The position numbers were made by a program, and so were the translations under genes. Below the pieces are notes generated by a model, which did no database searches, had not been told where the DNA came from, and worked only from the letters and a program-made list of their open reading frames with translations. A DNA stretch of 64,000 nt from an uncultured Pelagibacteraceae bacterium (GTDB lineage Bacteria > Pseudomonadota > Alphaproteobacteria > Pelagibacterales > Pelagibacteraceae): positions 1 to 64,000 of the forward strand of contig CABZSS010000001.1 of NCBI GenBank assembly GCA_902528375.1, given 5' to 3'. Within the stretch, counting starts at the first letter, position 1; every line of letters begins with the position of its first letter. Shown here in pieces: positions 1 through 64,000 of the stretch.

Positions 1-732
1 GGTAAAAGAATATATAAAAAAAATTCTAAACTTATAGAAAAGGTTGATGAAGAATTTTTTGTAGAAAAAGAACTTTTACTCGCTTTAATGGGTATTGAGA
101 CAAACTTTGGTACTTATCTTGGTAAAATGGATATCATATCGTCTCTTGCAACTTTAAGCTATGATAAGAGAAGAAGTGAATTTTTTTCTAAAGAATTAAT
201 TACAGCATTAAGATTAATTGATAATAAAAAAATCAATAAAGATATTTTGTATGGATCTTGGGCTGGCGCTTTTGGAAATTTTCAGTTTATGCCGTCAACT
301 ATTTCTAACTATGCAATTGATTATAATCAAAATAGTGTAATTGAACTTAAAAATGTAGAAGACTCCTTTGCTTCTGCAGCTAATTATATGAAAAAAATGG
401 GTTGGAAAAAAAATAACCATTGTTTTTATCGTGTTAAATTAAAGGATAATATTCCTTCTAAATTTCTAAATTCCTCTGCAAGAAATATTAAATATAAAAA
501 AAATTTCAAGTTTTACAAAAAATTTATTGAGAATGATTTATCTGATATTGTAAATGACAAAGAAAAAGTTGCTATAATTACACCAGATGTAGATATTATT
601 CCTGGAAGTCAAACTCTTAATCCTGCCTATATTGTTTTCTCTAATTATGAAAAAATTTTGAAGTGGAATAGGTCATTAAGGTTTGCTTTGGCCGTGTGTA
701 CTTTGAAGGACAAATTTATAGATGAATTATAA
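1..732 (+). CDS. mltB: Lytic murein transglycosylase, MltB type (SLT_2), 5' end missing
   Basis: The reading frame is open from the first base, so the gene begins outside the window; 243 codons are visible. The peptide contains the transglycosylase catalytic segment GIETNFG, with the presumed catalytic Glu at visible residue 33, then the SLT_2-type stretch GSWAGAFGNFQFMPST. MltB enzymes cleave peptidoglycan between MurNAc and GlcNAc in the periplasm, forming anhydro-muropeptides. The missing N-terminus should carry the export signal. It overlaps the following RlpA-like lipoprotein gene by 11 bases and heads a cell-wall group (RlpA-like, DacA-like). Family call is firm; the exact subtype is inferred. 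Confidence 0.85.
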   Translation, partial: GKRIYKKNSKLIEKVDEEFFVEKELLLALMGIETNFGTYLGKMDIISSLATLSYDKRRSEFFSKELITALRLIDNKKINKDILYGSWAGAFGNFQFMPSTISNYAIDYNQNSVIELKNVEDSFASAANYMKKMGWKKNNHCFYRVKLKDNIPSKFLNSSARNIKYKKNFKFYKKFIENDLSDIVNDKEKVAIITPDVDIIPGSQTLNPAYIVFSNYEKILKWNRSLRFALAVCTLKDKFIDEL

Positions 733-1453
733 AAATTTATTAATGATATTGCTTTTTTTGACAAGTTGTACCGTTCAAAGTACTCAATATACTGAAAATA
801 TATTTTCAAATAGAGGATTTGTTCTTTTATACGATGAATCTTTAATTGAAAAAAAATTACTAAAGAAACCCCTTGATGATAGGAGCCTAGAGATAGTCCA
901 TAATACTTTGTCAAAAGGCACAAAAGTGAGAATTATTAATCTTTTAAATAACAAAAGCACAAATGCTATAGTAAAAACAAAAAATAAAAATCTTTTTTTT
1001 TATAATTCAATTTTTACAAAAAGAATTTTTGATGAACTCGATATTTCTCTCAAAGAACCATATGTAGAAATTAGTAAAATTAGAGAAAATAAAACATTTA
1101 TTGCCAAAAAATCAAAAACTTTTGATGAAGAAAAAAAAGTAGCTAATAAAGCTCCAGTTAAGTCAATAAGTATAAATGAAATTGGAACACCTAAATCAAA
1201 TGAATTAGATGATAGAAGAGCTTTTAATTATTCAATAAAAATCGCAGAATTTTATTTTTTTAAAAATGCCAGCGAGCTTAAAAAAAGAATCGAAAATGGG
1301 ATTTCACTTAAAAATATCAATATAATTTCAATAAATGACACTAAGCACCAAGTATTATTGGGCCCTTATTCTAATATTAATACTCTACAATCAGCTTATA
1401 ATAGTATAAATAATTTAAATTTTGAAAATATTGAATTAATTAGAAATGATTAA
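722..1453 (+). CDS. RlpA-like lipoprotein with degenerate barrel and SPOR domain
   Basis: This 243-residue protein has a lipoprotein signal (FLTSC, lipidated Cys16). Residues 35-120 align by eye with the RlpA double-psi beta-barrel (GTKVRI, then a region matching the family's inner sheet), and residues 168-240 look like a SPOR domain, which binds denuded septal glycan. In RlpA enzymes the barrel carries a conserved Asp in a NDRGP-like motif; here that position reads KTKNKNLF, so transglycosylase activity looks lost. It lies between mltB and dacA with overlaps on both sides, which supports an envelope or division role. Fold assignment of the barrel is inference; lipobox and SPOR are better supported. 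Confidence 0.7.
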   Translation: MNYKNLLMILLFLTSCTVQSTQYTENIFSNRGFVLLYDESLIEKKLLKKPLDDRSLEIVHNTLSKGTKVRIINLLNNKSTNAIVKTKNKNLFFYNSIFTKRIFDELDISLKEPYVEISKIRENKTFIAKKSKTFDEEKKVANKAPVKSISINEIGTPKSNELDDRRAFNYSIKIAEFYFFKNASELKKRIENGISLKNINIISINDTKHQVLLGPYSNINTLQSAYNSINNLNFENIELIRND

Positions 1454-2600
1454 AAAAATTCTTATAATTTTTAATTTGCTTTTAGGTATTTTAGTGGTGC
1501 CCTCTAAAGCAGCCTTTGATATAAGCGCTAGGACCGCTATTTTACAAGATTTTTTATCTGGTGAAATACTTTTTGAAAAAGAAATAGATAGCGTTATTTA
1601 TCCTGCCTCAATGACAAAAATAATGACATCAATAATAGTTTTTGATTTATTAAAAAGTGGAGATCTTTCACTTGACGATAAGGTGATGGTATCTGAGAAT
1701 GCTTGGAGATTGTCTCAATCTGGATATTCATCAATGTTTATTATGGTTGGTGATGAGGTAAGTGTGGAAGACCTGTTAAAAGGAATAATTATTGCATCAG
1801 GTAACGATGCTTGCGTTGCATTAGCCGAGGGTGTTGCGGGTAGTGAAGAAGAATTTGCTATTTTAATGAATGCAAAAGCATCTGAAATTGGAATGATTAA
1901 TACAAATTTTTCAAATTCATCAGGCATTAATGATCCTGATAATTATTCTACAGTTAAGGATATTTTAATAATGTCTAACTATCTAATAAAAAATTATCCT
2001 GTTTATTATGAATATTTTAAGGAGAAAGAATTTACATGGGATAGAACCGGCGGAGATCCAATTACACAAGGTAATAGAAATCCTCTACTTTACAAAAATT
2101 TAGGAGCCGATGGTATTAAAACTGGTTATTTAGCTGTAGAAAAATATTCTTTAGCGAGCTCAGTACAAAGAGGAGAAAGAAGACTTATTGCTGTTGGAAG
2201 TGGATTTGAAACTAAAAATGAAAGATCTAGACAATCGACCCGATTATTAACCTGGGGTTTAACAAATTTTGATACTGTTGAAATTGCAAAAAAAGATGAG
2301 AATTTTATAGACTTAGATGTTTGGCTTGGAAAAAAAGATATTGTTGGTGGTTATGTAAAGGAAGATATCTACAAAACTTTTCCAAAAGCCAGGAAGAAAT
2401 TTTTGTCAGCAATTGTTGAATACAATGGTCCTATTAAAGCACCTATTAAAAAAGACCAAGAAATTGGCTTATTAAAGATTTCTTACAAAGGGGATTTAAT
2501 TGATGAGTTCCCGGTTTATGCGGTTGAAAAAGTAAAAAAAGTTAACATTTTCTCTAGAATAATTCACTCTATAAATTATTTGATATGGGGCGATGTATAA
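1446..2600 (+). CDS. dacA: D-alanyl-D-alanine carboxypeptidase (PBP5/6 family)
   Basis: The 384-residue protein has a signal peptide (about residues 1-22) and all three penicillin-binding motifs: SMTK with nucleophile Ser55 and Lys58, SGN at 118-120, and KTG at 225-227. A C-terminal beta domain follows, as in PBP5. It removes the terminal D-Ala from peptidoglycan pentapeptides in the periplasm. Length matches the family. The gene overlaps its upstream neighbour by 8 bases and tmk by 8 bases, so the set is almost surely cotranscribed. Which dac paralogue it corresponds to cannot be decided from sequence reading alone. Confidence 0.93.
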   Translation: MIKKILIIFNLLLGILVVPSKAAFDISARTAILQDFLSGEILFEKEIDSVIYPASMTKIMTSIIVFDLLKSGDLSLDDKVMVSENAWRLSQSGYSSMFIMVGDEVSVEDLLKGIIIASGNDACVALAEGVAGSEEEFAILMNAKASEIGMINTNFSNSSGINDPDNYSTVKDILIMSNYLIKNYPVYYEYFKEKEFTWDRTGGDPITQGNRNPLLYKNLGADGIKTGYLAVEKYSLASSVQRGERRLIAVGSGFETKNERSRQSTRLLTWGLTNFDTVEIAKKDENFIDLDVWLGKKDIVGGYVKEDIYKTFPKARKKFLSAIVEYNGPIKAPIKKDQEIGLLKISYKGDLIDEFPVYAVEKVKKVNIFSRIIHSINYLIWGDV

Positions 2601-3204
2601 TAAAGTCATTGTCTTTGAAGGTATTGATGGATCGGGGAAAAGTTTTCATTTAAATGCCGCATCAAATTACTTAAAAAAGAAAAAAATTAAGCATATTAAA
2701 CTTAGAGAACCAGGTGGATCTAAAAATTCAGAAAAATTAAGAAAATTGTTGTTATCAAATAAATCTGACTTTGAAAAAAAAACTGATTTACTTATATATT
2801 TATCTGCTAGATCTGAAAATTTTCACAAAATAATTAAACCTAATCTTAAAAAAAAAGTAATCCTGATTGATAGATTTGTTGATTCTACGATTGCATATCA
2901 ACATTATGGTTTTGGCATAAATAGAAATATTATTAATTTGTTAAATAGATTTATAATAGGAAACTTTAAGGTAGATTTTACGTTCCTACATATTGTTAAA
3001 AAAAAAGATATTCGTAAAAAAATTAAGACTAAAAAAAATAGATATGATAAATTTAATAAAAATTTTTACCTTAAAGCCCAAAATGGTTTTTTGAAATTAT
3101 CAAATAAGAAAAAAAATTATCTAAAGATTTACTCTAATGAGACAAAAGATAGAAATAAATATATTGTACAAAAAAAAATAAATTCTTTGATTAAAATAAA
3201 ATGA
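2593..3204 (+). CDS. tmk: Thymidylate kinase
   Basis: Tmk phosphorylates dTMP to dTDP for DNA synthesis. The 203-residue protein has the P-loop EGIDGSGKS at residues 9-17, the LREPGG segment near 38-42 and the DR motif (Asp93-Arg94, LIDRFVDST) that binds the nucleotide. Length is normal. The coding sequence is extremely lysine- and asparagine-rich, in keeping with the base composition. It overlaps dacA by 8 bases and holB by 4, and the tmk-holB-metG-tatD order is widespread in alphaproteobacteria. Confidence 0.95.
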   Translation: MYNKVIVFEGIDGSGKSFHLNAASNYLKKKKIKHIKLREPGGSKNSEKLRKLLLSNKSDFEKKTDLLIYLSARSENFHKIIKPNLKKKVILIDRFVDSTIAYQHYGFGINRNIINLLNRFIIGNFKVDFTFLHIVKKKDIRKKIKTKKNRYDKFNKNFYLKAQNGFLKLSNKKKNYLKIYSNETKDRNKYIVQKKINSLIKIK

Positions 3205-4133
3205 CACCCTTAACCCAAACTAAATTATTATCTTTTAAAAACAATTTTAAAACACTTGTAAACTTGTCTTTCAGAGGCAGTTTACCTAATAAATTGATTT
3301 TTTCTGGAAATAAAGGGATAGGTAAATCTACTTTTGCTTATCATTTAATAAATTATTTATTTTCACAAAATGAAGAGGGTAACTATAATCTTGAAGATAA
3401 TGAGATAAATATTAATAACAAATCTTATAAGCTTGTTTCAAATAATACACATCCAAATTTCCTTTTAATTGACAGTATAGATAAAAAATTTATAGAAGTT
3501 TCAAAAATAAGAGAAATATTGAATTTTTCGTCGAAAACTTCCTTTTCAAACAAAAAAAAAATTGTGCTTATTAATAATGTTGAAAAAATGAATATCAATG
3601 CCTCAAATGCTTTACTTAAGATTTTAGAAGAACCGTCAACAAATTTGTTTTTTATTATAATTCATAATTCTCATAAAAAGTTAATTAACACTATAAATTC
3701 AAGATGTATAAAGTTTAACTTTTTTATAACTGAAACTGAAAAAGAAAAAATTATTAATAATTTAACAGACGGCAATTTTTATAAAGGTCTATCGTCTGAT
3801 TTTAAGATTAGATATCTTTCACCAAAATTTTATATAGATTTATATAATTTTATATATAAAGAAAAAATTGAATTAAATGTTTTGGATATTAACTTTTTTC
3901 TAAATTATATATTTAATAAACGAAATTATCTTAAGGATGAATTTATAATTGAAAATTTGCAAATCCTTATTGAAATATATTTCTATAATAAGATTATTTC
4001 ACGTAACAATTTTGAAAATGACTACAAATTATTTAAACAAACAATGAATAAAATTAACAATATGAATAAGTTTAATTTAGATAAAGACTCATCTTTATTA
4101 GAAATAAAAAATATAATTGTAAATGAAAGATAA
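3201..4133 (+). CDS. holB: DNA polymerase III delta' subunit
   Basis: The delta' subunit is part of the clamp loader that places the beta sliding clamp on DNA. The 310-residue protein carries an intact-looking Walker A motif (GNKGIGKS, residues 36-43), the clamp-loader segment NASNALLKILEEP and the SRC motif of the SRC-type arginine loop. The C-terminal collar region is poorly conserved, as usual. It starts inside the end of tmk (4-base overlap) and overlaps metG by 11 bases. The tmk-holB linkage supports the assignment against other clamp-loader-like ATPases. Confidence 0.9.
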   Translation: MTPLTQTKLLSFKNNFKTLVNLSFRGSLPNKLIFSGNKGIGKSTFAYHLINYLFSQNEEGNYNLEDNEININNKSYKLVSNNTHPNFLLIDSIDKKFIEVSKIREILNFSSKTSFSNKKKIVLINNVEKMNINASNALLKILEEPSTNLFFIIIHNSHKKLINTINSRCIKFNFFITETEKEKIINNLTDGNFYKGLSSDFKIRYLSPKFYIDLYNFIYKEKIELNVLDINFFLNYIFNKRNYLKDEFIIENLQILIEIYFYNKIISRNNFENDYKLFKQTMNKINNMNKFNLDKDSSLLEIKNIIVNER

Positions 4134-5655
4134 TTTTTATATCACCACACCAATTTATTACCCTTCAGCAAAACCTCACATGGGGCATGCTTACTCAAGT
4201 ATAGTAGCTGATTTTTTTGCACGACTAAAAAGAATTCAAGGTAATAAAGTTTTTTTTTTAACTGGAACTGATGAACATGGCCAAAAGATACAAAGAGCGG
4301 CTGAAAAATCCAATAAAGATCCCTTAAAGTTTTGTGACGAAATAAGTGAAACTTTTAGAAATTTATCCTCTCTACTTAATTTATCAAATAATGATTTTAT
4401 AAGAACTACTGAAAAAAGACATGCATCAGCTGTAACTAATCTTTGGAATATTTTAGAAAAAAAAAAGGAAATATATCTCTCAAAATATTCAGGTTGGTAT
4501 TCCGTTTCTGATGAAGCTTTTTATAATGAAGATGAAATTGAAGATCTAGATGGAAAAAAGATATCAAAATCGTCAGGATCACAAGTAGAGTGGGTTGAAG
4601 AAGAGTCTTATTTTTTTAAACTATCTAAATGGCAAGAACCACTTTTAAAGTTTTATTCAGAAAATCCAAAATTTATATTACCAGAGAGCCGGAAAAATGA
4701 GGTAATTAGTTTTGTGAAAAGCGGATTAAAAGACTTATCTGTTAGCAGAAAATCTTTTTCTTGGGGGATTAAAGTTCCATCAAATAAAGAACATGTCATA
4801 TACGTATGGCTTGATGCTTTAACAAATTATCTTTCAGCTTTAAATTATCCAAAAGAAACTGAAAAGTTATATAAAGATTTTTGGCCTGCTAATATCCATA
4901 TTATAGGAAAAGATATTTTGAGATTTCACGCAGTCTATTGGCCAGCTTTTTTATTAGCCGCAGACATAAAACCTCCTCAAAGAGTATACGGTCACGGATG
5001 GATACTCTCAGGTGATGAAAAAATGTCAAAGTCTAAAGGTAATATTTTAGATCCTATTGAAATAATTGATATATATGGATTGGATGCATTGAGATACTAT
5101 TTGCTTAAAGAGGTATCTTTTGGAAATGATGGAAATATTTCTAAGGAAAAATTAGAAAGTTGTATAAATAGTGATTTAGCGAATAATTATGGTAATTTGT
5201 GTCAAAGAGTTATTTTGTTTTGTGAAAAAAATCTCGGACTTAAAGTTCCAGAAAAATATAATTTTACGAAAGAAGATCTCAAAATTCTTAATGATTTTAA
5301 TGAAAATATAAAAAATATAGAAAAACAAATTAATGATCAAAACATTAATTACTATGTAGATTATGTTGTAAATCAATTATTTAAAGCTAATAAATATTTC
5401 AATGATCAAGCACCTTGGACAAAGAAAGATGATAATCTGAGATTGAACACAATTGTTTTTGTATCCCTTGAATTAATTAGAAAAATTTCAATTTTACTAT
5501 ATCCAATCATTCCCAATACTTCTTTAAAAGTCCTGAATATTTTTTCTATGAAGGAAAAAGATATAAAATTTGACTCAATAAGTAATAACGAATATTTAAA
5601 AGATAAAAAAAAAATTATAAAATTAGGTATTTTGTTTGAGAAAATAAAAAAATGA
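4123..5655 (+). CDS. metG: Methionyl-tRNA synthetase
   Basis: MetG charges tRNA-Met. The 510-residue protein shows the class I signatures HMGH (residues 19-22, the HIGH motif) and KMSKS (about residue 299), with the TPIYYPSAKPHMGHAYS N-terminus typical of the family. It is the short form without a C-terminal tRNA-binding (EMAP-like) domain, as common in alphaproteobacteria. It overlaps holB by 11 bases and tatD by 4, so translation of the cluster is probably coupled. Confidence 0.97.
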   Translation: MKDNFYITTPIYYPSAKPHMGHAYSSIVADFFARLKRIQGNKVFFLTGTDEHGQKIQRAAEKSNKDPLKFCDEISETFRNLSSLLNLSNNDFIRTTEKRHASAVTNLWNILEKKKEIYLSKYSGWYSVSDEAFYNEDEIEDLDGKKISKSSGSQVEWVEEESYFFKLSKWQEPLLKFYSENPKFILPESRKNEVISFVKSGLKDLSVSRKSFSWGIKVPSNKEHVIYVWLDALTNYLSALNYPKETEKLYKDFWPANIHIIGKDILRFHAVYWPAFLLAADIKPPQRVYGHGWILSGDEKMSKSKGNILDPIEIIDIYGLDALRYYLLKEVSFGNDGNISKEKLESCINSDLANNYGNLCQRVILFCEKNLGLKVPEKYNFTKEDLKILNDFNENIKNIEKQINDQNINYYVDYVVNQLFKANKYFNDQAPWTKKDDNLRLNTIVFVSLELIRKISILLYPIIPNTSLKVLNIFSMKEKDIKFDSISNNEYLKDKKKIIKLGILFEKIKK

Positions 5656-6413
5656 TAGATTCACATTGCCATTTAGACCGAGAACCACTTATATCAAATT
5701 TAAGTCAAGTACTGAGTAGAGCAAAAGATGTAGGTCTTAAAAAATTATTAACTATTTGCACTACTAATAGCGGTTTCGATAATATTCTTGATATTGTGAC
5801 TAAAGATTCAATGATCTATGGAACCTTTGGGATTCACCCTCATGAAACAAAAAATCATTTTATCGAAAGAGACGAGATTATAAAAAAAGTAAAGATGAAT
5901 AGCAAAATTATCGGAGTAGGAGAGACTGGATTAGATTTTTATTATAATAACAGTGATAAAGATACACAATTAAGAAGTTTTCAAAATCATATTGAAGCTG
6001 CATTAAATTTGAAAATACCTCTAATTATTCATTCAAGAAATGCGGAGAATGAAACCTACGATATCCTTAAAAAGAATTATCAGAAAAATTTAAAAATTCT
6101 TATGCATTGTTTTACTGGATCAACTGATTTTGCTTTAAATTTAGTACCATTAAACGCTTATTTTTCTGCAAGCGGCATAATTACCTTTAAAAAGTCAACA
6201 GAGTTACAGGAAACTTTTAAAAAAATTCCTGAAGATAAGCTCTTAATAGAAACAGATAGTCCTTTTTTATCTCCAGAACCAAATAGAGGTAAAAAAAATG
6301 AACCTTCATTCATTAAATTTACCGCACAAAAACTTGCTAATCTTAGAAATATTGAAGTAGATAAGTTGATATTGCTTACCACTAATAATTTTAATACTTT
6401 GTTTTCTAAATAA
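5652..6413 (+). CDS. tatD: TatD-family metal-dependent hydrolase (DNase)
   Basis: The 253-residue protein begins MIDSHCHLD, the metal-binding HxH of the TatD family (His5, His7), and has the later ligands in GETGLDFYY, LIIHSRNA, LMHCFTGS and IETDSPFL. TatD proteins are magnesium-dependent exonucleases or AP-endonuclease-like enzymes acting on DNA; the exact substrate here is not known. Position directly after metG, with a 4-base overlap, is conserved in many bacteria. Three bases separate it from the following MBL-fold gene. Confidence 0.94.
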   Translation: MIDSHCHLDREPLISNLSQVLSRAKDVGLKKLLTICTTNSGFDNILDIVTKDSMIYGTFGIHPHETKNHFIERDEIIKKVKMNSKIIGVGETGLDFYYNNSDKDTQLRSFQNHIEAALNLKIPLIIHSRNAENETYDILKKNYQKNLKILMHCFTGSTDFALNLVPLNAYFSASGIITFKKSTELQETFKKIPEDKLLIETDSPFLSPEPNRGKKNEPSFIKFTAQKLANLRNIEVDKLILLTTNNFNTLFSK

Positions 6414-6416
6414 TTC

Positions 6417-7187
6417 ATGAGATTTACAATTTTAGGATGTGGAAGTTCAATGGGGGTACCGAGACCTGATGGTAATTTTGGAAATTGCAATCCTAACAAT
6501 AAAAAGAATATAAGAACAAGATGTTCGGCAGTAATTCAGGGTAAGTCTTTAAATATAATTATAGACACCTCTCCCGATATGAGACAACAATTAATAAATA
6601 ACAAGATCACTAATATTGATAAAGTTTTATTTTCTCATATGCATGCAGATCAAACTCATGGAATTAACGATCTAAGAATCTTTTACTTAAAAAATAGTAA
6701 ACCAGTCGATATTTATGCAGATTTACCAACACAAAAATATTTAAATAAAACTTTTTCTTATTGTTTTAAAAGTAATTCTCGCGAATATCCTGCAACTTTA
6801 AAGATGAATTCTGTTAAAAAAGATCTCTATTTTAAAGATGGTCAAAAAAGAATTCACATTAAATCTATTAAAGTAAAACACGGAATTGTTGACTGCATTT
6901 GTTATATAATAAATAAGAAATTAGCTTACATAAGTGATGTGAGTGATATAGACAAAAAAGATTTTAAATTCTTAAAAAATTTAAAATATTTAGTAATTGA
7001 TTGCTTGTGGTACAGAGAACACCCATCGCATCTGAATTTAGATAAATCACTTAAATTAATTGATACTCTTTCACCAAAAAAAGCTATTTTAACTAATTTG
7101 CATTCTGATTTAGATTATAATGAACTAAAAAATAAGCTTAAAAAAAATATTGTTCCAGCTTACGATGGAATGAAAATAAATTTATAA
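6417..7187 (+). CDS. MBL-fold metallohydrolase, PhnP-like
   Basis: The 256-residue protein has the metallo-beta-lactamase signature HMHADQTH (His74, His76, Asp78, His81) preceded by ILGCGSSMGVPR, which is typical of the PhnP / RNase Z-like branch. Cys24 in FGNCNP and Cys36 match the extra cysteines in PhnP relatives. PhnP hydrolyses cyclic phosphodiesters, but members linked to tatD have no settled role, so substrate is unknown. Its stop codon overlaps that of the convergent gpx in a six-base TTATAA palindrome, leaving no room for a separate terminator. Confidence 0.85.
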   Translation: MRFTILGCGSSMGVPRPDGNFGNCNPNNKKNIRTRCSAVIQGKSLNIIIDTSPDMRQQLINNKITNIDKVLFSHMHADQTHGINDLRIFYLKNSKPVDIYADLPTQKYLNKTFSYCFKSNSREYPATLKMNSVKKDLYFKDGQKRIHIKSIKVKHGIVDCICYIINKKLAYISDVSDIDKKDFKFLKNLKYLVIDCLWYREHPSHLNLDKSLKLIDTLSPKKAILTNLHSDLDYNELKNKLKKNIVPAYDGMKINL

Positions 7188-7727
7188 AAGGCTCTCAATT
7201 TTAGAAGTAATCTTTTTTGACATAGGTTTTGTGAAAGAATTATACGTTTCTTCAATCTTGCCTTCTTTATTAATCAAAATTTTATGAAAGTTCCACTTAG
7301 GTATGGCAGATTTACCATAATTTTTTTCTGCCCATTTAAATAATTCGTGTGAATTTTCACCTTTAACCTCAGTAATAGTTGTCATTGGAAAATTTATATT
7401 AAAATTTACTTCACAAAATTCTTTAACATCAGAATCCTCTTTCTTTTCTTGATTGAATGAATTTGACGGAACACCTAAGACAATTAAACCATCTGATTTG
7501 TATTTTTCCCACAATGATTGTAAATCATTGTATTGATTTGTAAATCCGCAGTAACTGGCGGTGTTTACTACTAATATTATTTTATTTTTATAGTTTCTTA
7601 GGTCGATTTGTTCGCCCGAAATACTATTTATCTTAAAGTCAAAAAATACTTTATCATAATCAGCTGATACATTGTTCTTAGAAAAAAAAATCATAATTAA
7701 AATTATATATAATATTAATTTCTTCAC
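7182..7727 (-). CDS. Glutathione peroxidase-like peroxidase, exported
   Basis: The 181-residue protein carries a signal peptide (about residues 1-22) and the GPx active-site segment NTASYCGFT with peroxidatic Cys60; Trp145-Asn146 (KWNF) complete part of the catalytic tetrad. The usual FPCNQFG Gln is replaced: this protein reads VPSNSFNQE, a variant I associate with alphaproteobacterial relatives. Export implies reduction of peroxides in the periplasm, so glutathione may not be the true reductant. It lies four bases downstream of nhaA and is probably cotranscribed with it. Confidence 0.88.
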   Translation of the reverse strand: MKKLILYIILIMIFFSKNNVSADYDKVFFDFKINSISGEQIDLRNYKNKIILVVNTASYCGFTNQYNDLQSLWEKYKSDGLIVLGVPSNSFNQEKKEDSDVKEFCEVNFNINFPMTTITEVKGENSHELFKWAEKNYGKSAIPKWNFHKILINKEGKIEETYNSFTKPMSKKITSKIESLL

Positions 7728-7731
7728 AACG

Positions 7732-8907
7732 TTACCTTTTGTCAGGTGTAAGTAATATTAAAAAGTATCCTGCCAATGTTGAAAGTAATGATCCTGTTAA
7801 AACACCGATCTTAACTCCATCCATATATTGCGCGTTCTCAATGAATGCTAAATTTCCAACAAATAAACTCATCGTAAATCCAATTCCAGTTAATATCCCT
7901 ACACCGTAAAAATTATACCAACTCGAATTTCCTGGCATTTGAGCAATTTTTAATTTTATAGATACATAAGAAAATACAAATACACCTAATTGTTTACCAA
8001 CAAATAAACCTAATACTATGCCCAATGGCACTTTGTCTAATAAAGATGAAAGAGATAGTCCTTCTAATGAAACCCCTGCATTAGCAAAAGCAAACAATGG
8101 CATTATCCCAAATGCAACATAAGGACTGATTGCGTGTTCAATTTTTATTAATAATGAAAAATCTTTCTCTTTTTTTCTGTGTGGAATGGTCATTGCAAGT
8201 AAAACACCAGCTATAGTAGCGTGTATTCCTGAATTATGAGTAAAATCCCATAACAAAAGCCCAATTAGCAAATATGGAAAGAATACTTTTATATTAAATT
8301 TGTTTATTACCAAAAGAATTATAAATGCAACTAGCATTAAAGATAAATACATTACATTTAAATCTCCAGAATAAAATAAGGCTATAATTAATATTGCTCC
8401 TAAATCATCTATAATTGCTAATGCTGTAAGAAAAACTTTTAATGATAAAGGAACTCTTTTACCTAAAAGAGATAAAACACCTAATGAAAAAGCAATATCT
8501 GTTGCCGAAGGAATAGCCCAACCATTTATAGTTTCAGGATCACCAAAATTTATTACTACATAAAATAATGCAGGAACAACCATTCCACCCACAGCGGCAA
8601 TGATTGGTAGTAGTGCTTGTTTTATATTCGATAGTTCGCCTTGTAAAAACTCTCTTTTAATTTCAAGTGTTACGAAAAAAAAGAAGATTGCCATTAAGGC
8701 ATCGTTAATCCAATGCAAAACAGATAATTTAAGCCCAAAGTTGTTTATACCAACGAATAAATATTTGTTTAATGTTTCAAAATAAAGACTAGATAGATCA
8801 GAATTGCTTATTATTAATGCTAAGATTGCACTAATAAGTAAAACCAAACCACTTGCAGCTTCTAATTTGAAAAACCATTTAAATGGTGAGGAAATATATC
8901 TAAGCAT
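7732..8907 (-). CDS. nhaA: Na+/H+ antiporter NhaA
   Basis: NhaA exports sodium in exchange for protons across the inner membrane. The 391-residue, strongly hydrophobic protein has the family's ion-binding pair Asp167-Asp168 (AIIDDLGAIL) and the upstream Asp137 (ATDIAFSLG) corresponding to E. coli Asp133. Length equals the family norm. It is flanked by a zinc-ribbon membrane protein gene three bases upstream and by gpx downstream on the same strand. A sodium antiporter is expected in a marine cell; nothing unusual is seen. Confidence 0.96.
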   Translation of the reverse strand: MLRYISSPFKWFFKLEAASGLVLLISAILALIISNSDLSSLYFETLNKYLFVGINNFGLKLSVLHWINDALMAIFFFFVTLEIKREFLQGELSNIKQALLPIIAAVGGMVVPALFYVVINFGDPETINGWAIPSATDIAFSLGVLSLLGKRVPLSLKVFLTALAIIDDLGAILIIALFYSGDLNVMYLSLMLVAFIILLVINKFNIKVFFPYLLIGLLLWDFTHNSGIHATIAGVLLAMTIPHRKKEKDFSLLIKIEHAISPYVAFGIMPLFAFANAGVSLEGLSLSSLLDKVPLGIVLGLFVGKQLGVFVFSYVSIKLKIAQMPGNSSWYNFYGVGILTGIGFTMSLFVGNLAFIENAQYMDGVKIGVLTGSLLSTLAGYFLILLTPDKR

Positions 8908-8910
8908 GAT

Positions 8911-9375
8911 TTATTTTATCAAATTTTGAAAAAAAAGAGAAATATCTATTATAGACTGGTACAAATTGTCTAAATATTTTTCAGCAAAAGGAACGTATTC
9001 AGAAATTTGTATTATAAAAGTGTCTACTATCAGAATGAAAGCAACAAAAGAAATAATAAACACCAAAAGAAGCTTAAAGAAATTTAATCGTTTGCCTTCT
9101 TGTTTTTTACTAGTTTTTGGTTTTTCTAATTCAACTGTTTTATCTTCAACAATTGCTTCATCATGCTGATCCTCTTCCTGATCTAAAATGCCGAAAGATT
9201 CTTGTGTAAAGTCATCTTTAGATAGTTCATCTATATTATCATCAATGGGAAGTGTATTTTTAGTATAAAACCATTCATGTTTACAGTTACTACACTGTAA
9301 TAGTCTTCCTTTATCAGGAATTTGATCGTCACTTACGTTAAAATTTTTACCACATGAGGGACAAACAATAATCAT
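8911..9375 (-). CDS. MJ0042-type zinc-ribbon membrane protein
   Basis: The 154-residue protein starts with a four-cysteine zinc ribbon (Cys5, Cys8, Cys28, Cys31; MIIVCPSCGKNF), followed by an acidic linker, a single transmembrane segment at about residues 99-121 and a short extracytoplasmic tail. This architecture matches the MJ0042 / zinc_ribbon_5 proteins of alphaproteobacteria, often near ftsE-ftsX or envelope genes. Function is unknown. It is the first gene of a minus-strand run with nhaA and gpx, and its upstream region faces tRNA-Pro. Confidence 0.75.
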   Translation of the reverse strand: MIIVCPSCGKNFNVSDDQIPDKGRLLQCSNCKHEWFYTKNTLPIDDNIDELSKDDFTQESFGILDQEEDQHDEAIVEDKTVELEKPKTSKKQEGKRLNFFKLLLVFIISFVAFILIVDTFIIQISEYVPFAEKYLDNLYQSIIDISLFFQNLIK

Positions 9376-9470
9376 TAGTCTTATATACCAGATTTTTATT
9401 AAATTTCTTTTAAATTTGCGCTCCTTTATCCTTTGAAAAAGCTAATATCTACTGTAATAGTATTCAAATT

Positions 9471-9547
<77 letters not shown>

Positions 9548-9551
9548 TGTT

Positions 9552-9836
9552 ATGAAAAAAAAGGCTAAAATTTATAAACCAACAAAAAGCTCAATGCAAT
9601 CAGGTTTAATGAAGACTAAGGAATGGGTTTTGGAATATATTGTTCATAATGAGCAAATAAATCCATTAATGGGATGGCAAAGTTCATCAAATACATTGTC
9701 AGAGGTTAAAATGACCTTTGGTTCAAAAGATGATGCAATAGATTATGCTAAGAAAAACAAAATAAGTTATATAGTAGTTGAACCTAATAAAAGATCAATC
9801 GTCAAAAAATCTTACGCAGATAATTTCTTAAAATAG
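9552..9836 (+). CDS. NDUFS4-like complex I subunit (ETC complex I conserved region)
   Basis: This 94-residue protein matches the alphaproteobacterial homologue of the mitochondrial 18-kDa complex I subunit NDUFS4: AKIYKPTKSSMQSG, then WVLEY, LMGWQSS and the helix FGSKDDAIDYAKKN. It would be an accessory subunit of NADH dehydrogenase at the cytoplasmic arm. I chose the ATG at 9552 over an upstream GTG at 9504, which would put the N-terminus inside the tRNA gene. No Shine-Dalgarno sequence fits in the four bases after the tRNA. Its stop codon is immediately followed by the ATG of the SbmA-like gene. Confidence 0.88.
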   Translation: MKKKAKIYKPTKSSMQSGLMKTKEWVLEYIVHNEQINPLMGWQSSSNTLSEVKMTFGSKDDAIDYAKKNKISYIVVEPNKRSIVKKSYADNFLK

Positions 9837-10829
9837 ATGTTTAAATTCTTCACAAATAAAAAATGGTCAAACTGGAGTATTTTTGGGTCCTTACTAATCC
9901 TCGTTTCAACATGGTATCAAGTACAACTTGATGTTATGATTAATGAATGGTTTGGTGAATTTTACGACACTTTACAAAAAGCACTAACAACTCCTAATTC
10001 GGTTACTGAAAAAGAATTTATATCATATCTCCTAACATTTGCTAAAATTGCAGGTGTATGGATGGTAATTTCTGTTGCTACTGATTACTTTACAAGTCAT
10101 TGGACGTTTAGATGGAGAACAGCAATGGCTGATTATTATCACGAGAATTGGTCAAAGGCTAGATTGACTGAAGGTGCGTCTCAAAGAGTTCAAGAAGATA
10201 CTTTAAAATTTGCTAGAATAATGGAAGGGCTTGGTGTTGAATTATTGAGAAGTTTAATGACATTAATTGCTTTCTTGCCAATTCTTTGGGGTTTATCAAA
10301 ACAAATAACAATGCTTCCTTTTTTTGGAGAAGTTGACCATGCATTAGTTTGGGTGGCTATAATTTCTGCCCTAGGAGGAACAGTATTGCTGGCTGCTGTT
10401 GGCTTTAAATTACCTGGAATAGAATATGATATTCAAAGAGAAGAAGCTGCTTATCGAAAAGAATTAGTATTGGGTGAGGATAATAGCAAAAGAGCAGGAA
10501 TAAGAAATGTAGATTCATTGTATGGGAACGTTAGAAAGATACATTTTAAAATGTATTTCCATTATCTTTATTTTAACGCAGTTAAGTGGAGTTATCTCCA
10601 AGGTATGGTAATTGTCCCTTATTTGGCTTTAGCTCCTACGATCGTTACTGGTGCTATAACTCTTGGTTTTGTGCAGCAGATTGCGAGGGCATTCAACAAA
10701 GTAGAAAATTCATTACAATATTTAGTAAGAAGCTGGCCAATTATAGTTGAATTAATATCAGTTCAAAGAAGATTGTCTGAATTTGAAAGTAAATTAGAAA
10801 GAGCTTCATTGGAACAAGAAAAAATTTGA
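9837..10829 (+). CDS. SbmA/BacA-like peptide transporter
   Basis: The 330-residue integral membrane protein resembles SbmA/BacA: YQVQLDVMINEWFGEFYDTLQKAL near the start, the FRWRTAMADYYHENW segment and LPGIEYDIQREEAAYRKELV in the middle. These are proton-driven inner-membrane importers of peptides and peptide-like antibiotics that resemble ABC transmembrane domains but lack an ATPase domain; none is present here. It starts directly after the stop of the NDUFS4-like gene and its TGA overlaps the glpX ATG. Natural substrate cannot be told from sequence. Confidence 0.85.
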   Translation: MFKFFTNKKWSNWSIFGSLLILVSTWYQVQLDVMINEWFGEFYDTLQKALTTPNSVTEKEFISYLLTFAKIAGVWMVISVATDYFTSHWTFRWRTAMADYYHENWSKARLTEGASQRVQEDTLKFARIMEGLGVELLRSLMTLIAFLPILWGLSKQITMLPFFGEVDHALVWVAIISALGGTVLLAAVGFKLPGIEYDIQREEAAYRKELVLGEDNSKRAGIRNVDSLYGNVRKIHFKMYFHYLYFNAVKWSYLQGMVIVPYLALAPTIVTGAITLGFVQQIARAFNKVENSLQYLVRSWPIIVELISVQRRLSEFESKLERASLEQEKI

Positions 10830-11779
10830 TGGATATTGATAAAGTTTTTCAGAATCAATTAATAAAAATTACTCAAGAAGCAGCTATTTCAGTTTATCCT
10901 CACTTAGGAAAAAATAATAAAATCATTGCAGATAAAGCAGCAACCAATTCAATGAGAACTAACTTAAATAAAATGAATATCAAAGGGAATATTGTAATAG
11001 GTGAGGGTGAAATGGATGAAGCACCGATGTTATATATAGGAGAAAAAGTTGGTACTGAAAATGGACCTGAACTTGATATTGCTGTCGATCCTTTAGAAGG
11101 AACAAATTTTGCAGCAAAAAATTTACCTGGTGCCATCTCGGTAATCGCAATATCAAATAAGAATGACTTATTTAATGCTCCAGAGTCTTATATGGAAAAA
11201 ATTTCTTACCCTAAAGACATAGATCATAATGCAATCGATTTGGACTTTTCACTTAAAAAAAATTTATCTAATTTAGCCGACTCAAAAAATAAAAACTTTG
11301 AAAGTTTAAGAATTTGCGTTCTTGATAGACCAAGGCATCAGAAAATTATTGATGAAGCAAAATCTTTGAATATTGATGTCAAACTAATTTCAGATGGAGA
11401 CGTTTCTGGCGCATTATTAGTAACTGATGAAAAATATAATATTGATTTATTCTTAGGGATAGGTGGTGGACCAGAGGGAGTTTTGGCTGCTTCTGCTTTA
11501 GATACTTATGGCTGTGGCTTTCAAGGTAGATTTATATTTGATACAGAAGAATTAAAAAAAAGAGCCAATAAAATGGGAATTAATGATTTTGACAAGAAAT
11601 ATAAACTTGAAGAGATTGTTAAAGGAGACAGTTTGTTTTGCGCAACAGGTATTACAAAAAGTGACCTAGTGAATGGTGTAAAATTCAGAGACAATAAAAT
11701 GGTTCTAAATACTTTGATAACTCACAAAAGTCAAAATATGAAAAAAATTGTAACTGGAGAAATAGATATAAAAAAATGA
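10829..11779 (+). CDS. glpX: Fructose-1,6-bisphosphatase class II
   Basis: GlpX hydrolyses fructose 1,6-bisphosphate in gluconeogenesis. The 316-residue protein has the metal-binding motifs GEGEMDEAPMLYIGE and DPLEGTN and the substrate segment DGDVSGAL typical of class II enzymes. The ATG at 10829 forms a TGATG junction with the preceding gene; a TTG three bases earlier is possible but not needed. It overlaps recJ by four bases. Sedoheptulose-bisphosphatase side activity, known in some GlpX proteins, cannot be excluded. Confidence 0.95.
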   Translation: MDIDKVFQNQLIKITQEAAISVYPHLGKNNKIIADKAATNSMRTNLNKMNIKGNIVIGEGEMDEAPMLYIGEKVGTENGPELDIAVDPLEGTNFAAKNLPGAISVIAISNKNDLFNAPESYMEKISYPKDIDHNAIDLDFSLKKNLSNLADSKNKNFESLRICVLDRPRHQKIIDEAKSLNIDVKLISDGDVSGALLVTDEKYNIDLFLGIGGGPEGVLAASALDTYGCGFQGRFIFDTEELKKRANKMGINDFDKKYKLEEIVKGDSLFCATGITKSDLVNGVKFRDNKMVLNTLITHKSQNMKKIVTGEIDIKK

Positions 11780-13461
11780 TATCTGTTTCCGGTAAAGAGT
11801 GGAAAGAATACAAAACACCTAAACGTTTAATAGATAAATATTCAAGCGATTTTGATATTTCAGAAAATTTATCTAAATTCTATTTATCACGCAATTTCAA
11901 TAAAGAAGATATTTTGATTAAAGAAATTACTGATAATCATCTAAATATCTTTTCTAAGAATAAAGACTTTTTATCTGCCTCTGAAATGATAGTTGATATC
12001 ATAAAGAATAAAAAAAAAACTTTAATATTTGGTGATTATGATGTGGATGGAATTTCTTCAATTACAATTCTTTCAAGCTTCTTTAAATATTTAAATCATC
12101 CGTTCAAATATGTAATTCCGGATAGATTTATAGATGGTTATGGTCCAAATATAAGATTATTAGAACAAAATTTAGAGAAAGAAATAGATAATATAATTTT
12201 TTTAGATTGTGGATCAAATTGTCATGATGTTATTAATCATTTAAAGACGAAAAAAATTAAAACCATCATAGTAGATCATCATATTATAAATAATTTAGAT
12301 ATACCAAAATCAGATATTTTAATAAATCCTGTAAAAAATAATCAAAAAAAAATTGACAACAATGTTTGTGCTGCAACTTTAACTTTTTTCTTAATAGATA
12401 TTATAAATAAAAAATTAGATTCTAAATTTATATTAAAAGATTATTTGATTTATTGTTTAATATCCACCATTTGTGATGTAATGCCCTTAAAGGGTTTTAA
12501 TAGAAAAATGTTAGTAATTGGTTTTAGAAACCTAATAGTTAAAAATAAAGGATTAAAAAAACTAATTAGCAATAATCTAAAAAAAAAAATAACCTACCAA
12601 GATATTGGATTTAATATAGGGCCATTAATAAATTCTTCCGGTAGAGTTGCTAAAGCTAATGATGTGGTTGAATTATTTCTTTCTCAAAATGATGACAAAA
12701 TTGATAAGATATTAAATAAGATGAGCACTCATAACGTAACAAGAAAAAAAATTGAACAAGAGAACTTGGATTTAATAGATTTTAAAAAATATAATAGTAA
12801 AAATGTAATATTTATTTACAATAAAAAATTTCACGAAGGTGTGATAGGTATACTTGCAGCAAAATTATCAAAGATTTTCAACAAACCATGTTTTATAATG
12901 ACCGAGTCTCATAACTTATTAAAATGCTCAATAAGATCAGCAAATAATGTGAAAATTAACAAGACTATTAATAAACTTATTGCTAATAAATTGATAATCT
13001 CTGGAGGTGGTCACGATGAGGCTGGCGGCTTTTCAGCCAGGAAAGAATATCTTTCTTATATACAAGAATTTTTAAACAATGAATATAGAACTTTTAAAAA
13101 AAGAAGCTATTCATATTTTGACGCTTTTACAATTTTCCCAAAAAAAAATAGTTCTATAGTTAATGATTTAAAGTCTCTAGAACCATTTGGAAAGGACAAT
13201 CCTGAACCTATTTTCTATTTTCGAAATATAAAATCTATTAAATCTAAAATTATTAATAATAGACATGTTCAAAATATTTTAAAAAATAAAGGTGGAAGGT
13301 CTATAAAAAGTCTGAGTTTTGACTGCGTCAATTCTGAACTTGGTAACTATTTATTAAATTTCAAAAAAGAATTTGATTTACTTGCTTGTATAGTTGAAAA
13401 TAATTGGAATAATAAAAAAGAATTGGAATTAAGAGTTATTGATATAATTCCAAAGACATAA
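11776..13461 (+). CDS. recJ: Single-stranded-DNA exonuclease RecJ
   Basis: RecJ degrades single-stranded DNA 5' to 3' in recombinational and mismatch repair. The 561-residue protein has the DHH-family motifs in order: DYDVDGISS (about residue 84), the Asp in FLDCGSN, VDHH (about 165), then the DHHA1 domain with SGGGHDEAGGFSA near residue 415 and an OB-like C-terminus. Length is normal for alphaproteobacteria. It overlaps glpX by four bases and is followed 42 bases later by tRNA-Glu. Confidence 0.95.
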   Translation: MISVSGKEWKEYKTPKRLIDKYSSDFDISENLSKFYLSRNFNKEDILIKEITDNHLNIFSKNKDFLSASEMIVDIIKNKKKTLIFGDYDVDGISSITILSSFFKYLNHPFKYVIPDRFIDGYGPNIRLLEQNLEKEIDNIIFLDCGSNCHDVINHLKTKKIKTIIVDHHIINNLDIPKSDILINPVKNNQKKIDNNVCAATLTFFLIDIINKKLDSKFILKDYLIYCLISTICDVMPLKGFNRKMLVIGFRNLIVKNKGLKKLISNNLKKKITYQDIGFNIGPLINSSGRVAKANDVVELFLSQNDDKIDKILNKMSTHNVTRKKIEQENLDLIDFKKYNSKNVIFIYNKKFHEGVIGILAAKLSKIFNKPCFIMTESHNLLKCSIRSANNVKINKTINKLIANKLIISGGGHDEAGGFSARKEYLSYIQEFLNNEYRTFKKRSYSYFDAFTIFPKKNSSIVNDLKSLEPFGKDNPEPIFYFRNIKSIKSKIINNRHVQNILKNKGGRSIKSLSFDCVNSELGNYLLNFKKEFDLLACIVENNWNNKKELELRVIDIIPKT

Positions 13462-13503
13462 AACTTGATTAATTTTTTTTTTACTTTAAAAGAAGAGAAA
13501 TTT

Positions 13504-13578
13504 GGTCCCTTCGTCTATCGGTTAGGACACATGGTTTTCATCCATGAAAGAGGGGTTCGATTCCCCTAGGGACCGCCA
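13504..13578 (+). tRNA. tRNA-Glu (anticodon TTC)
   Basis: The 75-base cloverleaf has acceptor stem GGTCCCT/AGGGACC, anticodon stem CATGG/CCATG around TTTTCAT (anticodon TTC), T arm GAGGGGTTCGATTCCCCT, and an encoded GCCA end. The GIY-YIG gene starts two bases after the terminal A. This is the left edge of the glycan block, but no second copy of the tRNA 3' end was seen near the recombinase. Confidence 0.97.
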
Positions 13579-13580
13579 TA

Positions 13581-13865
13581 ATGAAATATTTTGTATATTT
13601 ACTAGTGTCAAAAAAAAATAGTAAGAGTTTTTCTTACGTTGGAATGACTAAAGATCTAAATAAAAGGATCACTCTTCATAACTCTTCTAAAGGAGCTAAA
13701 TATACTAGGGGAAAAAAATGGCTTTTAGCTTATAAAAAATCTTACAATTCTAAATCAAAAGCCTTAAAAGAGGAATATAGTCTCAAAAAAGACAAAAAAA
13801 AAAGGGAGAAAATTAAATTAAACTTTAATTTAAAATATGAGAATTTCAATTCTTTTGCCATATAA
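13581..13865 (+). CDS. GIY-YIG domain protein (UPF0213/YhbQ-like)
   Basis: The 94-residue protein is essentially one GIY-YIG nuclease domain: FVYLL and SYVGMT (residues 18-23) replace the name-giving GIY and YIG strands, followed by Arg29, His33-Asn34 and a Glu in the KALKEEY helix. Such stand-alone domains (UPF0213) are presumed structure-specific nucleases with unclear cellular role. The ATG lies two bases after tRNA-Glu, with no Shine-Dalgarno sequence outside the tRNA. The 3' end overlaps the next gene by 29 bases. A homing-endonuclease origin is possible, but no intron or intein is present. Confidence 0.85.
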   Translation: MKYFVYLLVSKKNSKSFSYVGMTKDLNKRITLHNSSKGAKYTRGKKWLLAYKKSYNSKSKALKEEYSLKKDKKKREKIKLNFNLKYENFNSFAI

Positions 13866-15948
13866 AGAAAACTTTTCACCCTTGTATCCTGGAGCTGTTT
13901 CTTTGTTTATTAATTCTATGAATAAGTTAAGTATTTATAAAAAAGAAATTACCGTATACGGTTCGACAGATCTAAAAGAAAAGTTCTCTGAAAATTATAT
14001 TAATATTCAATTAAAAAAAAGTTTTTTAAAAAGTCAAACACGTGATTATGTTAATAAATTTGTTGAATTACACAAAAATCAAAATACTGATATAATTGAG
14101 ATTCACAATAGACCTAATTATGTTGTTTTTTTAAAATCTTTGAACTCAAAAAAAGTTTTATATTTTCACAATGATCCTATATCGATGATAGGTTCTAAAT
14201 CAGCATTTGAAAGAAAAGAATTAATTAGAAGTTGTGCTAAAATTATTTTTAATAGTGAGTGGTCCAAAAAACAGTTTTTGAAAAAGCTTGATAAATTTTA
14301 CCATAAATCTGAAAAACTAGAAGTAATTCACCAATCAATTAATAAAGAAGAAGTTGATATTAATAAAAAAGAAAAATTAATCACTTTTGTAGGAAAACTA
14401 AATTCGGCAAAAGGTTATGATTTATTTGGCAGATCTATTTTAAGAATATTAGACAAACATAGAGATTGGAAATCTATAGTAATTGGAGATGAACCAAGGG
14501 AAAGGCTAATTTTTGATCACAAAAATCTTAAAGTTTTGGGCTTCCAGAATCATACAAAAGTTTTAAATATTTTTAAGAAAACAAGTATTGCAGTAGCTTG
14601 TTCCAGATGGGAAGAACCTTTTGGTAGAACAAGTTTAGAAGCATCAAGCCGGGGTTGCGCAGTTATAGTTTCAAACAGGGGTGGTTTACCAGAAACAATA
14701 ACAAATGGTATTATTGTTAGAAATTTGAATGTTAAAAACCTGTATAATGCCATTAATAAATTAATTAAGAACACTAAACAAAGAAAAAATTTACAGAAAT
14801 CTTCTTTAAAAAACTTTTACTTAACTGATGAATATATTTGTAACAAAATAGATATTTACCGAGAAAACATAGTAAGCCGTAAAATAAATTTAAATGGTAC
14901 TTTAAATCTTGATAAATTAAAAATTTTACATGTAACTAATTTTAATGAAAGACATAATGGAAGATTATTTTACAATACAGGAAAAAGGATTAATAATGGG
15001 CTTATAAGATTAAATCATAGCGTTTTGGAATTTAGTGATAGAGATATAGTTAGTTATTACAGAAGTTTAAATGATATCAACGGCTCCAAAAGATTAAATA
15101 AAAAATTAATTGAGGTAATAAGTAACTATGTTCCAGATATAATTATCCTTGGTCATGCTGATTTAATAAAAAAAGAAACTTTAAATTTCATTAAAAAAAA
15201 TTATCCTCATATAAAAATGTGTCAGTGGTTTTTAGATAGAATGGATACACAGTGGTTAAGTAATAAAAAAAGATTTTTAGATAAAATTGATATGATGGAT
15301 GCAAGTTTTTGTACGACAGAACCTAAATCACTCAATATACCATCTGAGTATGAGGTTTTTTATATACCAAATCCTGTAGATGAGTCCTTTGAGAAATTAG
15401 AGAATTATAAAAATAAAAATTTCAATAATGACGTTTTTTTTGCAATGAGCCATGGGGTTCATAGAGGCGTGCTCAAAAAAGGTAAGTTTGATCAAAGGGA
15501 AAATTTTATAAATAAATTAATATCTGTGACTCCAAATATTAGATTTGATTTATATGGAATGAATGGAGTCCAACCAGTTTGGGCAGATAATTATTTATAT
15601 GCAATATCACAATCAAAAATAGGTTTAAACTTAAGTCAGGGTAAACCAGCACAGTTTTATTCTAGTGATAGATTTGCTCAACTAATTGGTAACGGTTTGT
15701 TAGTTATGGTGGACGAAAAAACAAAAATTGGAAACTTTTTTAACAAAGATGAAATTGTCCTTTATAAAAATGTTAATGATTTATCATCAAAAATAATAAA
15801 ATACAGTAATGATAATAAGTTAAGATGTAAAATTGCAAAAAAAGGTAGAGATAAATACTTCAAATATTTTAATTCTACAATTGTAGCTGATTTTATAGTA
15901 AACAAAACCATTGGAACAAAGAGAAGATTTTTTTGGGAAAATGTTTAA
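13837..15948 (+). CDS. Two-domain glycosyltransferase (GT4 fused to CgeB-like)
   Basis: The 703-residue protein joins two glycosyltransferase units. Residues 1-350 form a GT-B fold of the GT4 family: ILLPYKE start, FVGKLNSAKGYD, and the donor-site motif RWEEPFGRTSLEASSRG (about 257-273). Residues 365-700 resemble CgeB/Glyco_trans_1_2 proteins: GHADLIKK, WFLDRMDTQW, IPNPVD, LNLSQGKPAQFYSSDRFAQLIGNG. It probably adds two sugars of a surface polymer from the cytoplasmic face. It overlaps the GIY-YIG gene by 29 bases and abuts the GT2 gene. Sugar specificity is unknown. Confidence 0.82.
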   Translation: MRISILLPYKENFSPLYPGAVSLFINSMNKLSIYKKEITVYGSTDLKEKFSENYINIQLKKSFLKSQTRDYVNKFVELHKNQNTDIIEIHNRPNYVVFLKSLNSKKVLYFHNDPISMIGSKSAFERKELIRSCAKIIFNSEWSKKQFLKKLDKFYHKSEKLEVIHQSINKEEVDINKKEKLITFVGKLNSAKGYDLFGRSILRILDKHRDWKSIVIGDEPRERLIFDHKNLKVLGFQNHTKVLNIFKKTSIAVACSRWEEPFGRTSLEASSRGCAVIVSNRGGLPETITNGIIVRNLNVKNLYNAINKLIKNTKQRKNLQKSSLKNFYLTDEYICNKIDIYRENIVSRKINLNGTLNLDKLKILHVTNFNERHNGRLFYNTGKRINNGLIRLNHSVLEFSDRDIVSYYRSLNDINGSKRLNKKLIEVISNYVPDIIILGHADLIKKETLNFIKKNYPHIKMCQWFLDRMDTQWLSNKKRFLDKIDMMDASFCTTEPKSLNIPSEYEVFYIPNPVDESFEKLENYKNKNFNNDVFFAMSHGVHRGVLKKGKFDQRENFINKLISVTPNIRFDLYGMNGVQPVWADNYLYAISQSKIGLNLSQGKPAQFYSSDRFAQLIGNGLLVMVDEKTKIGNFFNKDEIVLYKNVNDLSSKIIKYSNDNKLRCKIAKKGRDKYFKYFNSTIVADFIVNKTIGTKRRFFWENV

Positions 15949-16818
15949 ATGTTTTCGATAATTATCCCTACATTTAATAATTTAGATTATCTAAAATTAT
16001 GTATTAAAAGCATTCGACAAAATTCAAAATATACACATCAAATAATTCCTCATGTAAATATTGGCGAAGATGGAACATGTGATTTTTTGCTAGGTGAGAA
16101 TATTGATTTTACTTTTACAAAATACAATTCTGGAATTTGTGAAGGAATGAATACAGCATCAAAAAAGTCGAAATTTGAATATATATTATACTCGCATGAC
16201 GACTTTTACTTTTGTCCGGGTTGGGATGAAGTTTTAAAAAATGAAGTTGATGCTATTGGCCACAATAACTTTTATTTATCTGGAGTTATGATGAATAATG
16301 GGCCAATCAGATTTAATGCTGGATCAGATATTAAAAGCTTTGATGAAAATAAAGTTTTAAATGAATACCAAAATTACAATCATTATGATTTTCAGGGATC
16401 GACATGGGCACCGCATCTTTTGCATAGAGACTTATGGGAAAAGGTAGGGGGGTTTAGCGAGGAATTCTTTCCTGGTACTGGTTCAGATCCTGATTTAAAC
16501 ATGAAGTTATGGAAAGAAGGAGTAAGAGTATTTAAAGGAGTTAATAATTGTAAAGTTTATCATTTTGGTTCAATAGTCACACGAAAATATAAAAATCATC
16601 CAACAATTATCACTGAATCAGGCAGCAAAGGTGGAAAAATTTTTCTTTTAAAATGGGGTATAACAATTAAATTTTTTAAAAAATTTTATTTAAGATCTGA
16701 CCAAAAATATGAGGGACCTCTAAATAAACCAGTTAAAAATTTTAACTTTTTTATTAAACTTATGTTATGTAAATTAAATTATATATATCTTAAGTTAACT
16801 AATAATTTAAAAAAATGA
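15949..16818 (+). CDS. Family 2 glycosyltransferase
   Basis: The 289-residue protein has the GT-A nucleotide-binding start FSIIIPTFNNLDYLKLCI and an SHDD metal-binding motif (about residue 83, YSHDDFYF), followed by the acceptor-side segment DPDLNMKLW. GT2 enzymes transfer a sugar from a nucleotide donor. The ATG directly follows the stop of the two-domain glycosyltransferase, and the 3' end overlaps the DUF4422 gene as ATGA. No transmembrane segment is evident. Donor and acceptor cannot be read from the sequence. Confidence 0.88.
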   Translation: MFSIIIPTFNNLDYLKLCIKSIRQNSKYTHQIIPHVNIGEDGTCDFLLGENIDFTFTKYNSGICEGMNTASKKSKFEYILYSHDDFYFCPGWDEVLKNEVDAIGHNNFYLSGVMMNNGPIRFNAGSDIKSFDENKVLNEYQNYNHYDFQGSTWAPHLLHRDLWEKVGGFSEEFFPGTGSDPDLNMKLWKEGVRVFKGVNNCKVYHFGSIVTRKYKNHPTIITESGSKGGKIFLLKWGITIKFFKKFYLRSDQKYEGPLNKPVKNFNFFIKLMLCKLNYIYLKLTNNLKK

Positions 16819-17624
16819 GCGATTTATATATCTACTGCATGACATCAAAAAAATATAATCTTTTTAAATATTTACCATCTAATATAATTCCTTTAGGACT
16901 TGGGGATAATCTTTATCCCAAAGATTTTTTGAATGAAAAAATAGGTATAAATATTTCAAAACATAATAAATATCTCGCAGAAATGACTGGAATATATTGG
17001 GTTTACAAAAACAAAATAAACAAATTTAAAAATGATGATTGGATTGGGTTTTGTCATTATAGAAGATTTTGGCTTGATGATTTTTATAATCAAAATCACA
17101 ATATAAAATCATCCTTGTATTCGAAATTACTTACAGATAATGGAAAATTTAAAATAACTGATGTTATACTTGCCCAGCCAACAAAACTTAAGAGAGAAAC
17201 AATCATGGATCATTTCATCAATAATCATGGTGACAAAATGATTTTTGAAGCAATAAACATTTTAGATGAACAAACTGCGAAAGATTTTAAAAATTATCTT
17301 AATAATAGAGAATTTAGTTGTTGCAACATGTTTATCACAAAGCCGAAAATTCTAATAGATTATTGCGAATTTGTTTTTCCATATTTACTCAAGATACTTA
17401 AATATTGCGAAGATAATAATCTATGTACTGGCAAAAATACCAAGTTACCAGCTTATTTTATTGAGAGATTTACTTCTTTTTGGTTTCATAAAAATGCAAA
17501 TGTTAGTTATTTGTCATATGCTCAATTAAATAATTTTTTTGCTTCTGATTTTTTAAATAAATTTATAAATACATTTAAATTACCTGGAACTTTTATGTTT
17601 TATCCGACAGTTTTAGATATATAG
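16815..17624 (+). CDS. DUF4422 glycosyltransferase-like protein
   Basis: The 269-residue protein has the DUF4422 hallmarks: IGLNISKHNKYLAEMTGIYWVYKN-like segment (residues 53-74, ending in YWVYKN) and WIGFCHYRRFWL (about 80-91). DUF4422 proteins occur in capsule and O-antigen clusters and some are galactofuranosyltransferases or related enzymes; that association is from family knowledge. The gene directly downstream encodes UDP-galactopyranose mutase, the source of UDP-galactofuranose, which fits such a role. Start overlaps the GT2 stop (ATGA). The spacing to glf is eight bases. Confidence 0.78.
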   Translation: MSDLYIYCMTSKKYNLFKYLPSNIIPLGLGDNLYPKDFLNEKIGINISKHNKYLAEMTGIYWVYKNKINKFKNDDWIGFCHYRRFWLDDFYNQNHNIKSSLYSKLLTDNGKFKITDVILAQPTKLKRETIMDHFINNHGDKMIFEAINILDEQTAKDFKNYLNNREFSCCNMFITKPKILIDYCEFVFPYLLKILKYCEDNNLCTGKNTKLPAYFIERFTSFWFHKNANVSYLSYAQLNNFFASDFLNKFINTFKLPGTFMFYPTVLDI

Positions 17625-17632
17625 TATGAGAA

Positions 17633-18760
17633 ATGATTGAATCTGATGTGATTATTGTTGGCGGAGGGCCTGTAGGATGTGTTTTAGCTAATAAGTTATC
17701 AAATGAATTGAATTTAAAATGCTTGATAATTGAAAAAAGAAACCATATTGCTGGGAATTGTTACGATGAATACAATAAAAAAGGACTATTATACCACAAA
17801 TATGGTCCTCATTATTTAAGATTTAAAAATCGAAAGACTCTAAATTATTTATCTAAATTTACAAAATGGATATCTGGAGAATATATAGTCAAATCATATG
17901 TAAATAAAAAATTATACCCTATACCAATTAATCTCGAAACTTTGGAAATGTTTTTTAACAGAAAATTTAATTCAAAAAAAGATGTTTTAGATTTCTTGGA
18001 TAAAAAAAGAATAAAACTAAAAAAAATTAAAAACGCAGAGGATTTTATTCTATCAAAGTTAGGTAAAGAAATTTATGAGAATTTTTATAAAAACTACACG
18101 ATTAAACAATGGGGCATACATCCTAGAAATCTATCTAAAACCATAACGGGAAGACTTCCCATTAGAATAAATCGTAATCCATACTATGTTAAGGAAAAAT
18201 TGAGATTAATGCCCAAAAAAGGTTTTACTGAAATGTTTAAAAAGATGATTAATAATAAAAACATTACAGTTAAATTAAATACTGATTTTAATAAAATTAA
18301 AAAAGATTTACGATATAAGCATTTCCTCATTTATACCGGAGAACCAGATAGGTATTTTAATTATAAGTATGGAAAGTTAAACTGGAGATCTTTAATTTTT
18401 AAATTTAAGAACCATAAAAAGAAACTTTTACAAAAATGTGTTCAATATAATTATCCCAATGATCATAAGTACACCAGAACTGTTGAAATAAAACATGTGA
18501 CTAAGCAAAAAAGCAACTATACAGTGATTTCAAAGGAATACCCAACCAACAAAGGTGATCCTTATTATCCAATAATAAATGATAAGAACTTAAGATTATT
18601 CAAAAAATATGAAAATTTGATGAATAAAGAGGCTAAGAATAATATTTTTTTTGAGGGTAGGTTAGCCAGATACACATATTACAATACCGACGAAGTGATC
18701 GAAAGAGCTCTAGATCTATATTTAAATTTAAAAAAAAAATTCAAAAAGATTAAAAATTAA
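17633..18760 (+). CDS. glf: UDP-galactopyranose mutase
   Basis: Glf interconverts UDP-galactopyranose and UDP-galactofuranose using reduced FAD. The 375-residue protein starts with the dinucleotide-binding motif VIIVGGGPVG (about residues 6-15), then EKRNHIAGNCYDE and KYGPHYLRF, all characteristic of the enzyme, and has the YTIKQWG segment of the active site. Length is normal. It ends the plus-strand glycan operon; its stop codon overlaps that of the convergent GT2 gene in a TTAA palindrome. A role in a galactofuranose-containing polymer is inferred. Confidence 0.92.
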   Translation: MIESDVIIVGGGPVGCVLANKLSNELNLKCLIIEKRNHIAGNCYDEYNKKGLLYHKYGPHYLRFKNRKTLNYLSKFTKWISGEYIVKSYVNKKLYPIPINLETLEMFFNRKFNSKKDVLDFLDKKRIKLKKIKNAEDFILSKLGKEIYENFYKNYTIKQWGIHPRNLSKTITGRLPIRINRNPYYVKEKLRLMPKKGFTEMFKKMINNKNITVKLNTDFNKIKKDLRYKHFLIYTGEPDRYFNYKYGKLNWRSLIFKFKNHKKKLLQKCVQYNYPNDHKYTRTVEIKHVTKQKSNYTVISKEYPTNKGDPYYPIINDKNLRLFKKYENLMNKEAKNNIFFEGRLARYTYYNTDEVIERALDLYLNLKKKFKKIKN

Positions 18761-19620
18761 AAATCTTCAATACGTTTGAATGATTTATTATTATTTATTG
18801 AGTTTATCAAACCATTTAATCTAATTTGGTATTTTGATTTAGTAACTTTATTACCAGAAATAGTATTAAGACAAATCCTAAAGATTATTCTTAATAAAGC
18901 AGGTAAAAACAGGATTAGAGCTGTTAATTTGCCGTATCTTTTTCTATAATAATAAAACTTTGACCAAATGAAATGCCATGAATACAGACTCTTAAGTTTA
19001 CTAAGTTCTTCTTCATTTTTTGTTTCAACAGATGTACCGATATCATGATATACTTTTTGAGAGTTTACTTGGTAAATCTTAAAGTTATTTTTATTTGATC
19101 TAAAACAATAATCAGTTTCTTCAAAATAAAGGAAGAAATTTTCATCAAATCCTCTATTTTTATCAAATACCTCAGAACAAAAAAACATTGCGGATCCACT
19201 TATTGACTCTATCAATCCATATTTTTCATTTATATTCGATTGCTTATGTGATTTCTCACTTACATTTTCAAATCTAGGTCCCAAAGCTCCAAATTTATCA
19301 TTTAATTCTTTTGCTGACTTATAAAAAACACTGATTAATTTATCATCAATTTTCTGCATATCTGGATTTAAAACAAAAAAGTATTTCGTAGTAACATGTC
19401 TCCTTGCTAGATTTATTGCACTTCCATATCCATTATTTTCAGAAAATATTATTTCTATTTTTTTTCCTAGTTTAGAAAGCTCAATTTCAATTGATTTATC
19501 TAAAGAGTTTTCAACTATTATTATTTTAATATTATTTGAAATATCCTTAATTAAATTAATTAATTTCTTTTTACTTTTATGTGAAACTATGACTATTGTA
19601 GTATTATTAGCAAAATTCAT
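18757..19620 (-). CDS. Family 2 glycosyltransferase (rhamnosyltransferase-like)
   Basis: The 287-residue protein has the GT2 N-terminus TIVIVSHKSKKKL, ENNGYGSAINLA (about residue 63) and LNPDM, the DxD-equivalent, then FLYFEETDYCFR, which are typical of WbbL-like rhamnosyltransferases. A basic, hydrophobic C-terminal segment (YGKLTALILFLPALLRIIFRI) may attach it to the membrane. It is convergent with glf and has its own promoter region only 12 bases from the end of the recombinase gene, so it may be read from the recombinase transcript. Donor sugar is unknown. Confidence 0.87.
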   Translation of the reverse strand: MNFANNTTIVIVSHKSKKKLINLIKDISNNIKIIIVENSLDKSIEIELSKLGKKIEIIFSENNGYGSAINLARRHVTTKYFFVLNPDMQKIDDKLISVFYKSAKELNDKFGALGPRFENVSEKSHKQSNINEKYGLIESISGSAMFFCSEVFDKNRGFDENFFLYFEETDYCFRSNKNNFKIYQVNSQKVYHDIGTSVETKNEEELSKLKSLYSWHFIWSKFYYYRKRYGKLTALILFLPALLRIIFRICLNTISGNKVTKSKYQIRLNGLINSINNNKSFKRIEDF

Positions 19621-19632
19621 TATATTTTTCTT

Positions 19633-20586
19633 TTATACCTTTATCTTATTCAGAGCATTATTCTTAAAGATATTTGCTTCTTTAATATATCTTCTTACCA
19701 TTTGAGTTGTTTTATGACCTGTCATAGCCATTATGCTTCTTTCGTCAGCGCCAGATTCAGCAGCTACCGTAGCAAATCCTGATCTTAAGCTATGCCCTGC
19801 AAAGTTTTTATTTTCGATACCTGCTAAATTTAAATATTCTTTCATTAATAAAACTACTGATTGATCTGTTAGTCTTTTATCCAATAATATTGAGCCTTTG
19901 GAAAATCTTCTAAAAATAGGTCCTGTTTTTACTTTTGATATTTCCAACCATTTTTTTAAACTGGTTACAGGGCAATAAGTTTCATTAGTAAAGTAGGGTA
20001 GGCCTTTAATCATTCCTTCTCCAAATTGATCTGTTTTTGATCTTCTAATGGTAATTTTGAGACCTTCAGGAACAAATTCTAAGTCCTCATGATCAATTGA
20101 AATCAACTCAGTTCTTCTAAATCCACCTCCAAACCCTACTAATATAATTGATCTATCTCTTAATTTTTTTATTTCTTCAATTTTTTGTTGATCAATTACA
20201 TTAACTATTGATTTTAAATGATTGATTAATATAGGTTTTTTTCCTTTCTGAAAGCTACCCTTAACCCTTTTTATACCTAATAAATTTTCAGTAATTATTG
20301 GATGTTTTGTATCTAAATAATGCCCTTTTAACTTATGAACCATACTTATTGATACCAATCTTCTTCTTAAAGTGCTTATTTTTGAATTTTTGGATAGATG
20401 AGTTAAGTAAATAGAGACTATCTTTGGCTCTGTTGGTAAAGAATTTAACCCATGTTTAGCGCAAAAAGCTCCAAAGTCTTTAAAATCTGACTTATAAGCT
20501 CTTAATGTATTATTTGCTTTTGAGCTTTTAAGATTATTTAAAGTTGCTTCATGAAGCGATTTAAGATCTGTTGTTAATTTATTCAT
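19633..20586 (-). CDS. Tyrosine recombinase / phage-type integrase
   Basis: From the ATG at 20586 the protein has 317 residues: an N-terminal SAM-like core-binding domain (to about residue 105) and a C-terminal catalytic domain with every active-site residue visible: Arg157 (GGGFRRTEL), Lys184 (RRSKTDQ), His265 and Arg268 (HSLRSG), His291 (TGHKT) and nucleophile Tyr300 (RRYIKEA). It should cut and rejoin DNA at a specific site. A TTG 18 bases upstream is an alternative start. A 13-base inverted repeat lies just upstream. The enzyme is intact, unlike many island-edge integrases; whether it is mobile or housekeeping is open. Confidence 0.92.
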   Translation of the reverse strand: MNKLTTDLKSLHEATLNNLKSSKANNTLRAYKSDFKDFGAFCAKHGLNSLPTEPKIVSIYLTHLSKNSKISTLRRRLVSISMVHKLKGHYLDTKHPIITENLLGIKRVKGSFQKGKKPILINHLKSIVNVIDQQKIEEIKKLRDRSIILVGFGGGFRRTELISIDHEDLEFVPEGLKITIRRSKTDQFGEGMIKGLPYFTNETYCPVTSLKKWLEISKVKTGPIFRRFSKGSILLDKRLTDQSVVLLMKEYLNLAGIENKNFAGHSLRSGFATVAAESGADERSIMAMTGHKTTQMVRRYIKEANIFKNNALNKIKV

Positions 20587-20588
20587 AA

Positions 20589-20621
20589 TTACTATTGATA
20601 ACAATTAATTATCATTAGTAA
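20589..20621. repeat. 13-bp inverted repeat with 7-base spacer, recombination-site-like
   Basis: Arms TTACTATTGATAA (20589-20601) and TTATCATTAGTAA (20609-20621) are inverted copies with one mismatch in 13, around the spacer CAATTAA. The layout (11-13-base arms, 6-8-base spacer, inner ATAA/TTAT ends) is that of crossover sites for tyrosine recombinases such as dif or loxP. It ends three bases from the recombinase ATG, so it could equally be an operator. Chance is less likely than usual because 12 of 13 pairs match, but the DNA is very A+T-rich. Confidence 0.5.
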
Positions 20622-20668
20622 TAATATAAGTCATTTAAGATGTCAAGTAAATAAGTTAATTTGTTTTT

Positions 20669-20833
20669 ATGTTAAAATATATAATTTTAGCTTTAGCTTT
20701 TATTGGAATAGTTTTTTTTGTGCTGTTTAAATTTGAAAAATTGGATAAGCCTGAGAAAAAGAAATCCATATATATTTTTATAGCAGTATTAATATTAAGC
20801 TTAGCTGGAGTTGTTTCATTATTGTACTTTTAG
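20669..20833 (+). CDS. Small two-helix membrane protein, unknown
   Basis: A 54-residue reading frame starts at ATG 20669 with two hydrophobic stretches (residues about 2-20 and 33-54) separated by a charged loop KFEKLDKPEKKKS. The hydrophobic pattern and charged cytoplasmic-type loop are those of a real small membrane protein rather than random A+T-rich DNA. No family recognised. It lies divergent from the recombinase and 62 bases before the structured RNA. No strong Shine-Dalgarno sequence is visible, which lowers confidence. Confidence 0.5.
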   Translation: MLKYIILALAFIGIVFFVLFKFEKLDKPEKKKSIYIFIAVLILSLAGVVSLLYF

Positions 20834-20895
20834 AGTTATTAACGTTATTCACACCTATCCTGTTTAATCGCTTAAAAAGTGATACATTCAACCTA

Positions 20896-21060
20896 AGTAG
20901 TTTGTTATTATGATATGAATTAAGGGGCAACCCTTAACTGGCCGACTGGGGAAAGGCCGAGAGGACCAAGCCCAGGGGGCAGAAAGTCTTACGGAGTAGC
21001 GCTAAAATCGTAGGGCGAAAGGCATGGCGGTAGCGCATACAACGACGTGCCAAAACTACT
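20896..21060 (+). ncRNA. Unrecognised G+C-rich structured RNA
   Basis: Bases 20921-21060 contain 79 G or C of 140 (56%), about double the surroundings, and are not coding. Ends AGTAGTTT (20896-20903) and AAACTACT (21053-21060) pair perfectly as a closing stem. Inside are TTAAGGG-GCAA-CCCTTAA (7 pairs, GNRA loop, 20919-20936 region), GGCC/GGCC, AGGAC/GTCTT, TACG/CGTA and GGCATG/CGTGCC helices. A TACATT hexamer at 20883-20888 could be a -10 element placing the start at the stem. I see no tmRNA, RNase P, SRP or known riboswitch motif. It may act in trans or as a leader of the ogt gene. Confidence 0.8.
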
Positions 21061-21102
21061 GTTCTTTGCACCGTAAAAAGTGCAAGGAAACAGGGGTTTT
21101 TT
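21059..21102 (+). terminator. Intrinsic terminator / possible attenuator before ogt
   Basis: CTTTGCAC (21064-21071) pairs with GTGCAAGG (21080-21087) and an outer helix CTGTT/AACAG extends it (21059-21063 with 21089-21093), followed by GGG and six T. The outer helix shares bases 21059-21060 with the closing stem of the structured RNA, so the two compete slightly. The U-tract ends four bases before the ogt ATG, and the only Shine-Dalgarno-like AAGGA is inside the hairpin. This fits either the 3' end of a stand-alone RNA or an attenuator. Confidence 0.7.
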
Positions 21103-21106
21103 CTTC

Positions 21107-21376
21107 ATGAAAGGTACTAAATTTCAATTACAAGTGTGGAATTATCTTAAAAAGATACCTAAAGGATCTGTAATAACATATAAACAAGTAGCTATGGCTA
21201 TAAATAAGCCAAAATCAGCTCGTGCGGTTGCTAATGCTTGTGCTAAAAACCCTTATGCTCCAAATATACCATGTCATAGGGTTATTAGGTCTGATGGAGG
21301 TCTTGGAGGTTATTCTGGGAGAGGTGGAGTTGCTCAAAAATTGAAATTACTAAGGTCAGAAAAGGTTAATATCTAG
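21107..21376 (+). CDS. Minimal methylated-DNA-protein-cysteine methyltransferase
   Basis: The 89-residue protein is the C-terminal DNA-binding and catalytic domain of Ogt/MGMT only: FQLQVWNYLKKIPKG, TYKQVA, the arginine-finger segment SARAVANACAKNP and the acceptor motif PCHRVIRSDG followed by LGGYSG. The active-site Cys is present, so it is not an alkyltransferase-like (Trp/Ala) protein. It repairs O6-alkylguanine in one suicidal transfer. The usual N-terminal domain is missing. An in-frame GTG at 21080 lies inside the terminator hairpin; I prefer the ATG at 21107. Expression would require read-through of that hairpin or an internal promoter. Confidence 0.85.
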   Translation: MKGTKFQLQVWNYLKKIPKGSVITYKQVAMAINKPKSARAVANACAKNPYAPNIPCHRVIRSDGGLGGYSGRGGVAQKLKLLRSEKVNI

Positions 21377-21786
21377 GCTTTTTTACACTAAAAAACTCAA
21401 TAAAATCAACATTTTTTGTATATTCACGCTATTAGTAGATAAAATTTAAAGATTCAACGATCAGTTGCACCATTTAAAGAGCAATTCTCAAAATAGACCC
21501 CTCTATGGCCGTTTAAATAGCATATTCATTATCTGCATTGCTCTCATATTAAGTAATATCAATATTTTTGGACATCCCCTTTTTTCAATTTTTTATTGCT
21601 TTTAAGCTGCTATTAATGGTTATATTGCTCGTTTTCTTAATTTTTAACTTTTTTTTATTTATATTTAGTAATTTTTTACCTATCTTACTCTATATTTTAT
21701 ATAATTAATAATATCTTATAATATCAACGTTTTACCAGTATATATTAAAGTATTACTTTAATTATTAGTAAACTTTTAAGACCTAT
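21377..21786. other. 410-base gap, no gene recognised
   Basis: This is the longest gap without a recognisable gene. It lies between the convergent ogt-like gene and an EamA transporter gene. It is T-rich and has no credible reading frame. GAGCAAT at 21479-21485 is inverted as ATTGCTC at 21537-21543 and again at 21624-21630. A TTACT...AGTAA dyad lies at 21753-21771. No tRNA, riboswitch or strong terminator was seen. It may be a decayed gene or island scar. Confidence 0.5.
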
Positions 21787-22638
21787 TTATTTAAGCTTTT
21801 TAACAATGTTTTCTCTTCTTGATATATAAACACCACTAAGAATAATTATAAATAAACCTGAGAAAGTCCATTTATCTGGAAAATCACTAAAGAAATAATA
21901 ACCTATAATTATATTTGTAACTATCTCAAAATAACTAAATGGAGCTAATTTCGAGGCATCTGCGTACTTAAGAGACAATATAATAAATAAATGACCTATA
22001 CATGCAAATATTCCAATAGCCGCCATCATCGACCATTGATTTAAGTTAGGTTTAATCCATACGAAAGGCATAAAAAATGAGATTATTATGGCCCCTACTA
22101 CACCAGTTAATAGTAAAGTTAATAACGGATTATCAGATGAACTTAGTTTTCGTGTAATTATCAAATAGAAACCATACATAACTCCAGTTCCTAAAGCTGC
22201 TAAACTTGCCAAGTTTATTTCTACGTATCCTGGTCTAATTACTACCATTGATCCAATAAAACCAATTATAACTGCAGACCATCTTCTAAAACCAACTTTC
22301 TCACCTAAAAAAATTGGAGAAAATGCTGTAACAATTAAAGGGGCAATAAAAGCCAATGTAAGAGCCTTTGCCAAAGAAATTATTGAAATTGAATAAAAAA
22401 AACAAACATTTGCAGTCAATAAAATTAAACCTCTAATAAGTTGTAGTTTAGGTTTGTCAGTCCAAACGAGGTTTTTTTTAAAAAAAAAAAACATTACAGG
22501 CAATGTAAATGCCACTGTGAAGAAGTATCTTGCCCACGTAATTTGTAAAACTGGAAGATCAGAACTGAGATATTTAGCCAAACCATCCATTATGGGGAGC
22601 ATTACCCACGCTAATAGATTAAAAATAATAGCTTTCAT
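21787..22638 (-). CDS. EamA/DMT-family transporter
   Basis: The 283-residue protein has about ten hydrophobic segments in two repeated EamA halves (first half with WARYFFTVAFTLP and NVCFFYSISIISLAKALTLAFIAPLIV, given in pieces; second with PFSYFEIVTNIIIGYYFF). DMT transporters export or import metabolites; substrate is unknown. It lies 11 bases downstream of an AEC-family transporter gene, probably cotranscribed with it and hom. No odd feature seen. Confidence 0.87.
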   Translation of the reverse strand: MKAIIFNLLAWVMLPIMDGLAKYLSSDLPVLQITWARYFFTVAFTLPVMFFFFKKNLVWTDKPKLQLIRGLILLTANVCFFYSISIISLAKALTLAFIAPLIVTAFSPIFLGEKVGFRRWSAVIIGFIGSMVVIRPGYVEINLASLAALGTGVMYGFYLIITRKLSSSDNPLLTLLLTGVVGAIIISFFMPFVWIKPNLNQWSMMAAIGIFACIGHLFIILSLKYADASKLAPFSYFEIVTNIIIGYYFFSDFPDKWTFSGLFIIILSGVYISRRENIVKKLK

Positions 22639-22649
22639 TTATATTTGAA

Positions 22650-23546
22650 TTAATTGAAATATTTTAAAGCAAAGAATACTACAATAGGAATAGTTATAAA
22701 CGACATTAAAGTTGATGTAACAATTGTACTAGCAATACTATCAACAATTTTTTTGGGAGAATACATGCTTCCAACTAAATAGTTTAATATAGCACTAGGC
22801 ATAGCACTTTGTATTAAAAGTACACCTGCTGGAAATCCTGAAAGATCAAAATAATAAATAACAGTAAAGCCTATAATTGGTCCTATTATAACTCTTAAAA
22901 ACGAGAATATAATAGAGTCTCGAAAAGAAAATTTAAACCTTGTTAATGCAATACCTAAAGACATCAATACTAAAAAAATAGTTGCGTAAGTTAAAAGAAA
23001 AGTTGTGTTTTCAAGAAATAAAGGTGTTTTGATATCAAAGTATAGAAAAAAAACAGAGACTATAATTGCGTATACAGGTGGACTTTTAATAAGAATATCA
23101 AATGAAAATTTTTTTTTAGCTAAAAAAACACCCAAAGTGAAGTGGAATAGAATAATTACAGATGCAACAGCTGATGCTACTCCTAGTCCTTGAGTTCCAT
23201 ATGCGAAAAGGCAAATCGGAACCCCCATATTACCGGTATTTGGAAGAATTAACGGCGGTAACTCCATACTTAAGTCTTTTTTAAGAAGAAAAAGAAATAT
23301 AAGCCCTATTACTGCAAAACCACCAATCATTAGAATAGCATATGCAAAGTAATGAATAAAAATACTTAGAGTTATGCCTGTTGTTGTAACAGTATAAAAA
23401 ATCATTGCTGGAGTACCAATATTTCCGGCAAAATTTGTTATAAAATTAGTGTCAAATTTTGGATTTTTTTTACCTAAATAGTAGCCAATACCTATGACAA
23501 AAAAAACTGGAAAAATAACTTCAAATATTTTTACGTATATTTCCAT
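22650..23546 (-). CDS. AEC-family (auxin efflux carrier-like) permease
   Basis: The 298-residue protein has about ten membrane segments and the AEC-family features: VFFVIGIGYYLGKK at the start, LILPNTGNMGVPICLFAYG (the N-terminal repeat's GNxG motif, about residue 100) and the C-terminal QSAMPSAILNYLVG. Bacterial members carry organic or amino acids such as malate. Its first base overlaps the last base of hom, implying cotranscription. Substrate cannot be assigned; a link to threonine/homoserine export would be speculation from position only. Confidence 0.87.
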   Translation of the reverse strand: MEIYVKIFEVIFPVFFVIGIGYYLGKKNPKFDTNFITNFAGNIGTPAMIFYTVTTTGITLSIFIHYFAYAILMIGGFAVIGLIFLFLLKKDLSMELPPLILPNTGNMGVPICLFAYGTQGLGVASAVASVIILFHFTLGVFLAKKKFSFDILIKSPPVYAIIVSVFFLYFDIKTPLFLENTTFLLTYATIFLVLMSLGIALTRFKFSFRDSIIFSFLRVIIGPIIGFTVIYYFDLSGFPAGVLLIQSAMPSAILNYLVGSMYSPKKIVDSIASTIVTSTLMSFITIPIVVFFALKYFN

Positions 23547-24838
23547 TACTTAAAAAGTCTTAATAAAACAGGTTTTTTAAGAACATTTTTGTTTTTTTGT
23601 AATGATCTTAAACATCTATCCGAGTTTATTTGTTTAGTTGCATGTGTAATAATAACTATAGAAGCAGTTTTGTTTTTATTGTTCGGAATTTGTATTAGTC
23701 TCTGAATAGAAATCTTATTATAAGCTAAATTTTTTGTGATTTGTGATAAAACTCCGGGTTTGTCTTTTACTTCAAAACGAATATACAAAGAATTTTCATA
23801 GTTTTTTAGATCATAACTCTTAATTTTATTTCGTTTTGTATTTGGGATACCAAAAGGATATTTAATATTTCCTCTCAAAATTGACATTAAATCTGACATT
23901 AGCGCCGATGATGTAGGCTCAGGCCCTGCCCCTTCACCTTGCAAAACACTCTCACCGACTGGTTTTCCCTCTAATATTACTGCATTCATTACACCACCTA
24001 CATTTCCAATGTATGTATTCTTTTTGACCAAACACGGATGAACTCTTTCAAAAAGCCTATTATTAATGATTTCTGTGATACCTAATAATTTTATTCTAAG
24101 ATTTAATTGATTTGCTATTTCAAAATCATTCGGTTCTATATTTTCTATTCCTTCCATTAAAGAAACTGAATTTGACAAACGTTTATTAAATGTTAAAGCA
24201 GATAGAATTTTAACTTTAGCAAGGGCGTCATACCCATTTAAATCTAATTTTGGATTACCTGGTTCGGCATAGCCCATTTTTTGGGCTTTTGTTAGGACAT
24301 TTTTAAAATTATCTTTTGTTTTTTCCATCTCAGATAATATGTAATTACATGTTCCGTTCAATATTCCATAGACTTTTGTAATGTGATTGGTTGCAAGACT
24401 ATCTTTAATTGTTCTAAGAATTGGAATACCACCTCCAACTGATGCTTCAAACTCCAAATTTACTCTTTTACTTTCAGCAATAGAAGAAAGTTTATCACCA
24501 TGTTTTGATATTAAGGCTTTGTTGGGTGTTATAACATGAATTTTCCTATTTAAAGCAAACTCAACACATCTTTTTGACATTCCATCTGATAATCCAATGC
24601 ATTCAAACAAAATATCAACTTGTTTATTCTTAAGCATTTTAATTGGATCTTTAAAAAAAATTTTTTTATTTATTTGGTATCGTCTTTTTTTATTTTTATT
24701 TCTAGCTGATAAACCAACAATTTTTATTTTCTTTCCCGTTAAAAGTTGAATAGTTTTTTGATTTCTTTTAAGTTCATTATAAAGAAAAATTCCTATTTGT
24801 CCTAAACCTACAATTGCTATATTAAACTCTTTTTTCAT
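23546..24838 (-). CDS. hom: Homoserine dehydrogenase
   Basis: Hom reduces aspartate semialdehyde to homoserine for threonine and methionine synthesis. The 430-residue protein has the NAD(P)-binding GLGQIG motif (about residues 11-16), NGTCNYILSEME and the catalytic region GYAEPGNPKLDLNGYDALAK, plus a C-terminal ACT domain (about 347-425) that normally mediates threonine inhibition. Not fused to aspartokinase. Its ATG overlaps the stop of a tiny lipoprotein gene (TAATG). Homoserine would feed MetY, encoded nearby. Confidence 0.95.
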   Translation of the reverse strand: MKKEFNIAIVGLGQIGIFLYNELKRNQKTIQLLTGKKIKIVGLSARNKNKKRRYQINKKIFFKDPIKMLKNKQVDILFECIGLSDGMSKRCVEFALNRKIHVITPNKALISKHGDKLSSIAESKRVNLEFEASVGGGIPILRTIKDSLATNHITKVYGILNGTCNYILSEMEKTKDNFKNVLTKAQKMGYAEPGNPKLDLNGYDALAKVKILSALTFNKRLSNSVSLMEGIENIEPNDFEIANQLNLRIKLLGITEIINNRLFERVHPCLVKKNTYIGNVGGVMNAVILEGKPVGESVLQGEGAGPEPTSSALMSDLMSILRGNIKYPFGIPNTKRNKIKSYDLKNYENSLYIRFEVKDKPGVLSQITKNLAYNKISIQRLIQIPNNKNKTASIVIITHATKQINSDRCLRSLQKNKNVLKKPVLLRLFK

Positions 24839-24996
24839 TAGTCTATATCTGGGTAATCTTTAATGTTTCCATTATTTTCAATCAAAACTCTAAACTCTTC
24901 AAAAGTCATTTTTTTATTAATGTCGATAACCTCTGTCTTAAGGTTCTGTTTACTACATGAAATTAGAAAAATTAACATCATTAAAAAGAATCTCAT
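24838..24996 (-). CDS. Small lipoprotein, 52 residues, unknown
   Basis: An unlisted-size gene fills the 150-base space between argC and hom exactly: ATG at 24996 overlaps the argC stop (ATGA) and its TAA overlaps the hom ATG. The peptide MRFFLMMLIFLISCSKQ has a clear lipoprotein signal with Cys14, then a short hydrophilic tail containing MTFEEFRVLIENNG. Exact stop-start overlaps on both sides are strong evidence of a real gene. No family recognised; it would be a tiny lipid-anchored envelope protein. Confidence 0.75.
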   Translation of the reverse strand: MRFFLMMLIFLISCSKQNLKTEVIDINKKMTFEEFRVLIENNGNIKDYPDID

Positions 24997-26009
24997 TTTA
25001 AACCCTCGTTTAATTTAAAATTATAGATAAGATTTAAATTTTGAACAGCTTGTCCTGCTCCACCTTTTATCAAATTGTCTATGCTGCTAAGAATAATTAA
25101 TTTTTTCTTATCTTTAGATTTACAAACTGATATCTGACAATTATTTGTGTTTATAACATCATTTGTGCTTAGAGCTTTATTCTTCAATATTTTTATAAAT
25201 TTATGATTCATATAAAATCTTTTTAATTCACTGTATATCTTATTCAAATTTGCTTTGCTTTTATAATTTAAATAAATAGTTGATAAAATCCCTCGGAACA
25301 TAGGTAGTATATGAGGAGTAAAAGTAAATTCTATGTTATTTTTAATAAAGCTCAATTCCTGCTGAATTTCTGCATTATGTCTATGAGAACCTATTCCATA
25401 AGCGCTAGTAGAGCCATATAGATTTTTATTCTTGAATTTCTTATGAACGCCACGACCAGCTCCAGAAAAACCTGATTTTGAGTCAATAATAATACCCTTG
25501 AAATCGATTAAATTTTTTTTGATTAAAGGAAATAACGGTAAAATTATAGACGTAGGATAACAGCCTGGACAAGCTATAATTTTTGCTTTTGATAAATTTT
25601 TCTCATTGATTTCAGATAAGCCATAAACACTTTTCTTTAGATTATTTAAAGATATATGTTTAATCCCATAGTATTTGTCATATATTTTTGCATTCTTTAA
25701 TCTAAAGTCAGCTGATAGATCAATCATGATATTGTTTTTTAATAGTTTATTCGCAATTTTTTGAGACTCGCCATTAGGCAAGGATGTAAATATAACATCC
25801 ACATCTTTAAATAATTTATAATTAATCTTGATTATCTTTGGTAACTTATATTTTTTTAAATTTTTATCATAATAAGAAATATTTTTACCAACAGATGTAT
25901 TACCACAAAGATATTTTATTTTAACATTTTTGTGTTTACATAGGAGTTTTACCAACTGAGTTCCAATATAACCCGTTGAGCCCGCAATTAATACATTAAG
26001 TTTGTCCAT
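24993..26009 (-). CDS. argC: N-acetyl-gamma-glutamyl-phosphate reductase
   Basis: ArgC performs the third step of arginine synthesis. The 338-residue protein has the NADP-binding AGSTGYIGTQL (about residues 9-19) and the catalytic Cys150 in ACPGCYPTS. Later segments FSGAGRG and ILPMFRGILSTIY fit the type 1 family. It is encoded just downstream of rpsI (33 bases) and overlaps the small lipoprotein gene. rplM-rpsI-argC order is common in alphaproteobacteria. Confidence 0.95.
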   Translation of the reverse strand: MDKLNVLIAGSTGYIGTQLVKLLCKHKNVKIKYLCGNTSVGKNISYYDKNLKKYKLPKIIKINYKLFKDVDVIFTSLPNGESQKIANKLLKNNIMIDLSADFRLKNAKIYDKYYGIKHISLNNLKKSVYGLSEINEKNLSKAKIIACPGCYPTSIILPLFPLIKKNLIDFKGIIIDSKSGFSGAGRGVHKKFKNKNLYGSTSAYGIGSHRHNAEIQQELSFIKNNIEFTFTPHILPMFRGILSTIYLNYKSKANLNKIYSELKRFYMNHKFIKILKNKALSTNDVINTNNCQISVCKSKDKKKLIILSSIDNLIKGGAGQAVQNLNLIYNFKLNEGLK

Positions 26010-26042
26010 AAATTATTATAACAGTTGATTGTAAAAAAGTAA

Positions 26043-26465
26043 TTATCTTTTAGAAAACTGAAAGCTTCTTCTTGCTTTTCTATGACCGTATTTTTTACGC
26101 TCAACAGAACGAGAGTCTCTCGTGGTAAGTTTTTCTTTTTTTAAAGGAGCTTTAAATGAAGCATCGAACAACAATAAAGCTTTAGAAATACCATGTATCA
26201 TGGCTCCTACTTGCCCACTATGTCCACCACCTTTCACAGAACATCTCACATCATAAGAAGTTGATTGTTCAATTAGCTCAAATGGACGTAATAACTGATT
26301 CACATGATTAGATCTTTTAAAATATTCGTCGTATTTTTTGCCATTTACAAAAATATTACCACTACCCTTTTTAAGCCAAACTTTAGCAATTGACTTTTTT
26401 CTTCTTCCAGTAGCATATTTACCTTCTGTGAAATTACCAATACTTTGTATATTTTCTGTAGCCAT
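26043..26465 (-). CDS. rpsI: 30S ribosomal protein S9
   Basis: S9 contacts the decoding region through its C-terminal tail. The 140-residue protein has the family motifs GRRKSIAKVWLKKGSG, GGGHSGQVGAMIHGISKALL (in part) and ends RKARRSFQFSKR, the conserved basic tail ending in SKR. It has a short N-terminal extension of about 15 residues. It follows rplM after two bases, the standard rplM-rpsI pair. Confidence 0.98.
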   Translation of the reverse strand: MATENIQSIGNFTEGKYATGRRKKSIAKVWLKKGSGNIFVNGKKYDEYFKRSNHVNQLLRPFELIEQSTSYDVRCSVKGGGHSGQVGAMIHGISKALLLFDASFKAPLKKEKLTTRDSRSVERKKYGHRKARRSFQFSKR

Positions 26466-26467
26466 AA

Positions 26468-26926
26468 TTAATTTCTGACAATATTTTTGTTATTTAATTT
26501 TGAAACATCAATTAATACTGGGTTTTGTGACTCATGTGGGTGCTTTTCACCAACATAAACTTTAAGTTTTGATAATTGTTTTTTTCCTAAAGGTCCACCT
26601 GGTAACATTCTTTTTACAGCCAATTTTAAAACTTCCTCTGGTTTTTTTTGATGTAATTTTTCAGGTGTTGTTAATTTAATACCACCTGGATAACCTGTAT
26701 GTCGGTAATACTTTTTATTTTCAAATTTATTTCCTGTAAATTTAATGTGTTCTATATTTTTTACTACTACAAAATCACCATGATCCATATGAGGTGAGAA
26801 TTTAGGGCTATTTTTACCTCTAATTATTTTCGTAATTATAGTGGCTAATCTACCTACAACAGCATTTTTGGCATCAATTTCATACCACTTACAGTTTATT
26901 TCACTTTTTTTAACGAATTTAGTCAT
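26468..26926 (-). CDS. rplM: 50S ribosomal protein L13
   Basis: L13 is an early-assembling large-subunit protein. The 152-residue protein has WYEIDAKNAVVGRLAT, HMDHGDFVVVKN, YYRHTGYPGG and MLPGGPLGKKQLSKLKVY, all L13 signatures. It forms a pair with rpsI. A good -35/-10 candidate lies immediately upstream (26938-26965), close enough that the message could be almost leaderless. Confidence 0.98.
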   Translation of the reverse strand: MTKFVKKSEINCKWYEIDAKNAVVGRLATIITKIIRGKNSPKFSPHMDHGDFVVVKNIEHIKFTGNKFENKKYYRHTGYPGGIKLTTPEKLHQKKPEEVLKLAVKRMLPGGPLGKKQLSKLKVYVGEKHPHESQNPVLIDVSKLNNKNIVRN

Positions 26927-26937
26927 GTTTGCGGGGA

Positions 26938-26965
26938 TTAATACTTAGAAATAGCCTATTGTCAA
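26938..26965 (-). promoter_or_regulatory. Candidate sigma-70 promoter for rplM-rpsI
   Basis: On the minus strand TTGACA (26965-26960) matches the -35 consensus fully, followed after 16 bases by TATTAA (26943-26938) as a -10. The start of transcription would fall about 26931, only about five bases before the rplM ATG at 26926. Assignment is by consensus only. Confidence 0.4.
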
Positions 26966-27014
26966 ATTATTATATTTATCTTGTTTTTTCTAATTATCTT
27001 ATGATAGCCTTAAT

Positions 27015-27076
27015 AATTATATGAAAGTAGTACATAATTCACAATTTCTACTAATCAAAAAACATAAATCATCAAC
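27015..27076 (+). promoter_or_regulatory. metY leader with possible pseudoknot
   Basis: Downstream of a -10-like TATGAT (27000-27005) the leader has AGTAG (27026-27030) pairing with CTACT (27048-27052), and AATTAT (27015-27020) able to pair with ATAATT (27034-27039) in that loop, an H-type pseudoknot order. A strong GGGAG ribosome-binding site follows. SAM-V riboswitches, also H-type pseudoknots, are known before metY in Candidatus P. ubique. I could not reproduce the SAM-V core or pairing to the ribosome-binding site, so this is tentative. Confidence 0.3.
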
Positions 27077-27090
27077 GAAGGGAGAAAAAA

Positions 27091-28416
27091 ATGAGTAAAT
27101 CTAAGAATCCAGAGACTATTGCTCTACATGGTGGTGAATATAGAAGTGATCCAGCAACAACAGCTGTTGCTGTGCCGATTTATAGAACAACATCATATCA
27201 GTTTAATAATACTGGACATGCAGCAAACTTATTTGCGCTTAAGGAGTTTGGAAATATCTATACAAGGATTATGAACCCAACAAATGATGTCTTAGAAAAA
27301 AGAGTTGCAGCAATTGAAAACGGACTAGCCTGTGTCACTGTTGGTTCGGGACAAGCAGCATCTACATTTGCAATTCTAAACGTATGTCAGTCTGGAGATA
27401 ACTTTGTTAGTTCAACAGATCTATATGGTGGAACAGTAAACTTATTTACACATACTTTAAAAAAACTTGGTATAGAAGTAAGGTATGCTGATCCCTCTGA
27501 TCCGAAAAATTTTGAAAAAGCAATAGATGATAAAACAAGATGTTTCTATGCAGAAACATTGCCTAATCCTGCTTTAAGAGTTTTTCCAATTAAAGAGGTT
27601 TCTGATATCGGAAGAAAACATAATATACCTCTAATAATGGATAATACTGCAGCACCAGTTATATGTAAGCCTTTAGACCATGGTGCAGCTGTTGTTGTTC
27701 ATTCTTTAACTAAATTCATTGGAGGTCATGGTACTGTAATCGGTGGATGTTTAGTCGATGGAGGAAATTTTGACTGGACAGCTGATCCAAAAAGACAACC
27801 ATTGTTTAATGAACCAGATATGAGTTATGGTGGAGCAAAATGGGGCGAAGTTGTACCTCAATTGACTGGAGCCAATGTATCTTTTGCCGTAAGAGCAAGA
27901 GTATGTTTATTAAGAGATTTAGGAGCACCTTTAGCACCTGACAACGCATGGGGTATTATACAAGGGTTAGAGACAGCACCTTTAAGAATGAAACAACACT
28001 GTTCAAATGCAGAAAAGGCTGTTGATTTTTTAACTAAGCACAAAAATGTTGAGAGAGTTATATATCCAACACTTCACAAAGGAGCGGTTGGAGACAGAAC
28101 AAAGAAATATTTTTCTGGAGGTAACGGTGCTCTAGTAGGTATTGAAGTTAAAGGTGGTGTAGAAGCTGGTAAAAAATTTATTGAGGCTTTAAAAATGTTT
28201 TATCATGTAGCAAATATTGGAGATGCTAGAAGTTTAGCTATCCACCCTGCTACAACTACACATAGTCAGCTTACTGAGGAAGAACTATTAGCAGCTGGTG
28301 TTACACCTGGATACATAAGACTATCAATAGGTATTGAGCATCCAGATGATATTATTGCAGACTTGAAACAGGCACTTGATGCTTCAGGTAAACCAAGTCT
28401 GAAGGCTGTAAGTTAA
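27091..28416 (+). CDS. metY: O-acetylhomoserine sulfhydrylase (MetY/Cys-Met PLP enzyme)
   Basis: The 441-residue protein is a PLP enzyme of the Cys/Met metabolism family, making homocysteine from O-acetylhomoserine and sulfide. Visible motifs: VPIYRTTSYQF, GSGQAAST, LYGGT, and the PLP lysine Lys208 in SLTKFIGGHG. Length fits MetY rather than MetB/MetC (about 380). It has the strongest ribosome-binding site in the region (GGGAG) and a structured leader. Its stop overlaps the ctaA stop in TTAA. Less A+T-rich codon choice than neighbours suggests high expression. Confidence 0.94.
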   Translation: MSKSKNPETIALHGGEYRSDPATTAVAVPIYRTTSYQFNNTGHAANLFALKEFGNIYTRIMNPTNDVLEKRVAAIENGLACVTVGSGQAASTFAILNVCQSGDNFVSSTDLYGGTVNLFTHTLKKLGIEVRYADPSDPKNFEKAIDDKTRCFYAETLPNPALRVFPIKEVSDIGRKHNIPLIMDNTAAPVICKPLDHGAAVVVHSLTKFIGGHGTVIGGCLVDGGNFDWTADPKRQPLFNEPDMSYGGAKWGEVVPQLTGANVSFAVRARVCLLRDLGAPLAPDNAWGIIQGLETAPLRMKQHCSNAEKAVDFLTKHKNVERVIYPTLHKGAVGDRTKKYFSGGNGALVGIEVKGGVEAGKKFIEALKMFYHVANIGDARSLAIHPATTTHSQLTEEELLAAGVTPGYIRLSIGIEHPDDIIADLKQALDASGKPSLKAVS

Positions 28417-29429
28417 TTTTTCTTAGTGTTTATAAATAAAAAATAAACACTAAAGCTTACAAGTATAATTGAACTAATTTGGTGCATAGATGCCATAAAC
28501 ATTTGTGCACCACTAGTGACAGTCAAAATTCCTAACACTATTTGAATCAATAATACTAAACCTAAAACTATAACTGTTTTATTAAACTTTATTAATTTAT
28601 TTGAAATTACGAAATAAAGAGTAATCAAATATACAGACATTATAATATAGGCAAGATTTCGATGCATAAATTGAACAAGAGAAGGTTCGCTAAAAGCTGA
28701 AATTTTAAACAAGTTGTAGAGATTATTATCATTTGGAAAAAAAGTTGTACCCATTAATGGCCATGAATTATAAATTTTTCCAGCATCCATACCCGAAACA
28801 AAAGCACCAACAATTATTTGTAAAAAAATCAAAAAAATGAAGATTTCAGGTAATCTAAACTTTATATACCCACAGTTAGAGTTTAATTTTATTTTAAGAT
28901 TGAAAATTTGCCAAAGTATGAGTGTTAGGATAATAAAAGCAGTTGTTAGATGAAGAGATAATCTAAAATGGCTTACATCAACTTTGTTAACTAATCCGCT
29001 CATAACCATATACCAACCTATAAACCCTTGAGCACATATGAGTACAAATATAAATATATATGATTTAGTTTTTTTTAAACCGAGTCTGAAAATAAAATAT
29101 ATTAATGGTATTAAAAAAAATAAACCTATTATTCTTCCTAAAAATCTATGGACCCACTCCCACCAGAAGATTACTTTAAATTCATCTAATGTCATATTAA
29201 AGTTTTGTAACTTGTACTCAGGTATTTCCTTATATAAATTAAAATAAGCAACCCATTCAGTATTTGAAATAGGTGGTAAAAATCCTGTAAATAATTCCCA
29301 CTCAGTAATCGATAAACCGGAGTCAGTTAATCTTGTAAGTCCACCAACAACTATTATTGATGAGACTAAGACAAACATAATAATTAACCAAAAAGACAGT
29401 AAATTTTCGATACTTTTATTTATGTACAT
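28413..29429 (-). CDS. ctaA: Heme A synthase
   Basis: CtaA/COX15 oxidises the heme O methyl group to give heme A for cytochrome c oxidase. The 338-residue protein has about eight membrane segments and the family motifs VVGGLTRLTDSGLSITEW (helix 1), FWWEWVHRFLGR, SHFRLSLHLTTA and QFMHRNLAYI with heme-ligand histidines. It lies alone on the minus strand, convergent with metY and divergent from a chorismate mutase gene. Confidence 0.95.
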   Translation of the reverse strand: MYINKSIENLLSFWLIIMFVLVSSIIVVGGLTRLTDSGLSITEWELFTGFLPPISNTEWVAYFNLYKEIPEYKLQNFNMTLDEFKVIFWWEWVHRFLGRIIGLFFLIPLIYFIFRLGLKKTKSYIFIFVLICAQGFIGWYMVMSGLVNKVDVSHFRLSLHLTTAFIILTLILWQIFNLKIKLNSNCGYIKFRLPEIFIFLIFLQIIVGAFVSGMDAGKIYNSWPLMGTTFFPNDNNLYNLFKISAFSEPSLVQFMHRNLAYIIMSVYLITLYFVISNKLIKFNKTVIVLGLVLLIQIVLGILTVTSGAQMFMASMHQISSIILVSFSVYFLFINTKKN

Positions 29430-29472
29430 ATACGTATAAATATAATAATTATAATTAAATCCAAAAGATTAA

Positions 29473-29766
29473 ATGTCGCCTAATAATAAAAAAAAATTAA
29501 TCATTTTAAGAAAAAAACTAGATTTACTTGATAATCAACTAATCAAAATATTAAAAAAAAGATTTAATGTTGTTCAAAACGTCTTAAAGCTTAAAGAAAA
29601 AAAGAGTGAAATAATTGATAGAAAAAGAATTAATGTAATTTTAAATACTATTAAAAAAAAATCTAAAAAAAATAAGATTGATACAAGGATTACTCTAAAA
29701 GTATGGAAAAGTATGATTAACGCTTTTATTCAATACGAATTTAGAAATTTTAAGAAAAAAAAATAA
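29473..29766 (+). CDS. Chorismate mutase, AroQ type
   Basis: The 97-residue, all-helical, very basic protein has the AroQ pattern: LRKKLDLLDNQLIKILKKRF (helix 1 with catalytic Arg and the LDxQL motif), VVQNVLKLKEKK, IDRKRINVIL and a last helix VWKSMINAFIQYE. It converts chorismate to prephenate for phenylalanine and tyrosine. It stands alone here, not fused to prephenate dehydratase. Lysine content is extreme. The stop is four bases from the end of the convergent rpmG. Confidence 0.82.
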   Translation: MSPNNKKKLIILRKKLDLLDNQLIKILKKRFNVVQNVLKLKEKKSEIIDRKRINVILNTIKKKSKKNKIDTRITLKVWKSMINAFIQYEFRNFKKKK

Positions 29767-29770
29767 GTTA

Positions 29771-29962
29771 CTATTTACTATGCGGTGGTAGTTTTTTTTC
29801 GATAAAAACTTCGTGTTTTCTTGTAGAAGGATTGTACTTCTTTGCCTTAAGCTTGATCTTGGCCTTTTCACCACCAGCTGGTTTTTTTACATAATAAAAA
29901 AATGGACTATCAGGTTTAGCCTCTGGAACTAATCTTACTTTAACGTGAGTTTTTTTTGCCAT
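29771..29962 (-). CDS. rpmG: 50S ribosomal protein L33
   Basis: The 63-residue protein begins MAKKTHVKVRLVPEA and contains FFYYVKKP, KLKAKKYNPSTRKHEVFIEKK in overlapping parts, matching the L33 pattern with a few residues inserted after the first strand and a tail (LPPHSK). Zinc-binding cysteines of the C+ form are absent, as usual in alphaproteobacteria. Its start lies 23 bases inside the end of the MerR-like gene. Confidence 0.9.
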   Translation of the reverse strand: MAKKTHVKVRLVPEAKPDSPFFYYVKKPAGGEKAKIKLKAKKYNPSTRKHEVFIEKKLPPHSK

Positions 29963-30320
29963 TTGAATTTTTTAACTCTTTAATTAATTTGTTAATTTTG
30001 TCTACTTTAAACTTTAATTCTAGAGCATTTATAGTTTTATTTTGTTTAGCGTCAATATCAAAAATATCTTCATTTAATTGTTTTTTTACACCAGATATAG
30101 TCATTCCTTTATCTTTAAGTAAAAATTTTATTTTCTTAAGAAGATCTATATTTTTTTCATCGTAATGCCTTCTTTTATTTATTATGATTGGTTTTATTTG
30201 TTTAAACTCATTCTCCCAATATCGTATTGTATGAGTATTCTTTCTATCTCTAGTCGATTCTAATTCCAATATTTCTGCAACTTCGCCAATAGTTTTATAG
30301 GCTTTCAAATGTTTTTTCAT
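29940..30320 (-). CDS. MerR-family transcriptional regulator
   Basis: The 126-residue protein has a MerR-type winged helix: YKTIGEVAEILEL (helix-turn-helix), HTIRYWENEF and a wing followed by RRHYDEKNIDLLKKIKFLLKDKGMTISGVKKQL. A short coiled-coil C-terminus follows, with no ligand-binding domain or metal-site cysteines. This is the MerR protein regularly found after ihfA in alphaproteobacteria; target genes are unknown. It overlaps ihfA by 26 bases and rpmG by 23. Confidence 0.88.
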   Translation of the reverse strand: MKKHLKAYKTIGEVAEILELESTRDRKNTHTIRYWENEFKQIKPIIINKRRHYDEKNIDLLKKIKFLLKDKGMTISGVKKQLNEDIFDIDAKQNKTINALELKFKVDKINKLIKELKNSNGKKNSR

Positions 30321-30609
30321 TTTTTGTGTTAATAAATTTCTTAAAATCTTTAGATGGTTTAAATAATACTACATTTCTTTCTTTAATAATTTTTTCTTCC
30401 TTTGTCTTTGGATTTCTTCCAACACGGCTTTTTTTAAAACGTATATGAAAAGTTCCAAAATTGGATATTTTAACAACTTTGTGTTTTTTAAGATTCTTAA
30501 CGATATCAGACAAAATATCTTCAAGGATACTTTCGGACATCTTTTTTGAGTAGCCTATTTGCATAAATACCGAATTTATAATCTCTTTTTTTGTAAGATT
30601 TACTCTCAT
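30295..30609 (-). CDS. ihfA: Integration host factor alpha subunit
   Basis: IHF bends DNA at specific sites. The 104-residue protein is a full HU/IHF fold: NLTKKEIINSVF, VKISNFGTFHIRFKKSRVGRNPKTKEE (given in overlapping parts; the RxGRNPKT arm is diagnostic) and a basic C-terminus. Position after plsX and before merR marks it as the alpha subunit rather than HU. The ATG overlaps the plsX stop as TAATG. Confidence 0.92.
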   Translation of the reverse strand: MRVNLTKKEIINSVFMQIGYSKKMSESILEDILSDIVKNLKKHKVVKISNFGTFHIRFKKSRVGRNPKTKEEKIIKERNVVLFKPSKDFKKFINTKNEKTFESL

Positions 30610-31613
30610 TAAGTACTGATATTATATTTTATCTTATCTATCAAATTTCCATTAACTATTTTTTCGCAAACTTTGAGTGAATAAGAAAAACCAATAAAAT
30701 CTGTCGAGCCATGACTTTTTACTACAGGAGAGTTTAGGCCTATAAGAATTGCTCCATTGTAAAGTCTAGGATCTAATTTATCCTTAACTTTTTTTAAATT
30801 TTTAATATTAAGAAAAGATAAAACTTTTCCATATAAATTTGATGTCATTGAATCTTTTACTTCCTTCATTATAAAATGAGCAGTACCCTCAGCTGTTTTA
30901 AGTGCAATGTTTCCAGTAAAACCATCTGTCACGATAACATTTACATCGCCAGACATAATGTTATTACCTTCAATATAACCAGCGAAATTAAACTCGTTAC
31001 TTTTTTTTTCACTTAAAATTTTGTAGGCACTTTTTATTGTTTCGTTACCTTTTGTGTCTTCAGATCCAATGTTTAATAGCGCTACCTTTGGTTGTTCTTT
31101 AGGAAAAAGAGATTTAAATAAAGATGAGCCCATTATTGCAAAATCAGTCAAATTTTTTTCACTACACTCTATGTTTGCGCCAAGATCTAGCACAACATTC
31201 ATCCCTGATTTATTTGGCCATAAAGCAGATAAAGCTGGCTTTTCAATATTTTCTATCATTTCCAAATTCATTTTTGCAATAACGAAGAGTGCCCCTGTAT
31301 TTCCTGCAGATATTATTATATCTGACTCTTTGGATTTGACGCTTTCGATTGCTTTCCACATACTAGAATTTTTTCCTTTTCTGGCAGCTGATAATGGAGA
31401 GTCAGTATCAAGTATTTTTTCTTTTGTATCAAAAATATTGAATGAGTTTCCTTTTAAATCTTTTATTAGTTCACTAATTTCTTTCTCATTACCAAATATA
31501 TTGTAATTTATGTTTTTTGTTGATTTAGAATGATGAATTATTCCATCAATAGTTTTTTTTGGTGAACCTTCCCCTCCCATTGCATCAACTGCAATATTTA
31601 AGATTTTGGTCAT
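30609..31613 (-). CDS. plsX: Phosphate acyltransferase PlsX
   Basis: PlsX makes acyl-phosphate from acyl-ACP for phospholipid synthesis. The 334-residue protein starts ILNIAVDAMGGEGSPK, and has SAARKGKNSSMWKAIE, SAGNTGALF and VTDGFTGNIALKTAEGTA, all family signatures. It follows rpmF after nine bases, the usual rpmF-plsX pair. The gene normally next in line, fabH, is missing: the stop overlaps the ihfA start. Confidence 0.95.
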   Translation of the reverse strand: MTKILNIAVDAMGGEGSPKKTIDGIIHHSKSTKNINYNIFGNEKEISELIKDLKGNSFNIFDTKEKILDTDSPLSAARKGKNSSMWKAIESVKSKESDIIISAGNTGALFVIAKMNLEMIENIEKPALSALWPNKSGMNVVLDLGANIECSEKNLTDFAIMGSSLFKSLFPKEQPKVALLNIGSEDTKGNETIKSAYKILSEKKSNEFNFAGYIEGNNIMSGDVNVIVTDGFTGNIALKTAEGTAHFIMKEVKDSMTSNLYGKVLSFLNIKNLKKVKDKLDPRLYNGAILIGLNSPVVKSHGSTDFIGFSYSLKVCEKIVNGNLIDKIKYNIST

Positions 31614-31622
31614 ATAGAAAAT

Positions 31623-31802
31623 TTATTCCTTAGGATCTAGTACCTGTCTACCTTTATAAGTACCAGTTTTTAAATCTAGATGATGTGAAAGTCGATACTC
31701 ACCAGATTTTTTATCTTCAATAACATTTTTTGTATTAAATCGTATATGAGATCTTCTTTTACCAGCTCTTGATTTAGTTGTTTTCCGTTTTGGTACAGCC
31801 AT
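31623..31802 (-). CDS. rpmF: 50S ribosomal protein L32
   Basis: A 59-residue reading frame encodes [19 protein letters not shown], the invariant L32 start, and ends with [13 protein letters not shown]. The zinc-binding cysteines of other L32 forms are absent, as is common in alphaproteobacteria. It lies nine bases before plsX and three bases after the end of the bc1-chaperone gene, all on the minus strand. Confidence 0.96.
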
Positions 31803-31805
31803 AAT

Positions 31806-32279
31806 CTAAAATTTATGATTTATTACACCCTTTGTAAATGATTTTAAAGGAGTTTTTGATAAATATATCTCGAAGTCATTAAAATAATTAACAATTTTTA
31901 GATCATTTTCTTTCAATTTATAATAAAAAGCCAAAATTTCCCCCTTTTTTTTATTTTCTAATTTATCCCAATTATTAATCTTATCTAAAATCGAATAAAA
32001 AACATTTATATAATCTTTCATCTTTTTATTAATAGAGACATCACCATAGCCAATTTCTCTAATACTTAACTCAATTTGTCTAAAGAAGTAATCATAAAAT
32101 TTCTGTAAATATTCTTTATCTGTATTATCTTTAAATCTACGTAAAAAAAAAGCAAAGTGGAACAACAAGATAAGTATTCTATCTGAAAAAGTGTCCTTAT
32201 CTGTAAAAATAGAGAAAAGATTTTTATTTCTAGAGAGATTTACTAAATTATTATATAAGTTTATATATTCATTAATCAT
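31806..32279 (-). CDS. Ubiquinol-cytochrome c chaperone (CBP3/UQCC1 family)
   Basis: The 157-residue helical protein has the family core LLFHFAFFLRRF and the signature REIGYGDVSINKKMKDYINVFY (residues about 93-114, seen in parts). CBP3-type proteins help assemble the cytochrome bc1 complex. It is divergent from bamE, a pairing I know from other alphaproteobacteria, and the two start codons share the palindrome CATG (32277-32280). No promoter can fit between them. Confidence 0.8.
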   Translation of the reverse strand: MINEYINLYNNLVNLSRNKNLFSIFTDKDTFSDRILILLFHFAFFLRRFKDNTDKEYLQKFYDYFFRQIELSIREIGYGDVSINKKMKDYINVFYSILDKINNWDKLENKKKGEILAFYYKLKENDLKIVNYFNDFEIYLSKTPLKSFTKGVINHKF

Positions 32280-32748
32280 GAAAAGTACATTTCTTATATC
32301 TGTATTCCTAGTTATTTCAAACTGTTCTTTAAATCTTGTTGATGACCATCATGGTGTTTATTTTATTGAGAAAAAAGTAAAAAAAATACAAGTTAACTCA
32401 ACTAATAAAAATGATTTAATCCGAATTTTCGGAGAACCTTCAGTTAAAAGTACCTTTGATAATGATGTGTGGATATATATAGAAAGAAAAATTACTAATA
32501 CACATTTTATTGGGAAAAGAGAATTAATTGTGAACAATGTTCTTGTTCTTGAAATAGATCAAATAGGATTGTTGTCAAAAATTGACTTTTATAACATCGA
32601 TGATATGAACAAAATTGAGTTAGACAAAGACAATACAACAATCACATCTAAAAAAAGAAGTTTTGTTTATGATTTTCTAGCAAGTATGAGACAAAAAATT
32701 AATGACCCTCTCGGTGTAAGAAAAAAACGAAGAGAAGTAGGTCAATAA
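32278..32748 (+). CDS. bamE: Outer-membrane assembly lipoprotein BamE (SmpA/OmlA)
   Basis: BamE is a lipoprotein of the beta-barrel assembly machine. From the ATG at 32278 it has 156 residues with a signal ending VISNC (Cys16), then GVYFIEKKVKKIQVNSTNKNDLIRIFGEPS, in parts the SmpA/OmlA pattern, and DVWIYIERK. An open frame extends 29 codons upstream but lies in the antisense of the chaperone gene and would remove the lipobox from the N-terminus. C-terminal tail is basic. Confidence 0.88.
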   Translation: MKSTFLISVFLVISNCSLNLVDDHHGVYFIEKKVKKIQVNSTNKNDLIRIFGEPSVKSTFDNDVWIYIERKITNTHFIGKRELIVNNVLVLEIDQIGLLSKIDFYNIDDMNKIELDKDNTTITSKKRSFVYDFLASMRQKINDPLGVRKKRREVGQ

Positions 32749-32753
32749 ATCAA

Positions 32754-34859
32754 TTATCCAGCAATTACTGCTAAAAGTAACAGAGCAACTATATTTGTAA
32801 TTTTTATCATTGGGTTTACTGCTGGTCCTGCTGTATCCTTATAAGGATCACCAACTGTATCTCCTGTAACTGCAGCTTTATGTGCTTCCGAACCCTTTCC
32901 ACCATGATTACCATCTTCAATATATTTTTTTGCATTGTCCCAAGCACCACCGCCTGCCGTCATAGAAATTGCTACAAAGAGACCGGTAATAATGACACCC
33001 AGAAGCATTGCACCTACAGACGATAAAGCGGCAACTTGACCACCGATTTGATAAATAATTAGATATAAAACAATCGGAGATAAAACAGGTAAGAGAGATG
33101 GTATAATCATTTCTTTTATTGCTGCTTTAGTCAACAAATCTACTAGTTTTCCATAATCTGGTTTTGCTTTTCTTTTCATTATTCCAGGTATCTTTTTAAA
33201 TTGTCTCCTAACTTCAATTACTACTGCGCCCCCTGCTCTTCCAACAGCTTGCATACCCATAGAGCCAAATAAGTAAGGCAACATACCTCCAACTAAAAGA
33301 CCTACAACTACAAATGGATTTGACAGATCAAAGCTTACAACAACATTTTCTAATTTTGACCCTGGGAGATCTGAGAAAAATTTAATATCTTCAGTGTATG
33401 CTGCAAATAAAACTAAAGCTCCTAAACCTGCAGAACCAATCGCATAACCTTTAGTTACAGCTTTTGTAGTATTACCAACTGCATCTAATGCATCAGTAGT
33501 CTTTCTCACGTTTTTAGGCAAGTTTGACATTTCAGCTATTCCACCAGCGTTATCAGTTACTGGCCCATAAGCATCCAATGCCACTACCATTCCAGCAAGA
33601 GCTAACATAGCAGTTACAGCTATAGCTATGCCAAATAAGCCAGCTATATGATTTGTTAATAAAATTCCACCAACAATAATTAACGCTGGTATTGCTGTCG
33701 CTTCCATGGAGACAGCTAGTCCTTGAATTACATTTGTACCATGACCAGTAGTAGATGAAGATGCAACACTTTTAACTGGTCTATAATTTGTACCAGTATA
33801 ATACTCCGTTACCCATATAAGTAGGCCAGTAATTACCAATCCAATAACACTACAATAATAAAGACTTAAACCAGAAAATTGTTTGTCATCTACTGAATAT
33901 ACTTTATCCAAACCTAAAACATAATCAGTAAGCGGATATAAAACTAAAAGAGATGTAATTGCAGTAACAATGAACCCTTTATAAAGGGCAAGCATTATAT
34001 TTTTTGACGAACCTAATCTTACAAAAAATGTACCAAGAATTGAAGTTACTATACAAGCTCCTCCAATTGTGAGTGGATAAACCATCATCATTAAATCATT
34101 TTGAAAAAAAATTGAAGATAAAACCATTGTTGCAACAATAGTTACTGCATAGGTTTCAAATAAATCAGCGGCCATTCCTGCGCAGTCACCAACGTTATCT
34201 CCAACGTTGTCTGCTATTACCGCAGGGTTTCTTGGATCATCTTCTGGAATTCCCGCTTCTACTTTTCCAACTAAATCTGCACCAACATCAGCTCCTTTTG
34301 TAAAAATTCCACCACCTAATCGAGCAAATATGGAAATAAGTGAAGCACCAAATCCTAATGCAATAAGTGCATTGATTAATTCTCTTTTATCAACATTAAA
34401 TTTTAAAAGTAAATAATAGTAAACAGCTATTGACAGTAAAGCTAATCCAGCAACTAACATTCCAGTAACTGCACCAGACTTAAATGCAATTGACAAACCA
34501 TTTGATAAACCTTTTTTAGATGCTTCAGCAGTTCTAACATTAGCCTGAACAGAAACTAACATTCCTACATAACCAGCGATACCAGATAAAGCAGCGCCAA
34601 TTAAGTAACCTAAACCTACTAAAAAACTAAAAGAAAAACTTATAATAACAAGAACTACTAAACCAACGATTGCAATAGTCTTATACTGTCTGTTTAAATA
34701 CGCTTTGGCTCCAATTTGAATTGCAGATGCAATTTCTTGCATCTTTGAGTTTCCTGTACTTGCAGATAGAATATTTTTTCCTGTAAAATATCCATAAACT
34801 ATTGATAAAATACCAGCTAAAATTGTGTAAATTAAAATTGTTTCGACATTGTAGTTCAT
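32754..34859 (-). CDS. hppA: H+-translocating pyrophosphatase, K+-independent type
   Basis: This 701-residue membrane pump couples pyrophosphate hydrolysis to proton export. The catalytic motif [19 protein letters not shown] and [20 protein letters not shown] (in parts) are intact. The position that separates subclasses reads NTTKAVTKG, with Lys, which marks the K+-independent class. Length is normal. It helps a low-energy marine cell recover energy from biosynthetic pyrophosphate. It is convergent with bamE, five bases apart. Confidence 0.96.
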
Positions 34860-34939
34860 AAATTCCTTATGTATTAAAAGTTTCTACTTAAAAAAAATGG
34901 ACATTACAAAAATAAGTATAAAAGGCAATATAATATTAG

Positions 34940-35902
34940 TTAAAATTGATGAGTATAACCAAGGTTTTTATTTATTTTGAACTTCTTATTACCTTTTATA
35001 ATACATGAATCACGGTGTTTTTTTAAAATTTTGCCGATTCTTTGAATTTTAAGTTTTTTGTTTTTAGAATATCTCGTGATTAAAGATCGATTTTTTTTAT
35101 GAGAGGTAAAAATTATTTCATAATCGTCACCGTTAAAAATTGTATTTTCTATATTAAATCTCTTATTTTTGTTAAAAAATTTTTTAAGTTGGCTTGATAT
35201 TTTTATATCATGTAATCTGATTAAAAAACCATATTTTTGTTCACTTATCATTTTATTTAAATCAATTAATAATCCATCAGATATATCAATAGATGTATTT
35301 GCAAATTTTCGTAAGAAATTTACCATCCTTAAATTAATTGATGGCATATAAAATTTAGAAACAAAATATTTTTTTAAACTCTTTGATAACGAAACCCTTT
35401 TTTTTAAAATTTGAAGACCTAAGTAGCTATCGCCAAGATTTCCAGTAATATAAATATCATCTCCGACTTTTGAGTTATGTCTTTTTACAATTTTATTTGT
35501 AAATCCTACAACGCAACATGTAAAGGAATTTATATTTGAGTTAACAGTATCCCCGCCAGATAATTTAACATCAAATCGTTTTTGCTCAGACGATAAAGAG
35601 ATTGAAATCTTTTTTAAATTTTTTTTTAAAAAAGATTTTGAGTTACCACTAGCTGATATAAAATAATATTTAGGTTTAACACCCTTACAAATTAAATCTG
35701 ATAGTGATGATCTTAATATCTTTTTAATTACAAGATCAGGTGTTTTAAAGTTTGGAAAATGTACTTTTTCAACATAAGTATCAATTGACACTGCTAATCT
35801 TTTAGATTTATCAAAAAAAATGTCATCATTTAGACCTTGGGATGAAATATTTCTTTTTGTTAATCTTTTAAGATATTTGTCTATTAATTGAACTTCATTC
35901 AT
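34940..35902 (-). CDS. thiL: Thiamine-monophosphate kinase
   Basis: ThiL phosphorylates thiamine monophosphate to the active diphosphate. The 320-residue protein shows QGLNDDIFF, LAVSIDTYVEKVHF, LSDLICKGVKP, KLSGGDTV, and TGNLGDSYLG and the later SIDISDGLLIDL and FNGDDYEIIFT, all of the AIR-synthase-like ThiL family. It directly follows nusB on the minus strand, the conserved ribH-nusB-thiL order. C-terminal half is lysine-rich but motifs hold. Confidence 0.93.
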   Translation of the reverse strand: MNEVQLIDKYLKRLTKRNISSQGLNDDIFFDKSKRLAVSIDTYVEKVHFPNFKTPDLVIKKILRSSLSDLICKGVKPKYYFISASGNSKSFLKKNLKKISISLSSEQKRFDVKLSGGDTVNSNINSFTCCVVGFTNKIVKRHNSKVGDDIYITGNLGDSYLGLQILKKRVSLSKSLKKYFVSKFYMPSINLRMVNFLRKFANTSIDISDGLLIDLNKMISEQKYGFLIRLHDIKISSQLKKFFNKNKRFNIENTIFNGDDYEIIFTSHKKNRSLITRYSKNKKLKIQRIGKILKKHRDSCIIKGNKKFKINKNLGYTHQF

Positions 35903-36298
35903 TTAAGCTCTAATTTTATTTGATATTTTATCAAGCAATGCATTTAGATATTTTGTTTGTGATAAATCTATAAAATAATTGGATGCATTAAGATACTCTT
36001 TGATGATTATTTTTGAAGAAACATTAGGCTTGTATAAAAATTCAAAAATCGCGCTTTTAATAATTATAATGAAAATTTTATCAAGTTTTTTTAGTTTTAT
36101 ATCATTTTCTAAATGTATTTCTATTTCGTTATCTATAACATCGTTTCTTTCAATGGTACCTTTTACAACATCTTTTATAAATTTTTTGAACCGGTGCTTG
36201 GGAAATGTTAGTTCTTCTTCTTTGTTAAAAAATTTTCTATATAATTTTTGAATTATGATCACTCTAGGATTATTCTTTGGACTATATTGTGGCTGCAT
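35903..36298 (-). CDS. nusB: Transcription antitermination protein NusB
   Basis: NusB binds boxA RNA with S10 in ribosomal antitermination. The 131-residue protein is short and helical, with ARxxxxQxLY-like start QYSPKNNPRVIIIQKLYRKFF and C-terminal VSSKIIIKEYLNASNYF, in parts recalling the NusB ending. Similarity is weak by eye, and the call rests partly on position between ribH and thiL. Start codon is two bases from ribH. Confidence 0.82.
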   Translation of the reverse strand: MQPQYSPKNNPRVIIIQKLYRKFFNKEEELTFPKHRFKKFIKDVVKGTIERNDVIDNEIEIHLENDIKLKKLDKIFIIIIKSAIFEFLYKPNVSSKIIIKEYLNASNYFIDLSQTKYLNALLDKISNKIRA

Positions 36299-36300
36299 TT

Positions 36301-36714
36301 TTAGTTAATACCAATCAGAAGTTCAATTACTGCATCAGCAGCTTCTTTACCTTTATTCTTATTTGATTTGTCTGCACGCTCAACTGCTTGGTCTTTATTT
36401 AAGCACGTTAAAATTCCATTTCCAATCGGTTTTTTATTTTCAATTGATAATTTCATTATTGCATCTATTGAGGATTTGCTAATAAAATCAAAATGAGGAG
36501 TTTCACCTTTGATAACACACCCCAAGGCTATAAAAGCATCATATTTCTTTAAATTTTTTGATATCGCATATGGTATTTCGAAGACGCCTGGTACAAAGAT
36601 AATTTTTGTTTTAATTTTATTTTTATGATTGTTTAGAACATCATTTGCACCATCAACTAGCATATTGATGATATCTTCATAATATTTTGACGCTACTATA
36701 CAAATTTTTTTCAT
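36301..36714 (-). CDS. ribH: 6,7-dimethyl-8-ribityllumazine synthase
   Basis: RibH makes the riboflavin precursor lumazine. The 137-residue protein has VPGVFEIPYAISK, FIALGCVIKGETPHFDFI with the catalytic His after GETPH, and GILTC...AVERAD. N-terminus is slightly short. It overlaps the ribBA-like gene by four bases, in the run ribD-ribE-ribBA-ribH-nusB-thiL. Confidence 0.95.
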   Translation of the reverse strand: MKKICIVASKYYEDIINMLVDGANDVLNNHKNKIKTKIIFVPGVFEIPYAISKNLKKYDAFIALGCVIKGETPHFDFISKSSIDAIMKLSIENKKPIGNGILTCLNKDQAVERADKSNKNKGKEAADAVIELLIGIN

Positions 36715-37814
36715 TTTATTATTTCTTGTTTAGTAATTTTAATTCCAAAACCTTCTAGACCAATAACTTTTTTTGGCGATCTAGTAACTAATATCATATT
36801 TTTAACTCTTAAGGCTTTAATTATTTGAGCTCCAATACCATAATTTCTAATTAATTTATCAGAACCAGTTTTATTTTTTCTTTCAGATTTAAAGTCTCTC
36901 AGAGTAGAAGATACAGATTTTAAATTGGAGTCTCTGATAAAAATAAGTGCACAATTATTGTAATCTTTAAAATAATCTAATGTATTGTTAAATGAATTAG
37001 GCAATCGTTTTCCTAGTAAATAGCTTTCAACTAAATTAGAAGATATAACTCGTACTCTAGTATTTTTACTAGGACTGATTTTACCTTTTATTAATGCAAA
37101 ATGTTCAGAGCCATCAAGTTGGTTTTCAAAAATTTTAATTTGATACTTTTTATCTTTAATTACAATTTTATCAGTTTTCTTTAGCTTAACCAGTTTTTCA
37201 TTTTTTAATCTATAAGAAATTAAATCTTCAATTTTTGCTATCGCTAATTTATGTTTATTTGCGAATTCAAAAAGCTCTTTGCCTTTTGTCATTACTCCTT
37301 TATCATTCATTATTTCACATATAACTGCCGATGGATTTTTTTTGGCTAGTTTTGAAATATCAACTGATGCTTCCGTGTGACCTGCTCTTACTAAAACTCC
37401 ACCATCTTTTGAGATAATTGGAAATATATGTCCTGGCGAAACTATATCCTTTTTTCTTACATTTGTTTTAATTGCTGTTCTAATTGTTAAAGACCTATCT
37501 TTAGCAGAAATACCAGTTGTAACACCCCTTCTTGCCTCTATTGAAACTGTAAAGGCTGTTTGGTTTCTTGATTTATTTATTGGTGACATAAGAGAAAGAT
37601 TTAATCTTCTAGCTTGCTTATTTGTTAGAGCTAAACAAATTAATCCTCTTCCATATTTTGCCATGAAATTAATTTTCTTTGGGGAAACATTTGAGGCTGG
37701 TATTACTAAATCTCCCTCATTTTCTCTATTTTCATCATCTACAAGGATATACATTTCACCTTTTTTTGCTTTACGAATAATGTTCTCTACTGAGCTAAAT
37801 TTTTTTGTTTTCAT
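36711..37814 (-). CDS. ribB: 3,4-DHBP synthase with degenerate GTP cyclohydrolase II domain
   Basis: Residues 1-205 form a complete dihydroxybutanone-phosphate synthase: LVDDENRENEGDLVIPAS, TGISAKDRS, GHIFPIIS and AGHTEASVD. Residues 215-367 have the GCHII fold (YGIGAQIIKAL, GLEGFGIKI) but lack the zinc site: the family motif SECLTGDVFGSxRCDCG reads SSNLVESYLLGKRLPNS. The C-terminal half is probably catalytically dead, the RibBX arrangement known in other proteobacteria. A true RibA must be encoded elsewhere. It overlaps ribE by 20 bases. Confidence 0.92.
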   Translation of the reverse strand: MKTKKFSSVENIIRKAKKGEMYILVDDENRENEGDLVIPASNVSPKKINFMAKYGRGLICLALTNKQARRLNLSLMSPINKSRNQTAFTVSIEARRGVTTGISAKDRSLTIRTAIKTNVRKKDIVSPGHIFPIISKDGGVLVRAGHTEASVDISKLAKKNPSAVICEIMNDKGVMTKGKELFEFANKHKLAIAKIEDLISYRLKNEKLVKLKKTDKIVIKDKKYQIKIFENQLDGSEHFALIKGKISPSKNTRVRVISSNLVESYLLGKRLPNSFNNTLDYFKDYNNCALIFIRDSNLKSVSSTLRDFKSERKNKTGSDKLIRNYGIGAQIIKALRVKNMILVTRSPKKVIGLEGFGIKITKQEIIK

Positions 37815-38391
37815 AAAATTTTTTTACATATTTTGAAAGAATATCTATTTCAATATTAACAATATCATTAACCTTTAAATTTGATAAATTAGTGAGTTTT
37901 AAGGTATGTGGAATGCACCAGATTTGAAATATATTACCTTTTATTTTTGATATTGTTAGAGAAACACCGTTTATAAGTATTGATGCTTTAGGTATTAGAT
38001 ATTTTGAAAATTTATTTTCAATTTTAAATTCTAATACAATTGATTTACCCACTTTTTTAATTTTTTTTAGTAAAGAAGTACAATCGACATGACCTTGGCA
38101 TATATGACCTGAAATATCTTGACCATATTTTAAAGGCAGTTCAAGATTTATCTTTTGACCAATTTTAAGATGCTTAAATTTTGATTTGTTGATACTTTCT
38201 TTGGATAGATAAAATTCTAATAAGTCTTTTCTTTTTGAAACCAATGTAAGACAAACACCATCACATGCAATGGATGAACCAATATTTTTTTTGTCTAACT
38301 TCAGCTTGCTTTTTATAAATATTTTTGTCCCTGCGTTTAATTTTGAAAATTTTGATACAGTTCCCTGTTGATATATAATTCCGTTAAACAT
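37795..38391 (-). CDS. ribE: Riboflavin synthase alpha chain
   Basis: This enzyme dismutates two lumazines into riboflavin. The 198-residue protein shows the two internal lumazine-binding repeats: MFNGIIYQQGTV ... SIACDGVCLTL, and HICQGHVDCTSLL ... ILINGVSLTI. Length and the MF(N/T)G start are typical. It lies three bases after ribD and overlaps ribB by 20 bases. Confidence 0.94.
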   Translation of the reverse strand: MFNGIIYQQGTVSKFSKLNAGTKIFIKSKLKLDKKNIGSSIACDGVCLTLVSKRKDLLEFYLSKESINKSKFKHLKIGQKINLELPLKYGQDISGHICQGHVDCTSLLKKIKKVGKSIVLEFKIENKFSKYLIPKASILINGVSLTISKIKGNIFQIWCIPHTLKLTNLSNLKVNDIVNIEIDILSKYVKKFYENKKI

Positions 38392-38394
38392 TTT

Positions 38395-39477
38395 TTAAAT
38401 AAATCTTGTAATTTTGTTTTTATCAAAATACTGATTGATATTATTCTTAATTCTAAATTTTTTTGATAATTTATAAACTATTTTTTTAATGTTTAATTTA
38501 CCAGATTGTCTCAATTTATTATCTGTTTTTATCAAATAAAATTCATTAAATAAATTTTTATCCAGCATTTTTTTTGTAAACTGATTTCCACCCTCAACTA
38601 ATAAAAAACGAATATTGTTTTGGTATAAAATTGACATAATTTTTTTTAAGTCAAATTCACCATTTTTTTCGAGTTTAACATTGATTAGTTTTGCTTTTTT
38701 ATTCCTTAGAAACTTTATCTTTTTTTTATCACCTGAGTTATAAAAAATGATTATTTTATTATTCTTTGATTTGAAAATATTTGCGTTTTTTTTTACTTTT
38801 AAATTTTTATCTATAATAACTTTGATTGGTGAATACTCATTTAAACCAGATAATCTACAATCCAATGATGGATTGTCTTCGTTAATCGTCTTGTAAGTAA
38901 CTAATAAAGCTTGATTTTTATATCTAAGATGATGAGAGAAAGATTGAGTATATGTATTAGAAATATATTTTGATTTAGAACTTTTTATAAAAAAATCTTT
39001 TGAGCATGCTATTTTCCCTGTTACATAAGGTTGTTTGTATTTCCTTTGAAACATATAAGGTTTATAAAATTCATTTATCTTAGGTACATTAATATTTTTA
39101 ACCTTGATTTTTTTTGATTTCAGAATTTGTTTAGCTCTTTTTGAGGATCTTTCATCAATATCATGAGTACCAAAAACAAGCCTGGAAATCTTTTTATCTA
39201 TTATAATGTTGGTGCAAGGCGGTGTTTTTCCATAATGACTACAAGGTTCTAAAGTTACATAAAGAGATGAACCCTTGGTTATTTTTTTGTCAATTTTATT
39301 TAATAAACTAAACTCAGAATGAGGTGTTCCATTATAACCTGTGGAAGCTAACGAAATAATCTCATCATTTTTAACAAGAACGCTTCCAACAGAGGGATTT
39401 GTCCCTGTTAAACCCTCCATATTTTTTGCTAAATTCAAAGCTAAATTTAAATAGAGCTTATCTTTTTTTGAAGACAT
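38395..39477 (-). CDS. ribD: Riboflavin deaminase/reductase RibD
   Basis: RibD carries out deamination and reduction of the pyrimidine intermediate. The 360-residue protein has the CMP-deaminase zinc site HSEF (for HAE) plus [13 protein letters not shown] in its first 145 residues, and a C-terminal reductase domain with [26 protein letters not shown]-like [10 protein letters not shown] and VEGGNQF. The HSE in place of HAE keeps the catalytic Glu. It overlaps nrdR by 20 bases. Confidence 0.93.
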
Positions 39478-39916
39478 CTATTTTGTCTACAAATTGTACA
39501 AAGTCTTTTTCTTCTCTGAAATTTCTATAAACAGATGCAAATCTTACATAAGCTACAGGGTCTAAATTTTTTAAACCATCCATAACCATTTTTCCAATTG
39601 CATTAGATGAAATTTCATTTTGACCTATTTCTTCAAGGGCTCGAGAAATATTTGTTATAAATTTTTCGACTGTGTCAGTGTCAATGGGTCTTTTTTTTAA
39701 AGCGATATAAATTGACTTTGATAATTTATCTCTATCAAATGGAGACTTTCTTCCATTTTTTTTAACTACCATTAATTCTCTAAATTGAATTCTTTCAAAA
39801 GTAGTAAATCTTTCACCACAAATACATAATCTTCTACGTCTAATAGTTGTGCCGTCTTCAGTTGGACGTGAATCCACAACCGATGTTTCACCTTTTTTAC
39901 AAATTGGACAAATCAT
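39458..39916 (-). CDS. nrdR: Transcriptional repressor NrdR
   Basis: NrdR represses ribonucleotide reductase genes in response to dATP/ATP. The 152-residue protein has a four-Cys zinc ribbon (MICPICKKG, then [11 protein letters not shown]) with [17 protein letters not shown], followed by an ATP-cone domain ([16 protein letters not shown]). Position between glyA and ribD is the classic alphaproteobacterial glyA-nrdR-ribD order. No nrd genes are in this window. Confidence 0.96.
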
Positions 39917-39919
39917 TTA

Positions 39920-41230
39920 CTATTTTAAATTTTTATAAATCGGAAATTTAGAACACAAAGAAATTACTTCATCTCTTACTTCTGCTTCAACTTTCGTATT
40001 ATCGTCTGGATTTGCTGATAAACCTTTTATTGTTTTAGTTATTAGTTCACCTACTTTTTTAAATTCATCTAAACCGAAACCCCTCGTAGTTGCAGCTTGT
40101 GTTCCTAATCTTATCCCAGATGTTATCATTGGACTTTCTGTATCATATGGAATTCCATTTTTATTACATGTTATGTTAGCTCTACATAAACTATCAGCTG
40201 CAATATTTCCTTTTACATTGAATGGTCTTAAGTCTACCAACATTAAATGAGTATCAGTTCCGCCTGAATATATTTTAAAACCATTGTTTTTTAATGTCTC
40301 AGCTAAAATTTTTGCATTAGCCATTACATTTGAAATATAATTTCTAAATTCTGGTTTTAATGCTTCAAGGAACCCAACTGCTTTTGCAGCAATTATGTGC
40401 ATCAAAGGTCCACCTTGATAACCTGGGAAAACTGCAGAATTAAATTTTTTAGACAAAGCTTCATTATTAGTTAAAATAATTCCACCACGTGCACTTCTAA
40501 AAACTTTATGAGTTGTTGAAGTAACAACGTCAGCATACTCTACTGGATTTGGATAACCTTTACCTGCAACTAAACCAGAAAAGTGAGCCATATCTACCAT
40601 AAAATATGCTCCTACTTTATCTGCAATCTCTCTAAATTTTTTAAAATTAATTTGTCTAGAGTACGCACTTCCACCTGCAATTAAAAGTTTTGGTTTATTC
40701 TCAACAGCAAGTTTCTCTATAGACGAATAATCTAGTAATTCTGTTTTTTTATCTACGTCATATGCAATAGCATTAAACCATTTTCCTGAAACAGATGCTT
40801 TTGATCCGTGAGTAAGGTGACCACCAGAATTTAAACTCATTCCCATTATAGTATCACCTGGTTTAAGTAACGCTAAAAATACTGCTCCATTAGCTTGAGC
40901 TCCAGAATGAGGCTGGCTGTTTGCAAATTTACAATTAAATAATTTTTTTAGTCGTTCGTTAGCTAAGTTTTCAGCTACATCAACATGATCGCATCCGTTA
41001 TAATATCTTTTTCCGGGATATCCTTCGGCATACTTATTTGTTAATACAGAACCTTGGGCTTCTAGAAGGGCATTGGAAACAATATTCTCTGATGCAATTA
41101 ATTCTATATGTTGTTGTTGTCTAGCTAATTCATCATTAATAGTTTTGTATATTTCTGGATCAGTATCAGACAAATTTTTTTCAAAAAAGTTTTGATACTC
41201 TTTATTTATGTATTTACCTTCACTAGACAT
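39920..41230 (-). CDS. glyA: Serine hydroxymethyltransferase
   Basis: GlyA interconverts serine and glycine with tetrahydrofolate. The 436-residue protein has [39 protein letters not shown] and the PLP-lysine segment [13 protein letters not shown]. Some residues near the lysine differ from the common TTHKTLRGPRGG but the Lys is kept. It heads the nrdR-rib run and lies three bases after rpiB. It links to SoxBDAG, which yields glycine and methylene-THF. Confidence 0.97.
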
Positions 41231-41233
41231 AAT

Positions 41234-41662
41234 TTATTTTATTTTTTTAACTCTTCTTAAGTGTCTACCACTTTCGAATCTAGTTTTCAAAAAAATATTA
41301 ACACAATTTAAAGCTAATTTTGAGCTAATAAGTCTCGATCCCAATGCGATTATATTGGCATCATTATGTAATCTCGATAATTTGGTATTTTTTATGCTAT
41401 AACACAATGCAGCCCTAATATTTTTAACCTTATTTGCAGACATTGACATTCCAACACCTGAACCACAAACTAATATACCCCGATTTTTTTTATTTTTAGC
41501 AACACTCTTAGCTAATTTTTTTGCAAAATCCGGATAATCTACAGAATTATCATTATTAGGTCCTAAGTCGAAGATTTTGAATTTTTTCCTTTTTAAAGAG
41601 GATTTTATTTTTTCTTTTAGCTTAAATCCAGCATGGTCTGAAGATATATAAATTTTATTCAA
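41234..41662 (-). CDS. rpiB: Ribose-5-phosphate isomerase B
   Basis: RpiB interconverts ribose and ribulose 5-phosphate. I start the protein at TTG 41662 (MNKIYISSDHAGF), one base after the upstream stop, giving 142 residues, the family size; longer frames run into the neighbouring dioxygenase gene and add an unrelated N-terminus. Motifs: SSDHAGFKLK, LVCGSGVGMSMSANKV with the catalytic Cys, and HNDANIIALGSR. It precedes glyA, a frequent alphaproteobacterial pairing. Confidence 0.92.
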   Translation of the reverse strand: MNKIYISSDHAGFKLKEKIKSSLKRKKFKIFDLGPNNDNSVDYPDFAKKLAKSVAKNKKNRGILVCGSGVGMSMSANKVKNIRAALCYSIKNTKLSRLHNDANIIALGSRLISSKLALNCVNIFLKTRFESGRHLRRVKKIK

Positions 41663-41663
41663 A

Positions 41664-42254
41664 TTAATTAAATTTGTAATCAAGTACGCAAGCAACAAGG
41701 TGAATTCTATTTTCTTCACCCCCGTTAAATGCATTGTGATATTTTTTATTATTTGTAATCCAAACCGATCCATCAGCGGGCATGTGCTTAGCTACGTTAT
41801 CAATTACCATTATACATCCGGGGTTTGTTATAATTGGAATATGAAGTCTTGGTTCTGGATCACGATGCCAACTTAAAGTAGATCTCGGTTCCTTCAATAA
41901 TAATCTAACTCTTCCTAGCTTATATTTTTTTGACAATTCTTCATAAACCGTTTTAAAATAAGTATCTTTGAATTTATCTACAAACTGAGTATACTTACTC
42001 TCATCAATCATTTTGTCCCTTGAGACTTCTTTTCCATCACTGCTTGGTTTTGTCCAAAATACTCCACGAACATTGTTTCCCTTTATAGACTCTGGATCAC
42101 CTGGTATTTGGTTTAATGAAATTCCAGCGAAGTGAGGTATACCAAGACTTGTGTCAAAACCTTTTAAGTTTAAAACTTTTGTACAAGCTTCTCGAAGTTT
42201 ATGAATATCAAAATTGATATCTTGTTTTTGAAAATCGTTAAATGATAGAGACAT
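41664..42254 (-). CDS. Aspartyl/asparaginyl beta-hydroxylase-like 2OG-Fe(II) dioxygenase
   Basis: The 196-residue protein ends with a jelly-roll iron site of the aspartyl-beta-hydroxylase type: SWHRDPEPRLHIPIITNPG (about residues 129-147, iron His and Asp plus the 2-oxoglutarate-side RxH), KKYHNAFN with the distal His, and NRIHLVACV with the 2OG-binding Arg. The N-terminal 100 residues are not recognised. It lies upstream of rpiB and divergent from hemB. Substrate is unknown; phage and marine bacterial genomes carry similar orphan oxygenases. Confidence 0.75.
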   Translation of the reverse strand: MSLSFNDFQKQDINFDIHKLREACTKVLNLKGFDTSLGIPHFAGISLNQIPGDPESIKGNNVRGVFWTKPSSDGKEVSRDKMIDESKYTQFVDKFKDTYFKTVYEELSKKYKLGRVRLLLKEPRSTLSWHRDPEPRLHIPIITNPGCIMVIDNVAKHMPADGSVWITNNKKYHNAFNGGEENRIHLVACVLDYKFN

Positions 42255-42329
42255 TATATAACTTTTTTATTAATAGCTTATAAACTAATTTTATATATAT
42301 TACTATTGTCGCATAAATAAACATTGAGA

Positions 42330-43325
42330 ATGATTATCACTGGTAAATACCCCAAATTGAGAATGAGAAGATCAAGAAAAACTGATTGGATGAGAAGATT
42401 AGTTAGAGAAAATTCTCTATCTAGTAACGATTTTATATTACCGATTTTTGTAACAGAGGGGAAAAATAAAAAAATTCCAATAAAAACTATGCCTGAAGTT
42501 TATAGATATAGTGAAGATAAACTTAGTCAAATTGTTGATAGAGCTCTTAAACTTAAGATTCCAATGGTAGCAATTTTTCCTCAAACAAATACTGGTTTAA
42601 AAGACTCTTATGGTAGCGAAGCTTTAAATGAAAACAACTTAGTGTGTAAGGCTATTAGAAAAATTAAAAAAAGATACAAAAATGAAATTGGTATAATGAC
42701 AGATGTTGCTTTAGATCCTTATACTTCTCACGGACATGACGGAATTTTAAGGGAAAAAAAAATTCTCAATGATGAAACAATAAAAATATTAATTCAACAA
42801 TCTCTGTTACAAGCTCAAATGGGTAGTGATGTTATAGCGCCATCAGATATGATGGATGGGCGTATTGGTGAGATTAGACAAGAACTTGATAATAATTCGC
42901 TTAAAGACATTAAGATATTATCTTATGCTGTAAAATACGCATCTTCTTTTTATGGTCCCTTCAGAGATGCAGTTGGATCAAAAAAATCTTTAAAAGGCGA
43001 CAAGAAAACATATCAGATGGACTTTAGTAATTCTGAAGAAGCTTTAAGAGAGGTAGCATTAGATATTAAAGAAGGTGCAGATCTTGTAATGGTCAAGCCC
43101 GGTCTTCCTTACCTAGATATAATAAAAAAAGTGAAAGAAAATTTCAAAATACCAGTTTTAGCTTATCAGGTTTCAGGTGAATATAGCTTGTTAATGAATG
43201 GAATTAACAAGGGATTAATAGATGAAAACTCTATTTATGAAACACTTATGTCATTTAAAAGAGCTGGTGCTAATGCAATTATTTCATATTTTGCAGATAG
43301 AATAGATAAAATTATTAAAAATTAA
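42330..43325 (+). CDS. hemB: Delta-aminolevulinic acid dehydratase
   Basis: HemB condenses two aminolevulinates into porphobilinogen. From ATG 42330 it has 331 residues; a TTG two codons earlier is possible. Motifs: RMRRSR, the metal loop DVALDPYTSHGHDG in which Asp replaces the zinc-binding cysteines (Mg-dependent alphaproteobacterial type), and the Schiff-base lysine in MVKPGLPYLD. It stands alone on the plus strand, 75 bases from the divergent dioxygenase gene. Confidence 0.96.
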   Translation: MIITGKYPKLRMRRSRKTDWMRRLVRENSLSSNDFILPIFVTEGKNKKIPIKTMPEVYRYSEDKLSQIVDRALKLKIPMVAIFPQTNTGLKDSYGSEALNENNLVCKAIRKIKKRYKNEIGIMTDVALDPYTSHGHDGILREKKILNDETIKILIQQSLLQAQMGSDVIAPSDMMDGRIGEIRQELDNNSLKDIKILSYAVKYASSFYGPFRDAVGSKKSLKGDKKTYQMDFSNSEEALREVALDIKEGADLVMVKPGLPYLDIIKKVKENFKIPVLAYQVSGEYSLLMNGINKGLIDENSIYETLMSFKRAGANAIISYFADRIDKIIKN

Positions 43326-43382
43326 GATTTAAAATCGTCTATGAATTTTTTTCTTTGATGAGGAAAATTAATACTGTTAGGT
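43322..43382 (-). pseudogene. Out-of-frame continuation of recO
   Basis: After the recO stop the minus strand stays open in the neighbouring frame, reading LPNSINFPHQRKKF and ending at 43322 inside the hemB stop codon region. LP..R..F is the usual end of RecO. The switch lies in the eight-base homopolymer at 43383-43390, so this is either an indel error, a recent mutation, or a site rescued by polymerase slippage. Confidence 0.6.
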
Positions 43383-44003
43383 AAAAAAAAGATTTGTTTG
43401 TAAATACTCACTTATAAGATTCAAACCGTCTATAATATCTTGATTATTTACATTATCTCCACTTTTAGAAACAAGAAAATTAGGAACTTTAATTTTTTTA
43501 AGATTCGTAGAAATAAAAAACTCATCTTTTCCATTGGATTCTTTTTTTGCATATTTATTTACATCTAAGTCAAAACCAATCAATCTTAGAAAATCAAGTT
43601 CCCAAAAAATATAATTTCTATACCAATCTTCTTTTTCTAAAATTAAAAATAACTTATGAACCAGCTCATAAATTGATCTATTCTCTTGATTTTCTACAGT
43701 TAGTAATTTTACTAAATTTAATGCTGCATTAATGCAATACATTGATCTTTTTTGGGAGAAAAATATTGGAGTGTTTACTTTTAAAATTTCAACTTTAAAA
43801 TATCCAAAACTGTCATCACTTTTCGAATTATAATTTAAATGAAGCTCATTGCCAATTTGTAAATAGTTTTTGATTTTTTTTGAAGATGCTCCAAAAATAA
43901 TACCTGAGCACTTACCATGATTTTTAGTATAGAAATTAACAATTGTTGAATTTTCTTGAAATTTATTCTTTGACAACAAAATACCTGTATCTGTCCAATT
44001 CAT
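43377..44003 (-). CDS. recO: DNA repair protein RecO, C-terminus out of frame
   Basis: RecO loads RecA with RecR. The 208-residue frame has the OB-fold start MNWTDTGILLSKNKFQENSTIV, in parts the RecO pattern (DxGIVL, ENS), YCINAALNLVKLL and WELDFLRLIGFDLDV. It ends early after NLFF within an A8 run (43383-43390, T8 on the coding strand). One base fewer would extend it by about 20 residues to a RecO-like tail ending at 43322. Start overlaps rnc by four bases; era, usually between them, is missing. Confidence 0.85.
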   Translation of the reverse strand: MNWTDTGILLSKNKFQENSTIVNFYTKNHGKCSGIIFGASSKKIKNYLQIGNELHLNYNSKSDDSFGYFKVEILKVNTPIFFSQKRSMYCINAALNLVKLLTVENQENRSIYELVHKLFLILEKEDWYRNYIFWELDFLRLIGFDLDVNKYAKKESNGKDEFFISTNLKKIKVPNFLVSKSGDNVNNQDIIDGLNLISEYLQTNLFFT

Positions 44004-44662
44004 TTTTTAAAAGTATCCAATAATTTTAAAGCAGCTTTTTGTTCCGCCTCCTTTTTAGAATTACCAACACCCAAATATTTTTTTGATTCTTTTATTTTGA
44101 CTGAGACTTTTATCACTGGTTTATGTCTGGGCCCTTTATTCTCTATAACTTTATATATTGGAAGAGTTTTATATAATTTAAGTGAATATTCTTGGAGCAT
44201 TGTTTTTGGATCTCTATAAATTGTTAGTTTTTCATTTAAAAATCTTTTCCAATAATTTAAAATAAACTTTTCAGTAACATCTAATCCTTGATCAAGGTAC
44301 AAAGCTCCTACAATAGACTCTACTGTATCTGCTAAAATTTTATTCTCTATTTTTGAATTATCTTTATTATCACCTACTAAGACATAATCATTTAGAGATA
44401 GATAATTAGAAATTTCGACACATCTTTTCTTGTTTACTAATGATGCTAACTTTTTATCAAGATCACCTTCTTTATCTTTTGGAAATAATTTATATAAATT
44501 CTTTGATATAACTAATCCCAACACTCTATCGCCTAAAAATTCTAATTTTTCATTGTTATTTAATGGATTATTACTTTTGTGTGTCAAGCTTTGCAGCAAA
44601 AGGTTTTGATTTTTAAATTTAATACCTATAATTTTCTCAAAAGAATTTAAACTTTTTCTCAT
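44000..44662 (-). CDS. rnc: Ribonuclease III
   Basis: RNase III cuts double-stranded RNA, including rRNA precursors. The 220-residue protein has the active-site segment EKLEFLGDRVL (Glu41, Asp45), a second acidic site DTVESIVGALYLD, and a C-terminal double-stranded RNA-binding domain with GVGNSKKEAEQKAALKLL. Ends overlap lepB by one base and recO by four. Position lepB-rnc-recO matches alphaproteobacteria except for absent era. Confidence 0.96.
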   Translation of the reverse strand: MRKSLNSFEKIIGIKFKNQNLLLQSLTHKSNNPLNNNEKLEFLGDRVLGLVISKNLYKLFPKDKEGDLDKKLASLVNKKRCVEISNYLSLNDYVLVGDNKDNSKIENKILADTVESIVGALYLDQGLDVTEKFILNYWKRFLNEKLTIYRDPKTMLQEYSLKLYKTLPIYKVIENKGPRHKPVIKVSVKIKESKKYLGVGNSKKEAEQKAALKLLDTFKK

Positions 44663-45387
44663 TATTTTATTTTTTTAAACAATCTGTCTAATCTAAAACT
44701 TTTATTCCATTTCCAAAACTCAATAAATCTTCCTATTTTTTTGTCTGTTGAAAAAAAAATAAATCTAGCTTTACCAACAATATTATCTTGGTGCACGTAA
44801 CCAACGCTTGTTAAAAACCGACTATCCTTTGAACAATCTCTATTATCTCCTAAAAAAAAGTAATGATTATCAGGTACAACAAATTCATCTGAATTTTGAT
44901 ACGATCCAAAGTTATTATAGGCAGTTAAATATTTCTTATTTTCTAATTTTTCGTCAAAAAGATTTGTTTTTAAAACTTCACCACCACAATAAATTTCCAT
45001 TTCCGACTTTACTTTTGATTTAAAGATTTCAACATTATTAAGATATAGGTTGCCATCTATAAATTGTATCTTGTCTCCAGGTTCGCCTATAAGTCTTTTA
45101 ATATAATCAGTTCTGTTATCTGCGGGAGTTTTAAACACAATAATGTCTCCTCTTTCTGGTTCATCAAAAAAAATACGTTTTTTTATGGGCCCCAAACTAA
45201 AAGGAAATGAATGCTTACTATAACCGTAAGTATATTTAGTTACAAAAATTCTGTCTCCTACCAGCAAAGTGGGCTCCATTGATGATGATGGAATATAAAA
45301 GGGTTGAATTAATAATGACCTAATAATTATAGCAATTACTAAAGCATAAAAAATAGTTTTGATATTATCTATAATTTTTTGTTTCAT
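44662..45387 (-). CDS. lepB: Signal peptidase I
   Basis: LepB cleaves signal peptides of exported proteins. The 241-residue protein has one N-terminal membrane anchor, catalytic Ser36 in PSSSMEPTL, and Lys97 in RTDYIKRLIGEPGD, with the later box GDNRDCSKDSR. It overlaps acpS by four bases and rnc by one. Its A+T-rich genes sit in a strictly overlapping run from rel to recO. Confidence 0.96.
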   Translation of the reverse strand: MKQKIIDNIKTIFYALVIAIIIRSLLIQPFYIPSSSMEPTLLVGDRIFVTKYTYGYSKHSFPFSLGPIKKRIFFDEPERGDIIVFKTPADNRTDYIKRLIGEPGDKIQFIDGNLYLNNVEIFKSKVKSEMEIYCGGEVLKTNLFDEKLENKKYLTAYNNFGSYQNSDEFVVPDNHYFFLGDNRDCSKDSRFLTSVGYVHQDNIVGKARFIFFSTDKKIGRFIEFWKWNKSFRLDRLFKKIK

Positions 45388-45779
45388 TTAATCTTTTGAG
45401 TTACAACATATGCAATTGAATATTCTCTTTCATCTGATAATGACAGAAAAATTTTAACTTTTTTCAATTTAAGTTTTATTCTTAATATATTTTTTAACTT
45501 ATTGCTTAAAGTAAGTTGAGGTTTGCCACTTCTTTTTTTTGATACATTTATATCTTTAAAATTAATATTATGAGCAAAACCAGTACCAAGAGATTTTACG
45601 AAAGCTTCCTTAGCAGCGAATCTTTTTGAGAAAAACAAAACTTTCTGATTAATTTTTTTTGAGTCTTTAATTTCACTAGATGTGAATATTCTATTAATGA
45701 ATTTTTTGTTTTTAATAAGTTTTCTTATACGACTATTTTTAACAATGTCTGTCCCTACACCAAAAATATTTAAGGTCAT
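45384..45779 (-). CDS. acpS: Holo-[acyl-carrier-protein] synthase
   Basis: AcpS attaches phosphopantetheine to acyl carrier protein. The 131-residue protein has GVGTDIVKNSRI (Asp at the Mg site) and SKRFAAKEAFVKSLGTG, the two P-pant motifs. Length fits the trimeric AcpS type. It overlaps pdxJ by four bases and lepB by four. Confidence 0.95.
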   Translation of the reverse strand: MTLNIFGVGTDIVKNSRIRKLIKNKKFINRIFTSSEIKDSKKINQKVLFFSKRFAAKEAFVKSLGTGFAHNINFKDINVSKKRSGKPQLTLSNKLKNILRIKLKLKKVKIFLSLSDEREYSIAYVVTQKIK

Positions 45780-46489
45780 CTTACAATCTTTTTGAATTTT
45801 CTTATAATACTGGGCATACCAGACTCTAAACTTTCACCTATGATGAAGTGACCGATATTAAATTCTTTTATGTATGAAATTTTTTTCAAAATTTTTGTTG
45901 TTTTGTAATCTAGGCCGTGTCCTGCGTGTACTTCAATGCCATTATCAAATGCAAATTTACTAGCATCTTTAATTCTTTTTAGTTCATTGGAAAATTTTGC
46001 ACCTTTTTTAACTAAAATTGATATTTTTCCTGTGTGCAGCTCAACACATTTTGAGCCTATCTTTTTGGAGATTTCAATATTTTGTTTTGAAGGGTCTATA
46101 AATAAACTTGTTCTGATTTTAGCTTTATTAAGTCTAGATACAATTTTTTTTAAATTCTGAAAATTTTTTTTTAAATCTATTCCACCTTCTGTGGTAATTT
46201 CTTTTCTTTTTTCCGGTACTATACAAACATAATTTGGCATGTTTCTAAGAGCAATTTTTAACATTTTGTTATTACATGCCATCTCTAAGTTTATTTTAAT
46301 TCTTTTTTTACAAAGTTTTTTTAAATCTAAATCTTTAATATGTCTTCTGTCTTCTCTTAGATGAACTGTAATAGAGTCAGCCCCTGAATTAATTGCAATA
46401 TATGCAAATTTTAAAATATTTGGATGATTTTCACCTCTGGCATTTCTTAAAGTAGCTACATGATCAATGTTAACACCGAGTTTAGACAT
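45776..46489 (-). CDS. pdxJ: Pyridoxine 5'-phosphate synthase
   Basis: PdxJ closes the pyridine ring of vitamin B6. The 237-residue protein starts LGVNIDHVATLRNARGE and has VHLREDRRHI, VPEKRKEITTEGG and EVHAGHGLDY, diagnostic PdxJ motifs. Overlaps pyrE by one base and acpS by four. Presence implies de novo B6 synthesis by the DXP-dependent route, provided the other genes exist elsewhere. Confidence 0.96.
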   Translation of the reverse strand: MSKLGVNIDHVATLRNARGENHPNILKFAYIAINSGADSITVHLREDRRHIKDLDLKKLCKKRIKINLEMACNNKMLKIALRNMPNYVCIVPEKRKEITTEGGIDLKKNFQNLKKIVSRLNKAKIRTSLFIDPSKQNIEISKKIGSKCVELHTGKISILVKKGAKFSNELKRIKDASKFAFDNGIEVHAGHGLDYKTTKILKKISYIKEFNIGHFIIGESLESGMPSIIRKFKKIVR

Positions 46490-47070
46490 TATCTTAGATA
46501 TCTACTTCCTGGTTTTGTAATTTGGATATTCTTTAAAGAAGTTGGTATTTTATTTTTTTTATAAACGGGAATATCTAGTTTTACTTGAGATATAATTTTT
46601 TTTGACATTTTTAATTTTTTTGACCTGTCTATTAGGCAAGCGATTCCAACAAACTTTCCTCCAAATCTTTTAATAAGTCTTACACACTCCAAAGAGGATT
46701 TTCCTGTGGTAATCACGTCCTCTACAATCAATATTTTTGCTTTTTTTTTGATATTAAAACCTCTTCTGAGTTTAAATTTTTTATCTACTCTTTCACAAAA
46801 AATAGTCTCTTTTTTTAACAATCTTCCTATCTCATAACCAATAATAACACCTCCCATGGCAGGGGATAGAATGACATCAAAATTTTTGATACTTCGGTTA
46901 ATTTTAATAGCTAAAGAACTTATAAACTTTTTGGCTTGATTTGGCTTACTCAAAAGCTTTGCACATTGAATATATTGAGGTGAATGTAGGCCAGATGAAA
47001 GTACGAAGTGCCCCTCTAAAAGAGCGTCAGTTTTTTTTAAAACCGCCAAAGAATTTTTTAAAGAAAGCAT
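46489..47070 (-). CDS. pyrE: Orotate phosphoribosyltransferase
   Basis: PyrE makes OMP from orotate and PRPP. The 193-residue protein has the substrate stretch HFVLSSGLHSPQYIQCAKLL (seen in parts), the PRPP loop and LIVEDVITTGKSSLECV, the diphosphate-binding motif VEDVITTGKS. The 5' end overlaps the rel gene by 44 bases, the longest same-strand overlap in this run. Start ATG 47070 is preferred because the conserved N-terminal LLEGHFVLSSG begins soon after. Confidence 0.95.
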   Translation of the reverse strand: MLSLKNSLAVLKKTDALLEGHFVLSSGLHSPQYIQCAKLLSKPNQAKKFISSLAIKINRSIKNFDVILSPAMGGVIIGYEIGRLLKKETIFCERVDKKFKLRRGFNIKKKAKILIVEDVITTGKSSLECVRLIKRFGGKFVGIACLIDRSKKLKMSKKIISQVKLDIPVYKKNKIPTSLKNIQITKPGSRYLR

Positions 47071-48769
47071 ATTTTTTGTTTTTGTGTCTAATAATTTTAA
47101 ATTTATACTCTCTTTGTTTTAACTCACTTATTAATTTTGTAAAGTTTTTGAGATCAGAAATAATTAGATTAAATCTAAAATTAATAGAGGTTTTAGTTTT
47201 TTCTACCATTTCAACACTAGAAATATTTACGTGATTTTCTCCAATCATAGTAGTCACTATTCCAAGAACACCTGGTTTATCAGGTAACGAAATCCAAAGA
47301 GTGGTATTATATCTTTTATTAATTGGTTTAGAATTCTCCCTATATTGCCAATATCTCCTTATTGCAGCCCTTGCTTTACCAGTTTTTGTGGAGCTTAACC
47401 AATGTAAAGAGGGTGATACTTTCTTTGATGTTATAATTTTCACTACATCTCCATTTCTAAGAATACTTTGTAAATGACTATCCTTACCATTTATTTCTGA
47501 TCCAGTGGCGGTATCTCCAACTTGTGTGTGTACAGCATATGCAAAATCTATGGGCGTGGCATCTTTTGGAAGTTTAATTACAGATCCTTTTGGCGTGAAG
47601 CAAAATACATTTTCTTGAAACATTTGAAGTCTAGTATATTCATAAAAATCCTCAGGATTTTCGTTTCTCTCAATAATTTCAACTAGGTCTTTCAACCAAT
47701 CATATTCTTTCCAAGTTAAAGAATTAAATTTTTCAGAAGATTTATATTTCCAGTGAGAAGCAATACCTCTTTGAGCAAATTCATGCATCTGCATTGTTCT
47801 TAATTGGATTTCAATAGGTCTTTTGTTAGGACCAATAATAGCAGTATGTAATGATTGATATTTGTTTATTTTAGGAGATGAAATATAATCTTTAAATCTT
47901 CCTGGTATACAATTCCACTTTTTGTGGAACACACCTAAAGTCTTATAACAATCTGATACATCCTCAACAATCACTCTGAATCCAATTATATCTGTGATTT
48001 GCTCTAGTGATGTCCTTTTTTTTTGAATTTTTCTCCAAATAGAAAAAGGCGTTTTCTCTCTACCAAATATTTTAACATTTAATCCTTCTACTTTTAATAT
48101 TTTTTTAAATTCCTCTGAAATTATATTAAAATTTGAAATATTATTTTCTTTTATTTCATCAAGTCTTTTCTTAACAAGATATCTTGCTTCAGGATTCAAA
48201 ATTTCAAAAGAAAGGTCTTCTAGCTCATCTCTAATTCTATTCATGCCCATTCTGTCAGCTAAAGGAGCATAGATTTCCATCGTTTCTTTTGCTTTTCTAA
48301 TTTGTTTTTCTTTTAATTTTACAAACTTGATCGTTCTCATGTTGTGAAGTCTGTCAGCTAATTTTACAAGAAGAACTCTTATATCTTTGGAGGTTGCTAT
48401 GATTAATTTTCTAAAATTCTCAGCTTTGGAGTCTTGTGCCGCTTGATTTTCAAATGCAGAAATTTTTGTTACTCCTTCTACTAAATCTGCAACTTCTTGG
48501 CCAAATTCTTCTTTGATTGTTTTATAAGTAGCTTTAGTATCCTCAATTGTATCGTGTAATAATCCAGTAGCAATAGTTGCACTATCAAGTTTTAAATCTG
48601 ACAGAATATTTGCTACAGCTATTGGGTGTATGATATATGGCACACCTTCATCCCTTTTTTGTTTCTTGTGAGCCTCAAGAGCAAAATTGTAAGCTTTAGT
48701 TAAAGTTGTTGGGTTTAAAAACTTATTATATTCTCTTACCTTGTTTATTAATTCTTCAGATTTAAGCAT
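47027..48769 (-). CDS. Bifunctional (p)ppGpp synthetase/hydrolase, compact form
   Basis: The 580-residue protein has an HD hydrolase domain with HDTIEDT (about residue 72), a synthetase domain with the bifunctional RFKD signature (GRFKDYIS, then YQSLHTA), a TGS domain (CFTPKGSVIKLPKDATPIDFAYAVHT, in parts, about 385-450) and an ACT domain from about 495. Only some 45 residues separate TGS and ACT, where typical Rel/SpoT proteins have helical and zinc-finger regions; the usual size is about 700-740. It controls stringent response; the missing middle suggests changed ribosome sensing. Confidence 0.92.
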   Translation of the reverse strand: MLKSEELINKVREYNKFLNPTTLTKAYNFALEAHKKQKRDEGVPYIIHPIAVANILSDLKLDSATIATGLLHDTIEDTKATYKTIKEEFGQEVADLVEGVTKISAFENQAAQDSKAENFRKLIIATSKDIRVLLVKLADRLHNMRTIKFVKLKEKQIRKAKETMEIYAPLADRMGMNRIRDELEDLSFEILNPEARYLVKKRLDEIKENNISNFNIISEEFKKILKVEGLNVKIFGREKTPFSIWRKIQKKRTSLEQITDIIGFRVIVEDVSDCYKTLGVFHKKWNCIPGRFKDYISSPKINKYQSLHTAIIGPNKRPIEIQLRTMQMHEFAQRGIASHWKYKSSEKFNSLTWKEYDWLKDLVEIIERNENPEDFYEYTRLQMFQENVFCFTPKGSVIKLPKDATPIDFAYAVHTQVGDTATGSEINGKDSHLQSILRNGDVVKIITSKKVSPSLHWLSSTKTGKARAAIRRYWQYRENSKPINKRYNTTLWISLPDKPGVLGIVTTMIGENHVNISSVEMVEKTKTSINFRFNLIISDLKNFTKLISELKQREYKFKIIRHKNKKYAFFKKFFGGFKKN

Positions 48770-49313
48770 TCTTAATTATACCATTTGTTTGATAAATCTT
48801 TATATCACTAATTGACTTAGAGCTTAATTTTTTTATTAAAATATCTATTTTTTGCTTATTTTTTGGATGTATCCAGTTTCTTTTTATTTCATATAATGGA
48901 ATTAAAGTAAAATTTCTTTGGTGCATTCTTGGATGTGGGGTAATAATTTTTTTTCCCCTGTAAATAATACTTTTACATGAATTGTTGAAATCAATAATGT
49001 CAATATCGCAAGTTCTTGGTGCGTTTTTTATAGTTTTTTTTCGTCCTAATAATATCTCTATTTTTTTAATTTTTTCAAATAAATCGATTATTGTTAAACT
49101 TGTTTTACATTCAATTATTAGGTTTAAAAATTTGGGATTCGATTGATTTGGCCACGATGGTGTTTCATAAAGTTTTGAAACCTTAATAAAGGAACAAAAA
49201 TGTGATAAATGAAACTTTGTTTTTTCAATATTATCAGCTCTATTTCCTAAATTTGAACCTAGTGCCAGTATAATTGTATTATGACGACCTTCTAAAATAT
49301 CTTGCTTTATCAC
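48762..49313 (-). CDS. folK: HPPK, folate pyrophosphokinase
   Basis: FolK transfers pyrophosphate to 6-hydroxymethyl-dihydropterin in folate synthesis. Motifs: [45 protein letters not shown] (in parts, the metal-binding Asp pair) and [15 protein letters not shown] start at GTG 49313, giving 183 residues; the open frame extends further into smpB but without similarity. It overlaps smpB by 35 bases and the rel gene by eight. Confidence 0.88.
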
Positions 49314-49746
49314 GGTTCCAATCCCTTGTTTTTTTAGTTTGTCGTTTATCAAATCTTTTTTTTCCTTTTGCCAAAGCAATCTCTAACTTTGCTCTTCCTT
49401 TTTTAAAATACATTTTAAGAGGAATAAGCGATAATCCATCTCTATTAACTTTACCAATTAATTTTTTTATCTCTCTTTTATTTAACAACAGTTTTCTTTC
49501 TTCTGTAGGATTATGATTAGTAAAACTTGCCTCTTTATAAATTGGTATATGTGAATTTACTAAAAAAAACTCACCGTCTTTTTCAATAGCATAAGATTCT
49601 GCTATATTAACTTTTCCTGCTCTTACAGACTTAATCTCAGATCCTTTCAGCACTATTCCTGCCTCTAGAATTTCTTGAAAAAAAAAATTAAAGGATGCTT
49701 TTCTATTTAAACAAATTATTTTGTGTCCAGATTCCTTTTTTATCAT
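49279..49746 (-). CDS. smpB: SsrA-binding protein SmpB
   Basis: SmpB escorts tmRNA to stalled ribosomes. The 155-residue protein has the OB-fold motifs [32 protein letters not shown] (in parts) and [25 protein letters not shown], and a basic C-terminal tail. Its presence implies a tmRNA gene in the genome, which I did not find in this window. It begins two bases after the dapA stop. Confidence 0.96.
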
Positions 49747-49747
49747 G

Positions 49748-50629
49748 CTACAATAATTTTGCAGACAATAATGCTTCTTTTACTTTTTCCTTAGTGGATT
49801 CTTGTATTTTTACCAATGGCAATCTAACATCATCACTACATAGACCTATAAGTTTAGCTGCATATTTTGCAGGTGCTGGATTACTTTCAATAAATAGAGC
49901 TTTATGAAGTGGTTGAAGAAAAGCATCAATTCTTTCAGCCTCCTTAATTTCATTATCAGAATTTGATTTTGAAAATTTTTGAAAATCGGAACATAACTTT
50001 GGTGCTATATTTGCTGTTACTGAAATTATACCGACCCCTCCCCTTTTATTAAATTCAAAAGCAAGACCATCCTCACCGGTTAGCTGAATAAAATCAGGTC
50101 CTAATTTTTTTAAAGTTTGATCAAGTCTATTTAGGTCTCCTGTCGCATCTTTTACACCAGCAATATTCTTAAGTTCATAAAGTCTTGCCATTGTATCAAC
50201 TGACATATCAATAACACAGCGACTTGGAATATTATAAATAATAATTGGCAAGCTTGTATTATCATTAATTGATTTATAGTGTTGATATAAACCTTCTTGT
50301 GTTGGTTTATTGTAATACGGGGTAACTACAAGGGCACCATCTGCTCCTGCCTTCTCTGCGTGCTTTGTTAAGGCAACAGCTTCTGTCGTAGAATTAGACC
50401 CAGTACCTGCAATTACGGGAATTTTGCCTTTTGCTTCTTTAATACAAAGCTCAATGACTTTTTCATGTTCTTCATGGCTCAATGTGGGCGATTCACCAGT
50501 TGTTCCTGCAGGAACTAAACCGTTTGTACCATTTTCAATATGAAAATTTATTAATTTGATATAACCATCTTCATCTAATTTATTATTTTTAAACGGAGTT
50601 AATAATGCAACATTTGATCCTTTAAACAT
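49748..50629 (-). CDS. dapA: 4-hydroxy-tetrahydrodipicolinate synthase
   Basis: DapA condenses pyruvate with aspartate semialdehyde toward lysine and diaminopimelate. The 293-residue protein has GTTGESPTL, Tyr132 and Arg137 (IIIYNIPSR) and the Schiff-base Lys160 (AGVKDATGD). Length is normal. It is divergent from the slt gene with a 40-base gap, and heads the run through smpB, folK, rel to recO. Confidence 0.96.
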
Positions 50630-50669
50630 ATAACTTTATAACATAGATTATCGATTCATTTACAAAAAT

Positions 50670-52919
50670 ATGATCTTTTTTAAAATATTTATCAAATTTA
50701 TTTTAATCTTTTTCTTAATTTTAGGCTCATATTCATTTTCAAATGAGTTAATTATTCCTCCAAAAAAACCAGCATTATCTGCAGAGGTTAAAAAAAATAT
50801 TATATCAAAAAAGAATATTATACCTCCAATAAAACCTACAGTTAAAAAAGAGAAAGAAATTCAAGAAGAACAAAAAGAAAAAGTTGAAAAAGCAGAAACC
50901 GATAAGGATTTTCAAAATATAGGGATTTTGCTACCTAAAAAGAAGCCAACGATAATTGTTAAAAAGACAGAGCCAAAAAAGGAGAAAGTTAAGAAATCAA
51001 AATACTATAGTAAAAAAGACGTAAAAATCGCTCAACAATCTTTAGATTTAATTAAAAGAAAAAAGTGGCAAAGTGCAATCAAAATTGCTTCTCGAGCAAA
51101 AGATAAATCAATTTATGATTTCACAATGTGGAGATACTTATTAGAAAGAAACAATAATGCAAATTATTCTGATTATAGTTCATTTTTAAAAAAAAATGAA
51201 ACTTATCCCCGTCGTGGTAGAATTGAATATCTATCTGAAAAGAAATTATCAGTTAAAAAAATTGGTCATAAAAAAATAATAGATTTATTTGAGAATAAAA
51301 AACCATTAAGTGGATACGGAGAGATAGTTCTGGGGGAAAGCTTATTGCAGGATGGGCAGAATGTAGACGGCATAAAGTTGATTAAAAAGGGATGGATTAC
51401 TGCCGATTTATCCAAGGCAGAACTTCGACCTACTTACAAAAGAATAAAAAAATATCTATCATCAGAGGACCATATTAGAAGGGCTGACTACTTAGCCTGG
51501 GAAAATAAATATTGGGATTTAAAAAGAATGTTAAGATATTTACCAAAAGAATATCAACTTCTTTATACAGCAAGGCAATTGCTAATGAGTAAGTCATATG
51601 GTGTAGACAATGCAATTTCAAAAGTACCAGAAAATTTCAAAAACGATCCAGGTCTTAACTATGATAGATTAAAATGGAGAAGAAAAAGAGGTCGAGTTGA
51701 TAGCTCTTTAGAAATTTTGTTAAACATCAAAAATACTAAAAGTTATATGGTAAGACCAGACAAATGGTGGGTAGAAAGATCAATTATTGGAAGATCGTTA
51801 ATTTATAAAAAGAAATATCAAACAGCCTACAAAATTGTCAATAACCACTCATTAGAACAAGGAACTCCGGAATACGCTGAGGCAGAATGGTTTAGTGGAT
51901 GGATTGCTTTGAGTTTCTTAAATGATCCGATTTTAGCTAGAGAACACTTCAAATCTTTTTATCAAAATGTTGGTTATCCAATAAGTTTATCTAGAGGGGC
52001 TTTTTGGTTAGGAAGAGCGTATGAAAAACTGGGTGATCCCGTAACAGCTGATAAATATTACAGTGAAGCGTCTAAATTCCCGACTACATATTATGGTCAG
52101 CTTGCACATATGAAAATTAAACCGGATGAAACATTTTCTTTAGATGAAACCATGAAAGCAAACGATAAATACAAAAAAGAATTTAAGGAAAAGAAATTAT
52201 ATAAACTCGTTTATTTACTTTACGAGATAGAAAGAGATAAATATACAAAACATATTTTACGTCATTTAGCTCTTGATAATATAGAACAAGGAAGTGAAGT
52301 ACTAGCAGCAGAACTTGCCACTGAAATTTCAAGATATGATTTTGCGATTCAAATATCTAAATTGGCATCTTACGAAAAGAGGTTTCATAATCAGTACAAC
52401 TATCCTGTTATCAGTACACCAACTATGGTTGGGGGAAGAAAAATTCCTAACCCTGCATTGATACTTGCTGTTATAAGACAAGAAAGTGAATTTGATAGCA
52501 AGGCTAACAGTTATGCTGGTGCTAGAGGCATGATGCAACTTATGACTTACACAGCTAAGATTGTTGCAAAAGAAGCTAAGCTACCATATTCTAAATCAAG
52601 GCTGACCTCTGATCCTGAATATAATATTAATTTAGGTTCACATTATTTAGCGGGACTAATTTTAGAATATGATGGTGCCTATCCTTTTGCTATTGCTGGT
52701 TATAATGCAGGTCCTAAAAGAGTAAGATATTGGAAAAAAATAAATAAAGATCCTCAAAAGGATCAAGTTGATTATGTAGATTGGATTGAGCTTATTAAGT
52801 TTAAAGAGACAAGAAATTATGTTCAAAGAGTTTTAGAAAATTATAACGTTTATAGATACGTGCTAGAACAAAAACCCATCAAAATGAAAGATTTTTTCGC
52901 TAATTATCCCCTATATTAA
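50670..52919 (+). CDS. slt: Soluble lytic murein transglycosylase (Slt70 type)
   Basis: The 749-residue exported protein (signal about residues 1-25) has a helical superhelix and a C-terminal SLT domain with the catalytic Glu in VIRQESEFDSKA, then SYAGARGMMQLM and AIAGYNAGPKRV. The N-terminal 110 residues are a low-complexity Lys-Glu-Pro linker containing three repeats of a PPKKP/PPIKP/PKKKP motif. It cleaves glycan strands in the periplasm. tRNA-Ser lies seven bases downstream on the other strand. Confidence 0.94.
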   Translation: MIFFKIFIKFILIFFLILGSYSFSNELIIPPKKPALSAEVKKNIISKKNIIPPIKPTVKKEKEIQEEQKEKVEKAETDKDFQNIGILLPKKKPTIIVKKTEPKKEKVKKSKYYSKKDVKIAQQSLDLIKRKKWQSAIKIASRAKDKSIYDFTMWRYLLERNNNANYSDYSSFLKKNETYPRRGRIEYLSEKKLSVKKIGHKKIIDLFENKKPLSGYGEIVLGESLLQDGQNVDGIKLIKKGWITADLSKAELRPTYKRIKKYLSSEDHIRRADYLAWENKYWDLKRMLRYLPKEYQLLYTARQLLMSKSYGVDNAISKVPENFKNDPGLNYDRLKWRRKRGRVDSSLEILLNIKNTKSYMVRPDKWWVERSIIGRSLIYKKKYQTAYKIVNNHSLEQGTPEYAEAEWFSGWIALSFLNDPILAREHFKSFYQNVGYPISLSRGAFWLGRAYEKLGDPVTADKYYSEASKFPTTYYGQLAHMKIKPDETFSLDETMKANDKYKKEFKEKKLYKLVYLLYEIERDKYTKHILRHLALDNIEQGSEVLAAELATEISRYDFAIQISKLASYEKRFHNQYNYPVISTPTMVGGRKIPNPALILAVIRQESEFDSKANSYAGARGMMQLMTYTAKIVAKEAKLPYSKSRLTSDPEYNINLGSHYLAGLILEYDGAYPFAIAGYNAGPKRVRYWKKINKDPQKDQVDYVDWIELIKFKETRNYVQRVLENYNVYRYVLEQKPIKMKDFFANYPLY

Positions 52920-52926
52920 TTTCTGA

Positions 52927-53021
52927 TGGCGGAAGGAGAGGGATTCGAACCCTCGGTACACCTTTTCAAGCGTACGGCGGTTTAGCAAACCGCTGGTTTA
53001 AACCAGCTCACCCATCCTTCC
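52927..53021 (-). tRNA. tRNA-Ser (anticodon GCT)
   Basis: The 95-base minus-strand sequence has acceptor stem GGAAGGA/TCCTTCC, a long class II variable arm (CCGTACGC...), anticodon stem around loop TTGCTAA (anticodon GCT), T arm GAGGGTTCGAATCCCTC and encoded GCCA. The gene lies between slt and soxBDAG. Confidence 0.97.
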
Positions 53022-53050
53022 TTATATACTGTGTAACTTGAAATCATTGA

Positions 53051-53107
53051 ATATTCAATATTTATCAAGTATTTTCTCAAGAAATGAAAAATAAATATTC
53101 AATATTT
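53051..53107. repeat. Direct repeat flanking the soxB start, possible operator
   Basis: ATATTCAATATTT occurs at 53051-53063 and again at 53095-53107, 44 bases apart (about four helical turns). The first copy overlaps the perfect palindrome TTGAATATTCAA (53047-53058); the second lies just inside soxB after the start codon. Both positions would suit a regulator of the sarcosine operon. The A+T-rich background makes chance plausible. Confidence 0.35.
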
Positions 53108-54337
53108 TCTTTAATAAAGAATGCTTTTAGCAATCATGAAAATTGGCAAAGAGCATGGAGAGATCCTGAGCCTAAAAAAGAGTATGATGCTGTAATTGTT
53201 GGTGGCGGCGGTCACGGTTTAGCTACTGCATATTATTTAGCGAAAAAACATAATTTAAGAAATATTGCTGTTGTTGAGAAAGGTTGGATTGGCGGAGGTA
53301 ATACTGGGAGAAATACAACTATAATAAGATCAAATTATTTATGGGACGCCAGCGCAGGTTTATATGATCATGCATTAAAGATTTGGGAAGGTTTGTCACA
53401 AGAACTTAATTACAATGTAATGTTTAGCCAAAGAGGAGTTATGAATCTGGCTCATAATTTGCAAGATGTTAGAGATTTAAAAAGAAGAACACATGCAAAT
53501 AGATTAAATGGTATTGATGCTGTTTGGTTGGAAACAGATGAGGTAAAAAAGTTTTGCCCAATAATAAATACTTCTCAAGATATTAGGTATCCAGTATTAG
53601 GTGGTACATTACAAAAAAGAGCTGGCACAGCTAGACATGATGCTGTTGCTTGGGGTTATGCAAGAGGTGCTGATGAAATGGGAGTTGATATAATTCAAAA
53701 TTGTGAAGTTAAAGGAATTAAAAGAAGTGGTGATACAGTTGAAGGTCTAGAAACAACAAAAGGATTTATTAAAACTAAAAAGATTGGAGTTGTAGCCGCA
53801 GGTCATTCAAGCGTTATAGCTAATATGGCGGGACTTAAGTTGCCTCTTGAAAGTAAACCCCTACAAGCGCTTGTATCTGAGCCAGTTAAACCAATAATTG
53901 ATACTGTTGTAATGTCTAATGCTGTTCATGCTTATGTAAGTCAATCAGATAAAGGTGAATTAGTAATTGGTGCTGGAACAGACTCCTATGTTTCTTACAC
54001 TCAAAAAGGTAGTTTCAATATTGTAGAAGAGACTCTTAAAGCTATTTTAGAATTATATCCGATTTTTAGTAGAATGAAGATGTTAAGACAATGGGGTGGA
54101 ATTGTTGATATATGTCCAGATGCAAGCCCAATAATTAGTAAAACATCGATCAAAGGACTTTATTTTAATTGTGGTTGGGGAACAGGTGGATTTAAAGCAA
54201 CACCTGGTTCGGGCGATTTATTTGCTCATACAATCGCTAATGATGAACCTCATAAATTAAATGCTGCATTTAACATTAATAGATTTGTAAGTGGTGATCT
54301 AGTAGATGAACATGGAGCAGCAGCTGTCGCCCACTAA
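53084..54337 (+). CDS. soxB: Sarcosine oxidase beta subunit
   Basis: SoxB carries the flavin that oxidises sarcosine to glycine and formaldehyde equivalents. The 417-residue protein has the FAD-binding [20 protein letters not shown] (about residues 37-56), the [15 protein letters not shown] segment that holds the flavin, and the C-terminal [14 protein letters not shown]. It starts the soxBDAG operon; soxD begins on its last base. Codon use looks like a well-expressed gene. Confidence 0.96.
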
Positions 54338-54612
54338 TGTTTTTAATTAATTGTCCATATTGTGGAGAAAGAGATCAGTCAGAATTTGTTTCTGGTGGTG
54401 AAGCACATATAGCAAGACCCAAACAACCAACTGAATTAAATGATGATCAGTGGGCTGAATATTTGTTCATGAGAAAAAACATTAAAGGTATTCAATTTGA
54501 AAGATGGAATCATGTACATGGATGTAGAAAATGGTTTAATGTAGCTCGTGACACCTCAAATGATAAAATAGAAAAAATATACAAAATGGGTGAACAACCA
54601 CCTAAATTATAA
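54337..54612 (+). CDS. soxD: Sarcosine oxidase delta subunit
   Basis: The 91-residue protein is the zinc-binding delta subunit: NCPYCGERDQSEF (Cys6, Cys9), GGEAHIARP and HVHGCRKWFNVARDT with the remaining ligands. It shares single bases with the stop of soxB and the start of soxA (TAATG), consistent with equimolar expression of one complex. Confidence 0.96.
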   Translation: MFLINCPYCGERDQSEFVSGGEAHIARPKQPTELNDDQWAEYLFMRKNIKGIQFERWNHVHGCRKWFNVARDTSNDKIEKIYKMGEQPPKL

Positions 54613-57600
54613 TGTCCAAAAATTTAAGAATAAATAATAAACAATTTGTAGACGAAACCAGAAAACTATCTTTTGTTTTTAATGGAAAAAAATTATACGG
54701 ATATAAAGGCGATACACTTGCATCTGCCCTACTTTCAAATGATATTCATCTTGTGGGGAGAAGTTTTAAGTACCATAGACCAAGAGGAATAATGACTTCT
54801 GGTTCTGAGGAACCAAATGCAATTCTTCAAATAGGAAATGACGATGCTTTAACAGAGCCTAACGTACGAGCTACTGAAATCGAATTATATGATGGTTTAA
54901 TTTGTAACAGTCAGAATTGTTGGCCAAGTGTAAAATTTGATATAGGTGGAATAAATAACTTTTTATCACCTCTCCTTCCTGCAGGTTTTTATTATAAAAC
55001 ATTTATGTGGCCAGCAAGTTTTTGGGGGAAGTACGAATACTTTATTCGTAAATCTGCTGGCTTAGGAAAATCCCCATCGAAACAAGATCCAGATATGTAC
55101 GACCATAGATACATGCACTGTGATATCTTAATAGTTGGAGGTGGTGTTTCTGGTTTAATAGCGGCTAAAATAGCTTCTGATGATAATAAAAAAGTTTTAT
55201 TGTTAGAGGATAAGGAATTACTGGGAGGTTCATTAATTTATGATGACAATGATATATCTAAAATTGATAATCAAAAAAGCAGTGAATGGTTAAAAAAACT
55301 CATTGATAATATTCAAAATGATAAAAATATCATTGTTAAAACTAGAACAAGTCTTGCTGCTTATCATAATTATAACTTTTTACTAGCAAGGCAAAATTTA
55401 ACTGATCATTTAAGTGTTAATGACCGTAATAATAAAATCAGACAAAGGCTTTACAAAATAAGAGCAAAAAAAGTAATTATCTCCACTGGTGCTATAGAAA
55501 GACCTCAAGTTTTTCATAACAACGATAGACCCGGTATAATGTTGGCATCTGCCGTAAAAAAATATATAGACTATTATGGTGTCAGATGTGGTTTGGAAAA
55601 TGTTATATTTACCAATAATGACAGTGCTTATGAAACAGCTTTATCTTTACATAAATCGGGCACAAAATTAAATGCAATAATAGATATTAGAGATAATTCA
55701 TCTTCAGAAATAGTAAATAAAGTTAAAAGTCTAGGAATACAAATTTATTGGAACCATTCAGTAGTCGACACTAAAGGTTACAAAAGAATTAATAAGGTAA
55801 CGATAATGAAGCTTAATGATAAAGGCAATGATGTTATCGGAAAAAAGATTGAATTAAATTGTGATTGCTTATCAGTTTCAGGCGGCTGGACCCCGATGGT
55901 TCATTTATTTACGCAATCTGGTGGTAAACTTAAGTTTGATAATAAAGATAATATTTTTGTTCCAGATAAAACAAATTTAAATCAATTAAGTATTGGTTCT
56001 GCTAAAGGAGATTTTGAATTAGATGATGTTTTAAAAAATTCAATAAAAGATACAAAAAAGTTTTTAAATATCGAAAATTCTAATTTTGATAAAATTGATG
56101 TTAAATGCTCTAAAGAAAAAGATAAAAAAAATATATGGTTACTTCCATCAGATAAACCGTTAAGTAAAACAAAACCATTTTTAGATTATCAAAATGATAG
56201 TACTGCAAAAGATATAAAATTAGCTTTACGAGAAGGCTTTAAATCAATTGAACACGTAAAAAGATATACAACAACTGGCATGGGTACAGATCAAGGTAAA
56301 CTTGCTAACATGCATGCTTTGGGTATAGTTGCAGATACAACTAATACTAATATGGGTGATCTAGGTACGACAACGTTTAGGCCTCCGTATACTCCACTCA
56401 CTTTTGGAACCATAGTAGGTAGAAACGTTGGACAATTTTTTGATATTTTTAGAAAAACACCAATGCATGATTGGCACGTTGATAATAATGCAAAATTTGA
56501 AAATGTCGGTCAATGGAAACGTGCTTGGTATTATCCTAAAGATGGTGAAACAATGTACGACGCTGTACAAAGAGAAAGTAAAGCTGCAAGAGAGTCAAGT
56601 GGAATATTAGATGCTTCAACACTCGGTAAAATCGACATTCAAGGAACTGATGCAAATGAGTTTCTTAATAGGGTCTACACAAATGCTTGGTCAAAATTAC
56701 AAATAGGTAAGTGTAGATATGGTTTAATGTTAAATGAAGATGGTATGGTTTATGATGATGGAGTGACAACAAAACTGGGTGAAAATCACTATTTGATGAC
56801 AACAACAACTGGTGGTGCTGCAAATGTCATGTCTAAACTTGAAGATTACTTACAAACAGAATGGCCAGAATTAGATGTATTTTTAACATCAGTTACAGAT
56901 CATTATGCAACAGCAAGCGTATGCGGTCCAAACGCAAAAAAAATCATTAATAAAATTTTTAAAAATTTAGATTTATCGGATGAAAGTTTTCCACATATGT
57001 CATTTAAAGAGGTAAAGCTAGGTAATATAAGTTGTAGAATTATGCGGATAAGTTTTACAGGCGAATTAAGTTATGAAATTAACGTAGAAGCATCATACGG
57101 TAAGTATATTTGGGAAAAATGTATTGAAGCTGGAAAAGAATTTAACATCACTCCCTATGGAACCGAAACTATGCACCTTTTAAGGGCTGAAAAAGGATTT
57201 ATCATTGTTGGCCAAGATACTGATGGAACGATGACTCCAGTAGATCTTCAAATGGACTGGATAATTAGTAAAAAGAAGTATGACTTTATTGGTAAGCGAT
57301 CTCTATACAGAAGCGACACTATAAGGGAAGATAGAAAACAATTAGTTGGACTTCTTACTGATGACCCAAATGAAATTTTAGAGGAAGGTGCTCAATTAAT
57401 TAAAGATGAGAATAAAAACCCTGTAGATATGCTTGGTCATGTAACTTCAAGTTATTTTAGTCCAACTTTAAAAAAGTCTATTGCTTTAGCAATTTTAAAA
57501 GAAGGTAAAAAACTTAAGGGACAAAAACTCTTAGTTCCCATGATAGATAAAACAATTAAAGTAACTGTATCAGATACAATCTTTTTAGATAAAGAAAATG

Positions 57601-57617
57601 AGAGAATAAATGGATAA
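54612..57617 (+). CDS. soxA: Sarcosine oxidase alpha subunit
   Basis: SoxA binds NAD+ and tetrahydrofolate, passing the methylene group to folate. The 1001-residue protein has an N-terminal 2Fe2S-fold domain (YKGDTLASALL, RSFKYHRPRGI), a pyridine-nucleotide domain (ILIVGGGVSGLIAA, about residue 175), and a C-terminal aminomethyltransferase (GcvT-like) domain with VCGPNAKK and RAEKGFIIVGQDTDG. It yields 5,10-methylene-THF and glycine. It overlaps soxG by eight bases. Confidence 0.96.
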   Translation: MSKNLRINNKQFVDETRKLSFVFNGKKLYGYKGDTLASALLSNDIHLVGRSFKYHRPRGIMTSGSEEPNAILQIGNDDALTEPNVRATEIELYDGLICNSQNCWPSVKFDIGGINNFLSPLLPAGFYYKTFMWPASFWGKYEYFIRKSAGLGKSPSKQDPDMYDHRYMHCDILIVGGGVSGLIAAKIASDDNKKVLLLEDKELLGGSLIYDDNDISKIDNQKSSEWLKKLIDNIQNDKNIIVKTRTSLAAYHNYNFLLARQNLTDHLSVNDRNNKIRQRLYKIRAKKVIISTGAIERPQVFHNNDRPGIMLASAVKKYIDYYGVRCGLENVIFTNNDSAYETALSLHKSGTKLNAIIDIRDNSSSEIVNKVKSLGIQIYWNHSVVDTKGYKRINKVTIMKLNDKGNDVIGKKIELNCDCLSVSGGWTPMVHLFTQSGGKLKFDNKDNIFVPDKTNLNQLSIGSAKGDFELDDVLKNSIKDTKKFLNIENSNFDKIDVKCSKEKDKKNIWLLPSDKPLSKTKPFLDYQNDSTAKDIKLALREGFKSIEHVKRYTTTGMGTDQGKLANMHALGIVADTTNTNMGDLGTTTFRPPYTPLTFGTIVGRNVGQFFDIFRKTPMHDWHVDNNAKFENVGQWKRAWYYPKDGETMYDAVQRESKAARESSGILDASTLGKIDIQGTDANEFLNRVYTNAWSKLQIGKCRYGLMLNEDGMVYDDGVTTKLGENHYLMTTTTGGAANVMSKLEDYLQTEWPELDVFLTSVTDHYATASVCGPNAKKIINKIFKNLDLSDESFPHMSFKEVKLGNISCRIMRISFTGELSYEINVEASYGKYIWEKCIEAGKEFNITPYGTETMHLLRAEKGFIIVGQDTDGTMTPVDLQMDWIISKKKYDFIGKRSLYRSDTIREDRKQLVGLLTDDPNEILEEGAQLIKDENKNPVDMLGHVTSSYFSPTLKKSIALAILKEGKKLKGQKLLVPMIDKTIKVTVSDTIFLDKENERING

Positions 57618-58155
57618 CATTAATACAGCCATTAAAGACAAAAGAGAATATTCAGACTTAAATTTGAAAGAGGTAGAGCCAATTACTAAAATTAACTTAC
57701 GTGGAAAAAAAAGAGAATTCTTTACAAAAGTTGGTCAAATACTCTCTGTTATTTTGCCAACAGAAAGTAATACGTCTACAAGTAACCAAGAGTTAAGCGC
57801 TTTATGGCTTAGTCCAGATGAATGGATGGTTTATACAAATAATATGAATAAAGAAATTTTTGATAGAGTTTTTAAAGAAATTTCATCACTTAACTACGGA
57901 GCTGTTACAAATGTAAGTGACCAATGGGTATGCATTAATATTTGTGGCGATAAATTATACGAATTGCTCTCAATGAGCTGTCCATTTGATTTCTCAAAAT
58001 TCAAAGAGACTAAAGGATCCACAACCCAAACTATAATTAATCATATTGATGTAATCATTCACAACCTAGGTAATAACAATATAAATTTATTTGTAAGACG
58101 ATCGTTTTCTAACCATTTATGGGATTGGCTTAATGATGGGGCGAATCTATTGTAA
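57610..58155 (+). CDS. soxG: Sarcosine oxidase gamma subunit
   Basis: The 181-residue protein matches the gamma subunit: [35 protein letters not shown] and the C-terminal [14 protein letters not shown]. It packs against SoxA's folate domain. Similarity is modest, as usual for this subunit, but the operon position settles it. A 59-base gap separates it from the solute-binding protein gene. Confidence 0.93.
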
Positions 58156-58214
58156 AATTTAACTGCGTCAAGGTTAGCATAGAAAAATATTATAAATTAT
58201 CTTATCACTCCTTT

Positions 58215-58979
58215 ATGAAAAAAATTATCATATTATTATTTACTATATTATTCTCATTTTCAGCAAACGCTTCCTCTTTAGACAAGATCCTTTCAAATGG
58301 AGAGTTAAGAGTTGGTACAACTGGAGACTGGGATCCGATGACTATAAAAGATCCTTCTACAAATACTTATAAAGGTTTTGATATTGACGTAATGAATGAG
58401 CTTGCAAAAGACATGGGTGTAAATATTAAGTTTGTTCCCGCTGAATGGAAAACGATAGTTTCAGGAATAACTTCAGACAGATATGATATTTCAACAAGTG
58501 TAACAAAAACTCCTAAAAGAGCAGAAGTAGCGGGTTTCACAGAGACCTATTACAAATATGGCACTGTTCCACTCGTTTTAAAGAAAAATTTGAGTAAGTT
58601 TTCAACTTGGGATTCTCTAAACAATAAAGATGTTACAATTGCAACAACACTTGGAACTTCACAAGAGGAAAAAGCTAAAGAGTTTTTTCCTAAATCAAAA
58701 TTAAATTCAGTAGAGGCACCTGCAAGAGATTTCCAGGAAGTGCTAGCAGGAAGAGCTGATGGTAATATTACAAGTTCAACCGAAGCAAATAAATTAGTTA
58801 TCAAATATCCACAATTAGCAATTGTTCCAGATGGTGAAAAAAATCCTGCTTTCTTAGCGATGATGGTAGGTAAAAATGATGATAAGTGGAGAAATTACGT
58901 TAACGATTGGATCAATAAAAAAAAGAAATCTGGTTTCTTCAAAGAACTTTTAGCAGAATATAATCTTAAAAGCCTATAA
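58215..58979 (+). CDS. Family 3 solute-binding protein (amino-acid ABC type)
   Basis: The 254-residue protein has a signal peptide ending SFSANAS and a family 3 binding fold: [41 protein letters not shown]. The TTGDW segment is also typical of the cyclohexadienyl dehydratase (PheC) subgroup, so an enzyme cannot be fully excluded. The adjacent permease favours transport of an amino acid or methylated amine linked to the sarcosine operon. Ligand is unknown. Confidence 0.85.
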
Positions 58980-59019
58980 TAAATTAGCTATTAATAATTA
59001 ATTCTTTATAAATATAAGT

Positions 59020-59754
59020 GTGAAAAACTTATTTTTACTATTTTCATTGTTATTCCTATTATCATGCGGAAAACAAGAGTTGGATTGGTTAATATTATCA
59101 CCTAACAATGTTAACGGCTTAACAAATCTAAAATTTTTGTTAAGTGGGTTTACAACTACAATTTTTATATCCATCGTATCGATATCTCTATCAATAGTAT
59201 TAGGACTAATAGTTGCTATCCCGTCTTTAGCCAAAAATAAATTTTTAACATACTTTAATATAGGTTATGTCGAAATAGTTAGAGCTATACCTTTGTTGGT
59301 TTTGATTTTATGGATTTATTATGGATTACCCATTATGACAGGAATAAGTTTTAGTCCATTTGTATCTGGTATTATAGCTTTATCTATAAGTGAAAGCGCA
59401 TTTCAAGCTGAAATTTTTAGAGCTGGAATAAATTCAATTAGAAAACCTCAATGGGAAGCTGGAAGTTCTTTGGGACTTAATTTTTTTAGAAAATTAAGAC
59501 TAGTCATTCTTCCTCAAGCTATAAGAAATATACTACCTGCTATTGGAAATCAGTTTGTATACGTTCTAAAAATGTCTTCTTTAGTTTCGATTATTGGTAT
59601 TGGAGATTTAACCAGAAAAGCAAATGAGCTTGTTGTTACCACATATAGGCCTTTAGAAATTTATACGTTTTTGATCTTAGAGTATCTTATATTAATATTA
59701 ATTGTATCATTCTTAGTAAGGCGACTTGAAAAAAGAATGAAAAAAAATAGTTAA
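59020..59754 (+). CDS. Amino-acid ABC transporter permease with lipoprotein-like N-terminus
   Basis: The 244-residue protein starts at GTG 59020. Residues 1-16 read as a lipoprotein signal ending LFLLSC (Cys16), unusual for a permease. The rest is a HisM/GlnP-type permease with about five membrane spans and the EAA loop EAGSSLGLNFFRKLRLVILPQA (in parts). It presumably pairs with the upstream binding protein. No ATP-binding subunit gene follows; the next gene is on the other strand, so one must be shared from elsewhere. Confidence 0.87.
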   Translation: MKNLFLLFSLLFLLSCGKQELDWLILSPNNVNGLTNLKFLLSGFTTTIFISIVSISLSIVLGLIVAIPSLAKNKFLTYFNIGYVEIVRAIPLLVLILWIYYGLPIMTGISFSPFVSGIIALSISESAFQAEIFRAGINSIRKPQWEAGSSLGLNFFRKLRLVILPQAIRNILPAIGNQFVYVLKMSSLVSIIGIGDLTRKANELVVTTYRPLEIYTFLILEYLILILIVSFLVRRLEKRMKKNS

Positions 59755-59755
59755 T

Positions 59756-61132
59756 CTAACTTTTTATAAAAAAATATTTTTTATTATCTTTAAACATATA
59801 ATTAAAAAAGGTTCCTATAAAAAATAGTACCACTAATCCCATTAACCAATTTGTAACTAATATTGTATAAAAAATATCGCTGTAACCCCCTCCTTTAATA
59901 TTAATCACATACCACAAACATAAAAAAGGAATTGCAGTAAGCCTTAATATACTCATATACAAACTAAAGATGGGTTTTTTAAGAGCCTGAAATACAGCAG
60001 TAGTAATAAAAAAAGTTGGATATATTGGACCTATCAATGCTGCAATCTTTAAATATAAAGATCCAAATTTAATAGTTTCTAGATCATCAGTAATTAATCC
60101 AAGGAGAGTTTCTGCCCCGAAATATAAAATAAAGCCAGCCATGATCATAAATGAACAACCAAATAATAATGCTTTTTTATAAAGATCTCTTATTCTTTCA
60201 AAATTTCTAGCTCCGAAATTTTGACCACCAATTGATAATACCGCCGTATTCAATGCTATGACTGGTAATAAAAAAACTTGTTCTATTCTAAGTGCAGCTC
60301 CATAACCAGCTGCTGCAATATCTCCAAATTTTCCTACGAAGTAAAGCACATTAAATATGCCAACACCGATTAACAACATGCTAAACATGATTGGCACAGA
60401 TTGAAAAGTAAGATTACTTAAAAAGTTAATTTTTGGAATAAAACAATTTGCATATAAATACTCTTTTAGTTTACATCTATAAACTTTTTGCGCTAAATAG
60501 ATTGTTCCAATAAGTTGGCAAATAACTGTAGCAATTGCAATACCTGAAATTCCAAAAGCAGGTATTATCGAAAAACCGAAAATAAAAATTGGATTAAGTA
60601 TGATGTTTAAAAAAAAAGTAAATATAAGGACATTTCTATAACTTTTTGTATCTCCTTGAGCGTTTAATGTTCCATTTAAAGATATTTGGACCAATACTAT
60701 TACTGTACAATAAAAAATTATATCTAAATATTCCCTAGTCAAAATAATATTTTGTGGAGAGGACCCTAATAATTGAAGAAGATAATTGGATGAATTAATT
60801 CCAACAAATGTGACTAATAATGAAATAACTATTGCAAAAATTATTGATTGAGCCACATATAATGAAGCGACTTTTTCTTTTTTTTCGCCTATGGAGTTTC
60901 CTATTAATGTATTGGTACCAGCTCCAACACCAACGCCTATTGCGATAATGATAAAATAAATTGGAAACGATTTTGCCAGAGCACTTAGCGCATCAGGTGA
61001 TATTTTTCCAGCAAAAAAGGTATCAACCAGATTATAAAAAGTTTGAAATAAAGATCCTATACTCGCAGGGAATGTAACTCTCCTTAGAAGTTGCCACATT
61101 GGATCCACAGTTAAATTAATTTTCTTAGCCAT
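59756..61132 (-). CDS. MATE-family efflux transporter
   Basis: The 458-residue protein has about twelve membrane helices in two MATE halves: RRVTFPASIGSLFQTFYNLVDTFFAG at the start (in parts), GVGAGTNTLIGNSIG, and the second half SLGGQNFGA-like SIGGQNFGARNFER. MATE proteins export cationic or amphipathic compounds in exchange for Na+ or H+. It lies one base before the permease gene end, convergent. Substrate unknown. Confidence 0.92.
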   Translation of the reverse strand: MAKKINLTVDPMWQLLRRVTFPASIGSLFQTFYNLVDTFFAGKISPDALSALAKSFPIYFIIIAIGVGVGAGTNTLIGNSIGEKKEKVASLYVAQSIIFAIVISLLVTFVGINSSNYLLQLLGSSPQNIILTREYLDIIFYCTVIVLVQISLNGTLNAQGDTKSYRNVLIFTFFLNIILNPIFIFGFSIIPAFGISGIAIATVICQLIGTIYLAQKVYRCKLKEYLYANCFIPKINFLSNLTFQSVPIMFSMLLIGVGIFNVLYFVGKFGDIAAAGYGAALRIEQVFLLPVIALNTAVLSIGGQNFGARNFERIRDLYKKALLFGCSFMIMAGFILYFGAETLLGLITDDLETIKFGSLYLKIAALIGPIYPTFFITTAVFQALKKPIFSLYMSILRLTAIPFLCLWYVINIKGGGYSDIFYTILVTNWLMGLVVLFFIGTFFNYMFKDNKKYFFIKS

Positions 61133-62035
61133 CTATTTATAAATTTTTTTAAACATGTAATTTTTCTTTTCTTTTTTTGCTTTATCAACTTGACTTTGTC
61201 TCATTCTAAATCTTTTCTTTTGTTCTTCGCTTGATTTATTATAACAATTAGGACAAGAAACACCTTTTTCAAATTTTACAGACTTCTTATCTTTAACAGA
61301 AATAGGCTCTCTACATCCAGCGCAAATTGAATATTTACCTAAATTTAAACTATGGTTCACAGATACACGATTATCAAATACAAAACATTCCCCTTTCCAT
61401 AAGCTTTTTTTTCTGTCGATTTTTGACAAATAATTAATAATGCCACCTTTTAACTGAAAAACATTTTTATAACCTTTGTTATATAAATAATCGCTCGCCT
61501 TTTCACATCGAATACCTCCTGTGCAAAACATTCCAATTTTCGAATCTTTATTAAACTTTTTAAAATATTTAGAAAAATCTCTAAAAGTATTTAATTTTGG
61601 ATTTATTGATCTCTTGAAAGTCCCAATCCTAAACTCAAAATCTTTTCTAGTATCAATTATATAGTTGTCTTTCTTTAAAACAAAATTATTCCATTCTTTG
61701 GGAGAAAGATGATTATTTTTAACTTTTTTTTTTAGTCTTTTTCCAATTGGGACAACTTCCTTTTTAACCTTCACCCTCCCCTTATAAAATGGAATAAATC
61801 TATTAAAAGAAATGTTTTCATTATCGAATTTTGTAATCGCAAAGATTTTTTTTAGATTTAATTTTATTTGTTTAGTATCTTTTTTTAGGAAAGAAATCGA
61901 TCCGTTAATCCCCTCAGGTGAGATAATTATAGTTCCTCTAATTTTATAATCATCTATGATATTTTGAATTTTGTCTTTAAGTTTACTGATCTTTTTTAAT
62001 TGTTTGAATTTATAAAAACCAAAGATGGTATACAT
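61133..62035 (-). CDS. trhO: tRNA uridine(34) hydroxylase TrhO (rhodanese-like)
   Basis: TrhO (YceA, UPF0176) hydroxylates U34 of certain tRNAs. The 300-residue protein has the N-terminal YTIFGFYKF and SPEGINGSISF, a rhodanese domain with active-site Cys in FCTGGIRCEKAS, and a C-terminal part with cysteine pairs (CAGCREP, SCPNCYNKS) suggesting zinc binding. It lies directly after the O-methyltransferase gene, sharing one base. Confidence 0.9.
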   Translation of the reverse strand: MYTIFGFYKFKQLKKISKLKDKIQNIIDDYKIRGTIIISPEGINGSISFLKKDTKQIKLNLKKIFAITKFDNENISFNRFIPFYKGRVKVKKEVVPIGKRLKKKVKNNHLSPKEWNNFVLKKDNYIIDTRKDFEFRIGTFKRSINPKLNTFRDFSKYFKKFNKDSKIGMFCTGGIRCEKASDYLYNKGYKNVFQLKGGIINYLSKIDRKKSLWKGECFVFDNRVSVNHSLNLGKYSICAGCREPISVKDKKSVKFEKGVSCPNCYNKSSEEQKKRFRMRQSQVDKAKKEKKNYMFKKIYK

Positions 62036-62691
62036 TATAATTTTCTACAAATTGAAAAGCCATCTCCGATTGGGATAATCATATTTTCAACTCGTTCATC
62101 ATTATTAACATAATTATTAAAATCTCGAATTATTTCAGTTAAGTGTTCATTATTTTTTTTATCTACAACTTCGCCATGCCACAAAACATTATCAATAATT
62201 ATAAAGCCATTCCTTTTTAGCAGGTTAAAAGATAATTCATAATATTTTTTGTAATTTTCTTTATCTGCATCTATAAAAATCAAATCAAACATTTTTTTTT
62301 GTCTTATTAATTTATTAATTCCATTGGTAGCTTCATCAATAATTATATTAATTTGTTCTGAAACTTTTGCCTTTTCAAAGAAATTTTTCGCTACTAATGA
62401 AGTATCTTTGTTTTTATCGATAGTGGTGATCTTAGAGTCGTTTTCTAGACCAATGCACATACTTAATGAGCTAAGACCAGTAAAAGTACCAATTTCTAAA
62501 ATTTCTTTAGGTTTAAATAATTTTGTTACTAAATATAAAAAATGACATTGGTTAATTGAAATTTGTAATTTCTTTTTTTTTCCAAGAGTGTCATTATACT
62601 TAATAATTTCATCTTGTACTGGATGTAATTTTAAAGAGTGATCATCAATATATTTTTCTATTTGCTTATTAATTGGTAGATTTGAACTCAT
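62035..62691 (-). CDS. SAM-dependent O-methyltransferase, family 3
   Basis: The 218-residue protein has the caffeoyl-CoA-type methyltransferase motifs: EILEIGTFTGLSSLSM (SAM binding, about residue 62), DLIFIDADKENYKKYYE and IIDNVLWHGEV. These bacterial enzymes methylate catechol-type hydroxyls or, in some cases, tRNA uridine-5-oxyacetate groups (TrmR-like), which is notable because its neighbour TrhO hydroxylates tRNA U34. Substrate is not fixed by sequence. Confidence 0.88.
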   Translation of the reverse strand: MSSNLPINKQIEKYIDDHSLKLHPVQDEIIKYNDTLGKKKKLQISINQCHFLYLVTKLFKPKEILEIGTFTGLSSLSMCIGLENDSKITTIDKNKDTSLVAKNFFEKAKVSEQINIIIDEATNGINKLIRQKKMFDLIFIDADKENYKKYYELSFNLLKRNGFIIIDNVLWHGEVVDKKNNEHLTEIIRDFNNYVNNDERVENMIIPIGDGFSICRKL

Positions 62692-62692
62692 G

Positions 62693-64000
62693 CTAGTTCA
62701 ATTTGTTCTTTAAAATATCATTTACTAACTTAGGATTAGCTTTGCCATCTGTCTTTTTCATAACTTGACCAACAAAAAAACCAAACAATTTATCTTTACC
62801 GGATTTGAATAATTCAACATTTTTAGGGTTTTCTTTAATCACATCATCTACAATTTTTTCAATCTCTTTAGGATCGCTTTGTTGTTTCAAGCCTTTTTCA
62901 TCAATTATGCTTTTTGGATCTTTGCTTTCATTTGCCATTATTTCAAAAACTGTTTTTGCAATTTTGCCAGAGATAGTTCCATCTTTAATCAAGTTAATTA
63001 AAGATGATAAATTTTTAGATGAGATAGGACTTTGTGATATTTCTAAATTTCTATCATTAAGTAATGCAAATAATTCGCCTGTTATCCAGTTTGTTGCTAA
63101 CTTGATATCTGAATTTTTAATTACATCTTCAAAATATTTTGATGTTTCAATATCAGATACCAATATATTTGCCTCGTACGGAGTTAATTTAAACTTATCT
63201 ACAAATCTTTTTTTCTTTTCATCGGGAAGTTCAGGTATTTCCTTTTTTATTTTTGATATGAAATCGTCAGTTAATTCAAGTGGTAACAAGTCAGGATCAG
63301 GAAAGTATCTATAATCGTGAGCATCTTCTTTTGATCTCATCGATCTAGTCTCATTTTTTTTAGTATCAAAAAGACGAGTTTCTTGATCAATAGAGCCTCC
63401 CTCTTTTAATATATCAGCTTGACGATTTGCTTCATATTCAATTGCCATTTGCATAAATTTTATAGAATTGACGTTTTTAATTTCACATCTTGTGCCTAAC
63501 TTTTTATCCCCTGTCTTTCTGATTGAAACATTCACATCAGCTCTTAAAGATCCTTCTTGCATATTTCCATCACAAGTTCCAAGATATCTCATAATTGATC
63601 TAAGTTTTTTGATGTATAAATTTACTTCCTCTGGAGATCTTAAGTCTGGTTTGCTTACTATTTCCATAAGGGCAACTCCAGACCTATTTAAGTCTACGAG
63701 AGTGTTTTGGGGATCAATGTCATGAATGCTTTTTCCTGCATCTTGCTCTAAATGCAGCCTTTCAATACCAACTTTTTTTTCTCCATCTGGTAAATCTAAT
63801 AAAATTGAACCTTCACCAACTATTGGATCTTTGTATTGAGAAATTTGATATCCTTGTGGTAAATCAGCATAAAAATAGTTTTTCCTATCAAAAATTGATT
63901 TTTTATTTATCGCTGCATTAAGACCTATGCCCGTTTTTACTGCTTGCTTTATACAAAATTCATTTATTACTGGTAGCATTCCAGGAAATGCAGCATCTAC
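62693..64000 (-). CDS. gatB: Glutamyl/aspartyl-tRNA amidotransferase subunit B, 5' end missing
   Basis: GatB is the kinase-like subunit of the GatCAB amidotransferase that makes Gln-tRNA and Asn-tRNA. 435 residues are visible; the frame continues to the window edge ([11 protein letters not shown] is the expected internal segment), so the first about 50 residues lie outside. Motifs: [15 protein letters not shown] (in parts), [23 protein letters not shown] and RCEIKNVNS, plus a C-terminal YqeY-like domain. It starts one base after the methyltransferase gene. Confidence 0.96.

Follow-up and report, generated by a model that had tools for sequence, protein, structure and literature searches.

The DNA analysed here (hereafter referred to as the window) is a stretch of 64,000 nucleotides from a Pelagibacteraceae genome that is 68.5% complete. 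Just upstream of ogt it contains a G+C-rich island: G and C account for 79 of the 140 bases at 20921-21060, versus 28.4% for the window. A scan in 5-base steps showed this to be the G+C-richest 140-base stretch of the window, and the count given in an initial annotation of the locus was correct. The 189 nt at 20914-21102 fold at -72.1 kcal/mol (z-score -4.92), an energy reached by none of 200 shuffled sequences. The downstream neighbour, the DNA-repair gene ogt (21107-21376, forward strand; 89 amino acids; PF01035, E = 1.8e-33; TIGR00589), lies outside the RNA described below. On its other side, the RNA is adjoined by a tyrosine recombinase-like gene (19633-20604, reverse strand; PF00589, E = 8.9e-19), scoring far below the XerC/XerD equivalog cut-offs, and similar genes occupy the same place in loci L007, L055 and L172. 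An ORF of 54 amino acids at 20669-20833 (forward strand) encodes a putative membrane protein and matched nothing in Pfam. The region beside the recombinase (16815-19620), with genes for UDP-galactopyranose mutase (GLF) and a family 2 glycosyl transferase and a further ORF, looks like a surface-polysaccharide region.

Positions 20913-21053 of the forward strand matched the Rfam family RF02035 (IMES-2) in a cmscan search, with a score of 157 bits (E = 3.3e-41; gathering cut-off 54.7 bits), over the full length of the model (positions 1-141 of 141) and with the same consensus secondary structure. The island is thus, with near certainty, a member of this catalogued family of marine RNAs. IMES-2 is an orphan marine RNA, and the IMES RNAs are abundant in sea water and marine metatranscriptomes; both IMES-1 and IMES-2 reportedly originate from a 2009 study of metagenome RNAs. 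The initial annotation had presented the island as an unrecognised RNA, a claim to be abandoned if cmscan against Rfam returned a significant match to a known family, and its novelty is therefore lost. It was right to see a structured small RNA of SAR11, and had itself named the IMES RNAs as a comparison. Among the papers that could be searched, none treated IMES-2 together with Pelagibacter, and none mentioned RF02035 or IMES-1. The term “IMES” is absent from the available portions of the main texts of PMC5069720, PMC2864571, PMC6429828, PMC3840354, PMC12678497 and PMC12286853, and the name “IMES-2” appears in a squid genome paper. The assignment to SAR11 hosts, the upstream promoter element, the loop-loop helix and the 3' hairpin reported below come from this analysis; priority is not claimed for them, nor are the host and the pseudoknot presented as unpublished.

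The structure was examined by comparison with relatives. The 172 core sequences (124 distinct) yielded 36 representatives with less than 95% identity, 35 of which were aligned on the basis of sequence only, with the Rfam helices and the loop-loop helix then written in (alignment A1); the g5 row L125 was left out of A1, and L173, with a core cut by a contig end, had been dropped earlier. In A1, 94.5% of the cells were paired, versus 32-40% for control helices slid along the alignment, and changes on both sides were observed at 26 of the 45 pairs. Double-changed cells numbered 179, versus 51.5 in shuffled alignments (0/500 as high). The covariation that the initial annotation had suggested looking for in SAR11 relatives was therefore found. 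A second alignment (A2), extending A1 by model alignment to two genomes of greater divergence (scores of 68.7 and 62.1 bits), preserved the fold, with the caution that model alignment leans towards structure.

Each consensus helix of IMES-2 showed compensatory changes among relatives, and the proportion of paired cells ranged over 87-100%. P1 (20920-20937, forward strand, as for all the elements that follow) consists of 7 bp (arms 20920-20926 and 20931-20937) closed by a GCAA tetraloop; it corresponds to the 7-bp GNRA hairpin of the initial annotation, is paired in 100% of cells, and has both-side changes at three pairs in A1 and five in A2. P2 (20938-20982) has 11 pairs and encloses an inner hairpin (20955-20966) with a GAGA loop; covariation supports both, with six and three pairs, respectively, changed on both sides in A1. 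P3 (20986-21016), of 8 bp with a 15-nt loop (loop A), was changed on both sides at all eight pairs and was paired in 98.6% of cells (A1). P4 (21021-21051) has nine positions, one of which is never a standard pair, and a 13-nt loop (loop B), with both-side changes at three pairs in A1 and five in A2. The strands of P1, P3 and P4 were free of gaps in 44 sequences. Two of these 44 rows (L030 and L166) lack a single base of the P2 3' strand, and no other tested helix strand was gapped. The RNA folds as P1, P2 with its inner hairpin, P3, P4 and a 3' hairpin (P5) described below.

The printed IMES-2 model, which ends at 21053, draws loops A and B unpaired; comparison with relatives extends this picture by a helix between the loops, a promoter element and the 3' hairpin. 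The loop A strand GCGCUA (20999-21004) is complementary to the loop B strand UAGCGC (21031-21036), and at least five of these six pairs are retained in all 44 distinct sequences, through 10 hexamer combinations. Co-varying combinations (loop A/loop B) include GCACUA/UAGUGC, GUACUA/UAGUAC and UCGCUG/UAGCGA, and the combination GUGCUA/UAGCAA forms five pairs. The exceptions are the first pair (20999-21036), missing in six sequences, the second, broken in two others (L160 and L161), and the sixth, broken in two more (g5 rows). Three of the six pairs were changed on both sides. Considered alone, the helix was paired in 96.2% of A1 cells, with 11 double-changed cells versus 2.3 in shuffles (0/500 as high), and A2, which includes the divergent genus, gave 14 versus 2.7 (0/500). 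Of the five measures computed for this helix alone, two were not above the shuffles: how many pairs had double changes (33/500 as high in A1 and 53/500 in A2) and how many further pair types occurred (307/500 and 338/500). Judged from these sequence comparisons, a helix between loops A and B very probably joins the two 3' hairpins P3 and P4.

The stems of P3 and P4 are nearly equal in length and gap-free, suggesting that the contact lies within one molecule, which we consider likely. Loops A and B are also complementary in trans, and the helix might instead link separate molecules into IMES-2 dimers or chains, in the manner of the ornate RNA-only assemblies; according to the part available of PMC12286853, GOLLD, ROOL and OLE have intermolecular kissing loops. 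Such assembly appears quite unlikely here, given that the fixed, nearly equal lengths of P3 and P4 and their short linker fit side-by-side packing in one molecule, and that loop A does not retain the capacity to pair with itself (down to four of six pairs in 13 of the 44 sequences). With an intramolecular contact, the paired loops would clamp P3 and P4, as neighbours of nearly equal length, side by side. In the purine riboswitch aptamer, pairing between the loops holds two hairpins of similar length next to each other. The likeness is one of architecture only, that of two parallel, loop-paired hairpins: unlike this aptamer, IMES-2 has neither that type of junction nor a constant downstream gene.

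The sequences flanking the core suggest where the transcript begins and ends. An upstream element, AAGTGATA (20877-20884, forward strand), occupies the -35 position, and its pattern is conserved in all 164 distinct loci (171 loci, with seven repeats collapsed): the core G[T/C]GAT was found within the 40 nt searched in 164/164, preceded by A in 159 and by G in five. The distance from this element to helix 1 was 39-42 nt in the 163 loci that could be anchored. A putative -10-like element, TGTTAT (20903-20908, forward strand), was assigned from its position relative to the upstream element; the printed representatives of the relatives have TGATAT, TGTTAA or TGATTT about 17-18 nt after that element. 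The two-part promoter pattern occurs once in the window, with 0.10 occurrences expected. Transcription would run from the RNA's own promoter, AGTGATA followed after about 17-18 nt by a TGATAT-like sequence, and the positions of the promoter elements place its probable start near 20914. A scan for consensus sigma-70 promoters and a scan for terminators each returned nothing at the locus (0 and 0). The promoter would therefore be atypical, and the terminator was probably missed because of a bulge and an extended stem, neither of which is allowed by the pattern used. A promoter shared with the SRP RNA was also considered and rejected: the upstream sequences of nine SRP RNA loci were mostly TTGTAG..TATAAT-like and none contained AGTGATA, which is thus not simply a common small-RNA promoter element. 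The element did not show upstream of three tRNAs in the window.

At the other end, the 3' hairpin P5 (21052-21102, forward strand), identified by folding of representatives, is a probable intrinsic terminator. It comprises 13 pairs with one bulge, extended by five or six A/U-rich pairs, and a T6 tract (21097-21102), with the ATG at 21107, four bases on. The 13 pairs, the T6 and its spacing from the ATG are as in the initial annotation, whose 13-bp terminator has to be amended by the bulge. Folding predicted a 3' hairpin here in 21/21 representatives, although in other genera its sequence is unrelated. The transcript would end at this hairpin and have a predicted length of about 190 nt. The perfect 8-bp closing stem AGTAGTTT/AAACTACT (20896-20903 with 21053-21060) highlighted initially is literally present in the window, yet it can form at the same offset in only 15 of the 164 distinct relatives. 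Its 5' arm lies in the spacer between the two promoter elements, probably upstream of the transcript start. As the stem is not conserved, its proposed competition with the terminator also fails, and a switch between closing stem and terminator was rejected; conserved, mutually exclusive structures, as expected of a leader, are therefore lacking.

The relationship of the RNA to ogt was assessed in 161 loci, three of the 164 being too short for this test. These loci are pattern matches, the best and weakest Rfam matches and hand picks, rather than a random sample; one of them (L172) was missed by the ogt motif test and counted by eye. The gene lies downstream of the RNA in 147/161 loci and does not in 14/161. 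The frequency of this arrangement favours the idea, put forward in the initial annotation, of an attenuating leader, in which the RNA would sense something and control terminator read-through into ogt. In addition, most of the genus loci read by eye have the ogt start immediately after the 3' hairpin, so that an ogt transcript from the RNA promoter must read through it. Nevertheless, a leader would be expected always to precede one particular gene, and the fold and the promoter element persist in all 14 loci with no ogt downstream (all of which are rows in A2), as does the 3' hairpin in the nine of them that were folded. Five of these 14 loci were read: mnmA lies upstream in L128 (tested by family match) and in L132, L163 and L165 (by likeness), and the RNA of L125 is located between SNase and SRAP genes. 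Conversely, ogt is present in 18 of 20 genomes with no match to the RNA; in these 18 non-carrier loci, the 330 bases before ogt, inspected by eye, hold another ORF as far as read, and no IMES-2. Small ORFs lie directly before ogt in several genomes lacking the RNA, and L007 has one between the RNA and ogt. With the switch stem found in so few relatives and the RNA persisting in the absence of a downstream ogt, the leader hypothesis fails on synteny and is most unlikely; we are confident that the RNA is a stand-alone gene.

This gene is present in a single copy in the window's genome. Carriers numbered 30 of 101 relatives, 198 of 399 members of the genus (28/57 at a completeness of at least 90%) and 140 of 297 genomes of the order (75/150), from four of 11 genera, and many of the genus and order genomes are incomplete. 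A class-wide draw contained three carriers among 385 genomes: that of the window and two others from its family. These four samples overlap, and each listed carrier has one match. In a collection of named genomes, an exact pattern retrieved 46 loci, every one of them under a Pelagibacteraceae, Pelagibacterales or Candidatus Pelagibacter title, and one exact pattern gave no match in viral contigs. The Pelagibacterales are mainly marine, consistent with the origin of IMES-2, and the titles of these carriers identify SAR11 as the host group.

A divergent IMES-2 in non-carriers was considered and rejected. A model, R1, found nothing in nine non-carrier ogt loci and gave weak matches in five of 20 non-carrier genomes (best score 17.2 bits). 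Read by eye, the six weak loci resemble coding sequence: L206-L208 together with L211 are alike and rpoA/rplQ-like, and L209 and L210 look like another protein. For four of the six, cmscan detected no RNA at E values up to 0.05. The R1 genome search missed the divergent carrier G439, which the Rfam search does detect, and absence in that genome search therefore means absence of a close copy. When presence and absence were mapped onto an ogt tree (67 rows), four changes were required, at least three of them forced by supported branches, versus 16.1 with shuffled labels; this tree is based on 267 columns, has many weak forks and contains two genomes twice. The tree suggests that the RNA follows clades and has been lost or gained several times. 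No match was found in about half of the genus, though ogt is present in 18 of 20 such genomes, implying that many lineages either do without its role or have replaced it.

Size, an own promoter and an own terminator are typical of an ordinary small RNA, and IMES-2 might regulate mRNAs in trans by base pairing. However, Hfq was detected in none of 30 SAR11 genomes (16 carriers and 14 non-carriers; the incomplete genome of the window was outside this set), versus 5/14 controls, including E. coli and Caulobacter, so that the RNA does not have the setting of an Hfq-dependent small RNA. Moreover, its unpaired stretches are short and conserved, and its two largest loops pair with one another. We consider an antisense role unlikely.

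The 6S RNA architecture is a long rod with a central bubble. IMES-2 resembles 6S RNA in being a small stand-alone RNA of similar length, and differs from it in fold and in the lack of any match to RF00013 in 20600-21400 at E values up to 5. In searches for 6S RNA itself, none of 40 SAR11 genomes (20 carriers and 20 non-carriers; the window's genome was outside this set) gave a match, versus 5/14 controls, again including E. coli and Caulobacter, although the model could overlook a strongly divergent 6S RNA. For Candidatus Pelagibacter ubique, a survey from 2009 (PMC2704228) names the tmRNA, SRP and RNase P RNAs, and the available part of its main text does not contain the term “6S RNA”. This absence would leave room for IMES-2 as a global regulator replacing 6S RNA and binding RNA polymerase. 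We regard such a replacement as very unlikely, because the IMES-2 architecture is not that of 6S RNA and because 6S RNA was not found in the non-carriers either, so that no trade-off between the two is apparent.

Short, conserved unpaired stretches and a clamped pair of hairpins, in a stand-alone transcript of some 190 nt from genomes with no recognisable Hfq, fit a partner-binding RNA, and we infer that this reading suits the data better than an antisense RNA or a leader. The RNA would present a rigid, clamped fold to a partner, as the scaffold of a ribonucleoprotein or as a protein decoy, and would act through partner binding rather than antisense pairing. A protein scaffold or decoy is a reasonable possibility falling just short of an even chance. 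The explanation as a whole, that of a single-copy, stand-alone SAR11 RNA with its own promoter and terminator, a clamped fold and a partner-binding mode of action, is evenly poised between right and wrong. A bolder version, in which IMES-2 would be a SAR11-specific, Hfq-independent ribonucleoprotein RNA or decoy with a kissing-loop clamp, acting as a global regulator and lost or gained several times in the genus, is more doubtful and fairly unlikely. If true, it would reveal a global regulator in ocean bacteria with no recognisable 6S RNA or Hfq. SAR11 bacteria rank among the most abundant cells of the ocean, and, as neither Hfq nor 6S RNA was found in the genomes searched, an RNA regulator of theirs would work unlike the textbook cases. 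Roughly half of the species sampled from the SAR11 genus can now be said to carry IMES-2, in one copy each; this placement, together with the promoter element, the 3' hairpin and the clamp, provides a guide to the carrier cells, the transcript ends and the bases to mutate.

IMES-1 (RF02034) is a sister of IMES-2 in name. Unlike IMES-2, it had no match above the cut-off in 40 SAR11 genomes (the window's genome was outside this set), and it was rejected as a substitute in non-carriers. One sub-threshold match to IMES-1 in a single SAR11 genome (L174; G454:C1:261532-261621) scored 27.4 bits (cut-off 81) and spanned 90 bases, the model having 191 positions. The SRP RNA was found separately in nine of 12 genomes, in five of them above the cut-off; three further carriers had no match, and the scores of the nine loci (L212-L220) were 34-36 bits for four non-carriers and 47-54 bits for the five matching carriers, a gap that probably reflects phylogeny.
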